A stretch of 58,927 nucleotides of DNA from Candidatus Blackburnbacteria bacterium RIFCSPLOWO2_01_FULL_40_20 (GTDB taxonomy: Bacteria > Patescibacteriota > Microgenomatia > UBA8517 > UBA10165), in the NCBI GenBank assembly GCA_001816475.1, contig MHCC01000026.1, positions 1 to 58,927 of the forward strand. The letters are read 5' to 3'. The notes under the pieces are model-generated. The model worked only from the letters and a program-made list of their open reading frames with translations, made no database searches and was not told the DNA's origin. Of the stretch, positions 1 to 58,927 are shown one piece after another. A program made the translations under genes and the position numbers. Every line of letters begins with the position of its first letter. The stretch's first letter is position 1.

Positions 1-92
1 GTTGTCCCACCCATTATTCTTGACCGGGTATCTGTAGATTTAGGTCCCTGGAGTGGATACCATCTGCTGGCTCAGTACCCAAACGCCTTAAA

Positions 93-2258
93 TCAAGCTT
101 TTTGACCAACGCGCATGTTGCCACTTTTTTGGCCAACGATTTGTTGAGTAATGTTTACTGGTACTTCTTGATAATGGCTTGGCTCAACGTAAGAGCTTGC
201 ACGACCTTGCGACATTGAACGAAGGGACGTTGCATATCCTTGAAGCTCGGAAAGTGGAACAAGCGCATTGATAACTTGGAAAATCCCTCGGGTTTCTGTG
301 CCCAAAATTTGTGCACGACGAGAGGAAAGATCACCAATTACGTCTCCAACAAAATTGTCAGGTGTTGAAACGGCTACTTTCATAATTGGTTCTAGTAAGG
401 CCATATCAGCTCTTTTTACAGCATCTTGGACAGCCATCGATCCTGCAATTTTGAATGCAATTTCTGAGGAATCCACTTCGTGGAACGATCCGTCATAAAC
501 TGCAACTTTCAAGTCAACCATTGGAAAACCTGCCAAAATTCCGTTTTCCAAAGCCTCCCGAACTCCCTTTTCAATTGCAGGAATGTACTCTTGAGGAATT
601 GCTCCTCCTTTGATTTCTGAAACAAATTCGTAGCCCTCACCCCGTCCTTTTGGCTCAACCCGTAGTAAACAATGTCCATATTGTCCCCGGCCTCCAGTTT
701 GGCGAATATACTTTCCTTCTCCTTTTGCAATTTTTCTAACAGTTTCTTTGTAAGCAACTTGCGGAGCCCCAGTTGTTGCTTCAACATTAAACTCCCGTTT
801 CATGCGGTCAACCAAAACTTCAAGCTGCAGCTCGCCCATTCCTGAGATAATGGTTTGTCCCGTTTCTTGGTTAGTTTTAACTCTAAATGTCGGGTCTTCC
901 TCGCCCAGCCTGTTCATTGCATACCCCAACTTTTCTTGGTCTTGGCGGGTTTTAGGCTCAATTGCGAGTGATATAACTGGTTCTGGAAATTTAATGTTTT
1001 CAAGAATTATTGGTTTTGCCTCGTTGCAAACCGTATCTCCGGTTGTTGTTTCCTTGAGTCCTACAGCTGCAACAATTTCTCCGGCGTAAGCCTCTTCAAC
1101 CAATTCTCGTTGATCAGCATGAAGTAGTACCAAACGGCCAGCACGCTCACTTGTTCTCTTGTTGGTATTATAAATCACCGAGCCAGCCCGTAGAGTTCCT
1201 GAGTAAATACGAAGCCAGACAAGGCGTCCTATGTGGGGATCGACGTTTAGTTTGAAAGCCAACGCCGAGAAAGGTTCGTCGTTTGATGGTTTTCTTTCCT
1301 CTTCTTGTTCAGTATTTGGATTAACACCCTTTACAGGAGGAAGGTCAAGTGGTGAAGGCAAATACTCAACCACAGAGTCCAAAATCCTCTGAACTGTCGG
1401 CATTCTATTATCTCCTCCCAAAATCGGGAAGAATTTACCTTGGATTACTCCTTTTCTTATTGCTCTTTTAATCTCGGCTGGGGTTAGTTCCTGGCCATCA
1501 AGATATTTTGCCAAAACCCCATCATCGTATTCTGCTACTTTTTCCACAAGCTCATCGCGATACTTCTCTGCCTTTTCAACAAGGTCGGATGGAATTTCTT
1601 CTTCATTAAGCGTATTGTCTTGCGTTCCTTGGTAAGTGAAGGCTTTCATTTCAATTAGGTCCACGACGCCGTGCAACTCGTGTTCAATTCCGATTGGCAT
1701 ATCAACAGGTGCTGCGTTGGGATTTAAACGCTCTCTTATTGACAAAATTGACCCTTCCCAATCTGCACCAATCAAATTAAGCTTGTTTAGTGCGCAGATT
1801 CTTGGAACAGTGTATTTATCTGCTTGGCGCCAAACAGTCTCGGATTGGGGTTCAACGCCAGTTCTTCCGTCAAAGATCATAACCGCCCCATCCAAAACTC
1901 TTAAAGATCGCTCTACCTCAACTGTAAAATCAATATGGCCCGGAGTATCAATTATATTTACGCGGTGTGATTCTTGAGGAATATCGCCCTTTATTTTTGG
2001 AGTCCAAAAAGTTGTAATTGCAGCAGAAACGATTGTAATTCCACGCTCTCTTTCTTGTTCCATCCAATCAGTAACTGTCGTGCCCTCATCAACTGAGCCA
2101 TATTTGTACGTTTTTCCAGATTCAAACAAGATCCGCTCAGTTGTAGTGGTTTTCCCTGCGTCAATATGGGCAATTATCCCAATATTGCGAATCCGACTAA
2201 TCGGAAGTTGCCTGTTTTCAGTTGTAGTTGTTATTAACGCACCCTTTTTTGCAGCCAT
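93..2258 (-). CDS. fusA: Elongation factor G
   Basis: Translational GTPase that moves tRNA-mRNA through the ribosome and helps RRF recycle ribosomes. The 721-aa product has full family length. Near the N-terminus are the P-loop AHIDAGKTTTTER, a switch I region ending RGITI, the DTPGHIDF motif and NKLN, followed by domains II-V. The ATG at 2258 is chosen because MAAKKG precedes the conserved IRNIGIIAHIDAGK block. It would normally follow rpsL-rpsG directly; here a plus-strand methyltransferase and a minus-strand nuclease lie between. The leader contains a heptad-repeat palindrome and no clear Shine-Dalgarno sequence. The 92 bases downstream to the window edge show no gene I can support. Confidence 0.97.
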   Translation of the reverse strand: MAAKKGALITTTTENRQLPISRIRNIGIIAHIDAGKTTTTERILFESGKTYKYGSVDEGTTVTDWMEQERERGITIVSAAITTFWTPKIKGDIPQESHRVNIIDTPGHIDFTVEVERSLRVLDGAVMIFDGRTGVEPQSETVWRQADKYTVPRICALNKLNLIGADWEGSILSIRERLNPNAAPVDMPIGIEHELHGVVDLIEMKAFTYQGTQDNTLNEEEIPSDLVEKAEKYRDELVEKVAEYDDGVLAKYLDGQELTPAEIKRAIRKGVIQGKFFPILGGDNRMPTVQRILDSVVEYLPSPLDLPPVKGVNPNTEQEEERKPSNDEPFSALAFKLNVDPHIGRLVWLRIYSGTLRAGSVIYNTNKRTSERAGRLVLLHADQRELVEEAYAGEIVAAVGLKETTTGDTVCNEAKPIILENIKFPEPVISLAIEPKTRQDQEKLGYAMNRLGEEDPTFRVKTNQETGQTIISGMGELQLEVLVDRMKREFNVEATTGAPQVAYKETVRKIAKGEGKYIRQTGGRGQYGHCLLRVEPKGRGEGYEFVSEIKGGAIPQEYIPAIEKGVREALENGILAGFPMVDLKVAVYDGSFHEVDSSEIAFKIAGSMAVQDAVKRADMALLEPIMKVAVSTPDNFVGDVIGDLSSRRAQILGTETRGIFQVINALVPLSELQGYATSLRSMSQGRASSYVEPSHYQEVPVNITQQIVGQKSGNMRVGQKA

Positions 2259-2264
2259 AAAAAT

Positions 2265-2327
2265 TAGAGCTTAGAACATAAAGTATAGAGCAAAGAAAGA
2301 TCAAAAAGCTCTTCGCTCTATGCTCTA
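2265..2327. repeat. Heptad-repeat palindrome, GAGCATA class (fusA leader)
   Basis: Inverted repeat with arms made of 7-nt words related to GAGCATA / GAGCAAA / GAACATA. It begins 7 nt upstream of the fusA start codon and lies in the divergent fusA / methyltransferase spacer. Closely related copies lie before pnp, the DHH gene and pilN. Confidence 0.7.
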
Positions 2328-2388
2328 TTCCTGACCCAAAAACGGAAGCTTCCGCTTCCTTTTCCCTATTTTATCAAAATATCACATT

Positions 2389-2419
2389 TTGCGCAATCGC
2401 AACATAAAAATGGTATAAT
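2389..2419 (+). promoter_or_regulatory. Promoter of the methyltransferase gene
   Basis: TGG-TATAAT extended -10 at 2411-2419 with a weak -35 TTGCGC at 2389-2394 (19-bp spacer). The predicted transcript starts near 2426, about 40 nt before the ATG at 2466. A small GGAAGC/GCTTCC hairpin lies upstream, around 2344-2359. Confidence 0.6.
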
Positions 2420-2465
2420 ATAAGACAGAAAGGCATGATGATACTCTTCATCAAGGTTCTCCGCT

Positions 2466-3242
2466 ATGTTTCACAACAAGCGGAGCTACCGCAAACTATC
2501 TCAAAACTTTCTTAAAAGCCGCAAGCTTGCAAAAAAGCTTGTTGGCCTTTCTTCGGTTGGTAAACAAGACCTTGTTTACGAAATAGGCCCCGGGGAAGGA
2601 ACAATCACAGAGCAACTGGTACTAAAAGCAGGTAAGATTATTGCTGTTGAAATTGATTCCGACCTTGCTCGTCATCTTAAAGAAAAGTTTGATAGAAATG
2701 GACAGGTTGAAATAATAAACCAGGACTTTCTAAAATTCGAGATTTACGCAAAGAATTTCAAAATATTCTCCAATTTGCCTTTTTCCGTTGAAGGAAAGAT
2801 TATTCGCAAGCTGCTTGATAGGAAAAATCAACCGCAAGAAGCGTGCCTTATTATGCAAAAAGAAGTGGCGAAAAGACTTTCAGGGGCTTGGGGTAACGTG
2901 GAATTTTCTATACTTCACAAGCCGTGGTTTGATTTTGAGATAAAACATCATTTTTCAAAGTTTGATTTCCAACCGATATCTAGAGTTGATTCAGTTTTAT
3001 TAAAGATTACAAAAAAGACAGAGGCTTTATTGCCCTTGTCTCTAAAGAGTCAATATGAACATTTTGTAAAAACAGGTTTTAGAAGCGGAAGACGTTTGGA
3101 GGACAATTTAAGCGGGTTAATTAGTAAACCACTTTATATACAATACGCTCAACGATTAGGATTTTCGGGTAACGCTAAACCCACGAATTTAACTCTAGAA
3201 AAATGGATTAAACTTTTCAGATGTTTCGCAGAAATTTCTTAA
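2466..3242 (+). CDS. rRNA adenine N6-methyltransferase, KsgA/Erm family (Erm-like)
   Basis: SAM-dependent methyltransferase that methylates adenine in rRNA. Visible motifs are QNFL near residue 13, the SAM-binding loop EIGPGEGT (39-46), an acidic VEID motif and the catalytic NLPF (103-106). KsgA/RsmA usually has NLPY. The NLPF motif and the FxPxxRVDSVLLKI block look closer to actinobacterial Erm enzymes, which modify 23S A2058 and give macrolide resistance. Which target applies is inference. The gene lies on the plus strand between two minus-strand genes of the str operon, and its last 26 bp overlap the convergent nuclease gene. It has its own extended -10 promoter. Confidence 0.8.
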   Translation: MFHNKRSYRKLSQNFLKSRKLAKKLVGLSSVGKQDLVYEIGPGEGTITEQLVLKAGKIIAVEIDSDLARHLKEKFDRNGQVEIINQDFLKFEIYAKNFKIFSNLPFSVEGKIIRKLLDRKNQPQEACLIMQKEVAKRLSGAWGNVEFSILHKPWFDFEIKHHFSKFDFQPISRVDSVLLKITKKTEALLPLSLKSQYEHFVKTGFRSGRRLEDNLSGLISKPLYIQYAQRLGFSGNAKPTNLTLEKWIKLFRCFAEIS

Positions 3243-4074
3243 ATATTCCTCTGTTAATTTCTTGGCCGCTAAATCTGATAATTTTATACCCTTGATCCTT
3301 AAGAAATTCTTCCTTTCGCAAGTCTCTCTTTTTGATTTTTTCCTGGGCATGCCAATATTCGCCATCGCACTCAATAATCGTCTTTTTGTCGGGAAGATAA
3401 AAATCAGCGTGGAACCTTGCGAATTTGGCTTCTTGTATGAAAGGTATTTTAATTTTTTCCAGTTCGAGACGAACTGTTTTTTCAATATAAGTTTCACCGT
3501 CAAAGTGCTTATAACATTCCCAAGTGCAAAAGCTTCCTCTTCCACGATTTACGTCAGATCTTGGAAGTTTGAATTCTTTCTTGCAATTTCGACAAATTTT
3601 AGTAACATGATCTCTGTTAAAATCGTCCTTACATGTCTTGCTGCAATATTTCGGTCCTTTTTTAAACACAGCTTTAGTAACAATAAATGCTTTACCACAC
3701 TGTCTGCATATCAGTTTTTTCCTTGCATTTTCAAATAGCCCAAACCAACACTCTTTGCTACAATAAAAACCATACCCCTTCTTTATAAGGACTTGGGATA
3801 CCCTAAACTCTTGCCCACATCTTTTACATACCTTATATTCGCTTCTGTTCGTTCCTGTCCAATAACAATCCAAAGAACAGTAATTTGTTTTTCTAACAAG
3901 ACAGGGCATTTTAAAAAAAGGTTTGTTACAAAAATTACATTTTAGCAGCGCTCTGACTTTTAAACCGCATTTACATTTGTAAACAGACAATCCTTTGCAG
4001 ATTATTTTGTCATCTCCCAAAGTAGTTTTACATCTACCACAAAAAACGGAACCCAAAAATTGAGTATTGTTCAC
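3217..4074 (-). CDS. Multi-zinc-finger PD-(D/E)XK endonuclease (Vsr/DUF559-like, possibly homing type)
   Basis: 285 aa. Residues 10-190 hold five Cys clusters: a CxxC/CxC pair, then four CxxC...(Y/F)C(S/T)xxC treble-clef-like fingers. Residues about 195-285 form a Vsr/DUF559-type nuclease domain with E198, D224 in ADFYLP, ECDG (235-238), YWH (240-242) and a closing GYKIIRF strand. Such a finger array plus single-chain nuclease is typical of freestanding homing-type or mobile endonucleases; the specific function is inferred. It starts at GTG 4074, directly after a TTGACT/TAATAA promoter that would give a leaderless mRNA. It sits downstream of rpsG, where fusA would be expected. Confidence 0.75.
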   Translation of the reverse strand: MNNTQFLGSVFCGRCKTTLGDDKIICKGLSVYKCKCGLKVRALLKCNFCNKPFFKMPCLVRKTNYCSLDCYWTGTNRSEYKVCKRCGQEFRVSQVLIKKGYGFYCSKECWFGLFENARKKLICRQCGKAFIVTKAVFKKGPKYCSKTCKDDFNRDHVTKICRNCKKEFKLPRSDVNRGRGSFCTWECYKHFDGETYIEKTVRLELEKIKIPFIQEAKFARFHADFYLPDKKTIIECDGEYWHAQEKIKKRDLRKEEFLKDQGYKIIRFSGQEINRGIFKKFLRNI

Positions 4075-4081
4075 ATATAAA

Positions 4082-4109
4082 TTATTACCGAAGAAAAGGC
4101 GTAAGTCAA
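4082..4109 (-). promoter_or_regulatory. Promoter of the zinc-finger nuclease (leaderless)
   Basis: -35 TTGACT at 4104-4109, 16-bp spacer, -10 TAATAA at 4082-4087. Only 7 nt separate the -10 from the GTG at 4074, so the start codon would coincide with the transcript 5' end. It lets the nuclease be expressed independently of rpsL-rpsG. Confidence 0.6.
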
Positions 4110-4133
4110 GAAGTTTTTACTTTATCAAAAGAT

Positions 4134-4610
4134 TTACCAGCGAAAATGAGAAAATGCTTTATTGCTTTCTGCTACTCGTTCTACTTCTTTTCTTTTTGTC
4201 ATTGAACCACCTTCACCTTTGCGGGCATTCAGTATTTCTGTTTTTAGCTTTTCCGCATACGTGTGGAACTGAGAGTTAGGAAGAGAATTTGCAGCTTGGA
4301 TCATCCAACGAATGGCCAGCACTTCTTTCCGAGGTCCGCGTACAGGAGTAGGGACTTGATAGGCTGCTCCCCCAATTCTTCGTGGCCTAACCTCCATATT
4401 TGGCTTTATGTTCTCAATGGCTTGCAAAAAGATCTTCAGTGGTTCTTCGCCAGACTCTTGCTTAATTGCTTCAAACGCACGATATACCTCTTTTTGGGCA
4501 ACAGAACGTTTACCGTCCCTCATTGAGCGGTTTATCAATTTTGTTACCAGTTTATGCCTGTAAACTGGATCTTCTTTTACATCTCGTAAAACTGTTTGAC
4601 CTTTTCTCAT
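4134..4610 (-). CDS. rpsG: 30S ribosomal protein S7
   Basis: Small-subunit head protein that nucleates 3' domain assembly of 16S rRNA and lines the E site. The 158-aa product has the family length and recognisable blocks: an N-terminal MRKGQ, KLVTKLINRSMRDGKRS, RPRRIGGAAYQVP and KRKEVERVAESNKAFSHFRW at the end. It starts 3 nt after the rpsL stop codon, so the two are probably translationally coupled. The spacer to the next minus-strand gene (4075-4133) holds a separate promoter. Confidence 0.97.
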   Translation of the reverse strand: MRKGQTVLRDVKEDPVYRHKLVTKLINRSMRDGKRSVAQKEVYRAFEAIKQESGEEPLKIFLQAIENIKPNMEVRPRRIGGAAYQVPTPVRGPRKEVLAIRWMIQAANSLPNSQFHTYAEKLKTEILNARKGEGGSMTKRKEVERVAESNKAFSHFRW

Positions 4611-4613
4611 TGC

Positions 4614-5036
4614 TTACTTTCTTGCTCCTTTACTCCTTTTTGCCCCATATTTTGATCTTGATGTTTGTCTTTTCTCAACGCCTCCAGTATCATATTTACC
4701 TCGAACTATATGATATTTTACACCAGGTAAGTCTTTAACACGCCCTCCTCGGACTAAAACAATGGCATGCTCTGCTAAATTATGTCCTTCGCCAGGAATG
4801 TAGGCTGTCACTTCCTGTTTGTTTGACAACCTAACCCTTGCAACCTTACGCAAAGCAGAATTTGGTTTCCTGGGAGTCATTGTACGAACTTGCAAAACTA
4901 CCCCACGCTTAAAAGGACTTGAGAACTGGGAAAATTTTCTGTCTTTATTGTTCCACCAGCGAACAAGCGCAGCAGACTTAGTCTTTTTTGAAAGACTTTT
5001 TCTTCCTTTTCGTATTAGTTGAGATACCGTTGGCAT
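4614..5036 (-). CDS. rpsL: 30S ribosomal protein S12
   Basis: Decoding-centre protein of the small subunit. 140 aa, including an N-terminal extension-like stretch [20 protein letters not shown] before the conserved core. The universally conserved loop reads [11 protein letters not shown] instead of [11 protein letters not shown]. The substituted residue matches E. coli K42 (mature numbering), a classical streptomycin-resistance site. The second loop [13 protein letters not shown] is standard. It precedes rpsG by 3 nt and follows rpoC after a 93-nt spacer that contains its own extended -10 element and hairpins. Confidence 0.97.
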
Positions 5037-5087
5037 ACCTTAGAAAATTTGAAATTTTAAAACTTAAATTTCGCGTCCTATATTCTG

Positions 5088-5132
5088 ACCGAAGGTCATA
5101 TGAAATCTTGCACAGCAAGATTGATTATATCA
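5088..5132 (-). promoter_or_regulatory. Extended -10 promoter and hairpin leader of rpsL-rpsG
   Basis: TGA-TATAAT at 5124-5132 on the minus strand; the TG is supplied by the TGA stop codon of rpoC. Two short stem-loops follow: ATCTTGC/GCAAGAT (about 5106-5122) and TGACC-TTCG-GTCA (about 5089-5100). They could be a ribosomal-protein autoregulation or processing site, or simply leader structure. No convincing -35 is visible. Confidence 0.5.
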
Positions 5133-8100
5133 CGATTTTGTCATTTGAGGAAGCTTAGCACGCTCGGGAGAGGTAGGAATTAGTCTTCCTATAATAACAT
5201 TTTCTTTAAGTCCAATCAGCTTGTCTTCTCTTCCCAAAAGCGATGAATCTGTAAGTACCGATGTGGTGTTTTGGAAAGACGCTGCTGACAACCATGAATC
5301 GGTAAACAAGGATGAGCGGGTAACTCCAAGAACTACAATTTGTGCAGTTGCAGGTTCTCCACCTTCCGACAAAACTCTTTCGTTTTCTTCTTCAAACACT
5401 GCTCTATCTATAATGTCTCGTGGCATAAGGTTTGTATCGCCTTGACTAATAACCTGTACCTTGTCCGCCATCTTCCTTATAATAACCTCAAAGTGCTTGT
5501 CGTTAATCTTAATTCCTTGAGATTCGTAAACAGATTGAATCTCGACCAACAAGTATTCTTGAGCTGCTCGCAAACCCTTTACAGCTAGAATTTCTTTGAC
5601 ATCCAGCGCACCACCTGCCAATTGCTTACCCGCCTCGATCAAATCTCCATCTTTAACAAGCAATGCATTGGTCAAAGGAATGATGTATTCTCGCTCTTCT
5701 GCTGGTTTGGTGGTAGTATTTCTAACTCTTACAATCCAACCATCTTCACTTTCTGTAACTTCAACTTTTCCAGGAATGGCAGAGATTGGAGAAAGCACTT
5801 TTGGAATCCTTGCTTCGAATAATTCTTCGACTCTTGGCAAACCTTGTGTAACATCAAGTCCAACAATACCTCCAGAGTGCTTAGTTCTCATTGTAAGTTG
5901 AGTTCCTGGTTCCCCGATGGATTGGGCCGCAACTACCCCAACTGGTGTCCCAATCTCAACAACTGCGCGCGTAGACAAGTCGGCTCCATAACACTTACTA
6001 CACATCCCATATCGGACGCTACACGTAAGCGGAGAACGAACAAAAACTTCTTCAATGCCTGACTTTTCAATTTGGTCCATAATCTCGGGAGTGATCAGGC
6101 CACCCTTAGCAACAATTACTTTATTGCCCGCCTTTACATCGCGAGCAACAATTCTTCCAATTAGGCGGGGAGCATAAAGCTTTTCGCGTTGTTTCTTCTC
6201 AATTAGAATTCCTTCTTCTGTATTACAATCCTCAAGTCTGATAATAACGTCATGGGCAACATCAACTAGCCTTCGAGTCAAATATCCTGCGTCGGCTGTC
6301 TTGATAGCAGAGTCGGTTAGTCCCTTTCTTGAACCACGAGCTGATGTAACATACTCGAAGATTGACAATCCTTCTCGGAAATTTGATTTGGTTGGAAGAT
6401 CAACGATCTTACCCAAGGGGTCAACAACCAATCCACGCATAGCAGCAAGCTGTTTAACCTGATCTCGAGAGGTCCTTCCAACGCCGGCCTCAATAATCAT
6501 CTTAATAGAATTGTTGCGTGGCAAATTATCCCAAGTTAGGTCTGCTAATTCTTCAGTTGTATCAAGCCAAAGTTGGTGGGTAAGCCGGCGGCGCTCTTCT
6601 GAAGTTGCAAAACCCATCTTGAAGCTTTCTTCAATCTTAACTAATTCTTCAGCTGCCTCTGAAATCATCTTGTCTTTTTCAGGGTAAATTAATGCGTCGG
6701 CCACTGAGAATGAAAGACCTGATGCTGTTCCTGCAATAAATCCAATATTTTTTATACTGTCAATCATCTTAACAACATCTTCTCGGGTTCCTTGTGCAAG
6801 CGCTTTGGCAAACAAGCCCTTGATAACACTAGCTGAGGCCGGCTCGTTAAAGAATTGGAGGTATTCTGGTAATGTCTCGTTAAACAGTATTCGTCCAACT
6901 GTTGTACTTACTCGCTCGCCGTTTACTCTAACTTGAACTTTTTCTCTCATACGTATCACTCCTTTTTGGTATGCTGAGATTGCGTCCTCTGAATCAGCAA
7001 AGACTTTTCCCTCAACTTCTTGTCCTGCGAGAATAATTTCATCTGAAGTCAGGTAGTAAACACCAAGCGCCATTTCTTTTGTCGCGGGGGCTGCGATAAA
7101 GCTTCCGTCTGCAGGTTTAAGCAAATTCTTAGCTGGGCTCATTAAAGCCATCGCTTCATCCTGTGCTTGCTTGGAAAGTGGAAGATGAACTGCCATCTGG
7201 TCTCCGTCAAAGTCGGCATTATACCCGGAACACACACAAGGGTGAACCCTAATTGCGCTTCCTTCAATCAAAACAGGGTAAAATGCTTGAATTCCCAATT
7301 TGTGCAAAGTTGGCGCACGATTTAACAAAACTGGATGGTCTTTAGTAATCTCTTCGAGAATATCAAAAACCTCGGGAGGTCGCCTGTCTAACATGTTTTT
7401 AGCACTCTTGACGTTTGGAGCAATACCACGAGCGATCATCTCGCGAAGAACAAACGGCTTGAACATCTCAAGAGCCATATCTTTTGGCAAACCACATTGA
7501 TTAAGCTCAAGATCAGGTCCAACAACGATAACTGACCGTCCTGAATAGTCAACACGCTTACCCAAAAGATTTTGCCTAAAACGACCTTGTTTACCTTTCA
7601 AAAGATCAGACAGTGACCTCATGTATTGTTTCTCACGGCCACGGCGTGCTGCTTGACGTTGTGAAGCGTCAATCAGAGTATCAACTGCCTCTTGTAACAT
7701 TCTCTTTTCATTTCTTAAGATTATTCCAGGTGCACCAAGCTCGAGTAAGTGCCGCAATCTGTTGTTTCTGTTGATAACTCTTCTGTAAAGATCGTTTAAG
7801 TCAGATGTCGCGAACCTTCCCCCCGAAAGCTGGACCATTGGACGAAGATCTGGCGGCAAAACTGGTAGAACTTTAAGCACCATCCAACGAGGGTCAACCG
7901 ATGCTCTCCTCATTCCATCAATTAATCTTAATCTCTTGGTTAACTTGATCTTTTTAACGTCTGAGACCTCCTCAAGTTCTTTTCGAATTTGAACTGCGAC
8001 CTCGTCTAGATTCAACTTGTTCAATACCTGGATAACAGCCTCAGCTCCCATTTCTACCTCAAAGAAGTCTGCTGCGTCGTAGGAGGCTAGTTCTGAATAC

Positions 8101-8846
8101 TCTTCGTCCGACATTAACGAATTTACTTTTACGCTCTTTGTTATATCAACGAGTTTGCCAAACAACTCCTCTGATCGTTGTTTTCTTGAGGCTATGTCTT
8201 CTCTGACTGCAACCAAGCTGTTTCTACTTTCAAGCTCAATTTCTTGCTCGGTTAGCGCAAGTTGCTCTTTGTCTTTTACCTTCTTTGATAGTTCCTTGAC
8301 CTTCTCGTCTTTTTCTTCTTTAATTCTCTTTACTGCCTCTTCCTCTTCGCGTGTTATATCTTGAACACGCATCTTTAGCGCTTCTTCGATGCTCTTTACA
8401 GCCCTAGTTCGTCCGTCTTCTTTTACTTCTGTAACTAAGTATCGTGCAAAGTAAATAACTTGCTCTAGTGCTTTAGGAGGAACATCCAAAACCAAAGACA
8501 GTTTAGAAGGCGCACCCTTGAAAAACCATACATGAGCAACTGGAACTGCCAAATTAATGTGACCCATTCTCTCACGTCTAACGCGAGATTGGGTAACTTC
8601 AACTCCGCACTTGTCACAAACTATACCCTTGTACCTGATTCTTTTGTATTTACCGCAGTAACATTCCCAGTCTTTTGTAGGTCCAAAAATTCTCTCATCA
8701 AAAAGCCCATCCTTTTCAGGTTTCAAAGTTCGGTAGTTTATTGTCTCAGGCTTGGTTATCTCACCGTGAGACCACTCCCTTATATTCTCAGGGGATGCAA
8801 GTTTTATTTTCAATTTGGAAAAATCTGCAAGTTGTCTTAAATCCAT
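5130..8846 (-). CDS. rpoC: DNA-directed RNA polymerase subunit beta'
   Basis: Catalytic large subunit. 1238 aa with the expected order: N-terminal zinc ribbon CYCGK...CDKCGVEV, a clamp coiled coil with a charged E/K-rich segment, the catalytic Mg loop NADFDGDQ, trigger-loop and bridge-helix regions with [11 protein letters not shown], and the second zinc site [13 protein letters not shown]. Its ATG overlaps the rpoB stop (TAATG), the usual coupled arrangement. The stop codon TGA at 5130-5132 doubles as part of the rpsL extended -10. No large lineage-specific insertion is apparent. Confidence 0.98.
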
Positions 8847-11800
8847 TATTGGGTAGCCTCCATTAAAACCTCAGCTTCGTTAACAATCTTTTGTTCATCT
8901 TTATCATCCGATGTCAAGCTTTGCTTATCGCGTAGCGTCAAGCTTTGCTTATCGCCTAGCGTCAAGCTTTGCTTATCGCCTAGCGTCAAGCTTTGCTTAT
9001 CGCCTAGCGTCAAGCTTTGCTTATCGCGTAGCGTCAAGCTTTGCTTATCTTTATCCATATCTATATCTTTTTTTTCTTCGACCTTCGCTAATATCTCACC
9101 TTTTGGCTCGATCGACAAGCCCAAGGAGTTAAGTTCTCTTACTAAAACCTTGAAAGATTCAGGTACTGTTGCTTCTGGGATTTCAGTCCCTTTAACAATT
9201 GCTTCAAACGCCCGTGCTCGCCCAACAACGTCGTCAGACTTTATAGTTAACATTTCTTGCAAAGTATGAGCTGCACGATGTGCCTCAAGTGCCCAAACTT
9301 CCATTTCTCCCAATCTTTGTCCACCCATTTGAGCTTTTCCTCCAAGAGGTTGTTGTGTAACTAATGAGTATGGTCCAGTTGAACGAGCATGAGTTTTGTC
9401 CTCGACCATGTGGGTAAGTTTCATAATGTAACTAACGCCAACAACTGTCTTTTCTTGAAAAGGCTCACCTGTTCGACCGTCGTATAGTTGGGACTTTGAA
9501 CTTACCGGCAAACCAGCTTTCTTCATAAGATCTTCAATCTCCTGTGGAGCTAACTCGTCAAAAACAGGCAAGGCAAACTTTTGTCCAGTTTTCGAAGCTA
9601 CCCAGGCAAGCTGTGCTTCCAAAAGCTGTCCTAAATTCATACGAGCAATAACAGAAAGTGGGGAAATTATGATATCTATTGGAGTTCCGTCCTCCAAATG
9701 AGGCATATCGTAGGCCGGAACAATCTTTGAGATGACTCCTTTGTTTCCGTGTCGCCCTGCAAGTTTGTCTCCTACAGAAACTTTCCTCATCTGAGCAACC
9801 CTAACAATTACTTTCTTTAGGGTTCCTGGGTCCAAGTCATCCCCTTTGTCGCGGTCTAGAATTTGAACATCAACAACTACTCCGTGTTCGCCATGCGGAA
9901 CGCGAAGTGATGTATCTCTTACCTCGCGTGCTTTCTCTCCAAATATTGCCCTAAGAAGTCGTTCCTCGGATGTCAGTTCTGTTTCACCTTTGGGTGCAAT
10001 TTTACCCACTAAAATATCGTTTGCCGAAACTTCGGCGCCAATAACTACAATTCCATCCTCTGCCAAATTTGCAAGGTCATTTTCGGCAACATTCGGAATA
10101 TCTCGAGTTAGCTCCTCTGGGCCAAGCTTTGTATCAACAACTTGGGCTTCATACTCTTCAATATGAATTGAACTTAATGCATCGTCTTTCACTAAGCGGT
10201 CTGAGACTGCAATTGCGTCCTCAAACCCTAATCCTTCAAACAAACAATAGGCAATAAGTAGGTTTTGTCCTAAGGCCAATTCTCCATCGTCTGTCGCAGG
10301 ACCGTCTGCAATAAGGTCACCCTTTTTAACAACATCGCCAACCGTTATTTTTGATCTTTGGTTAAAACACGTAGATTGTGCAGTACGCAAGAACTTGTTC
10401 AAAAAGTAAATTTCCTTTTTGCCTTCAATTTTAATTCTGTCGCTTTCCTTGTCGTCTATCTCAATTTTTCCTTCTACCTCAACTTCGATTCTTTCTGCGT
10501 CAGCGAAAACAACAGTTCCTGCATTTCTTGCCCTGATAACTCTTGCCATTGCAGATCCAACTTTCTCTTCCATCCCCGTACCCATCAAAGGCGCTTGAGG
10601 ATTAACCAAAGGCACAGCCTGACATTGCATGTTTGTTCCCATCAAAGCACGATTTGCCTCATCGTGCGACAAGAAAGGAATTAAGGACGCTGAGGTTCCA
10701 ACAACTTGACGTGGGGTAAGGTCTATTAAGTCAACTTGATCAGCGGGCCCCTCGTTAAATTGGCCCTGGAATCTTATCGGAACCCATTTGTCCGTAATAA
10801 ATCCATCTTCGTCAATTTTTATACCTGCGTGGGTTATCCGATATTGCTCTTCGTCGTCGGCCGCAAGGTAAATTATCTCGTTAGTAACCTTCATCCTTGT
10901 TTTCGATTCTTGCTTAACTTTTTCTACTTTTCTATAAGGAGCCTCTAAAAATCCAAACTCATTTACCCGAGAAAATAAAGCAAGGTAGGTAACAAGACCA
11001 ATACTTGGACCTTCAGGCGACCTAACAGGATCAATTCTTCCATATTGAGATGCGTTGATGTCACGAATTGAGAAGGACGCTCGTTCTTTTGTAATGCCCC
11101 CCGGTCCCATAACTGAAAGACGCCGAATGTTGTCAATTTCAGAAAGCGGGTTTGTTTGATCTAAAATTGCAGAGAGTTGGTTTGACCGGAAGAAATCATT
11201 TAAAGTTGCCATCAATGGCCTGGCATTAACCAATGCGCTTGGATTTACAACATCATCAGTGGACGTAAGGCTCATCTTTTCCTTAACAGAACGCTCTAGT
11301 CTTACCATTCCCGCTCTGAACGCTGAGGCTAACACAAGCTCGCCAACACACCGTACGCGGCGATTTGCCAAATGATCAATGTCGTCTACCTTCCCCTCAC
11401 CATTTTGAAGACCAATAAGGTAGCGCAATGCTGCAACAACATCTTCAAGCCTTAAAGTCCAATTTTCTGGCTCATTTTTGACATCCAAGCCAAGTTTTCT
11501 ATTAATCTTGTATCGTCCAACTTTGTCTAAGCCATAGCGTCTTGGATCCAAAAACAAACTCTTAAACAAAGTTTCTGCATTTTCCAAAACTACCAACTCT
11601 CCGGCTCGCATCTTCCTGTAAATTTCAAGAAGCGCTTCTTCTTTGTTTCGAGAAGCATCTTTTTGGATTGTAGAATTTATATATGAATGTTGTTCGTCTG
11701 TATCAATATCCCTAAACTTTGCTTGTATGTCCTCGTCGCGAGTCAGCCCCATTGCACGCAAAAGTGTGGTTGCTGCGACTTTTCTTCTTCTGTCGATTCG

Positions 11801-12331
11801 CGCAATAATCGTGTCATTTTTCGATACTTCAAACTCGAGCCATGATCCGCGAACAGGTCTTATTTCCGCCCGATACAACATGCGTCCGGTTGCTTGATCA
11901 ATTTCGCCTGAAAAATAAACCCCTGGAGCCCTCACAATTTGATTAACAACAGCTCGCTCAATTCCATTTACAACAAATGTAGCCTCTGAGGTCATTGTGG
12001 GTACGTCACCCAAAAAAACTTCTTGAGCAGTAACCTTACCACTCTTTTTATTCAATAACGATGCAATAACGTGCAAGCTAGAAGAATAGGTAATTCCTTT
12101 TTCTCGAGCTTTTTTAGGAGTAATTTCAGGAGGACTTATTCTATAATCACCAAATGACAGTTCCCAGTTTTTACCTGTAAAATCTGGAATAGGGGTTACC
12201 TCGCGAAGTGCTTCTCCAATACCATCTTTAAGAAATGTTTGCCATGACTGCTTTTGAATAGCCAACAAGTCAATTTGAGTTAGTGTGGGATCAGGTTTGG
12301 TTAAAAATTTTCGTTTGGTGGAAAGACCCAT
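8846..12331 (-). CDS. rpoB: DNA-directed RNA polymerase subunit beta
   Basis: 1161 aa from the ATG at 12331 ([10 protein letters not shown]). An in-frame upstream start at 12403 would add 24 Cys/Phe-rich residues encoded by the leader hairpin and is unlikely. Conserved blocks include the rifampicin region [16 protein letters not shown] / [20 protein letters not shown] and the C-terminal [20 protein letters not shown]. In the rifampicin pocket, positions equal to E. coli Q513 and H526 carry Ala and Asn. After the normal end near EEKKDID, a tail encoded by a 24-bp tandem repeat adds six DKQSLT units before the final acidic segment. It heads the rpoB-rpoC operon behind a consensus promoter and a terminator-like leader. 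Confidence 0.97.
8913..9049. repeat. 24-bp tandem repeat array inside rpoB (5.7 copies)
   Basis: Head-to-tail units starting GTCAAGCTTTGCTTATCG on the plus strand at 8913, 8937, 8961, 8985, 9009 and 9033 (partial). Units differ only by a G/C exchange (cgtagc or cctagc). The period is 8 codons, so rpoB stays in frame and the minus strand encodes DKQSLTL(R/G) repeats. The same unit forms the array at 13975-14146. Confidence 0.95.
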
Positions 12332-12380
12332 TATTTTTTGTCCGCCGGTAAAACAAAAAAAGACTACAAATACGCAAAAA

Positions 12381-12402
12381 TGTTCCGCCTTCGGGCGGAA
12401 CA
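12381..12402 (-). terminator. Terminator-like hairpin in the rpoB leader (possible attenuator)
   Basis: Strong 9-bp stem GTTCCGCC/GGCGGAAC with a short loop, followed on the minus strand by ATTTTTG. It lies between the rpoB promoter (12434-12462) and the ATG at 12331, so it may act as an attenuator or processing site for rpoBC. Confidence 0.55.
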
Positions 12403-12433
12403 AACAATTACGTACTGTCGTACGCTTGAGGGT

Positions 12434-12462
12434 ATTTAATCATACTCTTAAGCCTTTGTCAA
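12434..12462 (-). promoter_or_regulatory. rpoB-rpoC promoter
   Basis: -35 TTGACA at 12457-12462, 17-bp spacer, -10 TTAAAT at 12434-12439, placed just after the kinase stop codon. The hexamers and spacing are identical to those of the hrcA promoter, which suggests a common housekeeping sigma factor. The predicted leader is about 95 nt. Confidence 0.8.
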
Positions 12463-12469
12463 GGGTATT

Positions 12470-12946
12470 TCAGCCTACCGCAAATTCTATCGCAGAAACG
12501 TCTGAATTCTGAATTTCTTCTTCAATTGCTTTTTGCATGTTTTTAGCGTCCTCAAGGCTAGAATTTCGCAAAACTGTTCTTTGTCTTAAAAGTTCGTCAC
12601 TTATCTTCAGATAAATTACCAGATCGCAATCTACCAACACTGTGCCGAAAAGAGGCTTCCCTGCCTCGGCTTTTACTTTTTCCCTAACCAGCCTTTCCAT
12701 TGTTTCTCCAATTTCTGGAGTCCATGGAGTTTGACAAACATAATCTGCTTCTTCTTTTGTCAAAAGTGGAAAAACCTCCTCGTCCATGTCACGAGCGTTA
12801 GAGATTTTCCTCGTTAAAGTAGACTTGCCAGTGCAAGTTGTGCCTAATACCACAATGCGCTTATCTCTGTTTTTATCCAGGATTTCTTGTAACCTTTGTG
12901 AAGCTATATCTTCGTTGTTTTCTAGTCCTTCAATCAATGTGTCCAT
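12470..12946 (-). CDS. P-loop nucleotide-binding protein, small-molecule kinase-like
   Basis: 158 aa with a Walker A motif GTTCTGKST at about residues 35-43, preceded by the strand RIVVLG. A hydrophobic strand VLVDCDLVIYLKI follows, then a basic RQRTVLRN segment that resembles the lid of adenylate- or shikimate-kinase-like folds. The substrate cannot be named. It begins 5 nt downstream of mltG and is probably co-transcribed with it; the rpoB promoter lies between its stop and rpoB. It could also be a dNMP kinase or AAA-type regulator. Confidence 0.7.
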   Translation of the reverse strand: MDTLIEGLENNEDIASQRLQEILDKNRDKRIVVLGTTCTGKSTLTRKISNARDMDEEVFPLLTKEEADYVCQTPWTPEIGETMERLVREKVKAEAGKPLFGTVLVDCDLVIYLKISDELLRQRTVLRNSSLEDAKNMQKAIEEEIQNSDVSAIEFAVG

Positions 12947-12951
12947 AAACG

Positions 12952-13962
12952 TTATCGAATATACTTCCTAATGTTTTCGTCGTGTGCATCCATTGTTTCT
13001 GCGTAATGAATTATTCCTTTGCCGTCATGAAGGTAGAACCAATACATTGACTCCTTGGGATAAATTACAGCCTTTATGGAAGATATGCCGGGATTTGAGA
13101 TCGGCCCCGGTGGCAATCCTTGATTTAAATATGTGTTGTAGGAAGATTTAATTTCTTTATCGGCTGCAACAGGCGGCTTCCACCATTCGCAATCTAGTGG
13201 CACATTAGCATCTTTACACCTTTGAGTAGCAGTAAAATACTGCAAAGTTGCATCAATTTGCAGAGGCCATCCAGCCCCAATTCGTTTAAGCAATATCCCG
13301 CCAACAACAGGCCTTTCCTCGTCAGTCCTTGTCTCCCTCTCAACAAGTGAAGCCAAAACTACAACTTGATCCAAAGTTAATCCTGCCTTTTTTGCATCTT
13401 CTTTCATTTGGGGTGTCACTTTACTGTTAAAAGTTGAATACAACTTTTCAACAACCGTTAAAGCTTTGGTATTTTGGGAAAAAAGATATGTGTCAGGATA
13501 TAAATACCCTTCTTTTTCAAATGAAGCTGCTATGAATTCTTTCCAAAAAACTTTAGCTTCATCTTGACCAATGTTAAGTGTTTTTATTGTGCGGATCGCG
13601 ATTTCTTCCCGTCTTAAACCCTCCGGATATGTAACCCAAAATTCTGTCGGCCCGGAAACAAGTGCACTCACTACTTGTACTAAAGACAAACTTGGAGAAA
13701 TTCTAAATTCCCCAGCTTGTATTTTTTTATCTTTGCCGGTTATTTTTGCATAAACTTTAAATGCCAAGTCGCTTTTAATAAGCCCCTGGTTTTTAAGCTT
13801 TAAGGCAACTTGACCTACACCTTGGCCTTTGACAATCAAGAAATCTTGTTGGGTCTTGTCTTTTGAGTTGGCTGGTAAAGTTGTAACTTTCCACCCAACA
13901 ACCAATCCACCTAAAATCAATACAATGGTAATTAGATAAAAGAGGAACCTGGTATTCCGCAT
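12952..13962 (-). CDS. mltG: Endolytic murein transglycosylase MltG
   Basis: Cleaves nascent peptidoglycan glycan strands to set chain length. 336 aa: an N-terminal membrane anchor (residues about 6-26), a LysM-like region, then the YceG catalytic domain with GYLYPDTY, ASLVERET (catalytic Glu), LQIDATLQY and YNTYLNQGLPPGPISNPG. It starts at ATG 13962. The 5' flank is unusual: a 24-bp tandem repeat array begins about 13 nt upstream and fills the spacer up to the zinc-ribbon gene. Downstream is the P-loop kinase, 5 nt away. Confidence 0.95.
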   Translation of the reverse strand: MRNTRFLFYLITIVLILGGLVVGWKVTTLPANSKDKTQQDFLIVKGQGVGQVALKLKNQGLIKSDLAFKVYAKITGKDKKIQAGEFRISPSLSLVQVVSALVSGPTEFWVTYPEGLRREEIAIRTIKTLNIGQDEAKVFWKEFIAASFEKEGYLYPDTYLFSQNTKALTVVEKLYSTFNSKVTPQMKEDAKKAGLTLDQVVVLASLVERETRTDEERPVVGGILLKRIGAGWPLQIDATLQYFTATQRCKDANVPLDCEWWKPPVAADKEIKSSYNTYLNQGLPPGPISNPGISSIKAVIYPKESMYWFYLHDGKGIIHYAETMDAHDENIRKYIR

Positions 13963-13974
13963 GAGGCAAATTCT

Positions 13975-14146
13975 TTATCGCGTAGCGTCAAGCTATGCTT
14001 ATCGCGTAGCGTCAAGCTTCGCTTATCGCGTAGCGTCAAGCTTTGCTTATCGCGTAGCGTCAAGCTTTGCTTATCGCGTAGCGTCAAGCTTTGCTTATCG
14101 CGTAGCGTCAAGCTTTGCTTATCGCGTAGCGTCAAGCTTTGCTTAT
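13975..14146. repeat. 24-bp tandem repeat array in the mltG leader (6 full plus 2 partial copies)
   Basis: Full units start at 13987, 14011, 14035, 14059, 14083 and 14107, with partial units at both ends. The unit is the same as in rpoB. The flank on the zinc-ribbon side, GATATAGATAAAGATA read on the minus strand, also resembles the rpoB array flank. Here the array is outside any convincing gene, although its frame stays open as DKQSLTLR repeats. Confidence 0.95.
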
Positions 14147-14158
14147 ATGTATCTTTAT

Positions 14159-14392
14159 CTATATCTGCACCTCTTCTAATAGTGCTCTTCTGTAAACCTT
14201 TCTCTTTAAGTCATGTATAAATAGTCTTCCACAACTGCAAACCACTTTTTCACTACCATCTTTTCTTTTACTTCGCGTTCCGCTTGCCAGTTCCCGACCA
14301 CACCCAACACACCTGCCTTGAGACAACAGCCAAACTTGAATTGGGGCAATTACATTTTTAAACAGACCTGGTATTCTAGCTTTCTGTTCCAT
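14159..14392 (-). CDS. Small zinc-ribbon protein
   Basis: 77 aa from the ATG at 14392, which overlaps the end of ruvX; an upstream start would run antisense-like through ruvX and is rejected. A four-Cys ribbon CVGCG...CSCG at about residues 28-54 is followed by a basic segment DLKRKVYRR. This suggests a nucleic-acid- or ribosome-associated zinc protein, but no family is recognised. The overlap with ruvX implies translational coupling. The stop lies at the edge of the (GATANA) tract that flanks the tandem repeat array. Confidence 0.65.
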   Translation of the reverse strand: MEQKARIPGLFKNVIAPIQVWLLSQGRCVGCGRELASGTRSKRKDGSEKVVCSCGRLFIHDLKRKVYRRALLEEVQI

Positions 14393-14777
14393 GCGCGTCC
14401 AAATAAGATTGTAGCACAAGTGTACTTGAGAATGCATCTTCCATCTCTTTTCTTCTTTTTTGGGGCAACTGTGCACTAAGCGAGAGTTCTTGCGCATCTT
14501 GAGTTGAAAGCGTTTCATCCCATGTTTCAACTTTAACCCCAAGTACTTTTTCTAAATCCTTACTAAACTTAATTTCCTCGTCAGCCATTTTTCCTTCAGA
14601 AATCCCAACCACAACCTTTTCAGCATTTTCTTCTTTAACTACTTTTTGAATTTCTTCAATAGCATTCTGTTGTGAGGAAACTCGAATCACCTTCAATGGA
14701 AAAGCTATGTTCCCACTAGATAACGACAATCCCATTTTCGATCTTCCATAATCAACGCCGAGTATGATCATAGTCAT
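14376..14777 (-). CDS. ruvX: YqgF/RuvX-type Holliday junction resolvase homologue
   Basis: RNase H-fold protein implicated in Holliday junction resolution and in 16S rRNA 5' end maturation. 133 aa with GVDYGRSKMGLS (catalytic Asp), VVVGISEGK, WDETLST in place of the usual DER(L/F)TT, and MEDAFSSTLVLQSYL. The ATG at 14777 is preferred because GGAG lies 6 nt upstream. An in-frame start at 14876 would run back into sortase. The sortase stop is 23 nt upstream and the zinc-ribbon start overlaps its 3' end. Confidence 0.85.
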   Translation of the reverse strand: MTMIILGVDYGRSKMGLSLSSGNIAFPLKVIRVSSQQNAIEEIQKVVKEENAEKVVVGISEGKMADEEIKFSKDLEKVLGVKVETWDETLSTQDAQELSLSAQLPQKRRKEMEDAFSSTLVLQSYLDAHGTES

Positions 14778-14800
14778 TACAAGCTCCACACCTTTACCAA

Positions 14801-15490
14801 CTAACGATTCCCACCTGGTGGCACCAGCCTTCCTCTCACCACAAGTCTTCGAAGGTACGTTCCAGGCGGTACGCAAGTTATCAAAGAAATATAACTATCA
14901 TCATACATTTGGTCCATAACTTCTACCTCTGTAGGTTTTACCTCAAACATATCCTCAACTTTATAAGTATAGTTTATACCATCATAATTTACTTTTATCA
15001 CGTCTCCTTTTTTAAGAGTAGACAATGTCGAAAAAATTGAAATATAATTATCAGGCTTGAATAATTGCGGCAGAGTTGAGTGTCCAAAAACTACAGTGTT
15101 TCCAGGTCTTCCCGGCACCGCCGTGCCTTTAAAATGAATAAGGCTTTTTTTTAAGTCTTCTCCGTCTATTTCAACTACTGCATCTTTTATTCCAAGTCTG
15201 GGAATCGAGAGATTATAATACTTAATTTGTGCTGTTGTTTCCTGGGAGACGCGAGGCAAACCAACAAACCAATTGGCAGGCTTAGTGTAATCAATAGGAG
15301 TGTTTTCTGTTTTTTCTGTACTTGATCCAGCAACCACACCTTGCCCAACAGGAGACAAAAGATCAATGCGTTGAAAATTGCCAGAGGTAAAAATTTCGTA
15401 ACTAATAATTGGCAGTAAAGCGTTAAAGACTAGTAGTAGCCCAATAAACATTAATCCCAAAGATAGAATTTTGAAGAGATATCTTGTCAC
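14801..15490 (-). CDS. Sortase
   Basis: Membrane transpeptidase that attaches LPxxG-type proteins to the cell envelope. 229 aa: one N-terminal transmembrane helix (about 5-29), a Ser/Thr-rich linker, then the sortase barrel with catalytic His137 in VFGHS, Cys206 in ITCVPPG and Arg214 or Arg215 following it. Starts at GTG 15490, overlapping the stop of the upstream gene by 4 bp. A plausible substrate with an LPVAG sorting signal is encoded at 49552-50169. Confidence 0.92.
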   Translation of the reverse strand: MTRYLFKILSLGLMFIGLLLVFNALLPIISYEIFTSGNFQRIDLLSPVGQGVVAGSSTEKTENTPIDYTKPANWFVGLPRVSQETTAQIKYYNLSIPRLGIKDAVVEIDGEDLKKSLIHFKGTAVPGRPGNTVVFGHSTLPQLFKPDNYISIFSTLSTLKKGDVIKVNYDGINYTYKVEDMFEVKPTEVEVMDQMYDDSYISLITCVPPGTYLRRLVVRGRLVPPGGNR

Positions 15491-17826
15491 CTTTCAGCGG
15501 AAACCTCGATACTTATATTCTTTGCGACTCGAGGCAGTGTGCCCAATTTTCCAGGGAAAAGGAAGCTAAATGAGATTTCTGCTCTTGTGTATCCTGGAAT
15601 TGTGGCCAAATAGTTTTTGGCAACAGTCGGATATTTACCTGTAATTTGTTTTGCAATGTCCACTGGGTCAACTTTTGGCAAGAAATTAGCCTTTATTGTT
15701 GCAACAAAAACTTTAGCTTGAGTTCCTGTCTTTGTATCTTTTGTGTCTTTACTTTTATCTTTGGTGGAAGTTTTGGTTTTGGACGCCTGGGTTTCTACTG
15801 GTTTATAACTTATTTCAACTTGGTCTTGAGCGATACTAAATCCTTGAGGAATTTCTTTTTCAAGCTTCTCATACACAAGCGAGTTAATATCGTTTTGTGA
15901 AATAACAAGTACTGTTACCTTTCCAGAAAGCGTAAGTTTCACAGTCGAGCTTTCCTCGCCTACTTTGTTGCTAAAAGTCTTTTCGCCAACTTGGAAATTT
16001 GATGAACCGTCAACAGGAGTTTCTTTTTCGTCTAATAGCCCTTTTATTTGATCCATACCTTTTTGCAATAATTCTGCCGTCAAATCTTTTTCCAGATCGG
16101 CTCTATCAGTTTCCGAGACTGCCGAGACGGAACGGCTTGTACCGCCAGAAAACGCTTCATCGTTTTGTGCAACAAATTCGGCCTTTGAAGAGGCACCAAC
16201 AGAAAACTCAGAATTGCTAGCCAAATTATATTGAGCGCCTATGTCTACCGCAGTGACAGTTGATTGCGCTTTTGAAGGATTAGTTATACTGCTTCCCGTT
16301 GCAATTTTTGTTTCGTCGTCTAGAGTAAACTTCAATCCACTTGGGCCTGATAAAACTGTACCAACTTTAAGCGTTACAGGAGTACCAACATGCAAAACAG
16401 TAACCTTACCCTTAGAGCGCTCGCCAACCGTTTTTGTACCAGTTGTCGAAATGGTCTTTTCGCTTGAAATCTGTGCTTCCTTCACAATTCCTGGTACTAC
16501 TTTGTTGTTGCTATCAATGCTTGAAAGTTGGGGATTAACAGTAAATTCAAAAGTTTTTTCTAGTTTTTTTGGAGCTACATAAACCGTAACTTGTGCTTTT
16601 GGTAAATACCAATACAACGCTCCTCCGCCAACCAAAATTAACAAAAGAACTATCCCTGGAATTAAAATTAAGCGCCCACCTTTCCCTCCGAATGAAAGTT
16701 TGGGATACGACAATCTCCCTAAAACGCCCAATATTGCCAGTGAGTTTGGTCTCTTTCTAACATGAACAGCACTCGCATGCTCTTCCTCCTCTGTATCTAT
16801 ATCCTTATCACGTACTTGCGGAAAATCTTTTGGCTCTGCAACATTCTTGTGGCTTTCAACATCTTCTGTTGTGTGAGCAACAAACTTACCTGTTTCTTCT
16901 GCGGCGATATCACTCTCCACAAAACCCAAATCTTGAGCCCTTGTTTCCTCTTCTTTATTTTCCTCATTCATCTCTTTCTCCCCATCTTCACCCTCGTGCT
17001 CTTCTTCTATCTTAGACTTGGTCTTAGACTCATATTCTGCGCCCAAATCTTCCTCTACCTCAACAACTTGTTTTACATTTCCAACCTCAGCACCCCCGGC
17101 TAGAGAAACTGAAATTACTCCAATGTTTTCTGGGAGTATTTGGACCTTTGGAGTATGTAAAAAACTAACTTTTTGTTCGTCCCAATTTGTTTCTAAAATG
17201 TTTTGTCTTGCATCGTCCAAGTTTCCCACTCTGTGGTCATAAAGAAGGATTCGGGATGGATATTGTTCAAGTTTTGCTAAACGTGCCAAACCTTCTGCAA
17301 CGTCTGATCCTAAAGATATACTTTTTGAAACGTCGGTTGTCCCTAAAATCTTTCCACTTTGAACTAAAGTTACCTCGATTGAGTCTTCAAGAAGTCCAAC
17401 TAAAATAGCGTTTAATGGGGCGCCTTCCTTAATTTTAATATAATGAACAATTGCCTCAGGTATTACTACAAATCCCGCAGGTGAAAGTTCAAGCTCCCCA
17501 GAAACTTTCTTTAAGATTCCTAAATACTCTTTTTTGATTAAACCTTCCTCAACCCAAGAAGACATAAGACCAAAAACAACTTTATTTGGTTCTTGAATTT
17601 CCTCTGTTATGTTTGAAGTTGCGCTTGACAGCGAACTATCCGCCGCAGCTACTAAAGTTTCATTGTCCCCCTCCTGCCAAGAAGTAGGAACTCCCTCTGC
17701 AACAATTTCTGCAATTTCGCCATTTACTCGCCAAATAGCAGCATCTGTCCAATTTTTGCCAATAACAAGACTCCAATAATGCTCTTGGCCTTCGCCTGTT
17801 TTTTTGAAAATACCACCTAAGACCAT
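15487..17826 (-). CDS. Membrane protein with actin-like N-terminal and baseplate-J-like C-terminal regions
   Basis: 779 aa. Residues 1-240 contain WVEEGLIKKEYL, GFVVIPEAIVHYIK and RILLYD, which resemble the PilM/FtsA actin-like fold (divergent; no clear phosphate loops). Residues 250-360 are a very acidic Glu/Lys linker. A transmembrane helix follows at about 385-407. The outer part includes GKVTVLHVGTPVTLKVGTVLSG, which resembles the baseplate J/gp47 fold, and a Lys/Thr-rich low-complexity linker near 690. It may connect cytoplasm and envelope as part of a surface assembly; this is inferred. It overlaps the sortase start. The leader is a CAATTTT heptad palindrome. Confidence 0.7.
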   Translation of the reverse strand: MVLGGIFKKTGEGQEHYWSLVIGKNWTDAAIWRVNGEIAEIVAEGVPTSWQEGDNETLVAAADSSLSSATSNITEEIQEPNKVVFGLMSSWVEEGLIKKEYLGILKKVSGELELSPAGFVVIPEAIVHYIKIKEGAPLNAILVGLLEDSIEVTLVQSGKILGTTDVSKSISLGSDVAEGLARLAKLEQYPSRILLYDHRVGNLDDARQNILETNWDEQKVSFLHTPKVQILPENIGVISVSLAGGAEVGNVKQVVEVEEDLGAEYESKTKSKIEEEHEGEDGEKEMNEENKEEETRAQDLGFVESDIAAEETGKFVAHTTEDVESHKNVAEPKDFPQVRDKDIDTEEEEHASAVHVRKRPNSLAILGVLGRLSYPKLSFGGKGGRLILIPGIVLLLILVGGGALYWYLPKAQVTVYVAPKKLEKTFEFTVNPQLSSIDSNNKVVPGIVKEAQISSEKTISTTGTKTVGERSKGKVTVLHVGTPVTLKVGTVLSGPSGLKFTLDDETKIATGSSITNPSKAQSTVTAVDIGAQYNLASNSEFSVGASSKAEFVAQNDEAFSGGTSRSVSAVSETDRADLEKDLTAELLQKGMDQIKGLLDEKETPVDGSSNFQVGEKTFSNKVGEESSTVKLTLSGKVTVLVISQNDINSLVYEKLEKEIPQGFSIAQDQVEISYKPVETQASKTKTSTKDKSKDTKDTKTGTQAKVFVATIKANFLPKVDPVDIAKQITGKYPTVAKNYLATIPGYTRAEISFSFLFPGKLGTLPRVAKNISIEVSAER

Positions 17827-17834
17827 ATAAAATA

Positions 17835-17970
17835 ATTTTCAATTTTCAATTTAAAATTTTCAATCAACTCCGATCTAATCGGAGTCAATTTTTAATGCTT
17901 AAATTTGAAAACGTTTTAAAATTTAGATAGTTGTATTTCATTTCAAATTGAAAATTGAAAATTGTAAATT
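17835..17970. repeat. Heptad-repeat palindrome, CAATTTT class
   Basis: On the minus strand a 5' arm with three CAATTTT-type heptads and a 3' arm with AATTGAA heptads are exact reverse complements over about 19 nt. They bracket a second hairpin ACTCCGAT/ATCGGAGT (17867-17885). The element fills the whole alaS / baseplate-J-like spacer and ends 8 nt before the downstream ATG. Confidence 0.75.
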
Positions 17971-19782
17971 TTAAAGTAATTTAATATATATCCTTCTTAT
18001 TCCTGCCCCTGCTGATTCTTCCTTTGTTATTGTAACACTCCCAATCTCTCCTGTGTGCTCAACATGTGGCCCTCCGCAGATCTCCCTTGAAAAGAGAGAC
18101 CCGCGAGTTTGACGAGTCGAAGGATCTCCAATTGTATAAACTGTTACCGTGTCCCTATATTTTTCTTTGAAAAATCCAAGGGCTCCCTCTTTTATTGCCT
18201 CGTCAAGCGTCACTGTTTTATAACTAACAGACAAATCCTCTTCAATTTTTTCGTTTATCAATTTTTCAACTTTTTCTATTTCTTCTTTTGACAAAGGCGA
18301 ATTGTGCGAAAAATCAAATCTCAAACGTTCTTCGGTTATATTTTGTCCCTTTTGCTGAACGTGTTCTCCCAAGATTTGGCGCAAAGAAGCTTGCAAAAGA
18401 TGTGCAGTTGTATGCAGCTTGCGAGTTTTTGGCGTGTCAGCAATCAATCCTCCCTTAAAAACCCCAATTCCTGCAGTTCTGGACAGTTCCTTGTGTTTTT
18501 CAAATTCTTTATAAAATTCTTCCCTTTTAATCTCTTGTCCCTTTTCGCGAAACAATTCTTCCGTTAGCTCAAGCGGAAAACCAAACGTTTGATATAAATC
18601 AAATGCAGCCTTCCCGTTAATTTTGTCTATTTTTTGCACTTCTTTAAGACCCTTGTCTAATGTTTTTCCAAATCGCTCAATTTCTGTGGTTATAACTTCA
18701 CCCACCAAACCAACTTGTTTTTCTTTCTCAACTCCAAACATCCCATCATAATTTTCCAAAACCTTTTTTGAAGTCTCAACTAATACTTTTACGATTTTGT
18801 CAGGATTTAGTTTCTGAATTTTCACAGCAGACCTTCGGAGCAACCTCCGGAGTACATATCCTTGCATTTTGTTTGAAGGGATAACTCCGTTGATTATCAA
18901 AAACGTCGAAGCTCGCATATGGTCTGCAATGATCCGCATTGTCTGTTTATTTTCTCCTGCGTATTCTCTATCTGTATCCGTTTCAATTTGCTTGATCAAA
19001 CCCTCAAACAAATCAACACCAAAAACATCAGGTTGGTCACCTACGGCCGCTGTTATTCTCTCGAGTCCACCACCAAAATCAACATTTTTTTGCGCCAATT
19101 CTTCTAGCGTTCCCTCTTCTTTTTTTACGTATTGAATAAAAACGCAATTCCCAATTTCCATGAATCGCCCACAATCGCAATTTGGGTGGCATTTTTCACC
19201 ATATTTCGGATCGTGTTTAACTTGAGTGAATTCATAGAAAACTTCCGAATCCGGTCCGCCAATCTCCCCAGGTGGCATCTTGTCTGGAGTCCCAGTACGC
19301 GACCACCAATTTTTCTTTACGCCATAGAAGTAAATGTGATCCTCGGGAACTTCTAAACTTTTCCAAATCTTTACCGTCTCTTCGTCTTTTCCAACTCCTG
19401 ATCCGCCTTCAAAAACTGAAACATAAAGTTTTTCCCTTTCAAGCTTCAATTCTTCAGTTAGAAACTCCCAAAAGTAGGAAAGTTGTTCTTTTTTGAAATA
19501 CTCCCCGAGTGACCAATTGCCAAGCATTTCGAAAAAAGTTGTGTGGCGCGAATCCCCAACCTCATCAATATCCTCAAGGCGCAAACAAGGTTGAGAATCA
19601 ACAAGTTTTGTTCCTTCCGGGTGGGATTGACCCTTAAGATAAGGAACTAAAGGTTGCATTCCAGAAGAAGTAAAAAGAGTAGTGGAATCATCCTCAAGCA
19701 CTAAAGGAACTGGGGCAATTTCCTTGTGCCCTTTTTTAACAAAAAATTCAATATACTTTTGGCGAATATCGCGCGATGTCAC
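17971..19782 (-). CDS. alaS: Alanyl-tRNA synthetase, short form
   Basis: Charges tRNA-Ala. 603 aa against roughly 870 in most bacteria. The catalytic domain begins MTSRDIRQKYIEFF and has FTSSGMQPLVPYLKG and RHTTFFEMLGNWSLG. A tRNA-recognition helical domain (NKMQGYVLRRLLRR) follows, then the editing domain with HTTAHLL and CGGPHVEHTGEIG. The protein ends there, so the C-Ala/DHHA1 region is absent. It starts at GTG 19782, behind a TGG-TAAAAT extended -10 only 10 nt upstream. A Cys-rich insert HPNCDCGRFMEIGNC lies in the catalytic domain. Confidence 0.95.
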   Translation of the reverse strand: MTSRDIRQKYIEFFVKKGHKEIAPVPLVLEDDSTTLFTSSGMQPLVPYLKGQSHPEGTKLVDSQPCLRLEDIDEVGDSRHTTFFEMLGNWSLGEYFKKEQLSYFWEFLTEELKLEREKLYVSVFEGGSGVGKDEETVKIWKSLEVPEDHIYFYGVKKNWWSRTGTPDKMPPGEIGGPDSEVFYEFTQVKHDPKYGEKCHPNCDCGRFMEIGNCVFIQYVKKEEGTLEELAQKNVDFGGGLERITAAVGDQPDVFGVDLFEGLIKQIETDTDREYAGENKQTMRIIADHMRASTFLIINGVIPSNKMQGYVLRRLLRRSAVKIQKLNPDKIVKVLVETSKKVLENYDGMFGVEKEKQVGLVGEVITTEIERFGKTLDKGLKEVQKIDKINGKAAFDLYQTFGFPLELTEELFREKGQEIKREEFYKEFEKHKELSRTAGIGVFKGGLIADTPKTRKLHTTAHLLQASLRQILGEHVQQKGQNITEERLRFDFSHNSPLSKEEIEKVEKLINEKIEEDLSVSYKTVTLDEAIKEGALGFFKEKYRDTVTVYTIGDPSTRQTRGSLFSREICGGPHVEHTGEIGSVTITKEESAGAGIRRIYIKLL

Positions 19783-19792
19783 GACAAGCTTG

Positions 19793-19801
19793 ATTTTACC
19801 A
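19793..19801 (-). promoter_or_regulatory. Extended -10 of alaS (near-leaderless)
   Basis: TGG-TAAAAT with the last base of the hexamer 10 nt before GTG 19782. The predicted transcript has a leader of about 4 nt. Confidence 0.5.
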
Positions 19802-19887
19802 GATTTGAAGTCAAAAAAATACTGTTAAGCTCGAAACTGTGATTCAATTAAAAGATTCGAAGTGATTTGAAAAATTCCGATGAATAC

Positions 19888-20145
19888 TCAATCCTTTTGG
19901 GCTTCATGCCATAAATCTACTAAAGATCCCTTAAGTTCTTTGGTCTTGCCTTGTTTTGCTTCTTCAAAGCTTCGGAAGACAGCTTCGACTGCTTCAATTT
20001 CCTCAAGCCTTTTATAATCAATGATCGCAACTTCAGGCTTGTTGTTTTTCATAACAACAACTGGTTCCTTTGTTTTTTTGACGTGATCAAAAACCTTCCT
20101 GTAGTTGCGTTGTATCTCAGCCTACTCAGTAATGCTGTTTGGCAC
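19888..20145 (-). pseudogene. Phd/YefM-type antitoxin remnant with an in-frame amber codon
   Basis: The minus strand from a possible GTG at 20145 reads PNSITE, then TAG (20122-20124), then AEIQRNYRKVFDHVKKT, EPVVVMKNNKPEVAIIDY and a C-terminal helix ending LVDLWHEAQKD before TGA at 19888. This is the Phd/YefM pattern. The only downstream ATG (in VVVMKNN) would drop the DNA-binding N-terminus. No toxin gene follows: 19783-19887 holds only the alaS promoter. I read it as a decayed solitary antitoxin. A sequencing error at the TAG would instead leave an intact 85-aa protein. Confidence 0.75.
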
Positions 20146-20167
20146 GCACCATGGGTTGGATTTGAGG

Positions 20168-20572
20168 TCAAGAAGTTAAAGGTTTCCCGCCCTTATGGAA
20201 AAAACGACGACCACGCTCTTGTATAGCGCGAATATGAGACCCAGTAGATTCTTGTTTGGGAGTGTAAACGTGAGTTGTCACCTCTACTTTTTCATCGCGG
20301 GGTAAGTCTACAATTTCCTTCTTTGCATTACTGTTGGAAACATACTCCACAAGGCGCTTTATGCCTTTAATATTCTCAATGATACTTGCAACTCCAGCAA
20401 CAGGGCGCGCAATGGACTTTGAAATTAAACCGGCATCCTCAAGAATGCCATCAAGTTTGCCTAGTGTTTTTTGTGCACCACGAATAATTAAAATCACCTG
20501 AATACCAACTGCAACTAAAATCACAGTTAAAACAATAGCAACAACAAAAAGAAGGATTTGGACAGGATCCAC
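20168..20572 (-). CDS. Single-pass membrane protein, function unknown
   Basis: 134 aa. A strong N-terminal transmembrane helix (residues about 4-30) is followed by an amphipathic helix region rich in Gly/Lys and a basic C-terminus containing RRFFHKGGK. It resembles DUF948-type proteins in layout but I cannot assign it. GTG start at 20572, immediately behind a TTGACT/GATAAT promoter, so the mRNA is predicted to be almost leaderless. It lies between the RodZ-like gene and the broken antitoxin. Confidence 0.7.
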   Translation of the reverse strand: MDPVQILLFVVAIVLTVILVAVGIQVILIIRGAQKTLGKLDGILEDAGLISKSIARPVAGVASIIENIKGIKRLVEYVSNSNAKKEIVDLPRDEKVEVTTHVYTPKQESTGSHIRAIQERGRRFFHKGGKPLTS

Positions 20573-20580
20573 ACTTTTAA

Positions 20581-20608
20581 ATTATCATAACCGCCACCCA
20601 GTAGTCAA
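20581..20608 (-). promoter_or_regulatory. Promoter of the 20168-20572 gene (near-leaderless)
   Basis: -35 TTGACT at 20603-20608, 16-bp spacer, -10 GATAAT at 20581-20586, 8 nt before GTG 20572. Confidence 0.55.
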
Positions 20609-20614
20609 TTAAAT

Positions 20615-21226
20615 TTAATCAGGTATTTTTTCTTGTGTAACAGTTTTTTTACCGGTTCTTGACACTGCTTGTATCTCAATTATTGAGCTTATTAGCTCTT
20701 TTCGTTGAATTTCTGTTTCAAACTCCCCGTTGTCATTTACCAAAATTGGCTTACCATTAATTTGGACAATTGCGCCAGACGAAGTTTTCCCTGCAACGAC
20801 AATAATTTTTGAATCACCAACTATTCTTTCTAAATCAAGTACTGGAGGGGCCGAAAACAAAAAGTATTCTCGCGCTAAATATGCCGATAAAACCAATAAA
20901 GTAATTAAAACAACTGCGAATACAGTTGTTTTGGGGGTCCAGATGGATTTTGGCCTTAGATGTATCTCGGAGGTGGTCCTTTTTATTTTTGTCTGAGGAA
21001 AATCCCGTCTAAGAAGAGCAAGAACGTGAGCCGTACTCAAACCAACAGCTTGGGCATAGTTTCTTGCAAACCCTTGAGCAACTGCAAAGTTTGGCAAGCT
21101 TGTCCAATCGCACTTCTCCAAGGCCTCAAGAAATCTTTCTTTTATTCTTGTTTGACGCGCAATTTGAGAAACTGTTTTTTCCTGTTTCTCTCTTGCATCC
21201 TTCAAAATATCGCCAGCAGTTTTCAT
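20615..21226 (-). CDS. RodZ-like membrane protein with cytoplasmic Xre-type HTH
   Basis: 203 aa. Residues 1-70 form a HTH_25-type helix-turn-helix (GDILKDAREKQEKTVSQIA...FLEALE...ARNYAQAVGL), as in RodZ, which links MreB to the cell wall machinery. A basic stretch precedes a transmembrane helix at about 102-121. The outer C-terminal domain contains IVQINGKPILVNDNGEFET, a small beta fold. No MreB is visible in the window. Its leader is the TAGTTAA-class heptad palindrome that also forms the end of ftsK. Confidence 0.8.
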   Translation of the reverse strand: MKTAGDILKDAREKQEKTVSQIARQTRIKERFLEALEKCDWTSLPNFAVAQGFARNYAQAVGLSTAHVLALLRRDFPQTKIKRTTSEIHLRPKSIWTPKTTVFAVVLITLLVLSAYLAREYFLFSAPPVLDLERIVGDSKIIVVAGKTSSGAIVQINGKPILVNDNGEFETEIQRKELISSIIEIQAVSRTGKKTVTQEKIPD

Positions 21227-21230
21227 ACAT

Positions 21231-21293
21231 TTATTAGTTAATAGTTAATAGAAGATTTTTGTTTTTGTTAGCTTTCTACTATTTACTATTTTC
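21231..21293. repeat. Heptad-repeat palindrome, TAGTTAA class
   Basis: Minus-strand arms AATAGTA-AATAGTA and TATTAAC-TATTAAC flank an A-rich loop. The element ends a few nt before the RodZ-like ATG. Its outer arm supplies the last codons and stop of ftsK (ENSK-stop). Confidence 0.65.
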
Positions 21294-23360
21294 TTTTGCC
21301 TGATATTCTTCCAAACTTGAAATCAAAATTTCTCTAGGCTTGGAGCCGTCAGCTGCTCCGACTATCCCCCTTGCCTCCAATTGATCCAAAATCCGAGCAG
21401 CACGAGCATATCCTATTGCCAACCTTCTTTGCAAAAGTGAGGCTGATGCCCTGTCGTGTCCACAAACAACTCGAACAGCGTCATCAAATAACTCATCCTT
21501 CTCTCCGCCGGGAGAGGTTGTGTCTATGCCCGCGCGCACTGGTTGTGTCGTAACCTCTTCTGTGTATTGAGGAGCAATTCCGGTTTTGCGCAAGAACTCA
21601 ATAAGTTTTGTTGTGTCGTTGTCTGAGATATACGCCCCTTGGATTCGCCTTGGTTTTGCCTCGTCTGGAGGCAAGAAAAGCATATCCCCTCGTCCTAAAA
21701 GTTTTTCAGCCCCTGGGATATCCAAAATAACCCTTGAGTCAACCAAAGATGAGACCGCAAAAGCCATTCGACAAGGAATGTTTGCTTTAATTAGCCCTGT
21801 TAAAACATCGACAGATGGTCGCTGTGTTGCTAAAACCATATGAATTCCAGTTGCACGGCTCATTTGTGCAAGCCGGGTTACTGCATCCTCCACCTCAACA
21901 GGTGAAAACAACATGATATCTGCCAATTCATCAATCACCAAAACTATGTAAGGTAGCGCCTGAAACCCTGAAATTTCGTTATAACTTTCAACGTTTCTGG
22001 CACCAACTTGAGCAAACATTTTGTATCGTCTGTCCATTTCACTCATAAGATACTTAAGTGCTGAGATTACTTTTTCAGGTTCCGTTATAACCGGTGCTAA
22101 AAGATGAGGTACGCCGTTATATCCCGTTAGCTCGACACGCTTAGGGTCAACCAGAATAAACTTAACTTCATTAGGAGAAGCGCGGAAAAGAAGGGTTGAG
22201 ATGAAAGTATTAATGGCGATTGATTTACCGGAACCTGTCTGTCCGGCAATTAATGCGTGTGGCATCTTAGCCAAATTAGCAACAACCGGTTTGCCTGAAA
22301 CATCAAGACCCAAAGCAACAGTCAATTTGCTTTTCGATTCTCGCATTGCGTCAGACTCAAGTATCCGCTTAAGAGGTACAAACTCAGGAGATCCATTCGG
22401 CAGTTCAATTCCCACTAACGAGCGCCCAGGAATTGGTGCTTCAATTCTGATTTGGCCGGAAGGAGCAGCCAATGCTAAGGCTAAATCATTTGCAAGTCCA
22501 GTTATTTTTGAAAGTTTTGTTCCAAGGGCAACTTCTATTGCATACTGCGTAACTGCAGGCCCCAAGTTTACTTCAACAACTTTAGCTTGGACACCAAATG
22601 ACTCTAGGGTTTTCTCAATAATCGCAGCATTCGCTTTTATGTCTCCACGATCTGCTTTACCGGATACCGATTGGGATAAAAGCGAGAGTGGCGGATAATC
22701 CCAAATCTCACTTTCCCCAGGAAGATTTACAGCGGGATTAGCAATAGTCTCCTTCTTTTCTTTTTCAGGCTGAGTCTGTTTTGACTCAACAGGAGACTGG
22801 TGTTCTCCACCAGAAACTTTTATTCCACCGAGTTTTGTTGCATAAGCAAGTTTGGAAGTTCCTAAGATGTGGTGGCGCAAACGGACCAAAAGTGATAAGA
22901 ACAAGGCAACTATTTGGTCGAGGGACGCATTAAAAAGAACAAGTACGCCAATTAGCGCTCCACCAAAAAAGATAACTGCAGCGCCAGGAGTGGTGACCAA
23001 GGCAGCAATTGCAAGCCAGGCTTCCTGCCCCATAATTCCGCCTTGAGTTAGACCAGCTGCTGAAACTGCAAACAAAATTCCCCCCACCAACACATTTGGT
23101 TGGTTAAGTGGAGTGTGAAACTTGGAGAACATTAATCCCGAAACCAAACAAACAAAGGGAATGAAAATTGCTGTCCAGGAAAAATAATCAAGCAATATAG
23201 AGTTTAGCTTAAGAAGTAAAACTCCTTGGCGGGAAAATGAAATTATTATTAATCCGCCAACTAAAAAGAAGATAACCTGAGCAATCGAAAAAAGTGTGTG
23301 TTTTTTTAGTTTTATATCAAAAGCTCGCCGCCACAACGGACCCCTTCTGTGTCTGGACAT
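21279..23360 (-). CDS. ftsK: DNA translocase FtsK/SpoIIIE
   Basis: Pumps chromosome DNA through the division septum. 693 aa: four hydrophobic helices in the first about 165 residues, a short linker, the motor domain with Walker A AGQTGSGKS, Walker B YIVLVIDELAD and RGDMLFLPP, and a C-terminal winged-helix gamma domain (ASASLLQRRLAIGYARAARILDQLE) that reads KOPS-type sites. The start at ATG 23360 lies 7 nt after a TGT-TATAAT extended -10, so a leaderless transcript is predicted. The last codons overlap a heptad-repeat element. Confidence 0.96.
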   Translation of the reverse strand: MSRHRRGPLWRRAFDIKLKKHTLFSIAQVIFFLVGGLIIISFSRQGVLLLKLNSILLDYFSWTAIFIPFVCLVSGLMFSKFHTPLNQPNVLVGGILFAVSAAGLTQGGIMGQEAWLAIAALVTTPGAAVIFFGGALIGVLVLFNASLDQIVALFLSLLVRLRHHILGTSKLAYATKLGGIKVSGGEHQSPVESKQTQPEKEKKETIANPAVNLPGESEIWDYPPLSLLSQSVSGKADRGDIKANAAIIEKTLESFGVQAKVVEVNLGPAVTQYAIEVALGTKLSKITGLANDLALALAAPSGQIRIEAPIPGRSLVGIELPNGSPEFVPLKRILESDAMRESKSKLTVALGLDVSGKPVVANLAKMPHALIAGQTGSGKSIAINTFISTLLFRASPNEVKFILVDPKRVELTGYNGVPHLLAPVITEPEKVISALKYLMSEMDRRYKMFAQVGARNVESYNEISGFQALPYIVLVIDELADIMLFSPVEVEDAVTRLAQMSRATGIHMVLATQRPSVDVLTGLIKANIPCRMAFAVSSLVDSRVILDIPGAEKLLGRGDMLFLPPDEAKPRRIQGAYISDNDTTKLIEFLRKTGIAPQYTEEVTTQPVRAGIDTTSPGGEKDELFDDAVRVVCGHDRASASLLQRRLAIGYARAARILDQLEARGIVGAADGSKPREILISSLEEYQAKENSK

Positions 23361-23367
23361 TAATGCG

Positions 23368-23376
23368 ATTATAACA
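23368..23376 (-). promoter_or_regulatory. Extended -10 of ftsK (leaderless)
   Basis: TGT-TATAAT; seven bases separate the hexamer from the ftsK ATG, so the start codon would be at the transcript 5' end. Confidence 0.65.
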
Positions 23377-23407
23377 CAGCTGGAAGCAATTTAAGTAGAA
23401 GCTAGAA

Positions 23408-24019
23408 CTATTTAACTTCAAGTGTTTGTAGGATCGTGTAAAATTCGTCCTTTTTAAGTTGTTTAAAATCCAAGGCTAAAACTGATTTGCCGCTTTGGAC
23501 TCCAAAATAAGTATCTGTAGACACATCAAAAACCCTGCCTCGATCTGCTATAACTTGCAAATAGTTCTTGCTGTTTGCAAGATTAATATCATAAAAGGTC
23601 AATCTCACTTTCTCTCCTGCATTTTTACTAAACTGTTTTTCAAACCAAACCCTCCGCGAACCATCTTTGTATTCCTCTTGAAAATAATAAGGTGAAAGCA
23701 AACCAATTTCTGCAATTCTTGCACCTTTTGAAATCAAAGTTATATTTCCAGAAGATTCGTCACCGTCATTAATCGTAATCCCAGTTGGATACCTAAAAGA
23801 AAACGCTCTCCCTTTAAACTTTTTCTTGTAAGTCTGCCAATTTATTGGCACGTTGTATATTTTAACTGTAGATGGAGAAGGTGAAACTGTTGCGGCCACA
23901 CTTGGCAAAGAAGAAGGGATAATAGTTTTTTGATTTATTGTTCCTAAATAGTAGTTTACTCCAACAAGTAAAACAAAAACTACTAACGCCAAAACTAACA
24001 ATTGACTAAAATGTTTCAT
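23408..24019 (-). CDS. Membrane-anchored PsbP-like protein, function unknown
   Basis: 203 aa: an N-terminal transmembrane helix (about 7-27), a Ser/Pro/Thr linker (PSSLPSVAATVSPSPST), then an extracellular domain containing AFSFRYPTGITI, which parallels the YSFKYPFGWTVV segment of the neighbouring gene. Such segments open PsbP/MOG1-like folds. The two genes are separated by 2 nt and look like tandem divergent paralogues. No catalytic motif is visible and the role is unknown. Confidence 0.65.
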   Translation of the reverse strand: MKHFSQLLVLALVVFVLLVGVNYYLGTINQKTIIPSSLPSVAATVSPSPSTVKIYNVPINWQTYKKKFKGRAFSFRYPTGITINDGDESSGNITLISKGARIAEIGLLSPYYFQEEYKDGSRRVWFEKQFSKNAGEKVRLTFYDINLANSKNYLQVIADRGRVFDVSTDTYFGVQSGKSVLALDFKQLKKDEFYTILQTLEVK

Positions 24020-24021
24020 TG

Positions 24022-24747
24022 CTAAATTGTAAATTTAAACGATGACAAGATTGTATCAAATTGTTTTTTCATACTTTCAATCTTTGTAGAGTCTTGGATC
24101 GAAAAATAAATTGCAAGCGTTCCTGTTAAAGTTTTTGATTTATTTGAAACATTTCCCACAAAAACATCAATTTCGTATTGTCCTGAAGTTATACTTGTTT
24201 CCTGCCTTACTGAACTGTGTTTACCAACTGTCATACTGTTCTTAGAAACTAGGCTTGATAAACTCGATCCGATTGCACGCTCGGCCATTAGAGCAGGCGT
24301 ATCGTCAGCGTTTGCATTCAATCCACATACTGTGAGAGAAGTTTTATCTGTGTCTTGTGGGTAAAAGACAGGACCGCAGGCAGTACTCCCTTCGACAACT
24401 GTCCAGCCAAAAGGATATTTAAAACTATATCCGGCCTCTGAACTGCTATATGTAAGCGTTGTTGCATCTGGAGTTGGAACGGGTGACGGTAGTGGAGAGG
24501 GAACGGGTGATTCAACAGGAACTTGAGCATCCTGTGATTGTTGGACTAGCGGTTGAGATGGCTGCTCTTGTTGTCCAGCAGGTGTTGGGATAGTAAATCC
24601 AACAGGTCTTGTGGCAGTTTTTGTACTTGCCTCGGAGGGACTATAAACTGAAACGTAGTAGACTGCCCCACCAACAGACACCAAAGCTAAAACGGCACCT
24701 ACGATCAATATTGGAATTGGTATAAATCCACGCGAGACGGGCAGCAT
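24022..24747 (-). CDS. Membrane-anchored PsbP-like protein, function unknown
   Basis: 241 aa: an N-terminal transmembrane helix (about 12-33), a long Gln/Pro/Ser linker (residues 50-92) typical of cell-envelope spanning stalks, and an outer domain beginning YSFKYPFGW. Two Cys (in TACGPVFY and LTVCGL) could form a disulfide. It shares its layout with the downstream gene, 2 nt away. The ATG at 24747 is 7 nt after a TATACT -10, and a CAGACTA-class palindrome lies upstream. Confidence 0.65.
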   Translation of the reverse strand: MLPVSRGFIPIPILIVGAVLALVSVGGAVYYVSVYSPSEASTKTATRPVGFTIPTPAGQQEQPSQPLVQQSQDAQVPVESPVPSPLPSPVPTPDATTLTYSSSEAGYSFKYPFGWTVVEGSTACGPVFYPQDTDKTSLTVCGLNANADDTPALMAERAIGSSLSSLVSKNSMTVGKHSSVRQETSITSGQYEIDVFVGNVSNKSKTLTGTLAIYFSIQDSTKIESMKKQFDTILSSFKFTI

Positions 24748-24754
24748 TTGATTT

Positions 24755-24760
24755 AGTATA
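24755..24760 (-). promoter_or_regulatory. -10 element of the PsbP-like pair (leaderless)
   Basis: TATACT with 7 nt to the ATG at 24747. No clear -35; the adjacent heptad palindrome occupies that position. Confidence 0.45.
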
Positions 24761-24772
24761 CATTAAAACGAC

Positions 24773-24823
24773 GTCTACAGACTACCGTCTACCGTACTTA
24801 TCGTCTTAGTCTGTAGTCTGTAG
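24773..24823. repeat. Heptad-repeat palindrome, CAGACTA class
   Basis: Minus-strand arm CTACAGA-CTACAGA-CTA pairs with a distal arm whose complement is CTACAGA-CTACCGT-CTACCGT. It fills the spacer between the RNase J stop codon and the PsbP-like gene. Confidence 0.7.
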
Positions 24824-24828
24824 TTTTC

Positions 24829-26478
24829 CTACACTTCCACCACTACCGGGAGAATCATGGGCCGTCTGCCTGTTTGCTCAAAAAAGTATTGTTCCAAAAA
24901 AACAACTGTAGTTTCTTTTGAAGATTGCACATTTACCCTATCGTGCTTTGCTAGTTTTCTTGTTAATTCAAGGGACGCTTGATCCAAAAGATCTTGGTGC
25001 TCTTTTGCAAAAACAAATCCTCGGCTTACTAAATCAGGTTTTTCAACAATCCTACCTTGATTTTTATCAAGCTCTAAGATTGCAACAACCACTCCTTCTT
25101 TGGCCAATGTTTGCCGGTCACGCAAAACAACATTTCCAACATCCCCAACGCCTAATCCATCAACAAGAACACTTCGAGACGGAACCTTGTTACCCTTCTT
25201 GGCAATTTTGTTGTCAAATTCTACAGACTCCCCAGCTCTTAACTCAAAAACGTCCTCTGGTCTCCAACCCATTCTTCCAACCAATTTTGAAAAAGCTTTC
25301 ATGTGCCGAATCGTTCCACCGATCGGCGTCATATATTTCGGGCGAATCAAAGCAAGAAGCATTTCAATATCTTTTTGTGAACCGTGGCCAGAAACATGTA
25401 AATCCTCTTGGGTGTCGTAATAGTGAACCTCCGCACCTTTCTCGATAAGGTTATCGACCACATAGTTTACCGACTCATCAGTTCCAGGAGGCGCAGGGTC
25501 AGCAGAAAATACCACAAGGTCACTGGGCTCTATGTTCAAAAGCGTATGCTCTCCCATTGCAACCCTGTAAAGTGCAGATCCGATTTGGCCATAACTTCCA
25601 GAAATAATGTATGTGACCTTGTCAACTGGCATTTTTTCTGCAACACGCGGCGCAACAACCGTACCTTGCGACCAGTTGATAAAACCCAGTTTTTTTGCAA
25701 TTTCCGCCTTCTTTTCAATTGACCTTCCAATAAAAACAACTTTTCTTCCCAAACGCTCCGAAACTCTTATCGCTTGCTGCATCCGGGATATATTTGACGA
25801 AATTGTAGTAAAGAAAATCCTCCTTTGTGCGGTCTGAAAAATTGAATCAATCGTTTTCTCAATCTCATACTCCGATTTTGTATAGCCGTCCGATGTGCTA
25901 CCTAAACAATCAGAGGCTACGTTAATTACGCCATCTGCAGCCAAGCGCGCGACTTTAGCAACATCAAAAGGCTTTTGGTCAACTGGAGTCCAGTCAAATT
26001 TATAGTCTGGAACATGGAAAAACTTTCCTTGAGGAACTTTAATACAAAAACCAACCCCGTCGGGAACTGAGTGAGATACTCGGAATGCATCAATTGTAAA
26101 GTTGCCAATTTTTAAAGTGTCGCGTTCTGGATCAAAAACATTAATCTTTGGAACTTGACCGTAATCGGAAAATTTATCTTTGATAAATTCTGCAACTAAA
26201 CCCGTTGCATAAATTGGAACTTGCATTTCCCTAAACAGGAAGGGCAGGGATCCTATATGATCCTCGTGCCCATGAGAAATCAAGATAGCTTTAATTTTAT
26301 TTTTGTTTTGTACAAGATATGTAAAATCGGGGATCACCAAATCAACGCCATATGCAGCCTCCTCAGGAAAGCCAACACCACAATCGACAACAACAGCCTC
26401 GTTGCCGTATTCATAAACGTACATATTCTCGGTAACTCCGGTTGTACCGGATATTGCAATAAACCTTAGTTTGTCCAT
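24829..26478 (-). CDS. rnj: Ribonuclease J-type metallo-beta-lactamase
   Basis: 5' exo- and endoribonuclease of mRNA decay and rRNA maturation. 549 aa with MBL motif HGHEDHIG (69-76), VSHSVPD, a beta-CASP domain (RIFFTTISSNISRMQQ, GRKVVFIGRS) and SGHGSQKD. Differences from standard RNase J: TGSQGE reads SGSYGQ, HTGD reads HVPD, and the usual PVHGE motif C reads PIGGTIRH, so that His is missing or moved. It may be an altered-activity member. Stop at 24829 directly abuts a CAGACTA palindrome; the 92-bp leader is CAATTTT-type AT-rich repeat. Confidence 0.88.
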   Translation of the reverse strand: MDKLRFIAISGTTGVTENMYVYEYGNEAVVVDCGVGFPEEAAYGVDLVIPDFTYLVQNKNKIKAILISHGHEDHIGSLPFLFREMQVPIYATGLVAEFIKDKFSDYGQVPKINVFDPERDTLKIGNFTIDAFRVSHSVPDGVGFCIKVPQGKFFHVPDYKFDWTPVDQKPFDVAKVARLAADGVINVASDCLGSTSDGYTKSEYEIEKTIDSIFQTAQRRIFFTTISSNISRMQQAIRVSERLGRKVVFIGRSIEKKAEIAKKLGFINWSQGTVVAPRVAEKMPVDKVTYIISGSYGQIGSALYRVAMGEHTLLNIEPSDLVVFSADPAPPGTDESVNYVVDNLIEKGAEVHYYDTQEDLHVSGHGSQKDIEMLLALIRPKYMTPIGGTIRHMKAFSKLVGRMGWRPEDVFELRAGESVEFDNKIAKKGNKVPSRSVLVDGLGVGDVGNVVLRDRQTLAKEGVVVAILELDKNQGRIVEKPDLVSRGFVFAKEHQDLLDQASLELTRKLAKHDRVNVQSSKETTVVFLEQYFFEQTGRRPMILPVVVEV

Positions 26479-26484
26479 GAAACA

Positions 26485-26572
26485 AATTTGAAATGAATTT
26501 GAAAATTTAAATTTTTAAACATTTTGATTTGATCGGAATTGATTGAAAATTAAAAATTGTAAATTGAAAATT
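26485..26572. repeat. AT-rich heptad-type spacer, CAATTTT class (RNase J leader)
   Basis: Directly after the glycosylase stop codon the minus strand reads CAATTTA, CAATTTT, TAATTTT, CAATCAA in 7-nt register, then AT-rich sequence up to the RNase J ATG. Pairing between arms is weaker than in the 17835-17970 copy. Confidence 0.5.
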
Positions 26573-27197
26573 AGAGTAGTTTCATTTGTTCTCCACTATT
26601 ATCCTCTTTTTTATTCTCTTCTTCCAGCTCTTTAATCACTTCTGGAATAATTTTAAAATCCTCTCGGATTTGCTGCATTATTGCACCAGCCCTTAACGCT
26701 GCGGCAGGATGGTACATTGGTATTATTACCATCTCGCGGCCGTGCCAGGATATTTTTCTTGGCTTGCCATGTACTTGGGAAATCTTAACGTTTGGTAAAA
26801 ACTTACCCATAGAAAAACGCCCTAGAGTTACAATTATTTTTGGATCGATTATCTCAATTTCGCGATCAACATATGGCCTGAAGGCCTCTATCTCCTCTGG
26901 TAACGGGTCGCGGTTCTCCGGGGGGCGGAAACGAACAATATTTGAGATATAAACATCCTCACGCTTCAAATTAACACTCTGCAAAAGATTGTCCAACAAT
27001 TTTCCTGCTTGCCCAACAAACGGCCTGCCAAGCCTGTCTTCATTAAATCCTGGCCCCTCACCTATAAAATAAACTTTTGTGTTGGGATTTCCTTCCCCGA
27101 AAACAAGTTGTGTGGCCCCTGCTCTAAGAGGAAGGGAATTATCTCCCTGCATCTCTTTTTTTAACTTTTCAAGTTCTTCCCTTTTATTTATACTCAT
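26571..27197 (-). CDS. Family 4-like uracil-DNA glycosylase lacking Fe-S cysteines
   Basis: Removes uracil from DNA. 208 aa with motif A GEGPGFNEDRLGRPFVG, YISNIVRFRPPENRDP, the strand KIIVTLGRFSMG and motif HPAAAL. Family 4 and 5 enzymes normally bind a 4Fe-4S cluster through four Cys, with a pair near the N-terminus and one in the NxxxCRPPxNR block. Here those places are DNSLPLRAGAT and VRFRPPENR, with no cysteines. The start ATG overlaps the YfcE stop (ATGA). An unusual charged tail follows the catalytic core (EVIKELEEENKKEDN). Confidence 0.85.
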   Translation of the reverse strand: MSINKREELEKLKKEMQGDNSLPLRAGATQLVFGEGNPNTKVYFIGEGPGFNEDRLGRPFVGQAGKLLDNLLQSVNLKREDVYISNIVRFRPPENRDPLPEEIEAFRPYVDREIEIIDPKIIVTLGRFSMGKFLPNVKISQVHGKPRKISWHGREMVIIPMYHPAAALRAGAIMQQIREDFKIIPEVIKELEEENKKEDNSGEQMKLL

Positions 27198-27685
27198 ACT
27201 TTAACATCAATGAATTGTACATTATCGAGTTTCGTGTCGTAAACAACAAAACTTGGCTGGTCTGTTCTTGCCAGTGCACCTGGATTCACCAATCTAGTTT
27301 TACCAGCCCACGAGCCCTTGCTCTTGTGTGTATGTCCGTAAAAAATAATGCCCCTTTCATGTTCTGTGTCTTTATCTATATCTTTTATCCTATCAGGAAA
27401 ATGGCATACACCTATCTTTTTTCCATCAAGTTCAAACTCTAAAAAATCTTCGTCGCTTTTTTCGCAAAATTCGCGAACTGCATCAACCATTTGTGGGCTA
27501 ATGTCTGCATTTCCCAATACTCCATACAGTGGAATGCCGAATGAGGCTACTGTTTTTATAGCTAAGGTATTGTCCCAATCTCCACAATGAACAATCGCTC
27601 CAGCTTTAATTTCCTTCGCGAATCTCAAAACGTGCTTTATTCGTTCTATGTTGCCGTGGGTGTCGGAAATAACAACAACTCTCAT
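27194..27685 (-). CDS. YfcE/MJ0936-type metallophosphoesterase
   Basis: 163 aa from ATG 27685 (MRVVVISDTHG). Two in-frame ATGs further up (27700, 27718) are possible; the latter lies right after the Lon-like stop. Motifs are SDTHGN, HCGDWDN, GVLGNADIS, FYGHTHKS and VNPGAL, all metal-binding blocks of class III phosphodiesterases acting on phosphodiesters or cyclic nucleotides. A short insert RIKDIDKDTEHERG comes from a (GATANA) hexamer tract also seen in other genes here. It overlaps the glycosylase start by 4 bp. Confidence 0.87.
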   Translation of the reverse strand: MRVVVISDTHGNIERIKHVLRFAKEIKAGAIVHCGDWDNTLAIKTVASFGIPLYGVLGNADISPQMVDAVREFCEKSDEDFLEFELDGKKIGVCHFPDRIKDIDKDTEHERGIIFYGHTHKSKGSWAGKTRLVNPGALARTDQPSFVVYDTKLDNVQFIDVKV

Positions 27686-27718
27686 AGAAAAATACGACAT
27701 ATGTTGTTCGTCGTGCAT

Positions 27719-28762
27719 CTATCTTGGCAGATACTGCTTTATATTCTGATCAGTTAAGTGAATACCAGTCAATTTTCCCTCAACCACTTCTCTTGCAACT
27801 TTTCTAACAATTCCATCAATTGTCCGCTCCAGTGTTCTCATTCCCGCGTCAAACCCCAACGGCCGAACAATATTGATCCAAACATTGTCGTCTAATATAA
27901 CCGCTTCTTTCGGCAAACCAGACTGGGCAATTACTTTGGGCAACATATAGTTTTTACCAATATTAATTTTTTGATCATCGGTGTATGAAGGCATATGAAT
28001 TACCTCTAGCCTGTCCAAGACTGCGGTTGCAATATTGGTCGTGTTGTTTCCTGTTGTAATAAACAAAACCTCGGACAAATCAAAGGGATAATCGATATAA
28101 TGATCGACAAAGTTAACGTTTTGCTCTGGATCCAAAAGCTCAACTAATACTCCCATGATTGTAGCCCTCTTTTCCTCGTCAACTCGATCAATCTCGTCAA
28201 GTAGGATTACCGGATTTTTTACGTTTACACTTTTAAGAGCCTTCATAACTCTGCCGGGCTCTGCCTCAGGAACAACTTTTGATTGCCCTCTTAGCTCTTG
28301 TGGATCACCCATCCCCCCGAAGGGTATTCTGTAAAACTTTTTGCCGAGTGCCTCGGCAACCGAGTACGCAACTGTTGTTTTTCCAGTACCTGCCAAACCT
28401 ACGAATGAGAGTATAGGAGACTTTGTCCGATTTCCTTTTTCTTTATTGAGTTTAATTACTGAAATAAACTCTAAAATTCTGTCTTTCATGTCTTCAAGTC
28501 CAAAGTGGTTTTTGTCTAAGATTTTTTTGGCATATTCCAAATCTAAAATGTCGTCTCCCGGCTTTGTCCAAGGCAAAGAAACTGTCCAGTCAATATAGTT
28601 TGCCGTTCTGTCAAGCTCTTCAAAGGCAAGTGGGGTGCCAACAATTCGCTCCAGCCTCTCAAGGCGAACAATTAACCTGCCTTTAAGTTCGGGCGGTAAA
28701 CTAACACCGTTTACCTGCTCTCGAAGATTTGAAATAATTTTTAAAGTATCTTGTCCTTCCAT
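27719..28762 (-). CDS. Lon-family AAA+ ATPase module without protease domain
   Basis: 347 aa. The sequence aligns with the central part of LonA: YIDWTVSLPW and KKILDKNHFGLEDMKDRI, then Walker A GLAGTGKTT, PFGGMGDPQELRG, Walker B ILLDEIDRV, LDPEQNVNFVDHYIDYPFDLS, sensor 1 ITTGNNT and sensor 2 GMRTLER. It stops after the alpha-helical subdomain (KVAREVVEGKLTGIHL). The LAN N-terminal domain and the Ser/Lys protease domain are both absent, and no separate protease gene is adjacent. The ATPase looks intact, so an unfoldase or remodelling role is likely. It starts 5 nt after the VTT gene. Confidence 0.85.
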   Translation of the reverse strand: MEGQDTLKIISNLREQVNGVSLPPELKGRLIVRLERLERIVGTPLAFEELDRTANYIDWTVSLPWTKPGDDILDLEYAKKILDKNHFGLEDMKDRILEFISVIKLNKEKGNRTKSPILSFVGLAGTGKTTVAYSVAEALGKKFYRIPFGGMGDPQELRGQSKVVPEAEPGRVMKALKSVNVKNPVILLDEIDRVDEEKRATIMGVLVELLDPEQNVNFVDHYIDYPFDLSEVLFITTGNNTTNIATAVLDRLEVIHMPSYTDDQKINIGKNYMLPKVIAQSGLPKEAVILDDNVWINIVRPLGFDAGMRTLERTIDGIVRKVAREVVEGKLTGIHLTDQNIKQYLPR

Positions 28763-28767
28763 ATTGA

Positions 28768-29430
28768 CTATCCAATTATTTCACTTTTGCGCCTAAACTT
28801 TCGAGTTGCCAAAAGTGGAACAACAAAAAGCCCTGAAAATATAAAACCAATAATGAACGTTAGCGCCATAAATTCCAAAGAACTTTTAACTCGCAGTGAG
28901 AGTAAATACCACAGTATGGTTCCTGGAATCATTGCAAGCGAGGAAACTATAAAATAAGGCGTGAATCTAATCGATGTTAGTCCTAACGCATAAGAAACAA
29001 GCTCGTGAATTCCGCCTTGAAACATTCTTATAAAAAATAAAGTTAATAGTCCTGTATGGCGCACCAAATCATCCATCTTTTCAATATTTTTCTCGCCCAC
29101 CAAACTACCCACAACAGATTTTCCCCAAATTCGCGCAATCCAAAAGTTGGTAACAGTTGCCAAGAAACCAGCAGCGGCTGCATAAAATACGACCGTGCTG
29201 CCAAAGATATAATATCCCACAAGAAGTAAAGGGCTACCACTTAATGGAGCTAAAATATATGAAACCAGCATAAAAACAATAAATACAAAAGGTCCTAACT
29301 TGCCTGTTCCAAGAATCAACTCTCGAAGTTTATCCTCAGGTATTGCTCTACTTAAAAAAAATATTAAAACAAAAAGAGTAATCGTTAGTGCAACAGAAAG
29401 ATTGTGGTTGTCTCTTAACTTAGAAATCAT
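28768..29430 (-). CDS. VTT/DedA-like (TVP38/TMEM64) membrane protein
   Basis: 220 aa from ATG 29430; a GTG at 29445 in the same frame is an alternative. About six hydrophobic segments. The family core GSPLLLVGYYIFGSTVVFYAAAAG, with ATVTNFWIARIWG and FFIRMFQGGIHELVSYALGLT, is the usual reentrant-loop region. Family members scramble or transport lipids such as undecaprenyl phosphate or phosphatidylethanolamine; the substrate here is unknown. An extended -10 TGG-TATAAT lies at 29465-29473. Confidence 0.85.
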   Translation of the reverse strand: MISKLRDNHNLSVALTITLFVLIFFLSRAIPEDKLRELILGTGKLGPFVFIVFMLVSYILAPLSGSPLLLVGYYIFGSTVVFYAAAAGFLATVTNFWIARIWGKSVVGSLVGEKNIEKMDDLVRHTGLLTLFFIRMFQGGIHELVSYALGLTSIRFTPYFIVSSLAMIPGTILWYLLSLRVKSSLEFMALTFIIGFIFSGLFVVPLLATRKFRRKSEIIG

Positions 29431-29464
29431 CTTCAAACAGGGCACTTACCCTTACCTGTACAAA

Positions 29465-29473
29465 ATTATACCA
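29465..29473 (-). promoter_or_regulatory. Extended -10 promoter upstream of the VTT gene
   Basis: TGG-TATAAT on the minus strand, in the 94-bp spacer after pnp. It would start a transcript near 29458 covering the VTT, Lon-like, YfcE and glycosylase genes. Confidence 0.6.
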
Positions 29474-29524
29474 AGGAAAATATAAAATTAGTGAAGTAGT
29501 TTTTGGAGAACGTTTGATGTGCCT

Positions 29525-31765
29525 CTACCTACCAAATCGGGACTTTTGTTCTCGTGTCATGAAGCGGCTTGCTGGAAAGTGAGGGCCACCACTCTCTCCT
29601 TGTCCTCGCCTTCCGCCGGAATCTCTTCGTCTACTGTCGCCACGTCCTCCAAATCTTCTTTCACCAAACTCTTGTTCTCCTCTTGGTTCTCTTGGCTCTC
29701 TTTTTTTGCCACCTTCAATCATGGTCAAGTTAAGTCTTCCCAAATCATCTTTTTGTTTTACCCAAACTTTAACTTTGTCTCCCAACTTAACAATATCTTG
29801 GGGATCTTTAACAAACTCTTCTGCCATGTCTGAAACATGCACCAACCCTTCTTTTCCTGGCAAAATTTCAACAAATGCACCAAATGGTTGGATTCTTTTA
29901 ACTGTACCCTCGTAAAGCTCCCCGGGGATAACTTCTTTAACAATACCTTCAACAGTTTTAACAGCTTTTTCTACTGAATCCTGATCAATCCCTGAAACTG
30001 TTACCGATCCATCATCCTCAACATCAATTTGCACACCAGTCTCGGCCATTATTTTTTTAATTATTTTTCCTCCTGGGCCGATTATTTCTCCAATTCTCTC
30101 AACTGGAACCTTTATTACAACAATTTTTGGCGCATATTCAGAAATCTTTGCACGAGACTCACCAATCACCTCAAGCATCTTTCCTAAAATAAATGCTCTG
30201 CCCTCTTGGGCTTGTTTTAGAGCTTTTTCTAAAATTTCCAAAGTTAGCTTATCTGTTTTTACGTCAAGTTGCATTGCTGTTACACCTACTGAGGTTCCAG
30301 TTACCTTAAAGTCCATATCTCCCATCCCATCCTCAATTCCCGTAATGTCAGATAAAATTGCTACATTTTCATCGCTGATTATCAACCCCATTGCAATTCC
30401 GGAAACAGGTGCAGTAATAGGAACTCCGGCGTCCATCAAAGACATCGTTGATCCGCATGTTGAAGCCATGCTAGTCGAGCCATTAGACGACATTACTTCT
30501 GACACTACCCTTATTGTGTAAGGAAACTTGTCTTCACCTGGAACAACTGGCAAAAGTGCTCGCTCGGCTAGTGCTCCGTGTCCAATCTCGCGCCGGGACG
30601 GAGATCCGACTCTTCCAGTTTCGCCTGACGAATAAGGCGGCATAGAGTACTGATGCATATATCGTTTTGACTCCTCACCCGAGGCCGATTCTATAAGTTG
30701 TTCCATGCTTGGAGAACCTAGGGTTGTCGCAGAAAGTGCTTGTGTTTGACCTCTTGTGAAGATTGCAGAACCGTGAGTTCTTGGTAGAACTCCAACTTCT
30801 CCTGTAATTTCTCTTATTTGGTCGTGTTTTCTACCGTCAAGTCTTTTTCCGGAAAGCATCAAAGCTCTGACTCTCTTTTTCATAACTTCTTCAAAGGCTG
30901 AGGACACCAGTGAAGCTTTCTGGTCACCTACTTCTGCAATTATCGCCTGCCTAATTTCTGAAGTGTTGGCCGCCCCTTCTTTGGAAGCATTGTTCCGGCT
31001 AAATTCAAGAATTTGCTCTCCAAATTTTTTGTCAATTAAAGACACTAATTCTGAATCTTCTTGAACTTCAAACGTTTCTTTCTCTTTTCCTACCTTCTTG
31101 GCAAGTTCTTCAATTCCAGAAATAATTTTTTGCGCTTCTTTTTGGCCAAATGTAATTGCGCCAAGTATCTTTTCTTCTGGTACTTGTTGAGCCCCTGCTT
31201 CAAGCATCAAAACATTTTCTCCTTTAACAGTTAAAACTAGCTCAAGCTCTGAAAAATCAAGTTCAGTTGAGGTTGGATTTGCAAAAAAGTCACCATTCTT
31301 TGCTCCAATTTTCAATGATCCAACTGGACCGTTCCAAGGAATATTTGATGTTGCGATAGCTGCTGATGCAGCAACCATAGAAAGTATTGCTGCATCATTT
31401 TCTGCGTCAACTGACAAAACTGTTGCTATAACTTGAACATCCTTTTTGTAACCTTTGGGGAATAGTGGTCTGATTGATCGATCAATTAGCCGTGCAGAAA
31501 GTATTTCTTCGTCGGATGGTCTACCTTCTCTTTTTACCCAACGACTTCCTTTAATTTTTCCTCCTGCATAAAGTCTTTCCATATAGTCAACAGTAAGAGG
31601 GAAATAATCTAAGTCTTGCTTTAATGGAGCACTAACTACAGTTACTAAAACCATCGTATCGCCATATCGCGCAACGATTGCGGAGTTTGCCTGTTGTGCA
31701 AGTCGACCGTGCTCTAAAGAAAGCGTGCGACTACCAATTTCAATTTCTTGACTAAGTATTTTCAT
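29525..31765 (-). CDS. pnp: Polyribonucleotide nucleotidyltransferase (PNPase)
   Basis: Phosphorolytic 3'-5' exoribonuclease. 746 aa: two RNase PH domains (LDYFPLTVDYMERLYAGGKIKG region first, then the catalytic second domain with RTHGSAIFTRGQTQ, GDMDFKVTGT and IGHGALAERAL), a KH domain (IGEIIGPGGKIIKKI) and an S1 domain. It ends with an Arg/Gly-rich tail (FGERRFGGRGDSRRRD). With RNase J it forms the RNA-decay set of this window. The spacer to rpsO consists entirely of a GAGCATA-class heptad palindrome. Confidence 0.97.
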   Translation of the reverse strand: MKILSQEIEIGSRTLSLEHGRLAQQANSAIVARYGDTMVLVTVVSAPLKQDLDYFPLTVDYMERLYAGGKIKGSRWVKREGRPSDEEILSARLIDRSIRPLFPKGYKKDVQVIATVLSVDAENDAAILSMVAASAAIATSNIPWNGPVGSLKIGAKNGDFFANPTSTELDFSELELVLTVKGENVLMLEAGAQQVPEEKILGAITFGQKEAQKIISGIEELAKKVGKEKETFEVQEDSELVSLIDKKFGEQILEFSRNNASKEGAANTSEIRQAIIAEVGDQKASLVSSAFEEVMKKRVRALMLSGKRLDGRKHDQIREITGEVGVLPRTHGSAIFTRGQTQALSATTLGSPSMEQLIESASGEESKRYMHQYSMPPYSSGETGRVGSPSRREIGHGALAERALLPVVPGEDKFPYTIRVVSEVMSSNGSTSMASTCGSTMSLMDAGVPITAPVSGIAMGLIISDENVAILSDITGIEDGMGDMDFKVTGTSVGVTAMQLDVKTDKLTLEILEKALKQAQEGRAFILGKMLEVIGESRAKISEYAPKIVVIKVPVERIGEIIGPGGKIIKKIMAETGVQIDVEDDGSVTVSGIDQDSVEKAVKTVEGIVKEVIPGELYEGTVKRIQPFGAFVEILPGKEGLVHVSDMAEEFVKDPQDIVKLGDKVKVWVKQKDDLGRLNLTMIEGGKKREPREPRGEQEFGERRFGGRGDSRRRDSGGRRGQGESGGPHFPASRFMTREQKSRFGR

Positions 31766-31780
31766 AAAAATAGAATTTCA

Positions 31781-31866
31781 AGCTTAGAGTCTAGAACAGA
31801 GGAAAAAGGAGCAATGAAGTTTCTTTATTTTCAACCTATGCTCTTTGCTCTATGTTCTTTGCTCTT
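31781..31866. repeat. Heptad-repeat palindrome, GAGCATA class (rpsO-pnp spacer)
   Basis: On the minus strand it starts at the rpsO stop codon with GAGCAAA-GAACATA-GAGCAAA-GAGCATA-GG, a loop, then GTTCTAGACTCTAAGCT, ending 15 nt before the pnp ATG. Confidence 0.75.
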
Positions 31867-32134
31867 ATTTTGAGAGTCCCAATCTTCCTATTAATTCAGC
31901 ATAACGCTTTTCGTCTTTTCTCTGCAAGTAGGCTAAAAGCCTTCTTCTTTTTGCAACCATAGACAAAAGTCCACGTCGAGAGTGAGAATCTTTCTTATGT
32001 TCTTGTAGATGTTTTGCAAGGCGGTTTATTTGTTCTGTAAGAAGAGCAACCTGAACCTCGGGACTACCTGTGTCTCCCGAACCTTGAGAAAACTTCTCAA
32101 TTATTTTTTTCTTGTCCTGTGTGGCTAATGCCAT
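31865..32134 (-). CDS. rpsO: 30S ribosomal protein S15
   Basis: Primary 16S central-domain binder. 89 aa, the standard length, with the conserved [20 protein letters not shown] and [25 protein letters not shown]. The ATG at 32134 is chosen over a TTG at 32158 because it gives the family N-terminus. It precedes pnp as in many bacteria. Its stop codon is the first base triplet of the heptad palindrome. Confidence 0.97.
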
Positions 32135-32242
32135 ATTGCGTCGTGTTATTCCAAGCAAGTCTTTTAGGACATTTAGGATAAGCCTAGGATCACACCAAAA
32201 GTTATTGTATCACAAAAGACTTCTTTAAATCCACTCGATCTT

Positions 32243-33088
32243 TTACAAAATCGTTGTGTCTTTAAATTTAGGTTCCAAATTCTGAGGATTATTTTGTTGG
32301 TCTACTTGTCGAGACCTTTGGTTTGACTTAAATGTTTGCTCAATAATTTGTCCCCGTTTTGCTCCGTTTTCCAAAAGCTTTGCTGCCAAGGCGAAAGTGT
32401 TTGCTCCAACCCCCACAACTGTAAAGTTTTTACTTCCTGCCTCAAGCCCTAAAAATAAGTTTGTTGAAATATCCTGGTTTTGCGGAAGCTTGAGTTGATC
32501 GATAATTTGATAAACCACTTCAGACGTTGAAGTTGATTTAACATCTATCAATTCAACCGATTTTGGCCACCCTGCAAGTGGTTTGTTGCCAACGAGAGTC
32601 AAATTTTGTCTTGCTTGCCCTTCCAGGATATCCTTTATTAACGTTTGAGAAAATGCACCAAGATCATTAGGATAATTTGCGCCAATTATAATTACTAAAT
32701 CTGAGGCAACACCAGCATAAGAAGCAGTTATTTGATTTTGGGTCGGTGTGTCAAATCCTGGTTTAGGAATAATAGTTAGGGCAAAAACGTTATTTTCAAT
32801 GTTGTAGGAAACTCTCTCAATATTTTCTGCCGGGTATTCAGCAAATGAGATAACCATATTTTTGTCGCCAGCATCTGCTCGTACCTGATTAACGCCTACC
32901 AACCTTGAAAACTCAACGGTCATTGGGGATGGACAAGATACGGCAACGGGGAAATTGCTAGCTTTTAAGGAAAGCATCAAAGCAAGACCTGAGGCAACCT
33001 CGTCAGTCGAGGGGTTATCAGGCAAAACAATAAGTGCAGACTTTGCACTCGTTAGTATTTGTTGAAATCTTGAAATATCAGCGACCAT
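32243..33088 (-). CDS. DHH-family (NrnA-like) protein with degenerate active site
   Basis: 281 aa. The layout follows NrnA/DHH phosphoesterases: an N-terminal strand ALIVLPDNPSTDEVASGLAL where active members have HxNPDGDAxGSxxAL, a middle strand ASDLVIIIGANYPNDLG where active members have VDxxD, and SEVVYQIIDQL like the usual SEVLY helix. Metal-binding Asp/His residues are largely missing, and no C-terminal DHHA1 GG motif is evident apart from VVGVGANTF. It is probably a catalytically dead, binding-type protein. Its position between infB and rpsO is where rbfA/truB/nrnA genes lie in other bacteria. Confidence 0.65.
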   Translation of the reverse strand: MVADISRFQQILTSAKSALIVLPDNPSTDEVASGLALMLSLKASNFPVAVSCPSPMTVEFSRLVGVNQVRADAGDKNMVISFAEYPAENIERVSYNIENNVFALTIIPKPGFDTPTQNQITASYAGVASDLVIIIGANYPNDLGAFSQTLIKDILEGQARQNLTLVGNKPLAGWPKSVELIDVKSTSTSEVVYQIIDQLKLPQNQDISTNLFLGLEAGSKNFTVVGVGANTFALAAKLLENGAKRGQIIEQTFKSNQRSRQVDQQNNPQNLEPKFKDTTIL

Positions 33089-33094
33089 AAAATA

Positions 33095-33179
33095 TAGAGC
33101 TTAGAACAAAGAGCTAAGAGCTTAGAAAAACAAGTAAATTACTTCGACAAAATACCAATGCTCTTTGTTGTATGCTCTA
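33095..33179. repeat. Heptad-repeat palindrome, GAGCATA class (DHH gene leader)
   Basis: Minus-strand arms TAGAGCATACAACAAAGAGC and TTAGCTC-TTTGTTC-TAAGCTC around an AAGTAAATTACTT palindromic loop. It ends 6 nt before the ATG at 33088. Confidence 0.75.
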
Positions 33180-33213
33180 ACTATGAGGCAGTTGCAGGCG
33201 TGGAACGTGCGCC

Positions 33214-34686
33214 TTAGGCGCTTTGACGTTCTTGAAATGATTCTATCACATCCTTAACTTGAAAATCAAACTGCGGCTCAAACAACATTCCAAATTCTTC
33301 TCCGCCAACCACCTTATCAACTTCTTCCTTTTGCTTTTTTAAAGAAATTAAGCGTATATTTCCAAGTACCTTTTCTCCTCTAATCAACCTTAGCCTATCT
33401 GACTTTGCAATCCTTCCTTCAACCAGCTTACATCCTGCAATCCTTAGTTTGTCGTGTGGAAAATGAGCAATTATTTCAGCTTTCCCGAGTATCTTGTCTT
33501 TTGAATGTTCTATTTCTCCTTTGGCCATTTTATCCAAATCCTGCAGAAGTTCATAGATAATTCTATAGGTATAAATCTTTACATGCTCCCCTTCCGAGAG
33601 ACGCTCTATTTCTTTACCTGCCCTAACGTTAAACCCAATTATTGCCGCACCAGCTGTCGACGCGTTTAAAACATCAGATTCGCTAATATCTCCAACTGCG
33701 CAGTATAATATTCCTACATCCGGCGGTAGCTGACCCAAAATTGCTTCAAGGCTTCCAGACGAGTCTACTTTCAAGACAATCGGAAACCCTTCAACCTTCG
33801 GGATTATTGACCGAGGCTTCTCTTCTACAACAGCCTGTCCACTTTTTTCAACTCGTGAACCAACAGCTGGGATTCCGGAAAAACCAATTATTTCAACCGG
33901 CATTCCAGGCAATACTTTCGATACTGACTTTTCGAATTCATCAAAAAGTCCTCGAGCCTTACCTCTAACTTTGTCAGTATAAAGCTCATCACCCGACTTT
34001 ATAGAACCATTCTTGATCACCAAACTCGCAACAACTCCTTTTCTTCGATCGTGACGCGATTCAATCACATAAGCTTCAAGGCTGCCTTCTGGGTCACCTG
34101 AGACTTCGTTGACTTCAGCCATCAGAATAATCATCTCAAGAAGGTCTTCTACTCCCTGCCCTGTTTTTGCCGACACCTCAATAATAGGGACATCTCCTCC
34201 ATACCCTTCCAATAAAATCCCCTCGCTCATAAGTTGATTTTTTGCCCTTTCAATTTGAGCGGTGGGTAAGTCTACCTTAGTAATGGCTACTAAAAAAGGA
34301 GTTTGAGATTCATTTATATACTTTAAAGACTCTTTAGTTTGAGGCATCACGCCGTCGTCTGCGGCAACCACCAAAATTACAATGTCTGCAACTTTTGCTC
34401 CCCTTTCCCGCATTGCCTTGAAAGCCTCGTGTCCCGGAGTGTCAATAAAAGTTACTGTTTCGTTTTTGGGAGTTTTTACGCTCCATGCACCAATTGATTG
34501 TGTAATTCCACCTACTTCACGAGAGGCTACCGAAGTTTTTCGAATTCTATCAAGGAGTGTTGTTTTTCCATGGTCAACATGACCCAATACTGCTACGATC
34601 GGGGGCCTGCCCGCAACGCTCTCGCTTGCGAGGCGGGCGGGACGAGGTTTAATCTCACTTGTTGATTGTGAATTGTTATTTGCCAT
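33214..34686 (-). CDS. infB: Translation initiation factor IF-2, short form
   Basis: Brings fMet-tRNA to the 30S subunit. 490 aa. The long N-terminal region of E. coli IF2 is absent. The protein begins with about 28 disordered residues, then the G domain with [18 protein letters not shown] and TKVD, followed by domains II, III and C-terminal C2. The stop codon sits in a GCGCC-TAA-GGCGC hairpin (around 33209-33222). It follows nusA after 18 nt. Confidence 0.96.
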
Positions 34687-34704
34687 TTGTTTTCGGACGA
34701 ATTA

Positions 34705-35883
34705 TTACTTAACATCTTTGTTAGGCTGCCCTGGGCGAGCCTCGCTCGCCTCGCTGGGTCGAAGTGGGCCTTCGGCGGGTTCTTCAATGGGAACACTTAC
34801 TTCCTCTTTAACCTCAGGCTCTTTCATTGCCTTAGTCTTTGACTTAGTTTTAGACTTAGGCTCAGACTCATTTGACTCTGTCTCTATCTCTGTCTTCTTC
34901 TCCCCCTCAAGTTTGACTATCTCTATTCTCCACCCACTCAAGCGTGAAGCTAATCGCACATTTTGTCCTTCTTTTCCAATTGCCAAAGATAATTGTTCTT
35001 CTGGTACTTTTACAGTTGCTTCTTTTTCTTTTTGATTAAGTTCAATACTTACGCTTGTAGCAGGAGACAGGGAAGACGCAATTAACTTATCAGGATCCTC
35101 GGACCAAGGAATGACGTCAACCTTTTCTCCTGAAAGTTCGTTTATAACTGCTTGAACTCGAACTCCCTTCTGCCCAACACAAGACCCCACTGGATCAACT
35201 CCAGGTTGTGTGGACACGACTGCAATTTTTGTTCTTCCTCCTGATTCCCGTGCTATAGCTTTTATTTCAACTGCTCCTGAGGCAATCTCTGGAACTTCTC
35301 GAGCAAATAGCTTTTTAACAATTTCCGGGTCTGCACGAGACAAAATTACATCTTTCCCTCTTTCTGTTTCTTTAATTTCCTTTAGAAGAAAGGTTAAACG
35401 TTGATTAAGACTCAGTCTCTCGTTGGGAACACGCTCGGAGGGGGGCATCGTGCCCTCAGTTCGTCCAATGTCAACTCGAACATTTGGTCCATCAAACCTT
35501 AAGACAATACCCGAGATCAAAGACCCTAATCGATTTTGGTATTGAGACATTATTGCGTCTTTTTCGGCCTCTCTTATTTTTTGAAGAATAACTTGTTTTG
35601 CAGTTTGTGCAGCAATTCGGCCAAATCCTGGAGGAGTTATATCTTGTTTTTTGTCTTCTTTACCCTCGGTCCAAGTTAAAATTCTAGCTTCACCCGTTTG
35701 GGAATCAACTTCAGCCTCTAAAAGTTGCTCGGTCGCGTCTTCTCCACGTTCTCTTGCGTCGCGGCGGTATGCAGCAATAATGGCTTGTTTTATCGTATCC
35801 AAAACCACAGCAGGATCAAGCCCCCGCTCGGTAGCTATAGCGTTAAGTGCTGATGAAAATTCAGTTCGTGCTGATGTTGCCAT
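34705..35883 (-). CDS. nusA: Transcription termination/antitermination factor NusA
   Basis: 392 aa from ATG 35883 (MATSARTEFSSAL). A further 27 in-frame codons upstream come from the hairpin leader and are rejected. It has the NusA N-terminal RNAP-binding domain (ATERGLDPAVVLDTIKQAIIAAYRR), an S1 domain, and KH1 and KH2 (DPVGSCVGQKGVRVQAVINEL, LAIGKEGQNVRLASRL). The C-terminal tail is low-complexity: SKTKSKTK hexanucleotide-type repeats and a Pro/Glu-rich end. It heads the nusA-infB-DHH-rpsO-pnp series behind its own promoter and a terminator-like leader. Confidence 0.96.
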   Translation of the reverse strand: MATSARTEFSSALNAIATERGLDPAVVLDTIKQAIIAAYRRDARERGEDATEQLLEAEVDSQTGEARILTWTEGKEDKKQDITPPGFGRIAAQTAKQVILQKIREAEKDAIMSQYQNRLGSLISGIVLRFDGPNVRVDIGRTEGTMPPSERVPNERLSLNQRLTFLLKEIKETERGKDVILSRADPEIVKKLFAREVPEIASGAVEIKAIARESGGRTKIAVVSTQPGVDPVGSCVGQKGVRVQAVINELSGEKVDVIPWSEDPDKLIASSLSPATSVSIELNQKEKEATVKVPEEQLSLAIGKEGQNVRLASRLSGWRIEIVKLEGEKKTEIETESNESEPKSKTKSKTKAMKEPEVKEEVSVPIEEPAEGPLRPSEASEARPGQPNKDVK

Positions 35884-35886
35884 AAT

Positions 35887-35932
35887 AAACGAGTTTGTTG
35901 CTTCGCAATAAACAAGTTTGTTGCTTCGCAAT
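35887..35932. repeat. 23-bp tandem duplication in the nusA leader
   Basis: Two copies (35887-35909 and 35910-35932) of a unit containing AGTTTGTTGCTTCGCAAT, differing by one base (aaacgag / aaacaag). They lie directly upstream of the nusA ATG, so the duplication covers the region where a ribosome-binding site would be. Confidence 0.9.
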
Positions 35933-35959
35933 AAAAACGGCGGGATTCTTACCCACCGT
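35931..35959 (-). terminator. Terminator-like hairpin in the nusA leader
   Basis: Stem ACGGTGGG / CCCGCCGT around loop TAAGAAT, followed by TTTTTAT, between the nusA promoter and start codon. NusA often regulates its own operon by attenuation, so this is a candidate attenuator. The stem also resembles a tRNA T-arm, but no tRNA body is present. Confidence 0.6.
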
Positions 35960-35977
35960 CCCATACAAACTATATAA

Positions 35978-36006
35978 AGTTTACACCTGATAACTTATAA
36001 AGTCAA
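35978..36006 (-). promoter_or_regulatory. nusA operon promoter
   Basis: -35 TTGACT at 36001-36006, 17-bp spacer, -10 TAAACT at 35978-35983. It lies between the polyprenyl synthase stop and nusA; predicted leader about 90 nt. Confidence 0.7.
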
Positions 36007-36012
36007 CGAAAG

Positions 36013-37080
36013 TTAGTGATCCCGCGTCAAAATAAAGTCAATTCCTGCGCGAATTTGGGATCGAGCCGGTTCTTCTTTTAAAAACCCCAGGTTATTATCA
36101 AAAACCTTGAAAGCTTTTGATGCCAAATCTGTTGCTACATCTTGCCCATACTCAATGCTTCGGTGTTTTTTCATTGCCTCAATTACCCAATCAACTTCAT
36201 CTTGGGTTTTCTCATCTCTTGATTTGGCTAAAATACCTTCAAGTATCTTTAGATCTCCACCTTTAACAAATCTTAACAAATGTAACAACATCAAAGTTCT
36301 TTTACCCTCATAAATATCATTTCCCTGTTGCTTTTTAAGTCCTTTAAAGTCTGACGTAAGATCTAAAATATCATCTTTAATTTGAAAACATCGCCCGGCA
36401 TGTGTTCCAAACTCATACAAAGCATCAAGTTGTTTTTTGTTTGCACCCGCAATTATTGCACCAAGTCGCATTGGACCTGCAATTGTGTAGTAAACTGTTT
36501 TGCCGTCAACTATAAAAAAGAAGTCTTCGTCGGCTAAATCAACTCTGTTTTCCCGGGTCCATTTTATTTCAACGGTCTGCCCCAAAGTTGCCCGAGAGAG
36601 CATTTGGTAAAACTCCTCAAACAACTTTGTGGTAATCTGTTGTCCTAATAACTTCATGTTATCGTACAGAACCTTCCACATCAAAATATGTAGGGAATCT
36701 CCTGCGTTTACTGCAAGCTCGGAGCCATACATCCTGTGTAATGTTGGTTTTCCACGCCGTTCAAGTGAATCATCTTCGAAATCATCGTGAATCAAAATCC
36801 AGTCCTCGGAAATTTGCATTGCAGCAGCAGTTTTTACAGTCTTTTTAGGCTCAATACCCATTGCCTCACATGTAAGCATTACTAAAGAAGGACGAAGGTA
36901 TTTCCCTTTTCTCTCCGGATATTCTCGTACCATTTTTTTGTGGAAGTCTCCACTTTCTTTATATCCATTAGAAAATTTATCAATAATTGGACCAAAATCA
37001 TGATCCAAATATTTTTCAATTTCCTTCCAAACAACGCCCCTCTTTTGCTCCAAAACTTCCAAAAAATTTACATTTTTCAT
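36013..37080 (-). CDS. Polyprenyl (geranylgeranyl/farnesyl-type) diphosphate synthase
   Basis: Condenses IPP with allylic diphosphates. 355 aa. The first Asp-rich motif is DDFEDDS (in ILIHDDFEDDSLERRGKPT) and the second is QIKDDILDLTSD; a GKYLRPSLVML block binds IPP. Chain length cannot be read from sequence. It faces the Idi-like gene with 53 bp between start codons, so both may serve an isoprenoid salvage route. Its ATG is 7 nt from a TGA-TAGTAT extended -10 and predicted leaderless. Confidence 0.92.
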   Translation of the reverse strand: MKNVNFLEVLEQKRGVVWKEIEKYLDHDFGPIIDKFSNGYKESGDFHKKMVREYPERKGKYLRPSLVMLTCEAMGIEPKKTVKTAAAMQISEDWILIHDDFEDDSLERRGKPTLHRMYGSELAVNAGDSLHILMWKVLYDNMKLLGQQITTKLFEEFYQMLSRATLGQTVEIKWTRENRVDLADEDFFFIVDGKTVYYTIAGPMRLGAIIAGANKKQLDALYEFGTHAGRCFQIKDDILDLTSDFKGLKKQQGNDIYEGKRTLMLLHLLRFVKGGDLKILEGILAKSRDEKTQDEVDWVIEAMKKHRSIEYGQDVATDLASKAFKVFDNNLGFLKEEPARSQIRAGIDFILTRDH

Positions 37081-37087
37081 TGACTAA

Positions 37088-37122
37088 ATACTATCACACT
37101 TAACAAAACCATCTGGTATTAT
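37088..37122. promoter_or_regulatory. Divergent extended -10 pair (polyprenyl synthase / Idi-like), both near-leaderless
   Basis: Minus strand: TGA-TAGTAT at 37088-37096, 7 nt before the synthase ATG. Plus strand: TGG-TATTAT at 37114-37122, 11 nt before the Idi-like ATG at 37134. No good -35 boxes. Confidence 0.5.
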
Positions 37123-37133
37123 TGATTAACCAA

Positions 37134-37721
37134 ATGCAAAAAAGGCAAGGAACTGCTTCCCAAACTGTAATTCTCGTTGATGAAAATGATAATTTTCAAG
37201 GTTATGCGCCACGGCACGATGCGCATACCGGAAATGGTCTTCGCCATAGAGCTTTTGTTTGCTTTCTAATCAACAGTCAAGGCGAAATATTACTTCAAAA
37301 AAGAAAACATTGGCTTTGGAACAATCTTTGGGATTTAACAGCAATCAGCCACACCTTACACCTTGAAAACCACGATGAATCATACGAAGGAGCAACTTTA
37401 AGAACTTTAAAAAAAGAAATGGGTATAGCGGAAAAAGTAGCCTTAGAAAAAATTGGGGCGTTCAACTATTTTGCAAAACACGAAAAAGATGATGGTTGCG
37501 AAAATGAATATTGTGCAATTATGTTTGGAAAATATAACGGAGAAGCAAATCCAGATAGCGAGGATGTTTACGGATATAAATGGCTAGTGTTTGAAGAATT
37601 TGTTGAAGATACAAGAAAGAATCCCGATATTTATACACCTTGGGCAATTTTAACCTTGGAAACTATAAAAAAGGGGCGTTTAAGAGTTTCGTCGAAGGTT
37701 AGTAAAATACATTTGATATAA
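37134..37721 (+). CDS. IPP-isomerase-like Nudix protein
   Basis: 195 aa from ATG 37134. Type 1 IDI/Nudix features are RHRAFVCFLIN, LLQKRKHWLWNNLWDLTAISHT, the relaxed Nudix helix EGATLRTLKKEMGI, and CENEYCAIMFGKYNGE followed by VYGYKWLVFEE. In authentic Idi the segment NTCCSHP carries the catalytic Cys; here it reads LTAISHT, so that Cys is absent while the later Glu in ENEYC is kept. It may be a Nudix hydrolase of the IDI branch rather than an isomerase. The neighbouring prenyl synthase supports an isoprenoid link. Confidence 0.8.
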   Translation: MQKRQGTASQTVILVDENDNFQGYAPRHDAHTGNGLRHRAFVCFLINSQGEILLQKRKHWLWNNLWDLTAISHTLHLENHDESYEGATLRTLKKEMGIAEKVALEKIGAFNYFAKHEKDDGCENEYCAIMFGKYNGEANPDSEDVYGYKWLVFEEFVEDTRKNPDIYTPWAILTLETIKKGRLRVSSKVSKIHLI

Positions 37722-37723
37722 TA

Positions 37724-37780
37724 GGCGCCTGGTGGTCAACTTCATCACGTTAAACGTGACTTCAGTTGCCAACAGGCGCC
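37724..37780. other. Long imperfect inverted repeat after the Idi-like gene
   Basis: Starts 3 nt after the stop codon: GGCGCCTG...CAGGCGCC outer stem, TGG.CAACT/AGTTG.CA middle stem and TCACGTT/AACGTGA inner stem, about 57 nt in all. There is no T-run, so it could be a factor-assisted terminator, an RNA stability element or the end of a mobile element. Confidence 0.6.
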
Positions 37781-37924
37781 ATATCAGCCAATGGGGCTGA
37801 GGAAATTTTGGGAGCCCTTTCTCGCCGGATTATCCGCCTGGCCGCGCGATGGCTAACCGAAGCGAGTTCCCGGGAATCACTCCCTTACGAAGAAGACTTT
37901 CTTCTATCTTTGTGGATTCGCTCC

Positions 37925-38266
37925 TTAATTAAGGAGACCTCTCCTCCACATTGACTTCAAGAACGTCTTCTCCGAAGCGGTTGGTTCTTCCGTCTCTGGG
38001 TTTCGGCCCAAAAGCGTCTGAACGTCACCGCCTACCCTGGCGACCATTCCTCTAGACTTGGGTCCGTCGTAGTATGACCACGAGTTAACCCACGCCCATC
38101 GGCCCGACGACAGAAATACGATGTACACAGTTGTGTCAACGCATCTCAAGCCGTCGTCTTCGTTATAAACGAAGATACGGTCACCAGGAGACTTCATGGA
38201 CTCTCGGGACCAGGTTAATATCCGATCATCCGAGTTCCATGTCAGATCTCCCGACAATGCTCTCAC
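37925..38266 (-). CDS. Hypothetical Trp/Ser-rich protein in a GC-richer segment
   Basis: 113 codons from GTG 38266. The product is soluble-looking, with GRWAWVNSWSYYDGPKSRG and DTTVYIVFLSS. No family is recognised. Composition (more G+C, unlike the AT-rich neighbours) and its position between two hairpin elements suggest acquired DNA. A TTGACA box at 38386-38391 with a weak -10 about 17 bp downstream could drive it. The start is uncertain because the upstream GGGGG is too close to act as a normal ribosome-binding site. Confidence 0.45.
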   Translation of the reverse strand: MRALSGDLTWNSDDRILTWSRESMKSPGDRIFVYNEDDGLRCVDTTVYIVFLSSGRWAWVNSWSYYDGPKSRGMVARVGGDVQTLLGRNPETEEPTASEKTFLKSMWRRGLLN

Positions 38267-38512
38267 CCCCTCTTTTTCCTTCAGGGTTACTCTGTGCTGA
38301 TTTGGGAAAACCAGAGTCCACAGAGACCGTGATGGATCCTGTCATTTGGGAGACGAGAGCTTGTGTATTCTACCCCCCTTTTTTTTGTCAAATTGCTAGC
38401 AGAACGACCAGTGTATCATAGAAAAAAAGGAAAGTCAAATGTTATGAGACATTGTGCATTCGGAATCTGTGTGGATTCCGGCCTTCGCCGGAATGACGTT
38501 TTAAAATAGGCT
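38267..38512. other. Intergenic region between the hypothetical gene and dnaJ
   Basis: Contains a CTCTGTG/CACAGAG hairpin (around 38298-38333), an A/C homopolymer stretch next to TTGACA (38371-38391) and a GTCATTCC-type palindrome near dnaJ. I see no gene here. Confidence 0.5.
38458..38505. repeat. GTCATTCC-type palindromic repeat (REP/dRS3-like)
   Basis: On the minus strand GTCATTCCGGC-GAAG-GCCGGAATCC followed by a shorter GATTCCGAAT. It lies just after the dnaJ stop and may help terminate it. A related copy is at 57895-57983. Confidence 0.75.
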
Positions 38513-39373
38513 CTATTTTCTCTTCCCAAGTTCTTCCAAAACTTGGCGCTGTTGAGAAGTGAGGTCTTTATAATTTGGTATCTCAACATGAAGCCTAATG
38601 TATAAGTCTCCTCGGCCGCGAGAATTTAGCCGAGGCATTCCCCGGCCTGAAAGGCGAAGAATTGTTTCATGTTGGGTTCCTGGCTTAATTCTAATTTGCT
38701 CGTCCTCCTCCGGTGTTGGAACTTCTATTAGGCCACCTGTAACTGCTACAAATAGAGGAACTTGAACGTCAACATATAAGTCTGTTCCATCCCGCTGAAA
38801 AGTTTTGCTTGGCCGAACGTTTATTGTCGCATAAAAGTCAGAAAACCGAATTCGCGAGCCATCGTCTACTCCTGGAGGAATTTTAATTTTTCGTTTCTTG
38901 CCGTCAAAGCTAACTTCGCGCTCTGTTCCCTCTAACGCCTCTTTGAAGTCTATTGATATTGATGCGTGAGGCATGCGAGAGGCTCTTCCAAAAGGGGACG
39001 CTCCGCCAAAAAATTGTTCAAATATTTCAAACGGATCTGAAAAATCAAACCCTTCAAAAGGCGATTGGCCGCCACGTGAGGTGTAAGTATACGTAAACGG
39101 ACCTTGTCCAAAACCTCCAAAAGGACCTTGTGCCCCTTGCCCGCCTTGAGAAAATGCAGCATGCCCGAATTGATCATAGGCTTGCTTTTTCTTTGGATCT
39201 CTTAAGACCTCATAAGCCTCATTTATTTCTTTAAACTTTTTTTCAGCTTCAGCAGTTTTGTTTCGATCTGGATGCCAATCCAAAGCAAGCTTGCGATACG
39301 CAGCCTTAATTTCGCGGTCTGATGCGCCTTTTGGAACACCTAATACTTCGTAAAAATCACGTTGTGAAGCCAT
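38513..39373 (-). CDS. dnaJ: DnaJ-type co-chaperone without zinc finger (CbpA-like)
   Basis: Stimulates DnaK ATPase and delivers clients. 286 aa: J domain (1-70, HPD at 34-36), a Gly/Phe-rich linker (residues about 72-125), then C-terminal beta domains CTD1 and CTD2. The four CxxCxGxG repeats of type I DnaJ are absent, so it is a type II J protein. It lies after dnaK, separated by a hairpin plus T-run that probably lowers read-through. Confidence 0.92.
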
Positions 39374-39384
39374 AAATTCTTACT

Positions 39385-39405
39385 AAAAAACCTCGTTACC
39401 CGAGG
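39385..39405 (-). terminator. Intrinsic terminator between dnaK and dnaJ
   Basis: Minus strand CCTCG-GGTAA-CGAGG followed by TTTTTT (39385-39390). A partial terminator here would reduce dnaJ relative to dnaK. Confidence 0.8.
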
Positions 39406-39433
39406 CTAATTTTATTTGATTAACAGTTAAATA

Positions 39434-41323
39434 TTACTCAACCACTTCCCCCTCTTCAACTTTTCCCCCTTTATCCTCCTTTTTATCCTCTGTTTCCTTT
39501 TTTGTCTCTGTGTCCCCTTGTCCCTGTTGGTACATACTTGCCCCTACGCTTTGTAACACCTCTGAGAGTTTCTTTGTTGCTTCCTCAATCTCTTCCTTTG
39601 TTGATTCTTCCTTGCCTATTATCTCTTTTACATTCTTAATCTCAATCTCAACTTTTTCTTTAATATCTCCGGAAACTTTATCACCTGCGTCCTTAAGACT
39701 TTTTTCAGCAGTAAAGACTAAGGAGTCGGCCAAATTACGTGCTTCAATTTTTTCCTTCTTGGTTTTGTCTTCTGAGGCATGCTTTTCTGCTTCTTCTTGG
39801 GCTTTTTTTACCTCGTCTTCAGACAGACCAACAGCACCAGTTATTTTAATCGATTGAGCCTTACCGGTTGCTTTGTCTTTTGCAGAAACTGATAAGATTC
39901 CGTTAGCATCCATATCAAAAGCAACCTCAACCTGAGGGACGCCGCGAGGTGCGGGAGGGATCCCGTCTAAAATAAACTTACCTAAAGACTTATTGTCCGT
40001 GGCCATAGGACGCTCGCCCTGTAGGATGTTAATTTCAACTTGTGTTTGATTATCAGCAGCGGTTGAGAAAACTTGAGACTTTGAAGTTGGAACAGTTGTG
40101 TTCCGCTCAATCATTGAAGTTGCAACACCCCCCATTGTTTCAATTGAAAGGGTAAGCGGGGTAACATCCAAGAGTAAAACGTCCTTCACTTCTCCGCCCA
40201 AGACTCCTCCTTGAATTGCTGCGCCGATCGCAACAACTTCGTCTGGGTTTACGCCCTTGTGAGGATCTTTGCCGAAGAACTTTTTAACTTCTTCTTGCAC
40301 TTTTGGCATTCGAGTCATTCCGCCCACCAGAACGATCTCGTCAATTCCTTTTGCCTCTATTTTTGCGTCTTTTAAGGCAGCTGCAACTGGCTTTAGAGTA
40401 TCTTCAATCAAATCTCCAACCAATCCTTCCAATTTTGCACGAGACAATCTCATTGTTAAATGGAGCGGTTGGCCGTCATGTTGGGTAATGTATGGTTGGT
40501 TTATCTCGGTCTCAGTCGAAGAGGACAACTCGATTTTTGCTTTTTCTGCTGCATCTCGAAGTCTTTGGAGAGCTTGTTTATCTCCTCGCAAATCAACGCT
40601 ATTGTCTTTCTTGAACTCGTCCGCAATCCAGTCAACAATTCGGGCATCAAAGTCATCTCCCCCCAAATGTGTGTCCCCATTGGTCGCCTTAACTTCAAAA
40701 ACCCCTTCTCCTAACTCAAGAATTGAAATATCAAAAGTTCCTCCTCCAAGGTCGTAGACTGCGATGGTGTGGGCATTCTTTTTATCAAGACCGTAAGCCA
40801 AAGCTGCGGCGGTGGGCTCGTTAATTATTCTTTCGACCTTTAAACCTGCCACCTCACCAGCTTGTTTTGTTGCAGCTCTTTGATTGTCGTCAAAATAAGC
40901 GGGAACTGTTATGACAGCACCCTCAACTTTCTCGCCCAAATATTCCTCTGCATCTTTTTTTAATTTCCTTAAAATGTATGCCGAAACTTCTTGGGGCGTG
41001 TATTCTTTGCCTTCTACCACAACTACTGCCATCCCGCCCTTGCCACATTTGATCTCGTATGGAACCATTTTAATTGTCTTTTGGACTTCTGCATCTTCAC
41101 AACGCCTACCCATTAAACGCTTTACTGAATAAATAGTATTCTTGGAGTTTAGAATCATTTGACGCTTTGCAACGTCACCAACCAAGTTTTTGGTGGGTTC
41201 AACAACAGAAGGAGTAATATTACGTCCTGTATCGGAGGCCGGAATAACCTTAGGTTGTCCACCCTCCATTACAGCAACAACTGAATTTGTAGTTCCTAAA
41301 TCGATTCCAATTATTTTACTCAT
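39434..41323 (-). CDS. dnaK: Hsp70 chaperone DnaK
   Basis: 629 aa. The N-terminal ATPase has [47 protein letters not shown] and [10 protein letters not shown]. The [11 protein letters not shown] linker leads into the substrate-binding domain, and a charged Lys/Glu/Gly C-terminus ends EEGEVVE. The start overlaps the end of grpE by 8 bp. It is part of the HrcA-regulated hrcA-grpE-dnaK operon. Confidence 0.98.
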
Positions 41324-41813
41324 GGTTTTCTTTATCCTCCAAGCTCTCTTTGCTAAAAGCCTGCACTTTTGTTGGTCTTATTACCCCGCCATCATTCCAC
41401 TGATATCCTTTTGATATAACCTTTGTAACTTTTCCTTTATCCTTTCCCTCTATTATATCCAAAACTTCATGAATTTCAGCATCTACCTCATCCCCCGTTT
41501 TTGTCGGAATTTCTCTGACTCCATACCGCTCAAATACTTGCGCAAGTTGTGCGATTGCTATTTCTAGCCCCTGGTCCTTCAAGTGAGTTTGTGCACGCTC
41601 TAAATTATCTATCACCGGCAACAAATCTTCAATAAGAGTTTTTGTTGCCCTGAAAACTATCTCTTGCCTTTCTTTGTTTGTCCGCTTAAGTAAGTTATCA
41701 TAATCAGCAAGGGCTCTTGCAAGCCTCTGTTTCAATTCTTCTTCTTGCCCCTCAGTAGCCCCGATTAAATCGGGACGAAGGGGGGTTTGCTTATCTTTTT
41801 TTATTTTTGCCAT
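41316..41813 (-). CDS. grpE: Nucleotide exchange factor GrpE
   Basis: 165 aa. An N-terminal basic region ([14 protein letters not shown]) and coiled coil ([29 protein letters not shown]) precede the beta domain ([11 protein letters not shown]...[23 protein letters not shown]). It overlaps hrcA by 13 bp and dnaK by 8 bp. The codons for RPDLIG contain the palindrome CCCGATTAAATCGGG (41760-41774), a word that also occurs in spacer elements elsewhere in the window. Confidence 0.94.
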
Positions 41814-42532
41814 GCTGATTCAGATATTAAATCTCCAAAATAACGAACTATTGGTATGATTGTTGGATAGTTACACCTGGCAGGACCTATCACACCAAGT
41901 GAACCGTCGCCACGAGACGTTTTAAAGCGGCTTGCAATTATACCAACGCATTCAAGATTTGGCCACCCCAATTCTTCACCTAGGAAAATTTCAACAGGTC
42001 CGTCCCAGTCTTCTTGTTTAAAAAAGATCTCTTGAAGGCGGCTGACCTCCTCAAGCAAACTTAAAACTCGGGATGTTACATCAATGTTGTAAAATTCCGG
42101 ACTCTCAAGGATATTTGAATATCCTGCGTGCCAGACATCTCCGTTCTCAGTTGCTGCGACTGCTACAGAATGAGTTGTTTGTGCAAGGCTTCGAGTAACT
42201 TCATGCATCATCTTGTCAAAGTCATTCTTGACACCCCAAACCTTCTCTTTTGCAGCAACTTCCTCGGCTACCGACAACTTCTTTTCTTCCATTAACTGGC
42301 TGATGTAAAACTTTAATCCCTTTGAGGTTGGAGTTCTTCCTGCAGAAGTGTGGGGTTGTCTCAAATAACCCTTTTGCACCAATGAGGACATTTCGTTTCT
42401 AATAGTAGCAGGGGATACGCCAACATTGTATTTTTTCTCAATTACGTCCGACCCAACTGGTTCTGCAGACTTTATATATTCCTCAACAACGCTTTTTAAA
42501 ATTTGGATTTGCCGTTGTGTTAACTCGTCCAT
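41801..42532 (-). CDS. hrcA: Heat-inducible transcription repressor HrcA (short form)
   Basis: Represses chaperone operons by binding CIRCE. 243 aa against about 340 in B. subtilis. The winged-helix N-terminus is well kept (LTQRQIQILKSVVEEYI, VGVSPATIRNEMSSLVQKGYL, HTSAGRTPTSKG). The GAF-like C-terminal part is shortened but ends with the typical VIGPARCNYPTIIPIVRYFGDLIS. AGGA lies 5 nt before the ATG. A CIRCE operator covers the promoter, so autoregulation is expected. Confidence 0.95.
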   Translation of the reverse strand: MDELTQRQIQILKSVVEEYIKSAEPVGSDVIEKKYNVGVSPATIRNEMSSLVQKGYLRQPHTSAGRTPTSKGLKFYISQLMEEKKLSVAEEVAAKEKVWGVKNDFDKMMHEVTRSLAQTTHSVAVAATENGDVWHAGYSNILESPEFYNIDVTSRVLSLLEEVSRLQEIFFKQEDWDGPVEIFLGEELGWPNLECVGIIASRFKTSRGDGSLGVIGPARCNYPTIIPIVRYFGDLISESAWQK

Positions 42533-42562
42533 AACTTTCCTAACACGTCCCGCTTAGCGAGA

Positions 42563-42589
42563 CTAGCACTATTTAAACATGAGTGCTAA
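42563..42589 (-). promoter_or_regulatory. CIRCE operator
   Basis: TTAGCACTC-N9-TAGTGCTAG on the minus strand, differing from the consensus TTAGCACTC-N9-GAGTGCTAA at two bases of the second half. It overlaps the -10 region of the hrcA promoter. Confidence 0.9.
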
Positions 42590-42599
42590 AACTTGTCAA
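42571..42599 (-). promoter_or_regulatory. hrcA-grpE-dnaK promoter
   Basis: -35 TTGACA at 42594-42599, 17-bp spacer, -10 TTAAAT at 42571-42576; the same hexamers as the rpoB promoter. CIRCE covers it. A TCTCGC/GCGGGA hairpin follows in the leader. Confidence 0.8.
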
Positions 42600-42617
42600 G
42601 GGGTGGAAAAAAGAAGT

Positions 42618-44363
42618 TTACACCCCATTTGTAGGTTGAGTTGCCACAATTTCTGCTTCTTTGAGCTCGGGCTCTGCCTTCGGTCCCTGCATGAACCTTG
42701 ACAAGGAAAGCTTTTTGAAAGCTTTAATTATCAGGTTCAGTTCTTCAACTTTTAGCAAGTAGGAAATAAGTAAATATATTGCTGCGCCCACAAACGCTAC
42801 AAACGCAGTAATTAAAATAAGGTTTAGCGTATAGCGAGTATCTAAAACAAACTTATCAAAAGTTGTTGGTAATCCCAAACCAATTTGACCCAAGAAGCTA
42901 AGCTTCTTGTCCCAAACAGATCTGTCTAGAATCTTGAGAAGAATAAACATTGAAGCGCCAGAAGAAGATGCTGCGACAAAAACCTTAGAAAGAGTCCCGC
43001 CAATTCCAAGTTTTCCCAATCCTCCTACTTTTTTCCCGAGAAGAACAAACAGGATAATAAGCTGAACTGTCCCTGCAACAGAATAAGACAGTGCTAATCC
43101 CCAAATTGGCAATTTAAAAACTAAAATAAATAAAGCCCCAAAACCAGAGTTTAAAAGAATATTTAAAATCGAAACTTTTACAGGTGTTGTTGTGTCTTGA
43201 AGTGCATAAAATGCACGACTAATTAAAAGAGACAGTGCGTATGAGACCGCTCCAATTGTAAAAGCTGAAAGTACGTATCCAGTTTGAACTGTATCTAACC
43301 AATCAAATTGATCCGCTCCAAATGCAAGCCGAACAATCGGAACACGAAGAACAGTTAAAAATACACTAATGGGCAAGACCAAAAACAATATTTCGCGGAA
43401 AGATGATGCAAACATTACTTTAAAACCTTCCATGTCTTTTGTTGAGGCAAGACGGGAAAGCTGTGGAAAAGAAGCCTTGGCGATTGACAAACCAAAAAGT
43501 CCAACGGGCAATGCGGCCAGGGAATCTCCGAATTTAAAGTAAGTTAATCCTCCCACAACAAGGGACGCAATAAACAAATCTGTAAAACGTTTAATTTGTA
43601 AGAAAGAAAGCTCAACAATCCGAGGCAGAGCAAGTTTCATTATTGAACGAACTCCGGGGTTGGCAAAATTCAGAGAAAAAATTGGTTTAAAGCCCAAAGA
43701 TAGGGCGAGTGGGAGTTGAATCAATAAATGCATTGCGCTTCCGATAACAACACCTAATACTGGTGCAAAAAGACCGAGGGTTGGTGCAAGAAAATATGTA
43801 GACACGATTATTCCAAGGTTGTAAAAAAGTGGAGCAAACGAAGAAATCAAAAAACGTTGATTTGACTCAAGAACAGCTGTTAGGTGATAACTTGCTATAA
43901 AAAACATCTGAGCAATAAGAAGAATTCTTGTAAAACTTACAGTTTGGGTAATTTGTTCAGGAGTAAATCCCTTGGCAATTATTGAATAAATTGGATGGGC
44001 AAAAACAAAAATAACGGCTGAAAAAATTAAGAAGAACAAAAACATTGCGTTTAATGTCATTCCTGCCACATTCCAAGCTTCTTTATCTTCCCCTTTTGCT
44101 AAATACTTGGTAAACACAGGAATAAAAGCAGAAGACATTGCACCCAAAATTAATATTTCAAAAATCATATCCGGGAGCTGAAAAGCAGCCAAAAAGGTAT
44201 CAAGTTGTTCAGGGGGGAAGAAATGAACAAAAGTTCTATAACGAATAAGTCCTAAAACACGAGAAGCAGCTACCATAATCATTATAATTACTGCTGCTGA
44301 TAAAATATTTGCCTGTTTGCTGTAGAGAAGTTTTCGACCGTTCTCGAATAGTGCCTTTACCAT
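42618..44363 (-). CDS. murJ: Lipid II flippase MurJ (MviN family)
   Basis: Moves lipid II across the membrane for peptidoglycan synthesis. 581 aa with about 14 hydrophobic segments. Family motifs are ASRVLGLIRYRTFVHFFPP near the N-terminus, LPDMIFEILILGAMSSAFIPVFTKYL and ISRAFYALQDTTTPVKVSILNILLN. The promoter (TTGTCC-17-TATACT) overlaps the -10 of the divergent rpsT promoter. The only nearby wall-related genes in this direction are on the far side of the chaperone operon. Confidence 0.95.
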   Translation of the reverse strand: MVKALFENGRKLLYSKQANILSAAVIIMIMVAASRVLGLIRYRTFVHFFPPEQLDTFLAAFQLPDMIFEILILGAMSSAFIPVFTKYLAKGEDKEAWNVAGMTLNAMFLFFLIFSAVIFVFAHPIYSIIAKGFTPEQITQTVSFTRILLIAQMFFIASYHLTAVLESNQRFLISSFAPLFYNLGIIVSTYFLAPTLGLFAPVLGVVIGSAMHLLIQLPLALSLGFKPIFSLNFANPGVRSIMKLALPRIVELSFLQIKRFTDLFIASLVVGGLTYFKFGDSLAALPVGLFGLSIAKASFPQLSRLASTKDMEGFKVMFASSFREILFLVLPISVFLTVLRVPIVRLAFGADQFDWLDTVQTGYVLSAFTIGAVSYALSLLISRAFYALQDTTTPVKVSILNILLNSGFGALFILVFKLPIWGLALSYSVAGTVQLIILFVLLGKKVGGLGKLGIGGTLSKVFVAASSSGASMFILLKILDRSVWDKKLSFLGQIGLGLPTTFDKFVLDTRYTLNLILITAFVAFVGAAIYLLISYLLKVEELNLIIKAFKKLSLSRFMQGPKAEPELKEAEIVATQPTNGV

Positions 44364-44401
44364 AAACTAACTGCGACCACCACGAACAAAGTTGTACATG
44401 G

Positions 44402-44451
44402 TTGCACATTTCCTGTCTACTTAGTATAATTGCGCTTGGTAAGAAGGACAA
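44402..44451. promoter_or_regulatory. Face-to-face murJ / rpsT promoters sharing the -10 region
   Basis: Plus strand: TTGCAC (44402-44407), 17 bp, TATAAT (44425-44430) for rpsT. Minus strand: TTGTCC (44446-44451), 17 bp, TATACT (44423-44428) for murJ. The two -10 boxes overlap by four bases, so polymerase can occupy only one at a time. Confidence 0.75.
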
Positions 44452-44489
44452 TAGGAACTTAATAATAAAATCTTAAGCTTGCAAAAACT

Positions 44490-44756
44490 ATGCCAGTACT
44501 AAAATCAGCAAAAAAAGCGCAAAGACAATCAATATATAAAAAATCTTTAAACGAAAGAACAAAGAAAGTAATGAGAGACACAATTAGGTTCTTTCGCTCG
44601 AACCCGACTCTGGAAAATCTAAAAAAGGCCCAATCGGTAGTTGATCGTGCCGCAAAAAAGCATGTAATCCACAAAAATCGTGCAGCCAGACTTAAAAAAG
44701 GGTTTGCAAAACTTGCTTCTCAACCAGCTCCTAAAAAAGCAGCAAAAAAGAAGTAA
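44490..44756 (+). CDS. rpsT: 30S ribosomal protein S20
   Basis: Basic three-helix protein that binds the 16S 5' domain. 88 aa, with KSAKKAQRQS, NERTKKVMRDTIRFF and DRAAKKHVIHKNRAARLKKGFAKL, and a Lys/Ala tail. It has its own promoter 60 nt upstream. The pilus-like cluster follows 133 nt later, behind a heptad palindrome. Confidence 0.95.
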   Translation: MPVLKSAKKAQRQSIYKKSLNERTKKVMRDTIRFFRSNPTLENLKKAQSVVDRAAKKHVIHKNRAARLKKGFAKLASQPAPKKAAKKK

Positions 44757-44809
44757 AAATCATTAGATTTCCCACTCTTCTATACCCCATTTTTATATGC
44801 TAATATTAA

Positions 44810-44882
44810 TAGAGCGTAGAGCACAGAACATAGAGCATAGGTGTGAAATCCAAATATTTCCTTAGTTCTTAGCTCTTAGCTT
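44810..44882. repeat. Heptad-repeat palindrome, GAGCATA class (pilN leader)
   Basis: Plus strand TAGAGCGTAGAGCACAGAAC then ATAGAGCATAGG, a loop, and CTTAGTT-CTTAGCT-CTTAGCTT. It ends 7 nt before the pilN ATG at 44890. It has the same orientation relative to the gene as the fusA, pnp and DHH copies. Confidence 0.75.
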
Positions 44883-44889
44883 TAGATGT

Positions 44890-45453
44890 ATGTCTGCCAC
44901 CAAAAGAAAAAACGTTAATCTTTTACCTTCTACGGGCTTTGAACATTCCCAAACCGGAAAATTACTTAATTGGCTTCTTACCGGGGGACGCGTTATTGTT
45001 ATTTGCACAGAAATAGTTGTAATAGGTGCATTTTTTTCTCGTTTTTGGCTTGATAAAACACTTACTGATCTTTATGAACAAAATAACTTAAAAAAAGCTC
45101 AAATTGAAGCTTCGTCAGTTTTTGAGTCTGAGTTTAAGGCACTCCAAACAAGAATTAATATAATCAAAAGCTCGGATGCGACTAAGTTGGACGCTTCAAT
45201 AGTAACAAAAAACATCGCATCTGTTTTGCCACCAGGGGTAGTCTTGACCAACATATCAATTGCAAATGGCGAAGTGATATTAAAAGGAAACTCTCTTTCT
45301 GAAGGAGGATTGGTCGGACTAATGAAAGCTTTGGAAGGAAGAAAGGATTTTAAAAACCCTATATTGTCTAACATTGGTCTGGAAACTCTCGGGCAACAAT
45401 TGATCGGCTTTACAATCAAATTTAACACAGAAAAGGAAGGTAAAAGTAAATGA
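44890..45453 (+). CDS. pilN: PilN-like type IV pilus assembly protein
   Basis: 187 aa. A short cytoplasmic N-terminus contains KRKNVNLLPSTG, the PilN signature that docks into PilM. Then come a transmembrane helix (about 34-52), a coiled coil (LYEQNNLKKAQIEASSVFESEFKALQ region) and a ferredoxin-like fold with SVLPPGVVLTNISI. It overlaps the next gene by 4 bp. A PilM partner is not adjacent; the protein at 15487-17826 has a PilM-like N-terminal region and could fill that role. Confidence 0.82.
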   Translation: MSATKRKNVNLLPSTGFEHSQTGKLLNWLLTGGRVIVICTEIVVIGAFFSRFWLDKTLTDLYEQNNLKKAQIEASSVFESEFKALQTRINIIKSSDATKLDASIVTKNIASVLPPGVVLTNISIANGEVILKGNSLSEGGLVGLMKALEGRKDFKNPILSNIGLETLGQQLIGFTIKFNTEKEGKSK

Positions 45454-46106
45454 CAGTAAACTATCGAGAACAATACGCAAAGTACAACAAATATTTTACA
45501 AGCCTTAGACTTGTTTATACAAAAAAGCCTGAAGTTAGGGTGAGTCTTAATTTATTAATGACTCTCTTGGCTATTTCCTTCTTTGGTCTTTTTGCACTTA
45601 GATCAACTATTTCAACAATTGCCGAACTTTTATCAAACGTCAAATCACAAGAGGAAATCTCAAATAAGCTTGATGAAAAAATTCAAGCACTGCAAAAGGC
45701 ACATGCAAATTGGACACAAGAAGCTCAAAGGGAATTCTTAATTGACCAAGCACTGCCAAAAGGACCTCAACCTGATGACTATTTAAGACAGATTGAGGGC
45801 CTTTCTGCTCAAACAAGTGTTACGCTTATCGCGCTTACGTTGCAAGATGTCTTGATTTATGGAAAGGGAGGCATAAGTGCTGACCAGAATGCAGATAAAG
45901 ATAGCTCCGGACCAGTCAAATACATGAATGTAACATTCACAGTTGAAGGACAATATTCTCAAGTTATTTCTTTCGAGAACGGTCTAGAAAATCTAAGAAG
46001 GACCATTAAGATTGACACACTTTCTTTAGGGCAGGCAAAAAAACAAACAAACAATATTACACTAACAATCGCAGGAAAAGTTCCTTACTTGGATAGTCAA
46101 AAATAA
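45450..46106 (+). CDS. pilO: PilO-like type IV pilus assembly protein
   Basis: 218 aa. Cytoplasmic N-terminus, transmembrane helix (about 31-50), coiled coil (NKLDEKIQALQKAHANW), then a PilO-type domain with PDDYLRQIEGLSAQTSVTLIAL and MNVTFTVEGQYSQVISFENGLENLRR. In type IV pili PilN and PilO form the inner-membrane alignment complex. It starts at a codon overlapping the pilN stop. No PilB, PilC or pilin gene is present in the window. Confidence 0.8.
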   Translation: MTVNYREQYAKYNKYFTSLRLVYTKKPEVRVSLNLLMTLLAISFFGLFALRSTISTIAELLSNVKSQEEISNKLDEKIQALQKAHANWTQEAQREFLIDQALPKGPQPDDYLRQIEGLSAQTSVTLIALTLQDVLIYGKGGISADQNADKDSSGPVKYMNVTFTVEGQYSQVISFENGLENLRRTIKIDTLSLGQAKKQTNNITLTIAGKVPYLDSQK

Positions 46107-46111
46107 GCAAT

Positions 46112-46423
46112 ATGGACAAGAAAAAAGGCTCGTTTTTAACTATATTTGCCATTATTACAACCATCACAATTATTATGTGGATTTCTGTATCTGCTTACTT
46201 AAATTTCAAAAAAGTAGATTTATCCTCAGTCCCTCCTAACGTACTATCGCCCCTTAACCCTAACTTAGATAAAGAAGTCTTCACGCTGCTTGAAAAAAAG
46301 AGGCTCATGAGCGAAGAAGAAATCTCAAGCTTTAAGCCAGCTTTTAAATCGCAAAAAAATGGTATCAAAATTAATGAATCGTCGAAAAGCGCTGAAGCTA
46401 CAAGCTCGCCAACAAGAGAATAA
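46112..46423 (+). CDS. Small single-pass membrane protein of the pilus-like cluster
   Basis: 103 aa. MDKKKG, a transmembrane helix (about 8-30), then a polar outer part ending in Ser/Glu-rich sequence. No homologue is recognised. It lies 5 nt after pilO and 5 nt before the Fn3 protein, so it is co-transcribed with them. By position it may be the PilP-like or minor component of the assembly, but nothing in its sequence shows this. Confidence 0.65.
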   Translation: MDKKKGSFLTIFAIITTITIIMWISVSAYLNFKKVDLSSVPPNVLSPLNPNLDKEVFTLLEKKRLMSEEEISSFKPAFKSQKNGIKINESSKSAEATSSPTRE

Positions 46424-46428
46424 CTAGC

Positions 46429-47763
46429 ATGGGTCAGTATAAAATTCCAACCTTTCTGGGTTTATTTACAATTGCACTTGCAACAGGCATAGGAGTACTA
46501 CTTGTTCAAAATCAAAAAAACTATAAAACATCCGCCTCCCCTGATGAAATTCCTGATCAAGTAAAAATAACCAACATCTCAGATAGGAATATTACTATTT
46601 CTTGGACAACCGATAAACAAACTTCAGGTTTTATTGCTTATGGCAAATCCGACAACCTAGGTGCAACGGTGAATCAACCAAATCCTTCATTAATCCACTA
46701 CATTACTCTAGACAACTTAACTCCTGAAACCAAATACTATTTTAAAATTGGATCGGGGAAGAATTTGTATGACAATAACGGTCTGCCTTACGAGGTTAAA
46801 ACCGCACCAAGCCTCAAGCAAGTACAAAACACTGATATTATTTTTGGAAACATTAAACTTTCCTCTAGTAGTTCAAGTTCCCAAGCCATCGTATATGTGA
46901 GCATCCCAGGCACAAGCCAACTTTCTGCTCTAACAGATTCCCAAGGAAAGTGGACGGTTCTCCTTTCCACTGCAAGAAGTAGCAGTCTTGTTTCTTATAC
47001 TGTGTATGACAAAGAAAGAACTCCAATAGAAATATACGTTCAAGGAGAAAATGGAAAATTTGCCACTGCAAAAACTACCACAAAACTTTCACGCCCTGTA
47101 CCAATAATTACATTGGGCCAGAACCATGACTTTTCCTCAAGCCTCACAAGCACTATTCAAACAAACATAAATCCTCAGAAGGAAGACCAAAGCCCAACAT
47201 CTCAATTAAGTCTGCCAGATGACACATCTTCAGCGCCATCTCCCACACCATCGGCTACGCCAGGAGTAAAAAAATCTCCACCGCCGGTCAAAAAAGTCAC
47301 TATAGAAATCTTAAGTCCAAAAAAAGGGGAGCAGTTAGAAAAGCAAAAGCCAGTGTTTGAGGGAGTAGGTACTCCTGATTCAGACTTTACCATAAAAGTA
47401 CAGTCAACAAAAACTTACACTGATTCCGTGTCGGTAGGTCAAAACGGAAAGTGGAGTTGGGAGCCCCCGAATTCCCTGAATGCTGGCAACCACACAGTTA
47501 CAGTAAGTTGGATCGACGAAAACGGGCAAGCTAAAACAACCGAGCAAAATTTTGTTATTTTAGCAGCAGTGGGATCAAATGTTGTTTCAACATCTCCGGT
47601 TCCTACACCAAAACCAAGTCCAAACGCTAGCGTTGCTCCTTCAAAGGAGACATCTTTCCTTTTAAAATCAGGAAATTTGACACAAACATTTATGGCGTTC
47701 ATAATAGGCATAGTAGTGTTTGCAATAGGATTGTTTTTACCTAAAACAAGTCCAAGAAATTAA
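46429..47763 (+). CDS. Surface protein with Fn3-type and Ig-like domains
   Basis: 444 aa: signal/anchor helix (about 7-26), a fibronectin type III-like domain (QVKITNISDRNITISWTTD, LTPETKYYFKIGSG), a carboxypeptidase-regulatory-like segment (IVYVSIPGTSQLSALTDSQGKWTV), a Ser/Pro/Thr stalk (residues 250-290), a second beta domain with GVGTPDSDFTIKV and WSWEPP, another Pro/Ser linker, and a C-terminal hydrophobic helix (about 420-438) with PKTSPRN after it. This is a double-anchored or processed adhesin-like layout. No LPxTG is visible. Confidence 0.7.
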   Translation: MGQYKIPTFLGLFTIALATGIGVLLVQNQKNYKTSASPDEIPDQVKITNISDRNITISWTTDKQTSGFIAYGKSDNLGATVNQPNPSLIHYITLDNLTPETKYYFKIGSGKNLYDNNGLPYEVKTAPSLKQVQNTDIIFGNIKLSSSSSSSQAIVYVSIPGTSQLSALTDSQGKWTVLLSTARSSSLVSYTVYDKERTPIEIYVQGENGKFATAKTTTKLSRPVPIITLGQNHDFSSSLTSTIQTNINPQKEDQSPTSQLSLPDDTSSAPSPTPSATPGVKKSPPPVKKVTIEILSPKKGEQLEKQKPVFEGVGTPDSDFTIKVQSTKTYTDSVSVGQNGKWSWEPPNSLNAGNHTVTVSWIDENGQAKTTEQNFVILAAVGSNVVSTSPVPTPKPSPNASVAPSKETSFLLKSGNLTQTFMAFIIGIVVFAIGLFLPKTSPRN

Positions 47764-47774
47764 AAAAATAATAG

Positions 47775-47815
47775 ACCTGCCTACAAAAGCCGATTAAATT
47801 CGGATTTTGGCAGGT
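47775..47815. terminator. Hairpin after the Fn3 protein gene
   Basis: ACCTGCC / GGCAGGT outer stem with an inner AAAAgCCGA / TCGGattTT stem, about 41 nt, between the Fn3 gene and the Cys-rich gene. It has no strong T-run, so it may be a processing or partial termination site. It contains the CCGATTAAATTCGG word. Confidence 0.55.
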
Positions 47816-47832
47816 ATACAAAAAATCCTGCC

Positions 47833-49548
47833 ATGGACGATAAACTAAACGGAAACCAAGAACCCGCGCGAGACGCAATCAACCTTGTTCAACCAACTGT
47901 CAACCCTTCCAACATCGCACAAAATCCCCAAGGCCAAACACCTCTAAATCCTCCATCGCCAATTAATCTTGAGACACCTATTTCAAAACCTGTTTCCGAT
48001 TCTCCAACCCCACCGGCTGATCCACCCACCCCATCACCCGCAACACCTCCTGCCCCAGGAAACATAAGTGAACCTCTCCAGTCGCCTGCACCTGGACAAC
48101 CAACTCCCGGCTCGACTCCTTCTTTTGAAAGTGTTAGTGTTGCAGCTCAAGAAACAGCCATGGCAATGGACGCGGGAGAAAACTCCTCAAACATGGATCT
48201 TTCTCCTGTTATTTCTCCCCCACCTTCAGGAAAATCAAAGACAGGGCTAATTGGAACATTGGCAGCTGTTGCTTTTTTAACGGTTACACTCTTTAGCGGA
48301 CTTGCCCTTGTTGGCCAAAAGCAACTTTTCCAAAACAAGGCGTTTGAGGCAAGTGAGTGTGATGCCCATGGGGGGTTTGCAGGTTTTGATAGGGCTGCAG
48401 ACTGCGGACGTATGCAGCCAAACGGAGAATGGGTAAATATTGCCAGATGTAATGACGGATCAACTATTACCCTTGAGCCAACTGGTGAAGCAGCCAATTG
48501 CAATACAGAACCTCAATGTACCAACTCAGACACAGGCCAAACATACCACTCAGGAAGCAGAATATTTAATTGCACTGGAAATAAAGCAGCTTGCCGCGGA
48601 GAAGCAGGGGAAGGTATTCCTAGTGTTTGTGGAACTGACGGGAATTGGAGTGACGGAGGTCCGGAATGTACAAATGAATGCCCTGTTGCAGATAAATCAG
48701 ATTGCGAATATCCAGAAAAGTGCACAACAACTGACAACAAAGAAGGGACCAAAATATGTTCCGGGGAAAAAGATTCTGCAGACAATAACAAGTGTAAATG
48801 GGACGCTGCTGTTTCAAGTTGTAGCGCATGTACTGTAAATCCAGTTCAGTCTTGTCAATACAACAGAAATTACCAAGCCGGACTTCTTGACGGCAAAGTA
48901 AATCCAGATTCAAACTGTGGAACAAACGGAGGAGTTTACTGTAATGACGGCGGAAACTTTAATGTTTGTTGTTATTCAGACGGAAACTGCTATCAAGGTC
49001 AACAACGCAACGCCTGCGAAAATTTAGGTAACGGTTCGATAAAAACCAATCAAACGGCGCAAGTTAACGAGTACTACTGTCCAGACCAAACCTCGGCTGG
49101 TAGTTCTTGTTCTTCAAACATTAGATCTTTGGGGACAAAAGGCCCTGGAACATATTCGGTGGGACAAGATAGAGGTTGTGGAGGATATCAAATTGATGCA
49201 GTCGGGCTTTGCGGAAGCTATACGTTTAAGGAATGCCCTGCACCACCCGCTGGCGGACCATCATACACATCCCAATGTCTTGATGTTCGTTTCTATAGCG
49301 CCGCAGGTACTCGAATTACAAATCCAGCGTCCGAAGTTAAAGCAGGTGACAGGATAAAAATTGCAGTTTCCGGATCAACAAACGAGCCAGGAGGTCTTTC
49401 TAAAGCAAGATTCCGCATAAATAGTGGAGAATGGGAAGAGGTAACAACTAAAAATTCTCAAAACGAATACTTTGTTGAAAGAACAATAGCAGCTGGTGCA
49501 TTTAGAGTAGAAGCTCAAGTTTATAACCCGAATCTGGGTTGGAAGTAA
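47833..49548 (+). CDS. Cys-rich surface protein with Pro-rich N-terminal tail
   Basis: 571 aa. Residues 1-135 are a Pro/Thr/Ser-rich hydrophilic tail; a transmembrane helix lies at about 138-160. The rest is outside and carries more than 30 cysteines in short Gly/Asn-rich modules (CDAHGGFAGFDRAADCGR, CGTDGNWSDGGPEC, CEYPEKC). A C-terminal beta domain (GDRIKIAVSGSTNEPGG, ARFRINSGEW) follows. Disulfide-rich adhesin-like architecture is inferred. It lies in the pilN-pilO cluster, 3 nt before the next gene. Confidence 0.7.
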   Translation: MDDKLNGNQEPARDAINLVQPTVNPSNIAQNPQGQTPLNPPSPINLETPISKPVSDSPTPPADPPTPSPATPPAPGNISEPLQSPAPGQPTPGSTPSFESVSVAAQETAMAMDAGENSSNMDLSPVISPPPSGKSKTGLIGTLAAVAFLTVTLFSGLALVGQKQLFQNKAFEASECDAHGGFAGFDRAADCGRMQPNGEWVNIARCNDGSTITLEPTGEAANCNTEPQCTNSDTGQTYHSGSRIFNCTGNKAACRGEAGEGIPSVCGTDGNWSDGGPECTNECPVADKSDCEYPEKCTTTDNKEGTKICSGEKDSADNNKCKWDAAVSSCSACTVNPVQSCQYNRNYQAGLLDGKVNPDSNCGTNGGVYCNDGGNFNVCCYSDGNCYQGQQRNACENLGNGSIKTNQTAQVNEYYCPDQTSAGSSCSSNIRSLGTKGPGTYSVGQDRGCGGYQIDAVGLCGSYTFKECPAPPAGGPSYTSQCLDVRFYSAAGTRITNPASEVKAGDRIKIAVSGSTNEPGGLSKARFRINSGEWEEVTTKNSQNEYFVERTIAAGAFRVEAQVYNPNLGWK

Positions 49549-49551
49549 TTT

Positions 49552-50169
49552 ATGAAGCTCGATAAAAAAACAGTTTTAATGATCGTTTCAACAATAATTA
49601 TCTCTCTTGCCGCGGCTTTCGGTGGTTGGAAATTATATTTTTCACGAAACCAAGCGATTGCACCAACCGCTCCAAAACCGGGTTCCGCTCAAGAAGTCGC
49701 GACAACATGCACAGCTTCTTTTACAGTTGCCGCTTTGCCCGTTACCCCTAGCCCTACGTCACCATCGCCAAGCGTAAGACCAACTCCATCACCTAGCCCA
49801 TCACCGTCCTCAAGACCATCTCCTGCAGCCTCACCATCCCCCACACCTGAGGGTGGTCCTGTTATTCAATCACCAAGCCCATCACCAAGAATTTCTCCGT
49901 CCCCATCACCTAGCCCATCACCATCCTCAAACCCATCCCCTGCTGCCTCACCTACCCCCACCCCTGAGGGTGGTCCTGTTATTCAATCACCAAGCCCAAG
50001 TCCATCTTCATCACCCAAGGTTGTTGCACAGGCCAGTCCAAAAGCGTCTCCTAATGTATCACCAAGTCCTGTACCCCAACTTCCAGTTGCCGGGGTAAGT
50101 ATTCCAAGCATAGCAGCGATTGGAAGTGGAATAATTCTTCTTGTGGTTGGCGCACTTCTTGCTTTTTAA
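49552..50169 (+). CDS. Pro/Ser-rich wall-stalk protein with LPVAG sorting-type tail
   Basis: 205 aa: signal/anchor helix (about 8-29), a Pro/Ser stalk (residues 65-175) containing a 39-residue tandem duplication, then LPVAG at 177-181 followed by a hydrophobic helix to the last residue (VSIPSIAAIG...ALLAF). Pro-rich stalk plus LPxxG plus terminal helix is the layout of a sortase substrate, although the usual basic tail is missing. The sortase at 14801-15490 is a candidate partner. It is the last gene of the surface cluster; the next gene converges with a 2-bp gap. Confidence 0.7.
   Translation: MKLDKKTVLMIVSTIIISLAAAFGGWKLYFSRNQAIAPTAPKPGSAQEVATTCTASFTVAALPVTPSPTSPSPSVRPTPSPSPSPSSRPSPAASPSPTPEGGPVIQSPSPSPRISPSPSPSPSPSSNPSPAASPTPTPEGGPVIQSPSPSPSSSPKVVAQASPKASPNVSPSPVPQLPVAGVSIPSIAAIGSGIILLVVGALLAF
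49786..50005. repeat. 117-bp tandem duplication in the Pro/Ser-rich gene
   Basis: Copy 1 starts at 49786 and copy 2 at 49903, both with CCATCACCTAGCCCATCACC. The period of 39 codons keeps the reading frame. Differences are mostly synonymous, plus R to N and S to T changes. Confidence 0.9.
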
Positions 50170-50171
50170 TC

Positions 50172-52580
50172 TCAAATCAAAAACGTTGACCAAAACTTGG
50201 GAAGTGGAAGTCCCGTCCAGAGAGGATAGTAAAGTACAAAGGCTACAGCGGCCAATAAAAAGTAAACATACACCAACACCTTCTTATTAGTATCCCAAAA
50301 TCTCGCAAGCAACCAAGCCAAAAGCATCAACATGAAAGGCGTGGCGGGCAAATAGTGGTATAGAAACATAATTCGGGGGGAAATTGACCAAGGTAAGAAC
50401 AGACCTAAATAACATACTAAGGCAAACAAAAGATTTTTATTAAACTTCTTTATCAAAAATATTACGGACGTAAAAATTGCAGAAAGACCACCCCAAAAAA
50501 GAATTGGGTTCCCGGACAAATAAATGTTTGATACATTTTTTGCGTGATCTTCAACAAAAAGCCAAACAGGCTTTGCCATTATTGGCCAAGACCACCAAGG
50601 CGAGGAATATGGGTGAGTTGCTTTAAGCCCTGTGTGGTACCACCACATTTGTTGTTGAGTATCCCACCACTCTTTTAAGTTGTGACCGGAAGTGAAAAAT
50701 ATTGTGTAGGAAGCAAAATACAACAATGGCGGAAGAATAAGGAAAAAAATAAATTGCCAATCAAACCTTCTCTTATAAAAAATCCAAGCAACAACAAGAA
50801 TTGGTATTACAAAAAAAGAAGTCCATTTCGAAGACAACGCCAACCCTAAAAATAAAGCACTTAAAAAGTATTTGTCTTTTAAGAAAAATAATATTGTCCC
50901 AAGCGTAAAGGACAAAAAGTAGATGTCATTCATTCCGATTCGAGACAAAACAAGCGGCAATCCTTCAAGAAGATAAAGTAGCAATGTAATAAAAGCAGGT
51001 AGTTCTCTTTTAAATATTTGCCTTGTTAGGGAATACAAAAGATATCCTGATAAAACACCAAAAATAGCACCTGGCAATCTCCACCCTACTTGGTTTTGCC
51101 CAAACAAAAGCATGCTTGCACTCATTGCAAGTTTGGCAAAAGGCGGATGAGTCCACTCGTAAGCCAGCCCTTCTGGTGGTGTTGCCCAAAATTCCCAAGC
51201 TTGCGGATTTCCTTTGACAATTTCAACAGCAGTGAAGGCGTGGTAGACTTCATCAAAATAAAAAGTGTTCGGATACCATAAAAGAAATATACGGGACGCA
51301 AAAATGAACAAAATAATCGCCCAAAATATAACTTTGGGAGTTTTCCACTTTTCCTTAATAGGACTGGCGTCCTCCACATAAGACGAAAATTTTGCAAATG
51401 TCAGCTTTGGCAAGAGCGAGGTATTTCTCAAAATAAAGAGCAAAACAAAACTTGCCAAAAATGATATTGCGATAAATGGAATTAGCGTTTGAATCAAGTC
51501 AAGCAGCAGCTTGGATCTTAAAAAATTATCAGTGTAATAGGCGTATGCATAATAAATATTCAGAAAAGCTCCCAAAGAAACAAAAAAATAGATAGCGAGC
51601 AAGTCGCGGGATTTTTTCAAGCTAGCACTGGTTAGCAAGAAAGCAAAAACAGGAAAAATATATCTTTCGTGAACGCGGGTTGGAAACAAGAAAAAAGCAA
51701 AAAGGAACATTGCTCCAATTAAATATCCAACATTTTTTTGTTTTTTCAATAAATAATATGAAACTATTGACACTGTTGATATAAGATACAAAATTATCCC
51801 CCAAGCACGATAACTCAAAGAAAGCAAGGTTGTTGCGTCTGACTGCCACATTCCAACAAGTGACCAAAAATTAAACGCAAAAAGAGAAGTCAAGGCATAA
51901 AAGATATCCATTTTAAGGATTAAATTCACGAGTCCTTGGACAAAATTTCCCGGAAAGAAAGGTATTGCAGGTAATATACCTACAAACACACCCAAAAACA
52001 TGTTGAGAATGCCTCTAAACGACTTCTCTTTTGCCAAGTAAAGCATCAGAAGTGGCGCAATTGCCAATGCTTGTGGTTTGATCAGAATTCCTAAACCCAA
52101 AAGAACTCCAGATAAAAATGCTTTTTTATAACCAACGAGTGCTGTAAAAGAAGAAAAAACAAAAAAAGTAAGAATTCCGTCTATTTGTCCCCAAACCGAT
52201 CCATCAAAAATTACAACTGGATTAAAAACATAAAGAAAAAAAGATAACAAACCTAATTTTTTATCTTTTTTGCCAACAAGGTGAAAAATTAATAAGCCTG
52301 TTGCAATATCCGCAACAACAACCAGTAATTTTACCCAAAGTTCTCCAAGTAATCCCGCTCCAGCTCCCAACCATAGCCAATATAAAAAACCGGGAGTGTA
52401 CTCTGTCCAAACTGAATCACTGTAAAAGTGTGCTGGGCCTAAGGCCAAGACCCTTTGTCCCCAGGAAATCCAAGTTCCCATGTCTATCGTAAAACTTGGT
52501 AAAAAGGACAGGTAAATTTTAACAATAAAAGCAAAAAATATTAGTAAAATCGGCTGACTCGACAAACTTTTTATTTTCAT
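50172..52580 (-). CDS. Two-domain GT-C glycosyltransferase (GT87-like plus PMT/GT39-like fusion)
   Basis: 802 aa, about 20 hydrophobic segments. The N-terminal half (1-380) resembles DUF2029/GT87-like polyprenyl-phosphate mannosyltransferases: IDMGTWISWGQRVLALGPAHFYSD, WTEYTPGFLYWLW, FNPVVIFDGSVWGQIDG, RVHERYIFPVF. The C-terminal half (410-800) is a bacterial PMT: FYFDEVYHAFTAVEIVKG, THPPFAKL, SRIGMNDIYFLSF, SSKWTSFF, HPYSSPWWSWP. Each half has its own acidic donor-site motif in the first loop. It probably transfers lipid-linked sugars to protein or lipid outside the membrane. Confidence 0.85.
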   Translation of the reverse strand: MKIKSLSSQPILLIFFAFIVKIYLSFLPSFTIDMGTWISWGQRVLALGPAHFYSDSVWTEYTPGFLYWLWLGAGAGLLGELWVKLLVVVADIATGLLIFHLVGKKDKKLGLLSFFLYVFNPVVIFDGSVWGQIDGILTFFVFSSFTALVGYKKAFLSGVLLGLGILIKPQALAIAPLLMLYLAKEKSFRGILNMFLGVFVGILPAIPFFPGNFVQGLVNLILKMDIFYALTSLFAFNFWSLVGMWQSDATTLLSLSYRAWGIILYLISTVSIVSYYLLKKQKNVGYLIGAMFLFAFFLFPTRVHERYIFPVFAFLLTSASLKKSRDLLAIYFFVSLGAFLNIYYAYAYYTDNFLRSKLLLDLIQTLIPFIAISFLASFVLLFILRNTSLLPKLTFAKFSSYVEDASPIKEKWKTPKVIFWAIILFIFASRIFLLWYPNTFYFDEVYHAFTAVEIVKGNPQAWEFWATPPEGLAYEWTHPPFAKLAMSASMLLFGQNQVGWRLPGAIFGVLSGYLLYSLTRQIFKRELPAFITLLLYLLEGLPLVLSRIGMNDIYFLSFTLGTILFFLKDKYFLSALFLGLALSSKWTSFFVIPILVVAWIFYKRRFDWQFIFFLILPPLLYFASYTIFFTSGHNLKEWWDTQQQMWWYHTGLKATHPYSSPWWSWPIMAKPVWLFVEDHAKNVSNIYLSGNPILFWGGLSAIFTSVIFLIKKFNKNLLFALVCYLGLFLPWSISPRIMFLYHYLPATPFMLMLLAWLLARFWDTNKKVLVYVYFLLAAVAFVLYYPLWTGLPLPKFWSTFLI

Positions 52581-52591
52581 TGGACTACAAA

Positions 52592-52654
52592 ATATTAATC
52601 TTACTTCACTCCAAAATGCAATCGGTTGTATTAAATTTGAATTAGTGGAATACT
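52592..52654. promoter_or_regulatory. Divergent near-leaderless promoters of the two GT-C genes
   Basis: Minus strand: TTGCAT (52616-52621), 18 bp, TAATAT (52592-52597), 11 nt before ATG 52580. Plus strand: TTGTAT (52626-52631), 17 bp, TGG-AATACT with hexamer at 52649-52654, 7 nt before ATG 52662. Confidence 0.55.
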
Positions 52655-52661
52655 TAAAAAC

Positions 52662-53903
52662 ATGAACAAACTATTGATTGGATATCTTTTTTTATTCTTG
52701 TCAGTTGTTTTAATAACACTGCTCGCGTTTGACTCGTCCTACTTTCCACATCTCCAAGTTGATATTGTTGTTTTTTACAACCGTGCAAACTTTTTTTTAC
52801 AAAATTTAAGCCTTGAACATCTCGCAAACAATGAATACCAACCTGGAGCACTACTGTTTTTTATACTTTTGTCTCCCATACTTTCAATTAACAATTCTTT
52901 TGACACATTCAAGCTCGCCTTTTTCGCTGCAAACATATTACTATTGTTTTTGGCGTCTATTATTCCGGCTAAAACAGTTGGGTGGATGGGAATTGCTGTT
53001 TTTGGCCTGATTTTGTTGTTTACTGGTCCAATAATATTGTTTCGTTTTGATTTGTTGGCTGCGCTTGTTGTTAATCTCTCTTTTTATTTTTGGTTAAAAG
53101 ATAAAAAAATCCTTTCATTTGTTATTTTGAGCATCGCTACGCAAATAAAGGTTTACCCAATAATTTTTCTGCCCTATTTACTATTTTTAAGTTTTAAAAA
53201 CAAAGGTATAAAAGTAGCTTTTGGCCATCTCCTTTGTTTTTTAGGAAGTTTAATAATATTTTTATCGCTCTTTATCCTAATATTCGACGCTCGCCTGGCT
53301 GACATTATCAACGCCTTGGATTTCCACGCAAAAAAACCGTTGGGGATTGAAAGTGTTTATGCAACAGTTTTGTTATTGTTGAATACCCCTCACTTACCAC
53401 AACCTGTTGGCGCCTACGGTATATGGGGATTTAGCCCAAAAGATATTGTCCTGCCTCTCCAAGTTTACAATTACTTATGGTTAATCCCGTTTATTATTCT
53501 TCATATTGTGTTATTTTTTCAGGCCCGTAGGCCAAACTTTGACTTAAGGTTTTGTCTTGTAAACATCCTTTCCTTCCTTATCTTTTCAAAAGTTTTTGCG
53601 CACCAATATCTAATTTGGTTTTTGTTAATAATCCCATTGTTTTTTAAAAACCATCTTAAAAAAACTATCTGGAAGATCAATTTATTATTGATTTTGCTTA
53701 CAAGCCTACTTTCACAATTCATTTATCCTTTAAACTACACAGAATTTTTAGAAGAGCTGATGGGCAAAAACAATTTTTCGTTTGTTTTTTATGCAAGTAT
53801 TGTTAGGAATATTTTGCTTGTAGTTTTGTTGGTAAGCCTGATATTTGACTGGTTAAAATCATCTGACAAATCCACATTAGTCAAAACGACATCTATTTCT
53901 TGA
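52662..53903 (+). CDS. GT-C family glycosyltransferase (DUF2029/GT87-like)
   Basis: 413 aa, about ten hydrophobic helices. The first outer loop contains FPHLQVDIVVFYNRANFF with the Asp expected for a metal/donor site, then NEYQPGALLFFILLSP; RFDLLAALVVNLSFYFWLKDKK, SIATQIKVYPIIFLPYLL and AHQYLIWFLLIIPL are family-like segments. It is divergently transcribed from the GT-C fusion gene. Predicted leaderless. The 3' end overlaps the convergent LCP gene by 11 bp. Confidence 0.8.
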   Translation: MNKLLIGYLFLFLSVVLITLLAFDSSYFPHLQVDIVVFYNRANFFLQNLSLEHLANNEYQPGALLFFILLSPILSINNSFDTFKLAFFAANILLLFLASIIPAKTVGWMGIAVFGLILLFTGPIILFRFDLLAALVVNLSFYFWLKDKKILSFVILSIATQIKVYPIIFLPYLLFLSFKNKGIKVAFGHLLCFLGSLIIFLSLFILIFDARLADIINALDFHAKKPLGIESVYATVLLLLNTPHLPQPVGAYGIWGFSPKDIVLPLQVYNYLWLIPFIILHIVLFFQARRPNFDLRFCLVNILSFLIFSKVFAHQYLIWFLLIIPLFFKNHLKKTIWKINLLLILLTSLLSQFIYPLNYTEFLEELMGKNNFSFVFYASIVRNILLVVLLVSLIFDWLKSSDKSTLVKTTSIS

Positions 53904-54969
53904 CAGACGTAAAATCTCCAACTTTGCAATCATTATTTTGAAGTAAACATGCAACCCAAGAATGAGCTGCATCCCAGTTCCCACCTCGAGGAACAAGGAC
54001 CCATTGTTTATTATACTTTTGATTATCTTTTGGATGGTCCAAAAATCCATCGTTTAAACTCAATTGGTCGGGAGTTTCCAATACTTGATTTCTTATTGTT
54101 GCGCTTTTTAATTTGAACGCAAGCTTTGCCAATGGTCCAAAGTGAGATTGTGGTATATCTGTATCGATCGCATTGTTAACGATGTCTAACACCTGACCAA
54201 TTTTTGTGGGATTAGACAAAAAATCAAATGCTAAAACTTTGCCACGTATCGCTGAAATAATTTTTTGTTGTCGCTGGCTTCTTGAAAAGTCTGTCCCTTC
54301 CGCGCCTTGCGCATGGCGAGAACGTGCATATTTGAGAGCTGTTTCTCCGTCAAAATGATGTAATCCAGTTTCAAAAGTTACTGTTTGATAACGACATTGA
54401 GTTTCAGGATCCCCACTGCAAAGATCGTCTTCCTTTCCAAAAATTGGATACTGGTCATCCGTAAAACTTTTCTCGACATTAACGTCCACTCCTCCTAATA
54501 AATTAACAAACTCCCTGAAGTTATCAAAGGAAACAACGACTTCGTAATCTATTGGCTGTCCAACAATCTCAGAAACGTATTTACGAGTCCAATCAAGCCC
54601 CGTTCCCTCTTCACTGTTTCCATAATAGTAAGCAGTGTTTATTTTTGCTTGCATTTGGGGAACCCAAATATCCCGAGGAATAGAAAGAAGCAAAACATCC
54701 TTGCCTTTTAGGTCGGCTGAAGCGAAAATAATTGTATCGGTCAGCCCTGATGGTTCATTTTTTGGTTCTCCCAATCCCAAAATTAGAAAGTTTATTCTAC
54801 CGTTATTGGTGCGCAATACATTCTCTTGCGTCACAACCAAATCCTTTGCAAAAGTAAGAGCATAACCAAAATATGGGTATAAAGGTTGCAAATAGATCAC
54901 CAAGTAGACAACTATTCCTGCAATAACCACTAACAACGAATATTTAAGTATGTGGTAAAATTTCTCCAT
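53893..54969 (-). CDS. LytR-CpsA-Psr (LCP) family protein
   Basis: LCP proteins move polyprenyl-linked glycopolymers onto peptidoglycan. 358 aa from ATG 54969 (MEKFYHILKYS); a TTG at 55005 is an alternative. Membrane helix about 11-32. The LCP domain has NFLILGLGE, GLTDTIIFASAD, LLLSIPRDIWVP, KINTAYYYG, FREFVNLLGGVDVNV and LKYARSRHAQGAEGTDFSRSQRQQ, with the Arg/Asp phosphate-binding residues present. Its start codon overlaps that of uvrD in the palindrome CCATGG. Confidence 0.93.
   Translation of the reverse strand: MEKFYHILKYSLLVVIAGIVVYLVIYLQPLYPYFGYALTFAKDLVVTQENVLRTNNGRINFLILGLGEPKNEPSGLTDTIIFASADLKGKDVLLLSIPRDIWVPQMQAKINTAYYYGNSEEGTGLDWTRKYVSEIVGQPIDYEVVVSFDNFREFVNLLGGVDVNVEKSFTDDQYPIFGKEDDLCSGDPETQCRYQTVTFETGLHHFDGETALKYARSRHAQGAEGTDFSRSQRQQKIISAIRGKVLAFDFLSNPTKIGQVLDIVNNAIDTDIPQSHFGPLAKLAFKLKSATIRNQVLETPDQLSLNDGFLDHPKDNQKYNKQWVLVPRGGNWDAAHSWVACLLQNNDCKVGDFTSVKK
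54953..54961 (+). promoter_or_regulatory. Extended -10 of uvrD (leaderless)
   Basis: TGG-TAAAAT with 6 nt to the ATG at 54968, lying within the first codons of the divergent LCP gene. Confidence 0.5.
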
Positions 54970-56860
54970 GGCTTCTAAAGCTGGCGATGCTGCAATTTTA
55001 TCCAATTTAAACCCTGCTCAACAAGAGGCAGTTACTTTTTGGGGCAGGCCTTTGCTAATTCTGGCAGGCGCTGGGTCTGGTAAGACTAAAACGCTTACAA
55101 CACGAGCCGCGTGGCTAATTTCTGAAAAAGGAATTCCACCCCAAAGTATTTTATTGCTTACTTTCACTAATAAAGCAGCTGGGGAAATGAAGGATCGAAT
55201 TGCAAAGTTGATGGATCCAAAAGATGCCTACCCGCCTTTTGCTGGCACTTTTCATTCTTTTTGTGCAAAAGTGCTGCGCCGTGACGGAAAATTTATAGGA
55301 CTTTCTTCAAATTTTGCAATATACGACACAAGCGACCAACAAGATATTGTTAAAACAATTATTGCCAACTTGGGTCTTGATAAATCACTTAAAGCGCCCG
55401 TTGCCCTTTCTATGATTTCTCAATGCAAAAACGAGTTAGTCAGTGCCTTGGAGTATGCAGAGTTTACCCGAGGAGAATTTCAAAAGAAAATTGCTAAGGT
55501 TTATCTTGAATACCAACGGCTTCTAAAAGAAAGCAGCGCACTTGATTTTGATGACCTTTTAACCGAAACAGTCAAGCTGTTCAAGACGGAGAAGGACGTA
55601 CTTAATAAATACAGAAACCTGTTCCAACATATCCTGGTTGACGAGTGGCAAGATACGAACAAGGCTCAATATCAAATCATAAAGCTACTTACCGGCCGAG
55701 ACCACAATTTAACAGTAGTTGGAGATGCTGCACAAAGCATTTATAAATGGCGTGGCGCAGATTATAGAAATATTAACTACCTACAAGTTGACTTTCCAGA
55801 CTTAAAAACTATCAACCTCGAACAAAACTATCGCTCAACTCAAACGATTTTAGACGCAGCGCACGGAGTAATCAAAAAAAACCGTTCACATCCGATTTTG
55901 CAACTTTGGACAAATAATAAAAAAGGGGAAAAAATAAAACTCTACCAAGCCCGATCAGAGTTAGATGAGGCAAGTTTTGTTACCGAAGAAATCGTTAAAC
56001 TGACATCTAAAAATAAACAATCTAAAGAATATTCAGATATCGCAGTACTGTATAGAACAAACGCACAGTCGCGTGTAATTGAAGAGGCTTTTTTGCATCG
56101 GGGAATACCCTATACCCTAGTCGGAGGTGTAAAATTTTATGAACGCAAAGAAATAAAAGATATTCTTGCATACTTGCGGCTTGTTGCAAATCCGAAAGAT
56201 TCGGTATCTAACAAACGTGCAGAAAAGCTTGGTAAAACACGCTTTGCAAATTTTTGCCAATTAGCAGAAAAAATTATGAGTGATGAGGGTAGGGTCCTTA
56301 TGGACAAAAAAGAATTAACAACTCTAGATCTTTTGGACAAAGTAGTGCAAACGACAAAGTATTTAGAATTTTTCGATCAAAAAAATGAAGATGACCTGGC
56401 TCGCCTTGAAAACATTAAAGAGTTGCGTTCTGTTGCGACAGAATTTCCAAATCTTTTTGAATTTCTAGAGCAAGTTGCACTAGTTGAAGCAGCCCAAAGC
56501 CCTAAAAATAGCGAATCGAGCAACAACGGAAAAGTTACTTTAATGACTGCCCATTCAGCTAAAGGTTTGGAATTTGAGGTAGTTTTTATAGTTGGACTTG
56601 AAGAAGGACTTCTTCCCCACTCACGCTCTTTAATGAACCAAGAGGAGTTGGAAGAAGAGCGAAGACTTGTTTATGTGGGAATCACCCGCGCTAAATGCTT
56701 ACTTTACTTGTCATATGCACAAAAGCGTTTAATTTTTGGACAGCGGGGATCTAGCATGCCATCAAGATTTTTAGGTGAAATCCCCAATCATCTATTTGAA
56801 AGTAGTGCATTAGTGGGAATCAAAAAAAACAACTACGAACTTTACGATATTGATTTTTAA
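54968..56860 (+). CDS. uvrD: UvrD/PcrA-type superfamily 1 DNA helicase
   Basis: ATP-dependent 3'-5' helicase of excision repair and replication restart. 630 aa with motif Q LNPAQQEAV, Walker A AGAGSGKT, Ia LTFTNKAAGEM, motif Ib region GTFHSFCAKVLRR, Walker B ILVDEWQDTN (Trp where Phe or Tyr is usual), motif III GDAAQSIYKWRGAD, IV NYRST, V TLMTAHSAKGLEFEVVF and VI RRLVYVGITRAK. Shorter than E. coli UvrD, with a reduced 2B and C-terminal tail. FemAB genes follow after 2 nt, and a Cas4/AddB-like nuclease gene ends nearby. Confidence 0.95.
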   Translation: MASKAGDAAILSNLNPAQQEAVTFWGRPLLILAGAGSGKTKTLTTRAAWLISEKGIPPQSILLLTFTNKAAGEMKDRIAKLMDPKDAYPPFAGTFHSFCAKVLRRDGKFIGLSSNFAIYDTSDQQDIVKTIIANLGLDKSLKAPVALSMISQCKNELVSALEYAEFTRGEFQKKIAKVYLEYQRLLKESSALDFDDLLTETVKLFKTEKDVLNKYRNLFQHILVDEWQDTNKAQYQIIKLLTGRDHNLTVVGDAAQSIYKWRGADYRNINYLQVDFPDLKTINLEQNYRSTQTILDAAHGVIKKNRSHPILQLWTNNKKGEKIKLYQARSELDEASFVTEEIVKLTSKNKQSKEYSDIAVLYRTNAQSRVIEEAFLHRGIPYTLVGGVKFYERKEIKDILAYLRLVANPKDSVSNKRAEKLGKTRFANFCQLAEKIMSDEGRVLMDKKELTTLDLLDKVVQTTKYLEFFDQKNEDDLARLENIKELRSVATEFPNLFEFLEQVALVEAAQSPKNSESSNNGKVTLMTAHSAKGLEFEVVFIVGLEEGLLPHSRSLMNQEELEEERRLVYVGITRAKCLLYLSYAQKRLIFGQRGSSMPSRFLGEIPNHLFESSALVGIKKNNYELYDIDF

Positions 56861-56862
56861 AA

Positions 56863-57876
56863 ATGGAAATTAGAGAAATAAAAGAACAAGAGAAGGAAAA
56901 GTTCAATAAAACAGTCGGACATCCTGTTCAATCCTGGGAATGGGGAGAATTTCGTCAAACCCATGGTAACAAAATCTTACGATTAGGATTATTCGACAAA
57001 GGTAGGCTGAAAGAAGGCTTTCAACTTACAATCCATGGAATCCCTAAAACTAATTTTCGTGTTGCAATGTTTACTCAAGGACCCGAACCGTCAGCTGCAA
57101 CGTTAAAGGGATTAAAAGAGTTTGCACAAAAAGAAAATTTAGTTTTTGTAAGGATAGAGCCCGCTGTTGTGTCCAGTCCAAAGCTTGAATCGCTTATTAC
57201 TAAAAACAATTTAAAACCAAGTCGACCTTTCTTCAACAAAAGCACTTATCTTATTGATCTAACAAAATCTGAAAAGGAACTGCTCTTTAGCATGCACTCA
57301 AAGACTCGCTACAACATCCGGCTTGCTGAGCGTCACGGGGTTGAAGTAATTGAGGACAATTCAACAAAAGCTTTTGGAAAATATTTGGAGCTAATGGACC
57401 AAACTACAACCCGTCAAAAATATTACGCCCATACAGAAAAATACCATCGCTTAATGTGGCAAACACTCAACCCTGCCGGGATTGCTCATCTGTTAGTAAC
57501 GAAATATAAGGGCAAAATATTAAACACGTGGATTCTATTCATTTGGCACAACCATCTCTACTATCCCTATGGTGCATCAAGTGAAGAACACAGAGAAGTC
57601 ATGGCCTCCTACGCTGCAATGTGGGGAGCAATAAAATTTGGAAAAGCAAACAACTTGAAAACTTTTGATCTTTGGGGAGCAGATGACACAAAAGGTTATA
57701 CAAGATTTAAAGAAGGTTTCGGAGGGAAAAAAGTTGAGTTTGCGGGGACATGGGACCTTATCATAAATCCTACGGTTTACTTGCTTTACAGAATTGCTGA
57801 AGAACTTCGCTGGAAAGCTCTCAAACTTAAGACTCGAATTTTCCCCTTTCATTCATCTTTTCGTGCCCAGGATTGA
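56863..57876 (+). CDS. FemAB/FemX-type aminoacyltransferase (GNAT-like fold)
   Basis: 337 aa. Family features are SWEWGEFRQTHGNKILRLGLF near the N-terminus, the first GNAT-like half, SKTRYNIRLAERHGVEV at about 146-162, and the second half ending FDLWGADDTKGYTRFKEGFGG. FemABX enzymes add amino acids from aminoacyl-tRNA to lipid II peptides. The exact residue is unknown. It starts 2 nt after uvrD. A GTCATTCC-type repeat follows directly after its stop. Confidence 0.9.
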   Translation: MEIREIKEQEKEKFNKTVGHPVQSWEWGEFRQTHGNKILRLGLFDKGRLKEGFQLTIHGIPKTNFRVAMFTQGPEPSAATLKGLKEFAQKENLVFVRIEPAVVSSPKLESLITKNNLKPSRPFFNKSTYLIDLTKSEKELLFSMHSKTRYNIRLAERHGVEVIEDNSTKAFGKYLELMDQTTTRQKYYAHTEKYHRLMWQTLNPAGIAHLLVTKYKGKILNTWILFIWHNHLYYPYGASSEEHREVMASYAAMWGAIKFGKANNLKTFDLWGADDTKGYTRFKEGFGGKKVEFAGTWDLIINPTVYLLYRIAEELRWKALKLKTRIFPFHSSFRAQD

Positions 57877-57894
57877 AGGAAAGCAACCTTGCCG

Positions 57895-57983
57895 TTCAGT
57901 CATTCCCGCGAAAGTCTTCGACCCTGAGCTCAGACCGAAGGGCGGGAATCTATATGGATTCCGCATCAAGTGCGGAATAACAA
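57895..57983. repeat. GTCATTCC-type palindromic repeat between the FemAB genes
   Basis: GTCATTCCCGC...GCGGGAATC with a long loop, then ATTCCGCA-TCAAG-TGCGGAAT. Same plan as the copy at 38458-38505. It fills the spacer between two tandem FemAB paralogues. Confidence 0.75.
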
Positions 57984-57988
57984 AAACT

Positions 57989-58837
57989 ATGATTGATCTT
58001 CGCCAAACAAAAGAATACGCCAAGTATATGAGGATGGTTGGATGGGAGGTAGTCAATTTTCAATTTTCAATTTTCAATTTTCAAATGTTCATTAAAAAGA
58101 TTCCACTGTTGGGAAAAGTTGTAAAAATTCAACGACCACAGTTTATTTCGAAAGAAACTATTGACGAAATTCTAATTTCTCAAAAACCCATTGCTCTTTA
58201 TGTTGAGCCCCCCTTGCTTCCCTTATTTTCCCCACTTTCCCAATTTTCCCACTCCAGTTCTTGCTTTTTGCCTCCAAAAACAATTCACATTGACTTAAAA
58301 AAAACTGAAAAAGAACTCTTGGCAGGAATGAAAATAAAAACCCGTTACAACATCAAGATTGCAAAGAAACGGGGAGTGGTTGTAATTAAATCCATGGACA
58401 TCGATAAGTTTTGTAATCTTTGGAAATCGGCAGCAAGAAAACGTGGAATGTGGTTACCTTTGGGAAAAGAAATAACATCATTGTTTGAGTCGTTTGGGTT
58501 AAATGCTCACATCCTACTTGCCTATCATGACGACCAACCGCTGGGTGGCATTTTGCTAATTTGCACTAAGGATATTTGTTATTACATGTATGCTTGTTCA
58601 ACTCCAGAAGGTAAAAAACTTTTTGCTCCAACCTTGCTTGCCTGGGAAGCTATAAAACTTGCAAAAAAAAAGGGCTGTAAAATTTTTGATTTTGAAGGAG
58701 TGTACGACGAACGCTATTCCCAAACAAAATCGTGGAAAGGTTTTACAAAGTTTAAAGAAGGGTTTGGGGGAGAAATAGCAACTTACCCTGAAACACTTGT
58801 TAAATATTCAAATCCAATAGTCAAACTGCTTCTTTGA
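57989..58837 (+). CDS. FemAB/FemX-type aminoacyltransferase, second copy
   Basis: 282 aa from ATG 57989 (MIDLRQTKEYAKYM). An in-frame start at 57794 would read 65 codons through the end of the first FemAB gene and the palindromic repeat, so I reject it. It has KIKTRYNIKIAKKRGVVV and, at the end, FDFEGVYDERYSQ and FTKFKEGFGGEIATYP. The N-terminal half is shortened compared with the first copy. An in-frame insert VNFQFSIFNFQMF is encoded by about four CAATTTT heptads (58055-58085). Confidence 0.87.
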   Translation: MIDLRQTKEYAKYMRMVGWEVVNFQFSIFNFQMFIKKIPLLGKVVKIQRPQFISKETIDEILISQKPIALYVEPPLLPLFSPLSQFSHSSSCFLPPKTIHIDLKKTEKELLAGMKIKTRYNIKIAKKRGVVVIKSMDIDKFCNLWKSAARKRGMWLPLGKEITSLFESFGLNAHILLAYHDDQPLGGILLICTKDICYYMYACSTPEGKKLFAPTLLAWEAIKLAKKKGCKIFDFEGVYDERYSQTKSWKGFTKFKEGFGGEIATYPETLVKYSNPIVKLLL

Positions 58838-58927
58838 TTAAGAATGCGCCTCACAAAACAATTTATACTCACAATTCTTGCACCAAAAGCCACCTTTGCA
58901 AGAAAAGTCGGATTTTTCAATTTCTTC
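58838..58927 (-). CDS. C-terminal end of a PD-(D/E)XK nuclease with Fe-S cluster (AddB/Cas4-like), partial
   Basis: Stop TAA at 58838-58840, open to the window edge. The 29 visible residues end CKGGFWCKNCEYKLFCEAHS, i.e. C-x5-C-x2-C-x5-C. This is the C-terminal cysteine cluster of RecB-family nucleases such as AddB and Cas4 (PDDEXK_1). The nuclease motifs would lie upstream, outside the window. It converges with the second FemAB gene with no gap. The nearby UvrD suggests a repair pairing. Confidence 0.65.
   Translation of the reverse strand, partial: EEIEKSDFSCKGGFWCKNCEYKLFCEAHS

Follow-up and report, generated by a model that had tools for sequence, protein, structure and literature searches.

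The gene at positions 15487–17826 (minus strand) of the window, the whole 58,927-nucleotide stretch of Candidatus Blackburnbacteria DNA analysed here, is probably a fusion, common to the class, of two genes that are adjacent but separate in other members of the phylum, and the two unfused genes probably encode an envelope pair of an actin and its bitopic partner. We label the unfused FtsA-like actin ACT and the single-pass envelope protein OUT. In the fused gene, a pseudo-actin and a bitopic envelope protein form one chain of 779 aa, encoded by a 779-codon ORF that runs without interruption and agrees exactly with the limits first noted for it. Homologues were found in all 37 related genomes searched and in 56 of the 59 genomes of the class; therefore, this is a core gene of the class rather than an ORF that arose by chance. 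Woese-, Blackburn- and Gottesmanbacteria and other Microgenomates are among the named relatives, which points to Microgenomatia as the class of the window. The 28 named loci were obtained by scanning genome contigs with an alignment of closer relatives, and the same scan with the single protein as query gave no matches. Literature searches returned nothing about the 779-aa protein or the ACT–OUT pair.

Along the chain, an actin-fold inner domain (residues 14–256, positions 17059–17787) is followed by an acidic linker, one membrane helix and an outer region, all on the minus strand. The cytoplasmic linker (residues 257–386, 16669–17058) is acidic at first and basic directly ahead of the membrane, with a net charge of −25 and 36% Asp/Glu over residues 253–352. 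A short DLGF motif (minus strand, 16921–16932) is conserved within this otherwise variable linker. Among 62 sequences, F302 is invariant and G301 nearly so, and one similar copy is present in an unfused relative (locus L142). The hydropathy profile contains one hydrophobic segment, at about residues 379–410, in which the single membrane helix (residues 387–408, 16603–16668) reaches a peak of 2.7 over 19 residues. The basic stretch ahead of the helix fits an N-terminus that would remain inside the cell. The outer region occupies residues 409–779 (15490–16602). The earlier note had read the same build from the sequence, an actin-like part, a long acidic linker, one helix and an outer region, and charge, hydropathy and structure models agree that it is real.

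The AF2 model of residues 1–256 (mean pLDDT 91.6, pTM 0.88) has two halves, each with the order β-β-β-α-β-α-β-α. AF2 and Foldseek thus both give the two RNase-H-like halves that characterise the actin-fold superfamily. The best Foldseek matches of the inner domain in the PDB include PilM (TMq 0.62), FtsA and PPX/GppA, in line with the suggestion that this part is PilM/FtsA-like. Structure prediction of both ends had been proposed as a check, and it returned an actin-like fold inside and a gpJ-like barrel outside, not models with neither fold. In sequence, Pfam gave no match to FtsA or PilM, and specifically none to PF11104, for any of the 62 fused members among the best 25 of 26 matched families. 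The NCBIfam FtsA and PilM models (TIGR01174, TIGR01175) do not match the fused protein either. Profiles of FtsA, PilM and RuvX from the class gave weak local matches to the inner domain; RuvX was considered as the origin of the actin-like part and rejected, its profile match being no stronger than those of FtsA and PilM. The profile of unfused ACT aligns co-linearly with the inner domain (E 7e-23 over 215 columns, and E 1.4e-11 when built a second time).

The unfused form emerged when the class profile was compared with the phylum, where it matched in 184 of 192 genomes; the outer region is conserved phylum-wide along with the helix. Outside the class, the match is confined to the region from about the linker onward, in ORFs of mostly 410–640 aa, and OUT has no actin part there. 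From the match list we took 60 unfused loci, a sample that is not random (20 mostly high-scoring loci and 40 spread down the list). The gene upstream of OUT is actin-like in 48 of the 60, weakly so in one, and OUT stands without an adjacent ACT in 12. ACT mostly comprises 375–520 codons and mostly overlaps OUT or lies less than 300 bases away from it. Wherever the neighbours are in view, the order is alaS, ACT, OUT, RuvX, MltG, which is the locus of the fusion. At one locus (L175, genome G151), two ORFs of 206 and 203 codons stand in place of a single ACT upstream of OUT, a possible frameshift or pseudogene. OUT carries a conserved cytoplasmic N-terminal domain of its own, about 90 residues long, in 55 of the 60 unfused proteins versus none of the 62 fused ones. 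The consensus over the first 100 residues of OUT (loci L142–L208) contains IYLExDEEITSxIDKL...LVxPKxAxLLQSxVNLKLLK, and searches of Pfam and the PDB with this domain gave no convincing match. No unfused relatives of OUT were found on plasmids.

The sequence of ACT is closest to that of FtsA. It matches FtsA in Pfam with E values down to 1.7e-17, scores 104–106 bits at most against the curated FtsA model TIGR01174, which is under the cut-off of 175.85, and also falls below the NCBI PilM cut-off. Its C-terminus is amphipathic like that of FtsA and unlike that of PilM (mean z of 1.50 for ACT, 1.46 for FtsA and −0.64 for PilM). This likeness, together with FtsK and an HTH_25 (RodZ-like) gene upstream in the class locus, would suit a membrane-anchored regulator of the divisome, in the manner of a second FtsA/FtsN-like unit that works with FtsZ and not with MltG and lateral wall growth. 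However, the genome encodes a separate canonical FtsA beside FtsZ, and we consider such a divisome role rather unlikely. Since FtsA, beside FtsZ, and PilM both have genes of their own in this genome, the fused protein is neither FtsA nor PilM.

Compared with ACT, the inner domain is a compact actin fold that lacks both the IC and the IIB insertion, as judged from AF2, Foldseek, the ACT profile match and the motif columns. ACT residues of about 94–190 and 263–310 are missing from it, and the first of these stretches aligns with FtsA residues of about 82–165, the part of FtsA in which the IC subdomain lies. The IC subdomain that replaces actin IB in FtsA is thus absent from the fusion, and the region aligned with it is present in unfused ACT. 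The phosphate-1 Asp and the phosphate-2 Asp each occur in 95% of ACT versus 0 of 63 fused sequences, and the first Gly of the adenosine motif in 100% versus 10 of 63. The fused form has therefore lost all three nucleotide-binding motifs of the actin superfamily, in addition to the IC subdomain and the OUT cytoplasmic domain. A closing motif is kept in both forms, as W...PF..PK in ACT and W...FLH.PK in the fusion.

In a tree of OUT, the fused parts form one clade (SH-aLRT 96). In a tree of the actins, the fused parts are placed with the ACT sequences, separate from FtsA and from PilM, on a long branch and with weak inner support. The fusion apparently happened once in the class, and a single fusion of neighbouring genes would be the simplest history. 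Homology to the ACT–OUT pair, the shared locus, the single fused clade and the losses in the fused form are established at the level of sequence comparison. Both the anatomy and the history of the fused gene are well supported.

The loss of all nucleotide motifs could also mean that the actin-like part survives as a passive remnant, in a protein that merely anchors or displays the outer region with the sortase, the constant partner of the fused gene. However, residues W215, F222, L223, H224 and P226 are invariant in 27 sequences and largely so in 62. The retention of such strongly conserved motifs would imply selection on the actin part for more than bulk, and we regard a passive remnant as unlikely.

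The sortase gene (14801–15490, minus strand; PF04203, E 1.3e-27) has candidate catalytic His, Cys and Arg residues in VFGHS, LITCV and RLVVRG, assigned from the sequence. The 4-bp coupling to it that the earlier note had pointed out is present at the junction, AGGTGACAAG, where the stop TGA of the fused gene and the start GTG of the sortase share 4 bases. Of the 68 class loci whose sequence extends far enough downstream, 64 have sortase as the next gene, and the exact 4-base overlap is possible in 18 class loci. The C-terminus of the fused protein has no sorting signal, nor the hydrophobic segment expected there of a sortase substrate. The neighbouring sortase probably acts where the fused protein sits in the envelope but, with this signal missing, not on the fused protein itself. 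The other neighbours, also on the minus strand, are RuvX/YqgF (14376–14876; PF03652, E 1.1e-25), the endolytic transglycosylase MltG (YceG; 12952–13962; PF02618, E 3e-72) and alaS (17971–19782; PF01411, E 1.6e-110), the upstream neighbour across the phylum. Their order is kept in both class and phylum; in the class it reads alaS, fused gene, sortase, RuvX, small ORF, MltG and often rpoB.

A 24-bp tandem repeat occurs twice in the window. One array (8913–9049) is part of the rpoB 3′ end and is in frame, encoding DKQSLTLG repeats; the other (13975–14146) falls between the small ORF and MltG, and contig C15 carries a third (18546–18636). In total, the genome holds 15 copies at ≤1 mismatch, and the reversed-pattern control gave 0. 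Positions 49786–49998 of the window contain a repeat of 117 bp (1.8 copies, 91% matches).

The window also holds PilN and a weak PilO match, adjacent to each other at 44890–46106 and without PilM, and the earlier note had proposed that the protein could be the missing PilM of this pair. A canonical PilM (PF11104, E 1e-52) is encoded on another contig, C4, and PilM is present in 59 of 59 class genomes, including the three without the fused gene, so the fused protein is not the missing PilM. The PilM-like fold and the presence of both genes in the same window would be in keeping with an additional PilM-type scaffold that serves PilN and PilO in the type IV pilus machine. However, the sequence profile of the inner domain gives no PilM-specific match. 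The fused gene lies apart from PilN/PilO, in a locus of alaS, sortase, RuvX and MltG, and the conserved class locus contains no recognisable pilus genes. We find an extra pilus scaffold quite improbable.

The AF2 model of the outer region (pLDDT 85, pTM 0.58) contains a gpJ/GlxA-type β barrel at residues 469–563 (16138–16422, minus strand), which is supported by Pfam and PHROG, by a PDB profile hit (8v3w) and by Foldseek. Baseplate_J (PF04865) matches these residues with E 9e-4, just below the Pfam cut-off, over positions 21–110 of the 255 in the profile. Among the relatives, 51 of 62 have the match (E up to 0.1), the best at 6.6e-8, and a profile search with the outer region returned diffocin TRI-2 (E 1.2e-5). 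Foldseek superimposes the model on the phage Mu baseplate over 97 columns with an rmsd of 2.6 Å. The fit to gpJ folds is good for about 100–120 residues, and fits longer than about 300 columns have an rmsd of roughly 25–40 Å. GlxA scores about equal to gpJ in the fold searches, and in several unfused relatives the GlxA β-barrel domain (PF21110) scores above Baseplate_J, in one at E 1e-11. The remainder of the roughly 370 outer residues gave no clear match in these searches, and the full gpJ architecture is absent. Thus, the likeness of the outer region is one shared barrel, not a gpJ: the suggested resemblance to baseplate J stands for the barrel of about 95 residues, which is common to GlxA as well, and not for the rest. 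The gene studied here likewise differs from GlxA in having no oxidase domain.

Despite the likeness of its barrel to baseplate J proteins, in sequence as in fold, the fused protein is very unlikely to be a structural component of a membrane-anchored contractile injection or phage-tail-derived device, much as the earlier note had envisaged it, since the barrel alone matches and does so for the non-phage GlxA too, the gene is core and phylum-wide, the fused protein had no match in phage records, and a search of the genome found no sheath family (PF04984) and no Baseplate_J match beyond the fused gene. A phage origin was also considered and rejected, the fused protein being unmatched in phage records and no relatives being confirmed in viral contigs. 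The history of the fused gene explains why a core, non-phage gene of these bacteria gives a misleading "baseplate J" match. Taken as a whole, the first interpretation keeps its anatomy and its sortase coupling and loses both the missing PilM and the injection device.

Returning to the fusion of an ACT–OUT pair, we propose that in the two-gene form ACT would be held at the membrane by its C-terminal amphipathic helix and would dock onto the cytoplasmic part of OUT. The tails of FtsN and PilN bind in the IA–IC cleft of FtsA and PilM (PMC7613929). By analogy with FtsA on FtsN and PilM on PilN, and from the shared operon and the fusion, we infer that ACT normally docks on OUT in a similar manner. 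The pair could then signal position or polymer state on the inside to the outer region, with peptidoglycan enzymes, MltG among them, as the most likely targets. In the fusion, the covalent link may take the place of docking, and the actin part may serve as a fixed oligomerising or protein-docking platform beneath the membrane. The nucleotide-driven switch and the docking parts would be dispensable in the fusion because the covalent link replaces docking; indeed, what fusion removed (IC, the OUT cytoplasmic domain and the nucleotide motifs) suggests that the docking parts were no longer needed.

A role of the ACT–OUT pair in wall growth is less firmly indicated. It is suggested by MltG as the regular neighbour of the pair and by the pattern of absences. 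Three class genomes without OUT are also without MltG, yet PilM is kept in them; the co-absence of OUT and MltG concerns four genomes and genes of one locus, so that an assembly gap could remove both. At one locus (L254, genome G108), alaS directly precedes RuvX and MltG, ACT and OUT are absent, and a sortase lies upstream of alaS. Strict dependence of MltG on OUT was rejected, as MltG is present without OUT in G108.

With the balance about even, we suggest that Patescibacteria share a hitherto unrecognised third envelope actin module, an FtsA-like actin with a bitopic gpJ-barrel protein, that would be distinct from FtsA and PilM, would couple the cell inside to wall growth, and would in one class have become a single-chain, nucleotide-independent pseudo-actin. 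The wall and division biology of this phylum is little known. The class-wide fusion can be viewed as a natural experiment, in which the parts lost on joining suggest which of them serve docking and switching.

The PilM–PilN system likewise combines an actin-superfamily protein with a single-pass partner, and the inner domain resembles PilM in fold. It differs in that PilM and PilN are encoded elsewhere in the genome, the locus studied here being free of recognised pilus genes and the sequence of PilM-specific matches. In FtsA–FtsN, a cytoplasmic actin-superfamily protein is similarly paired with a single-pass partner whose larger part is outside, and unfused ACT shares the amphipathic C-terminal helix. 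In contrast to FtsA, ACT scores under the FtsA model cut-off, and the genome has a canonical FtsA besides. OUT carries the gpJ/GlxA barrel, which FtsN, to our knowledge, does not have, and in the class both partners form one chain whose actin part is devoid of the nucleotide motifs. If our suggestion is correct, ACT–OUT would be a third pair of an actin-like and a single-pass protein beside FtsA–FtsN and PilM–PilN, and would occur across most of a phylum that is very large and made up of ultra-small bacteria.
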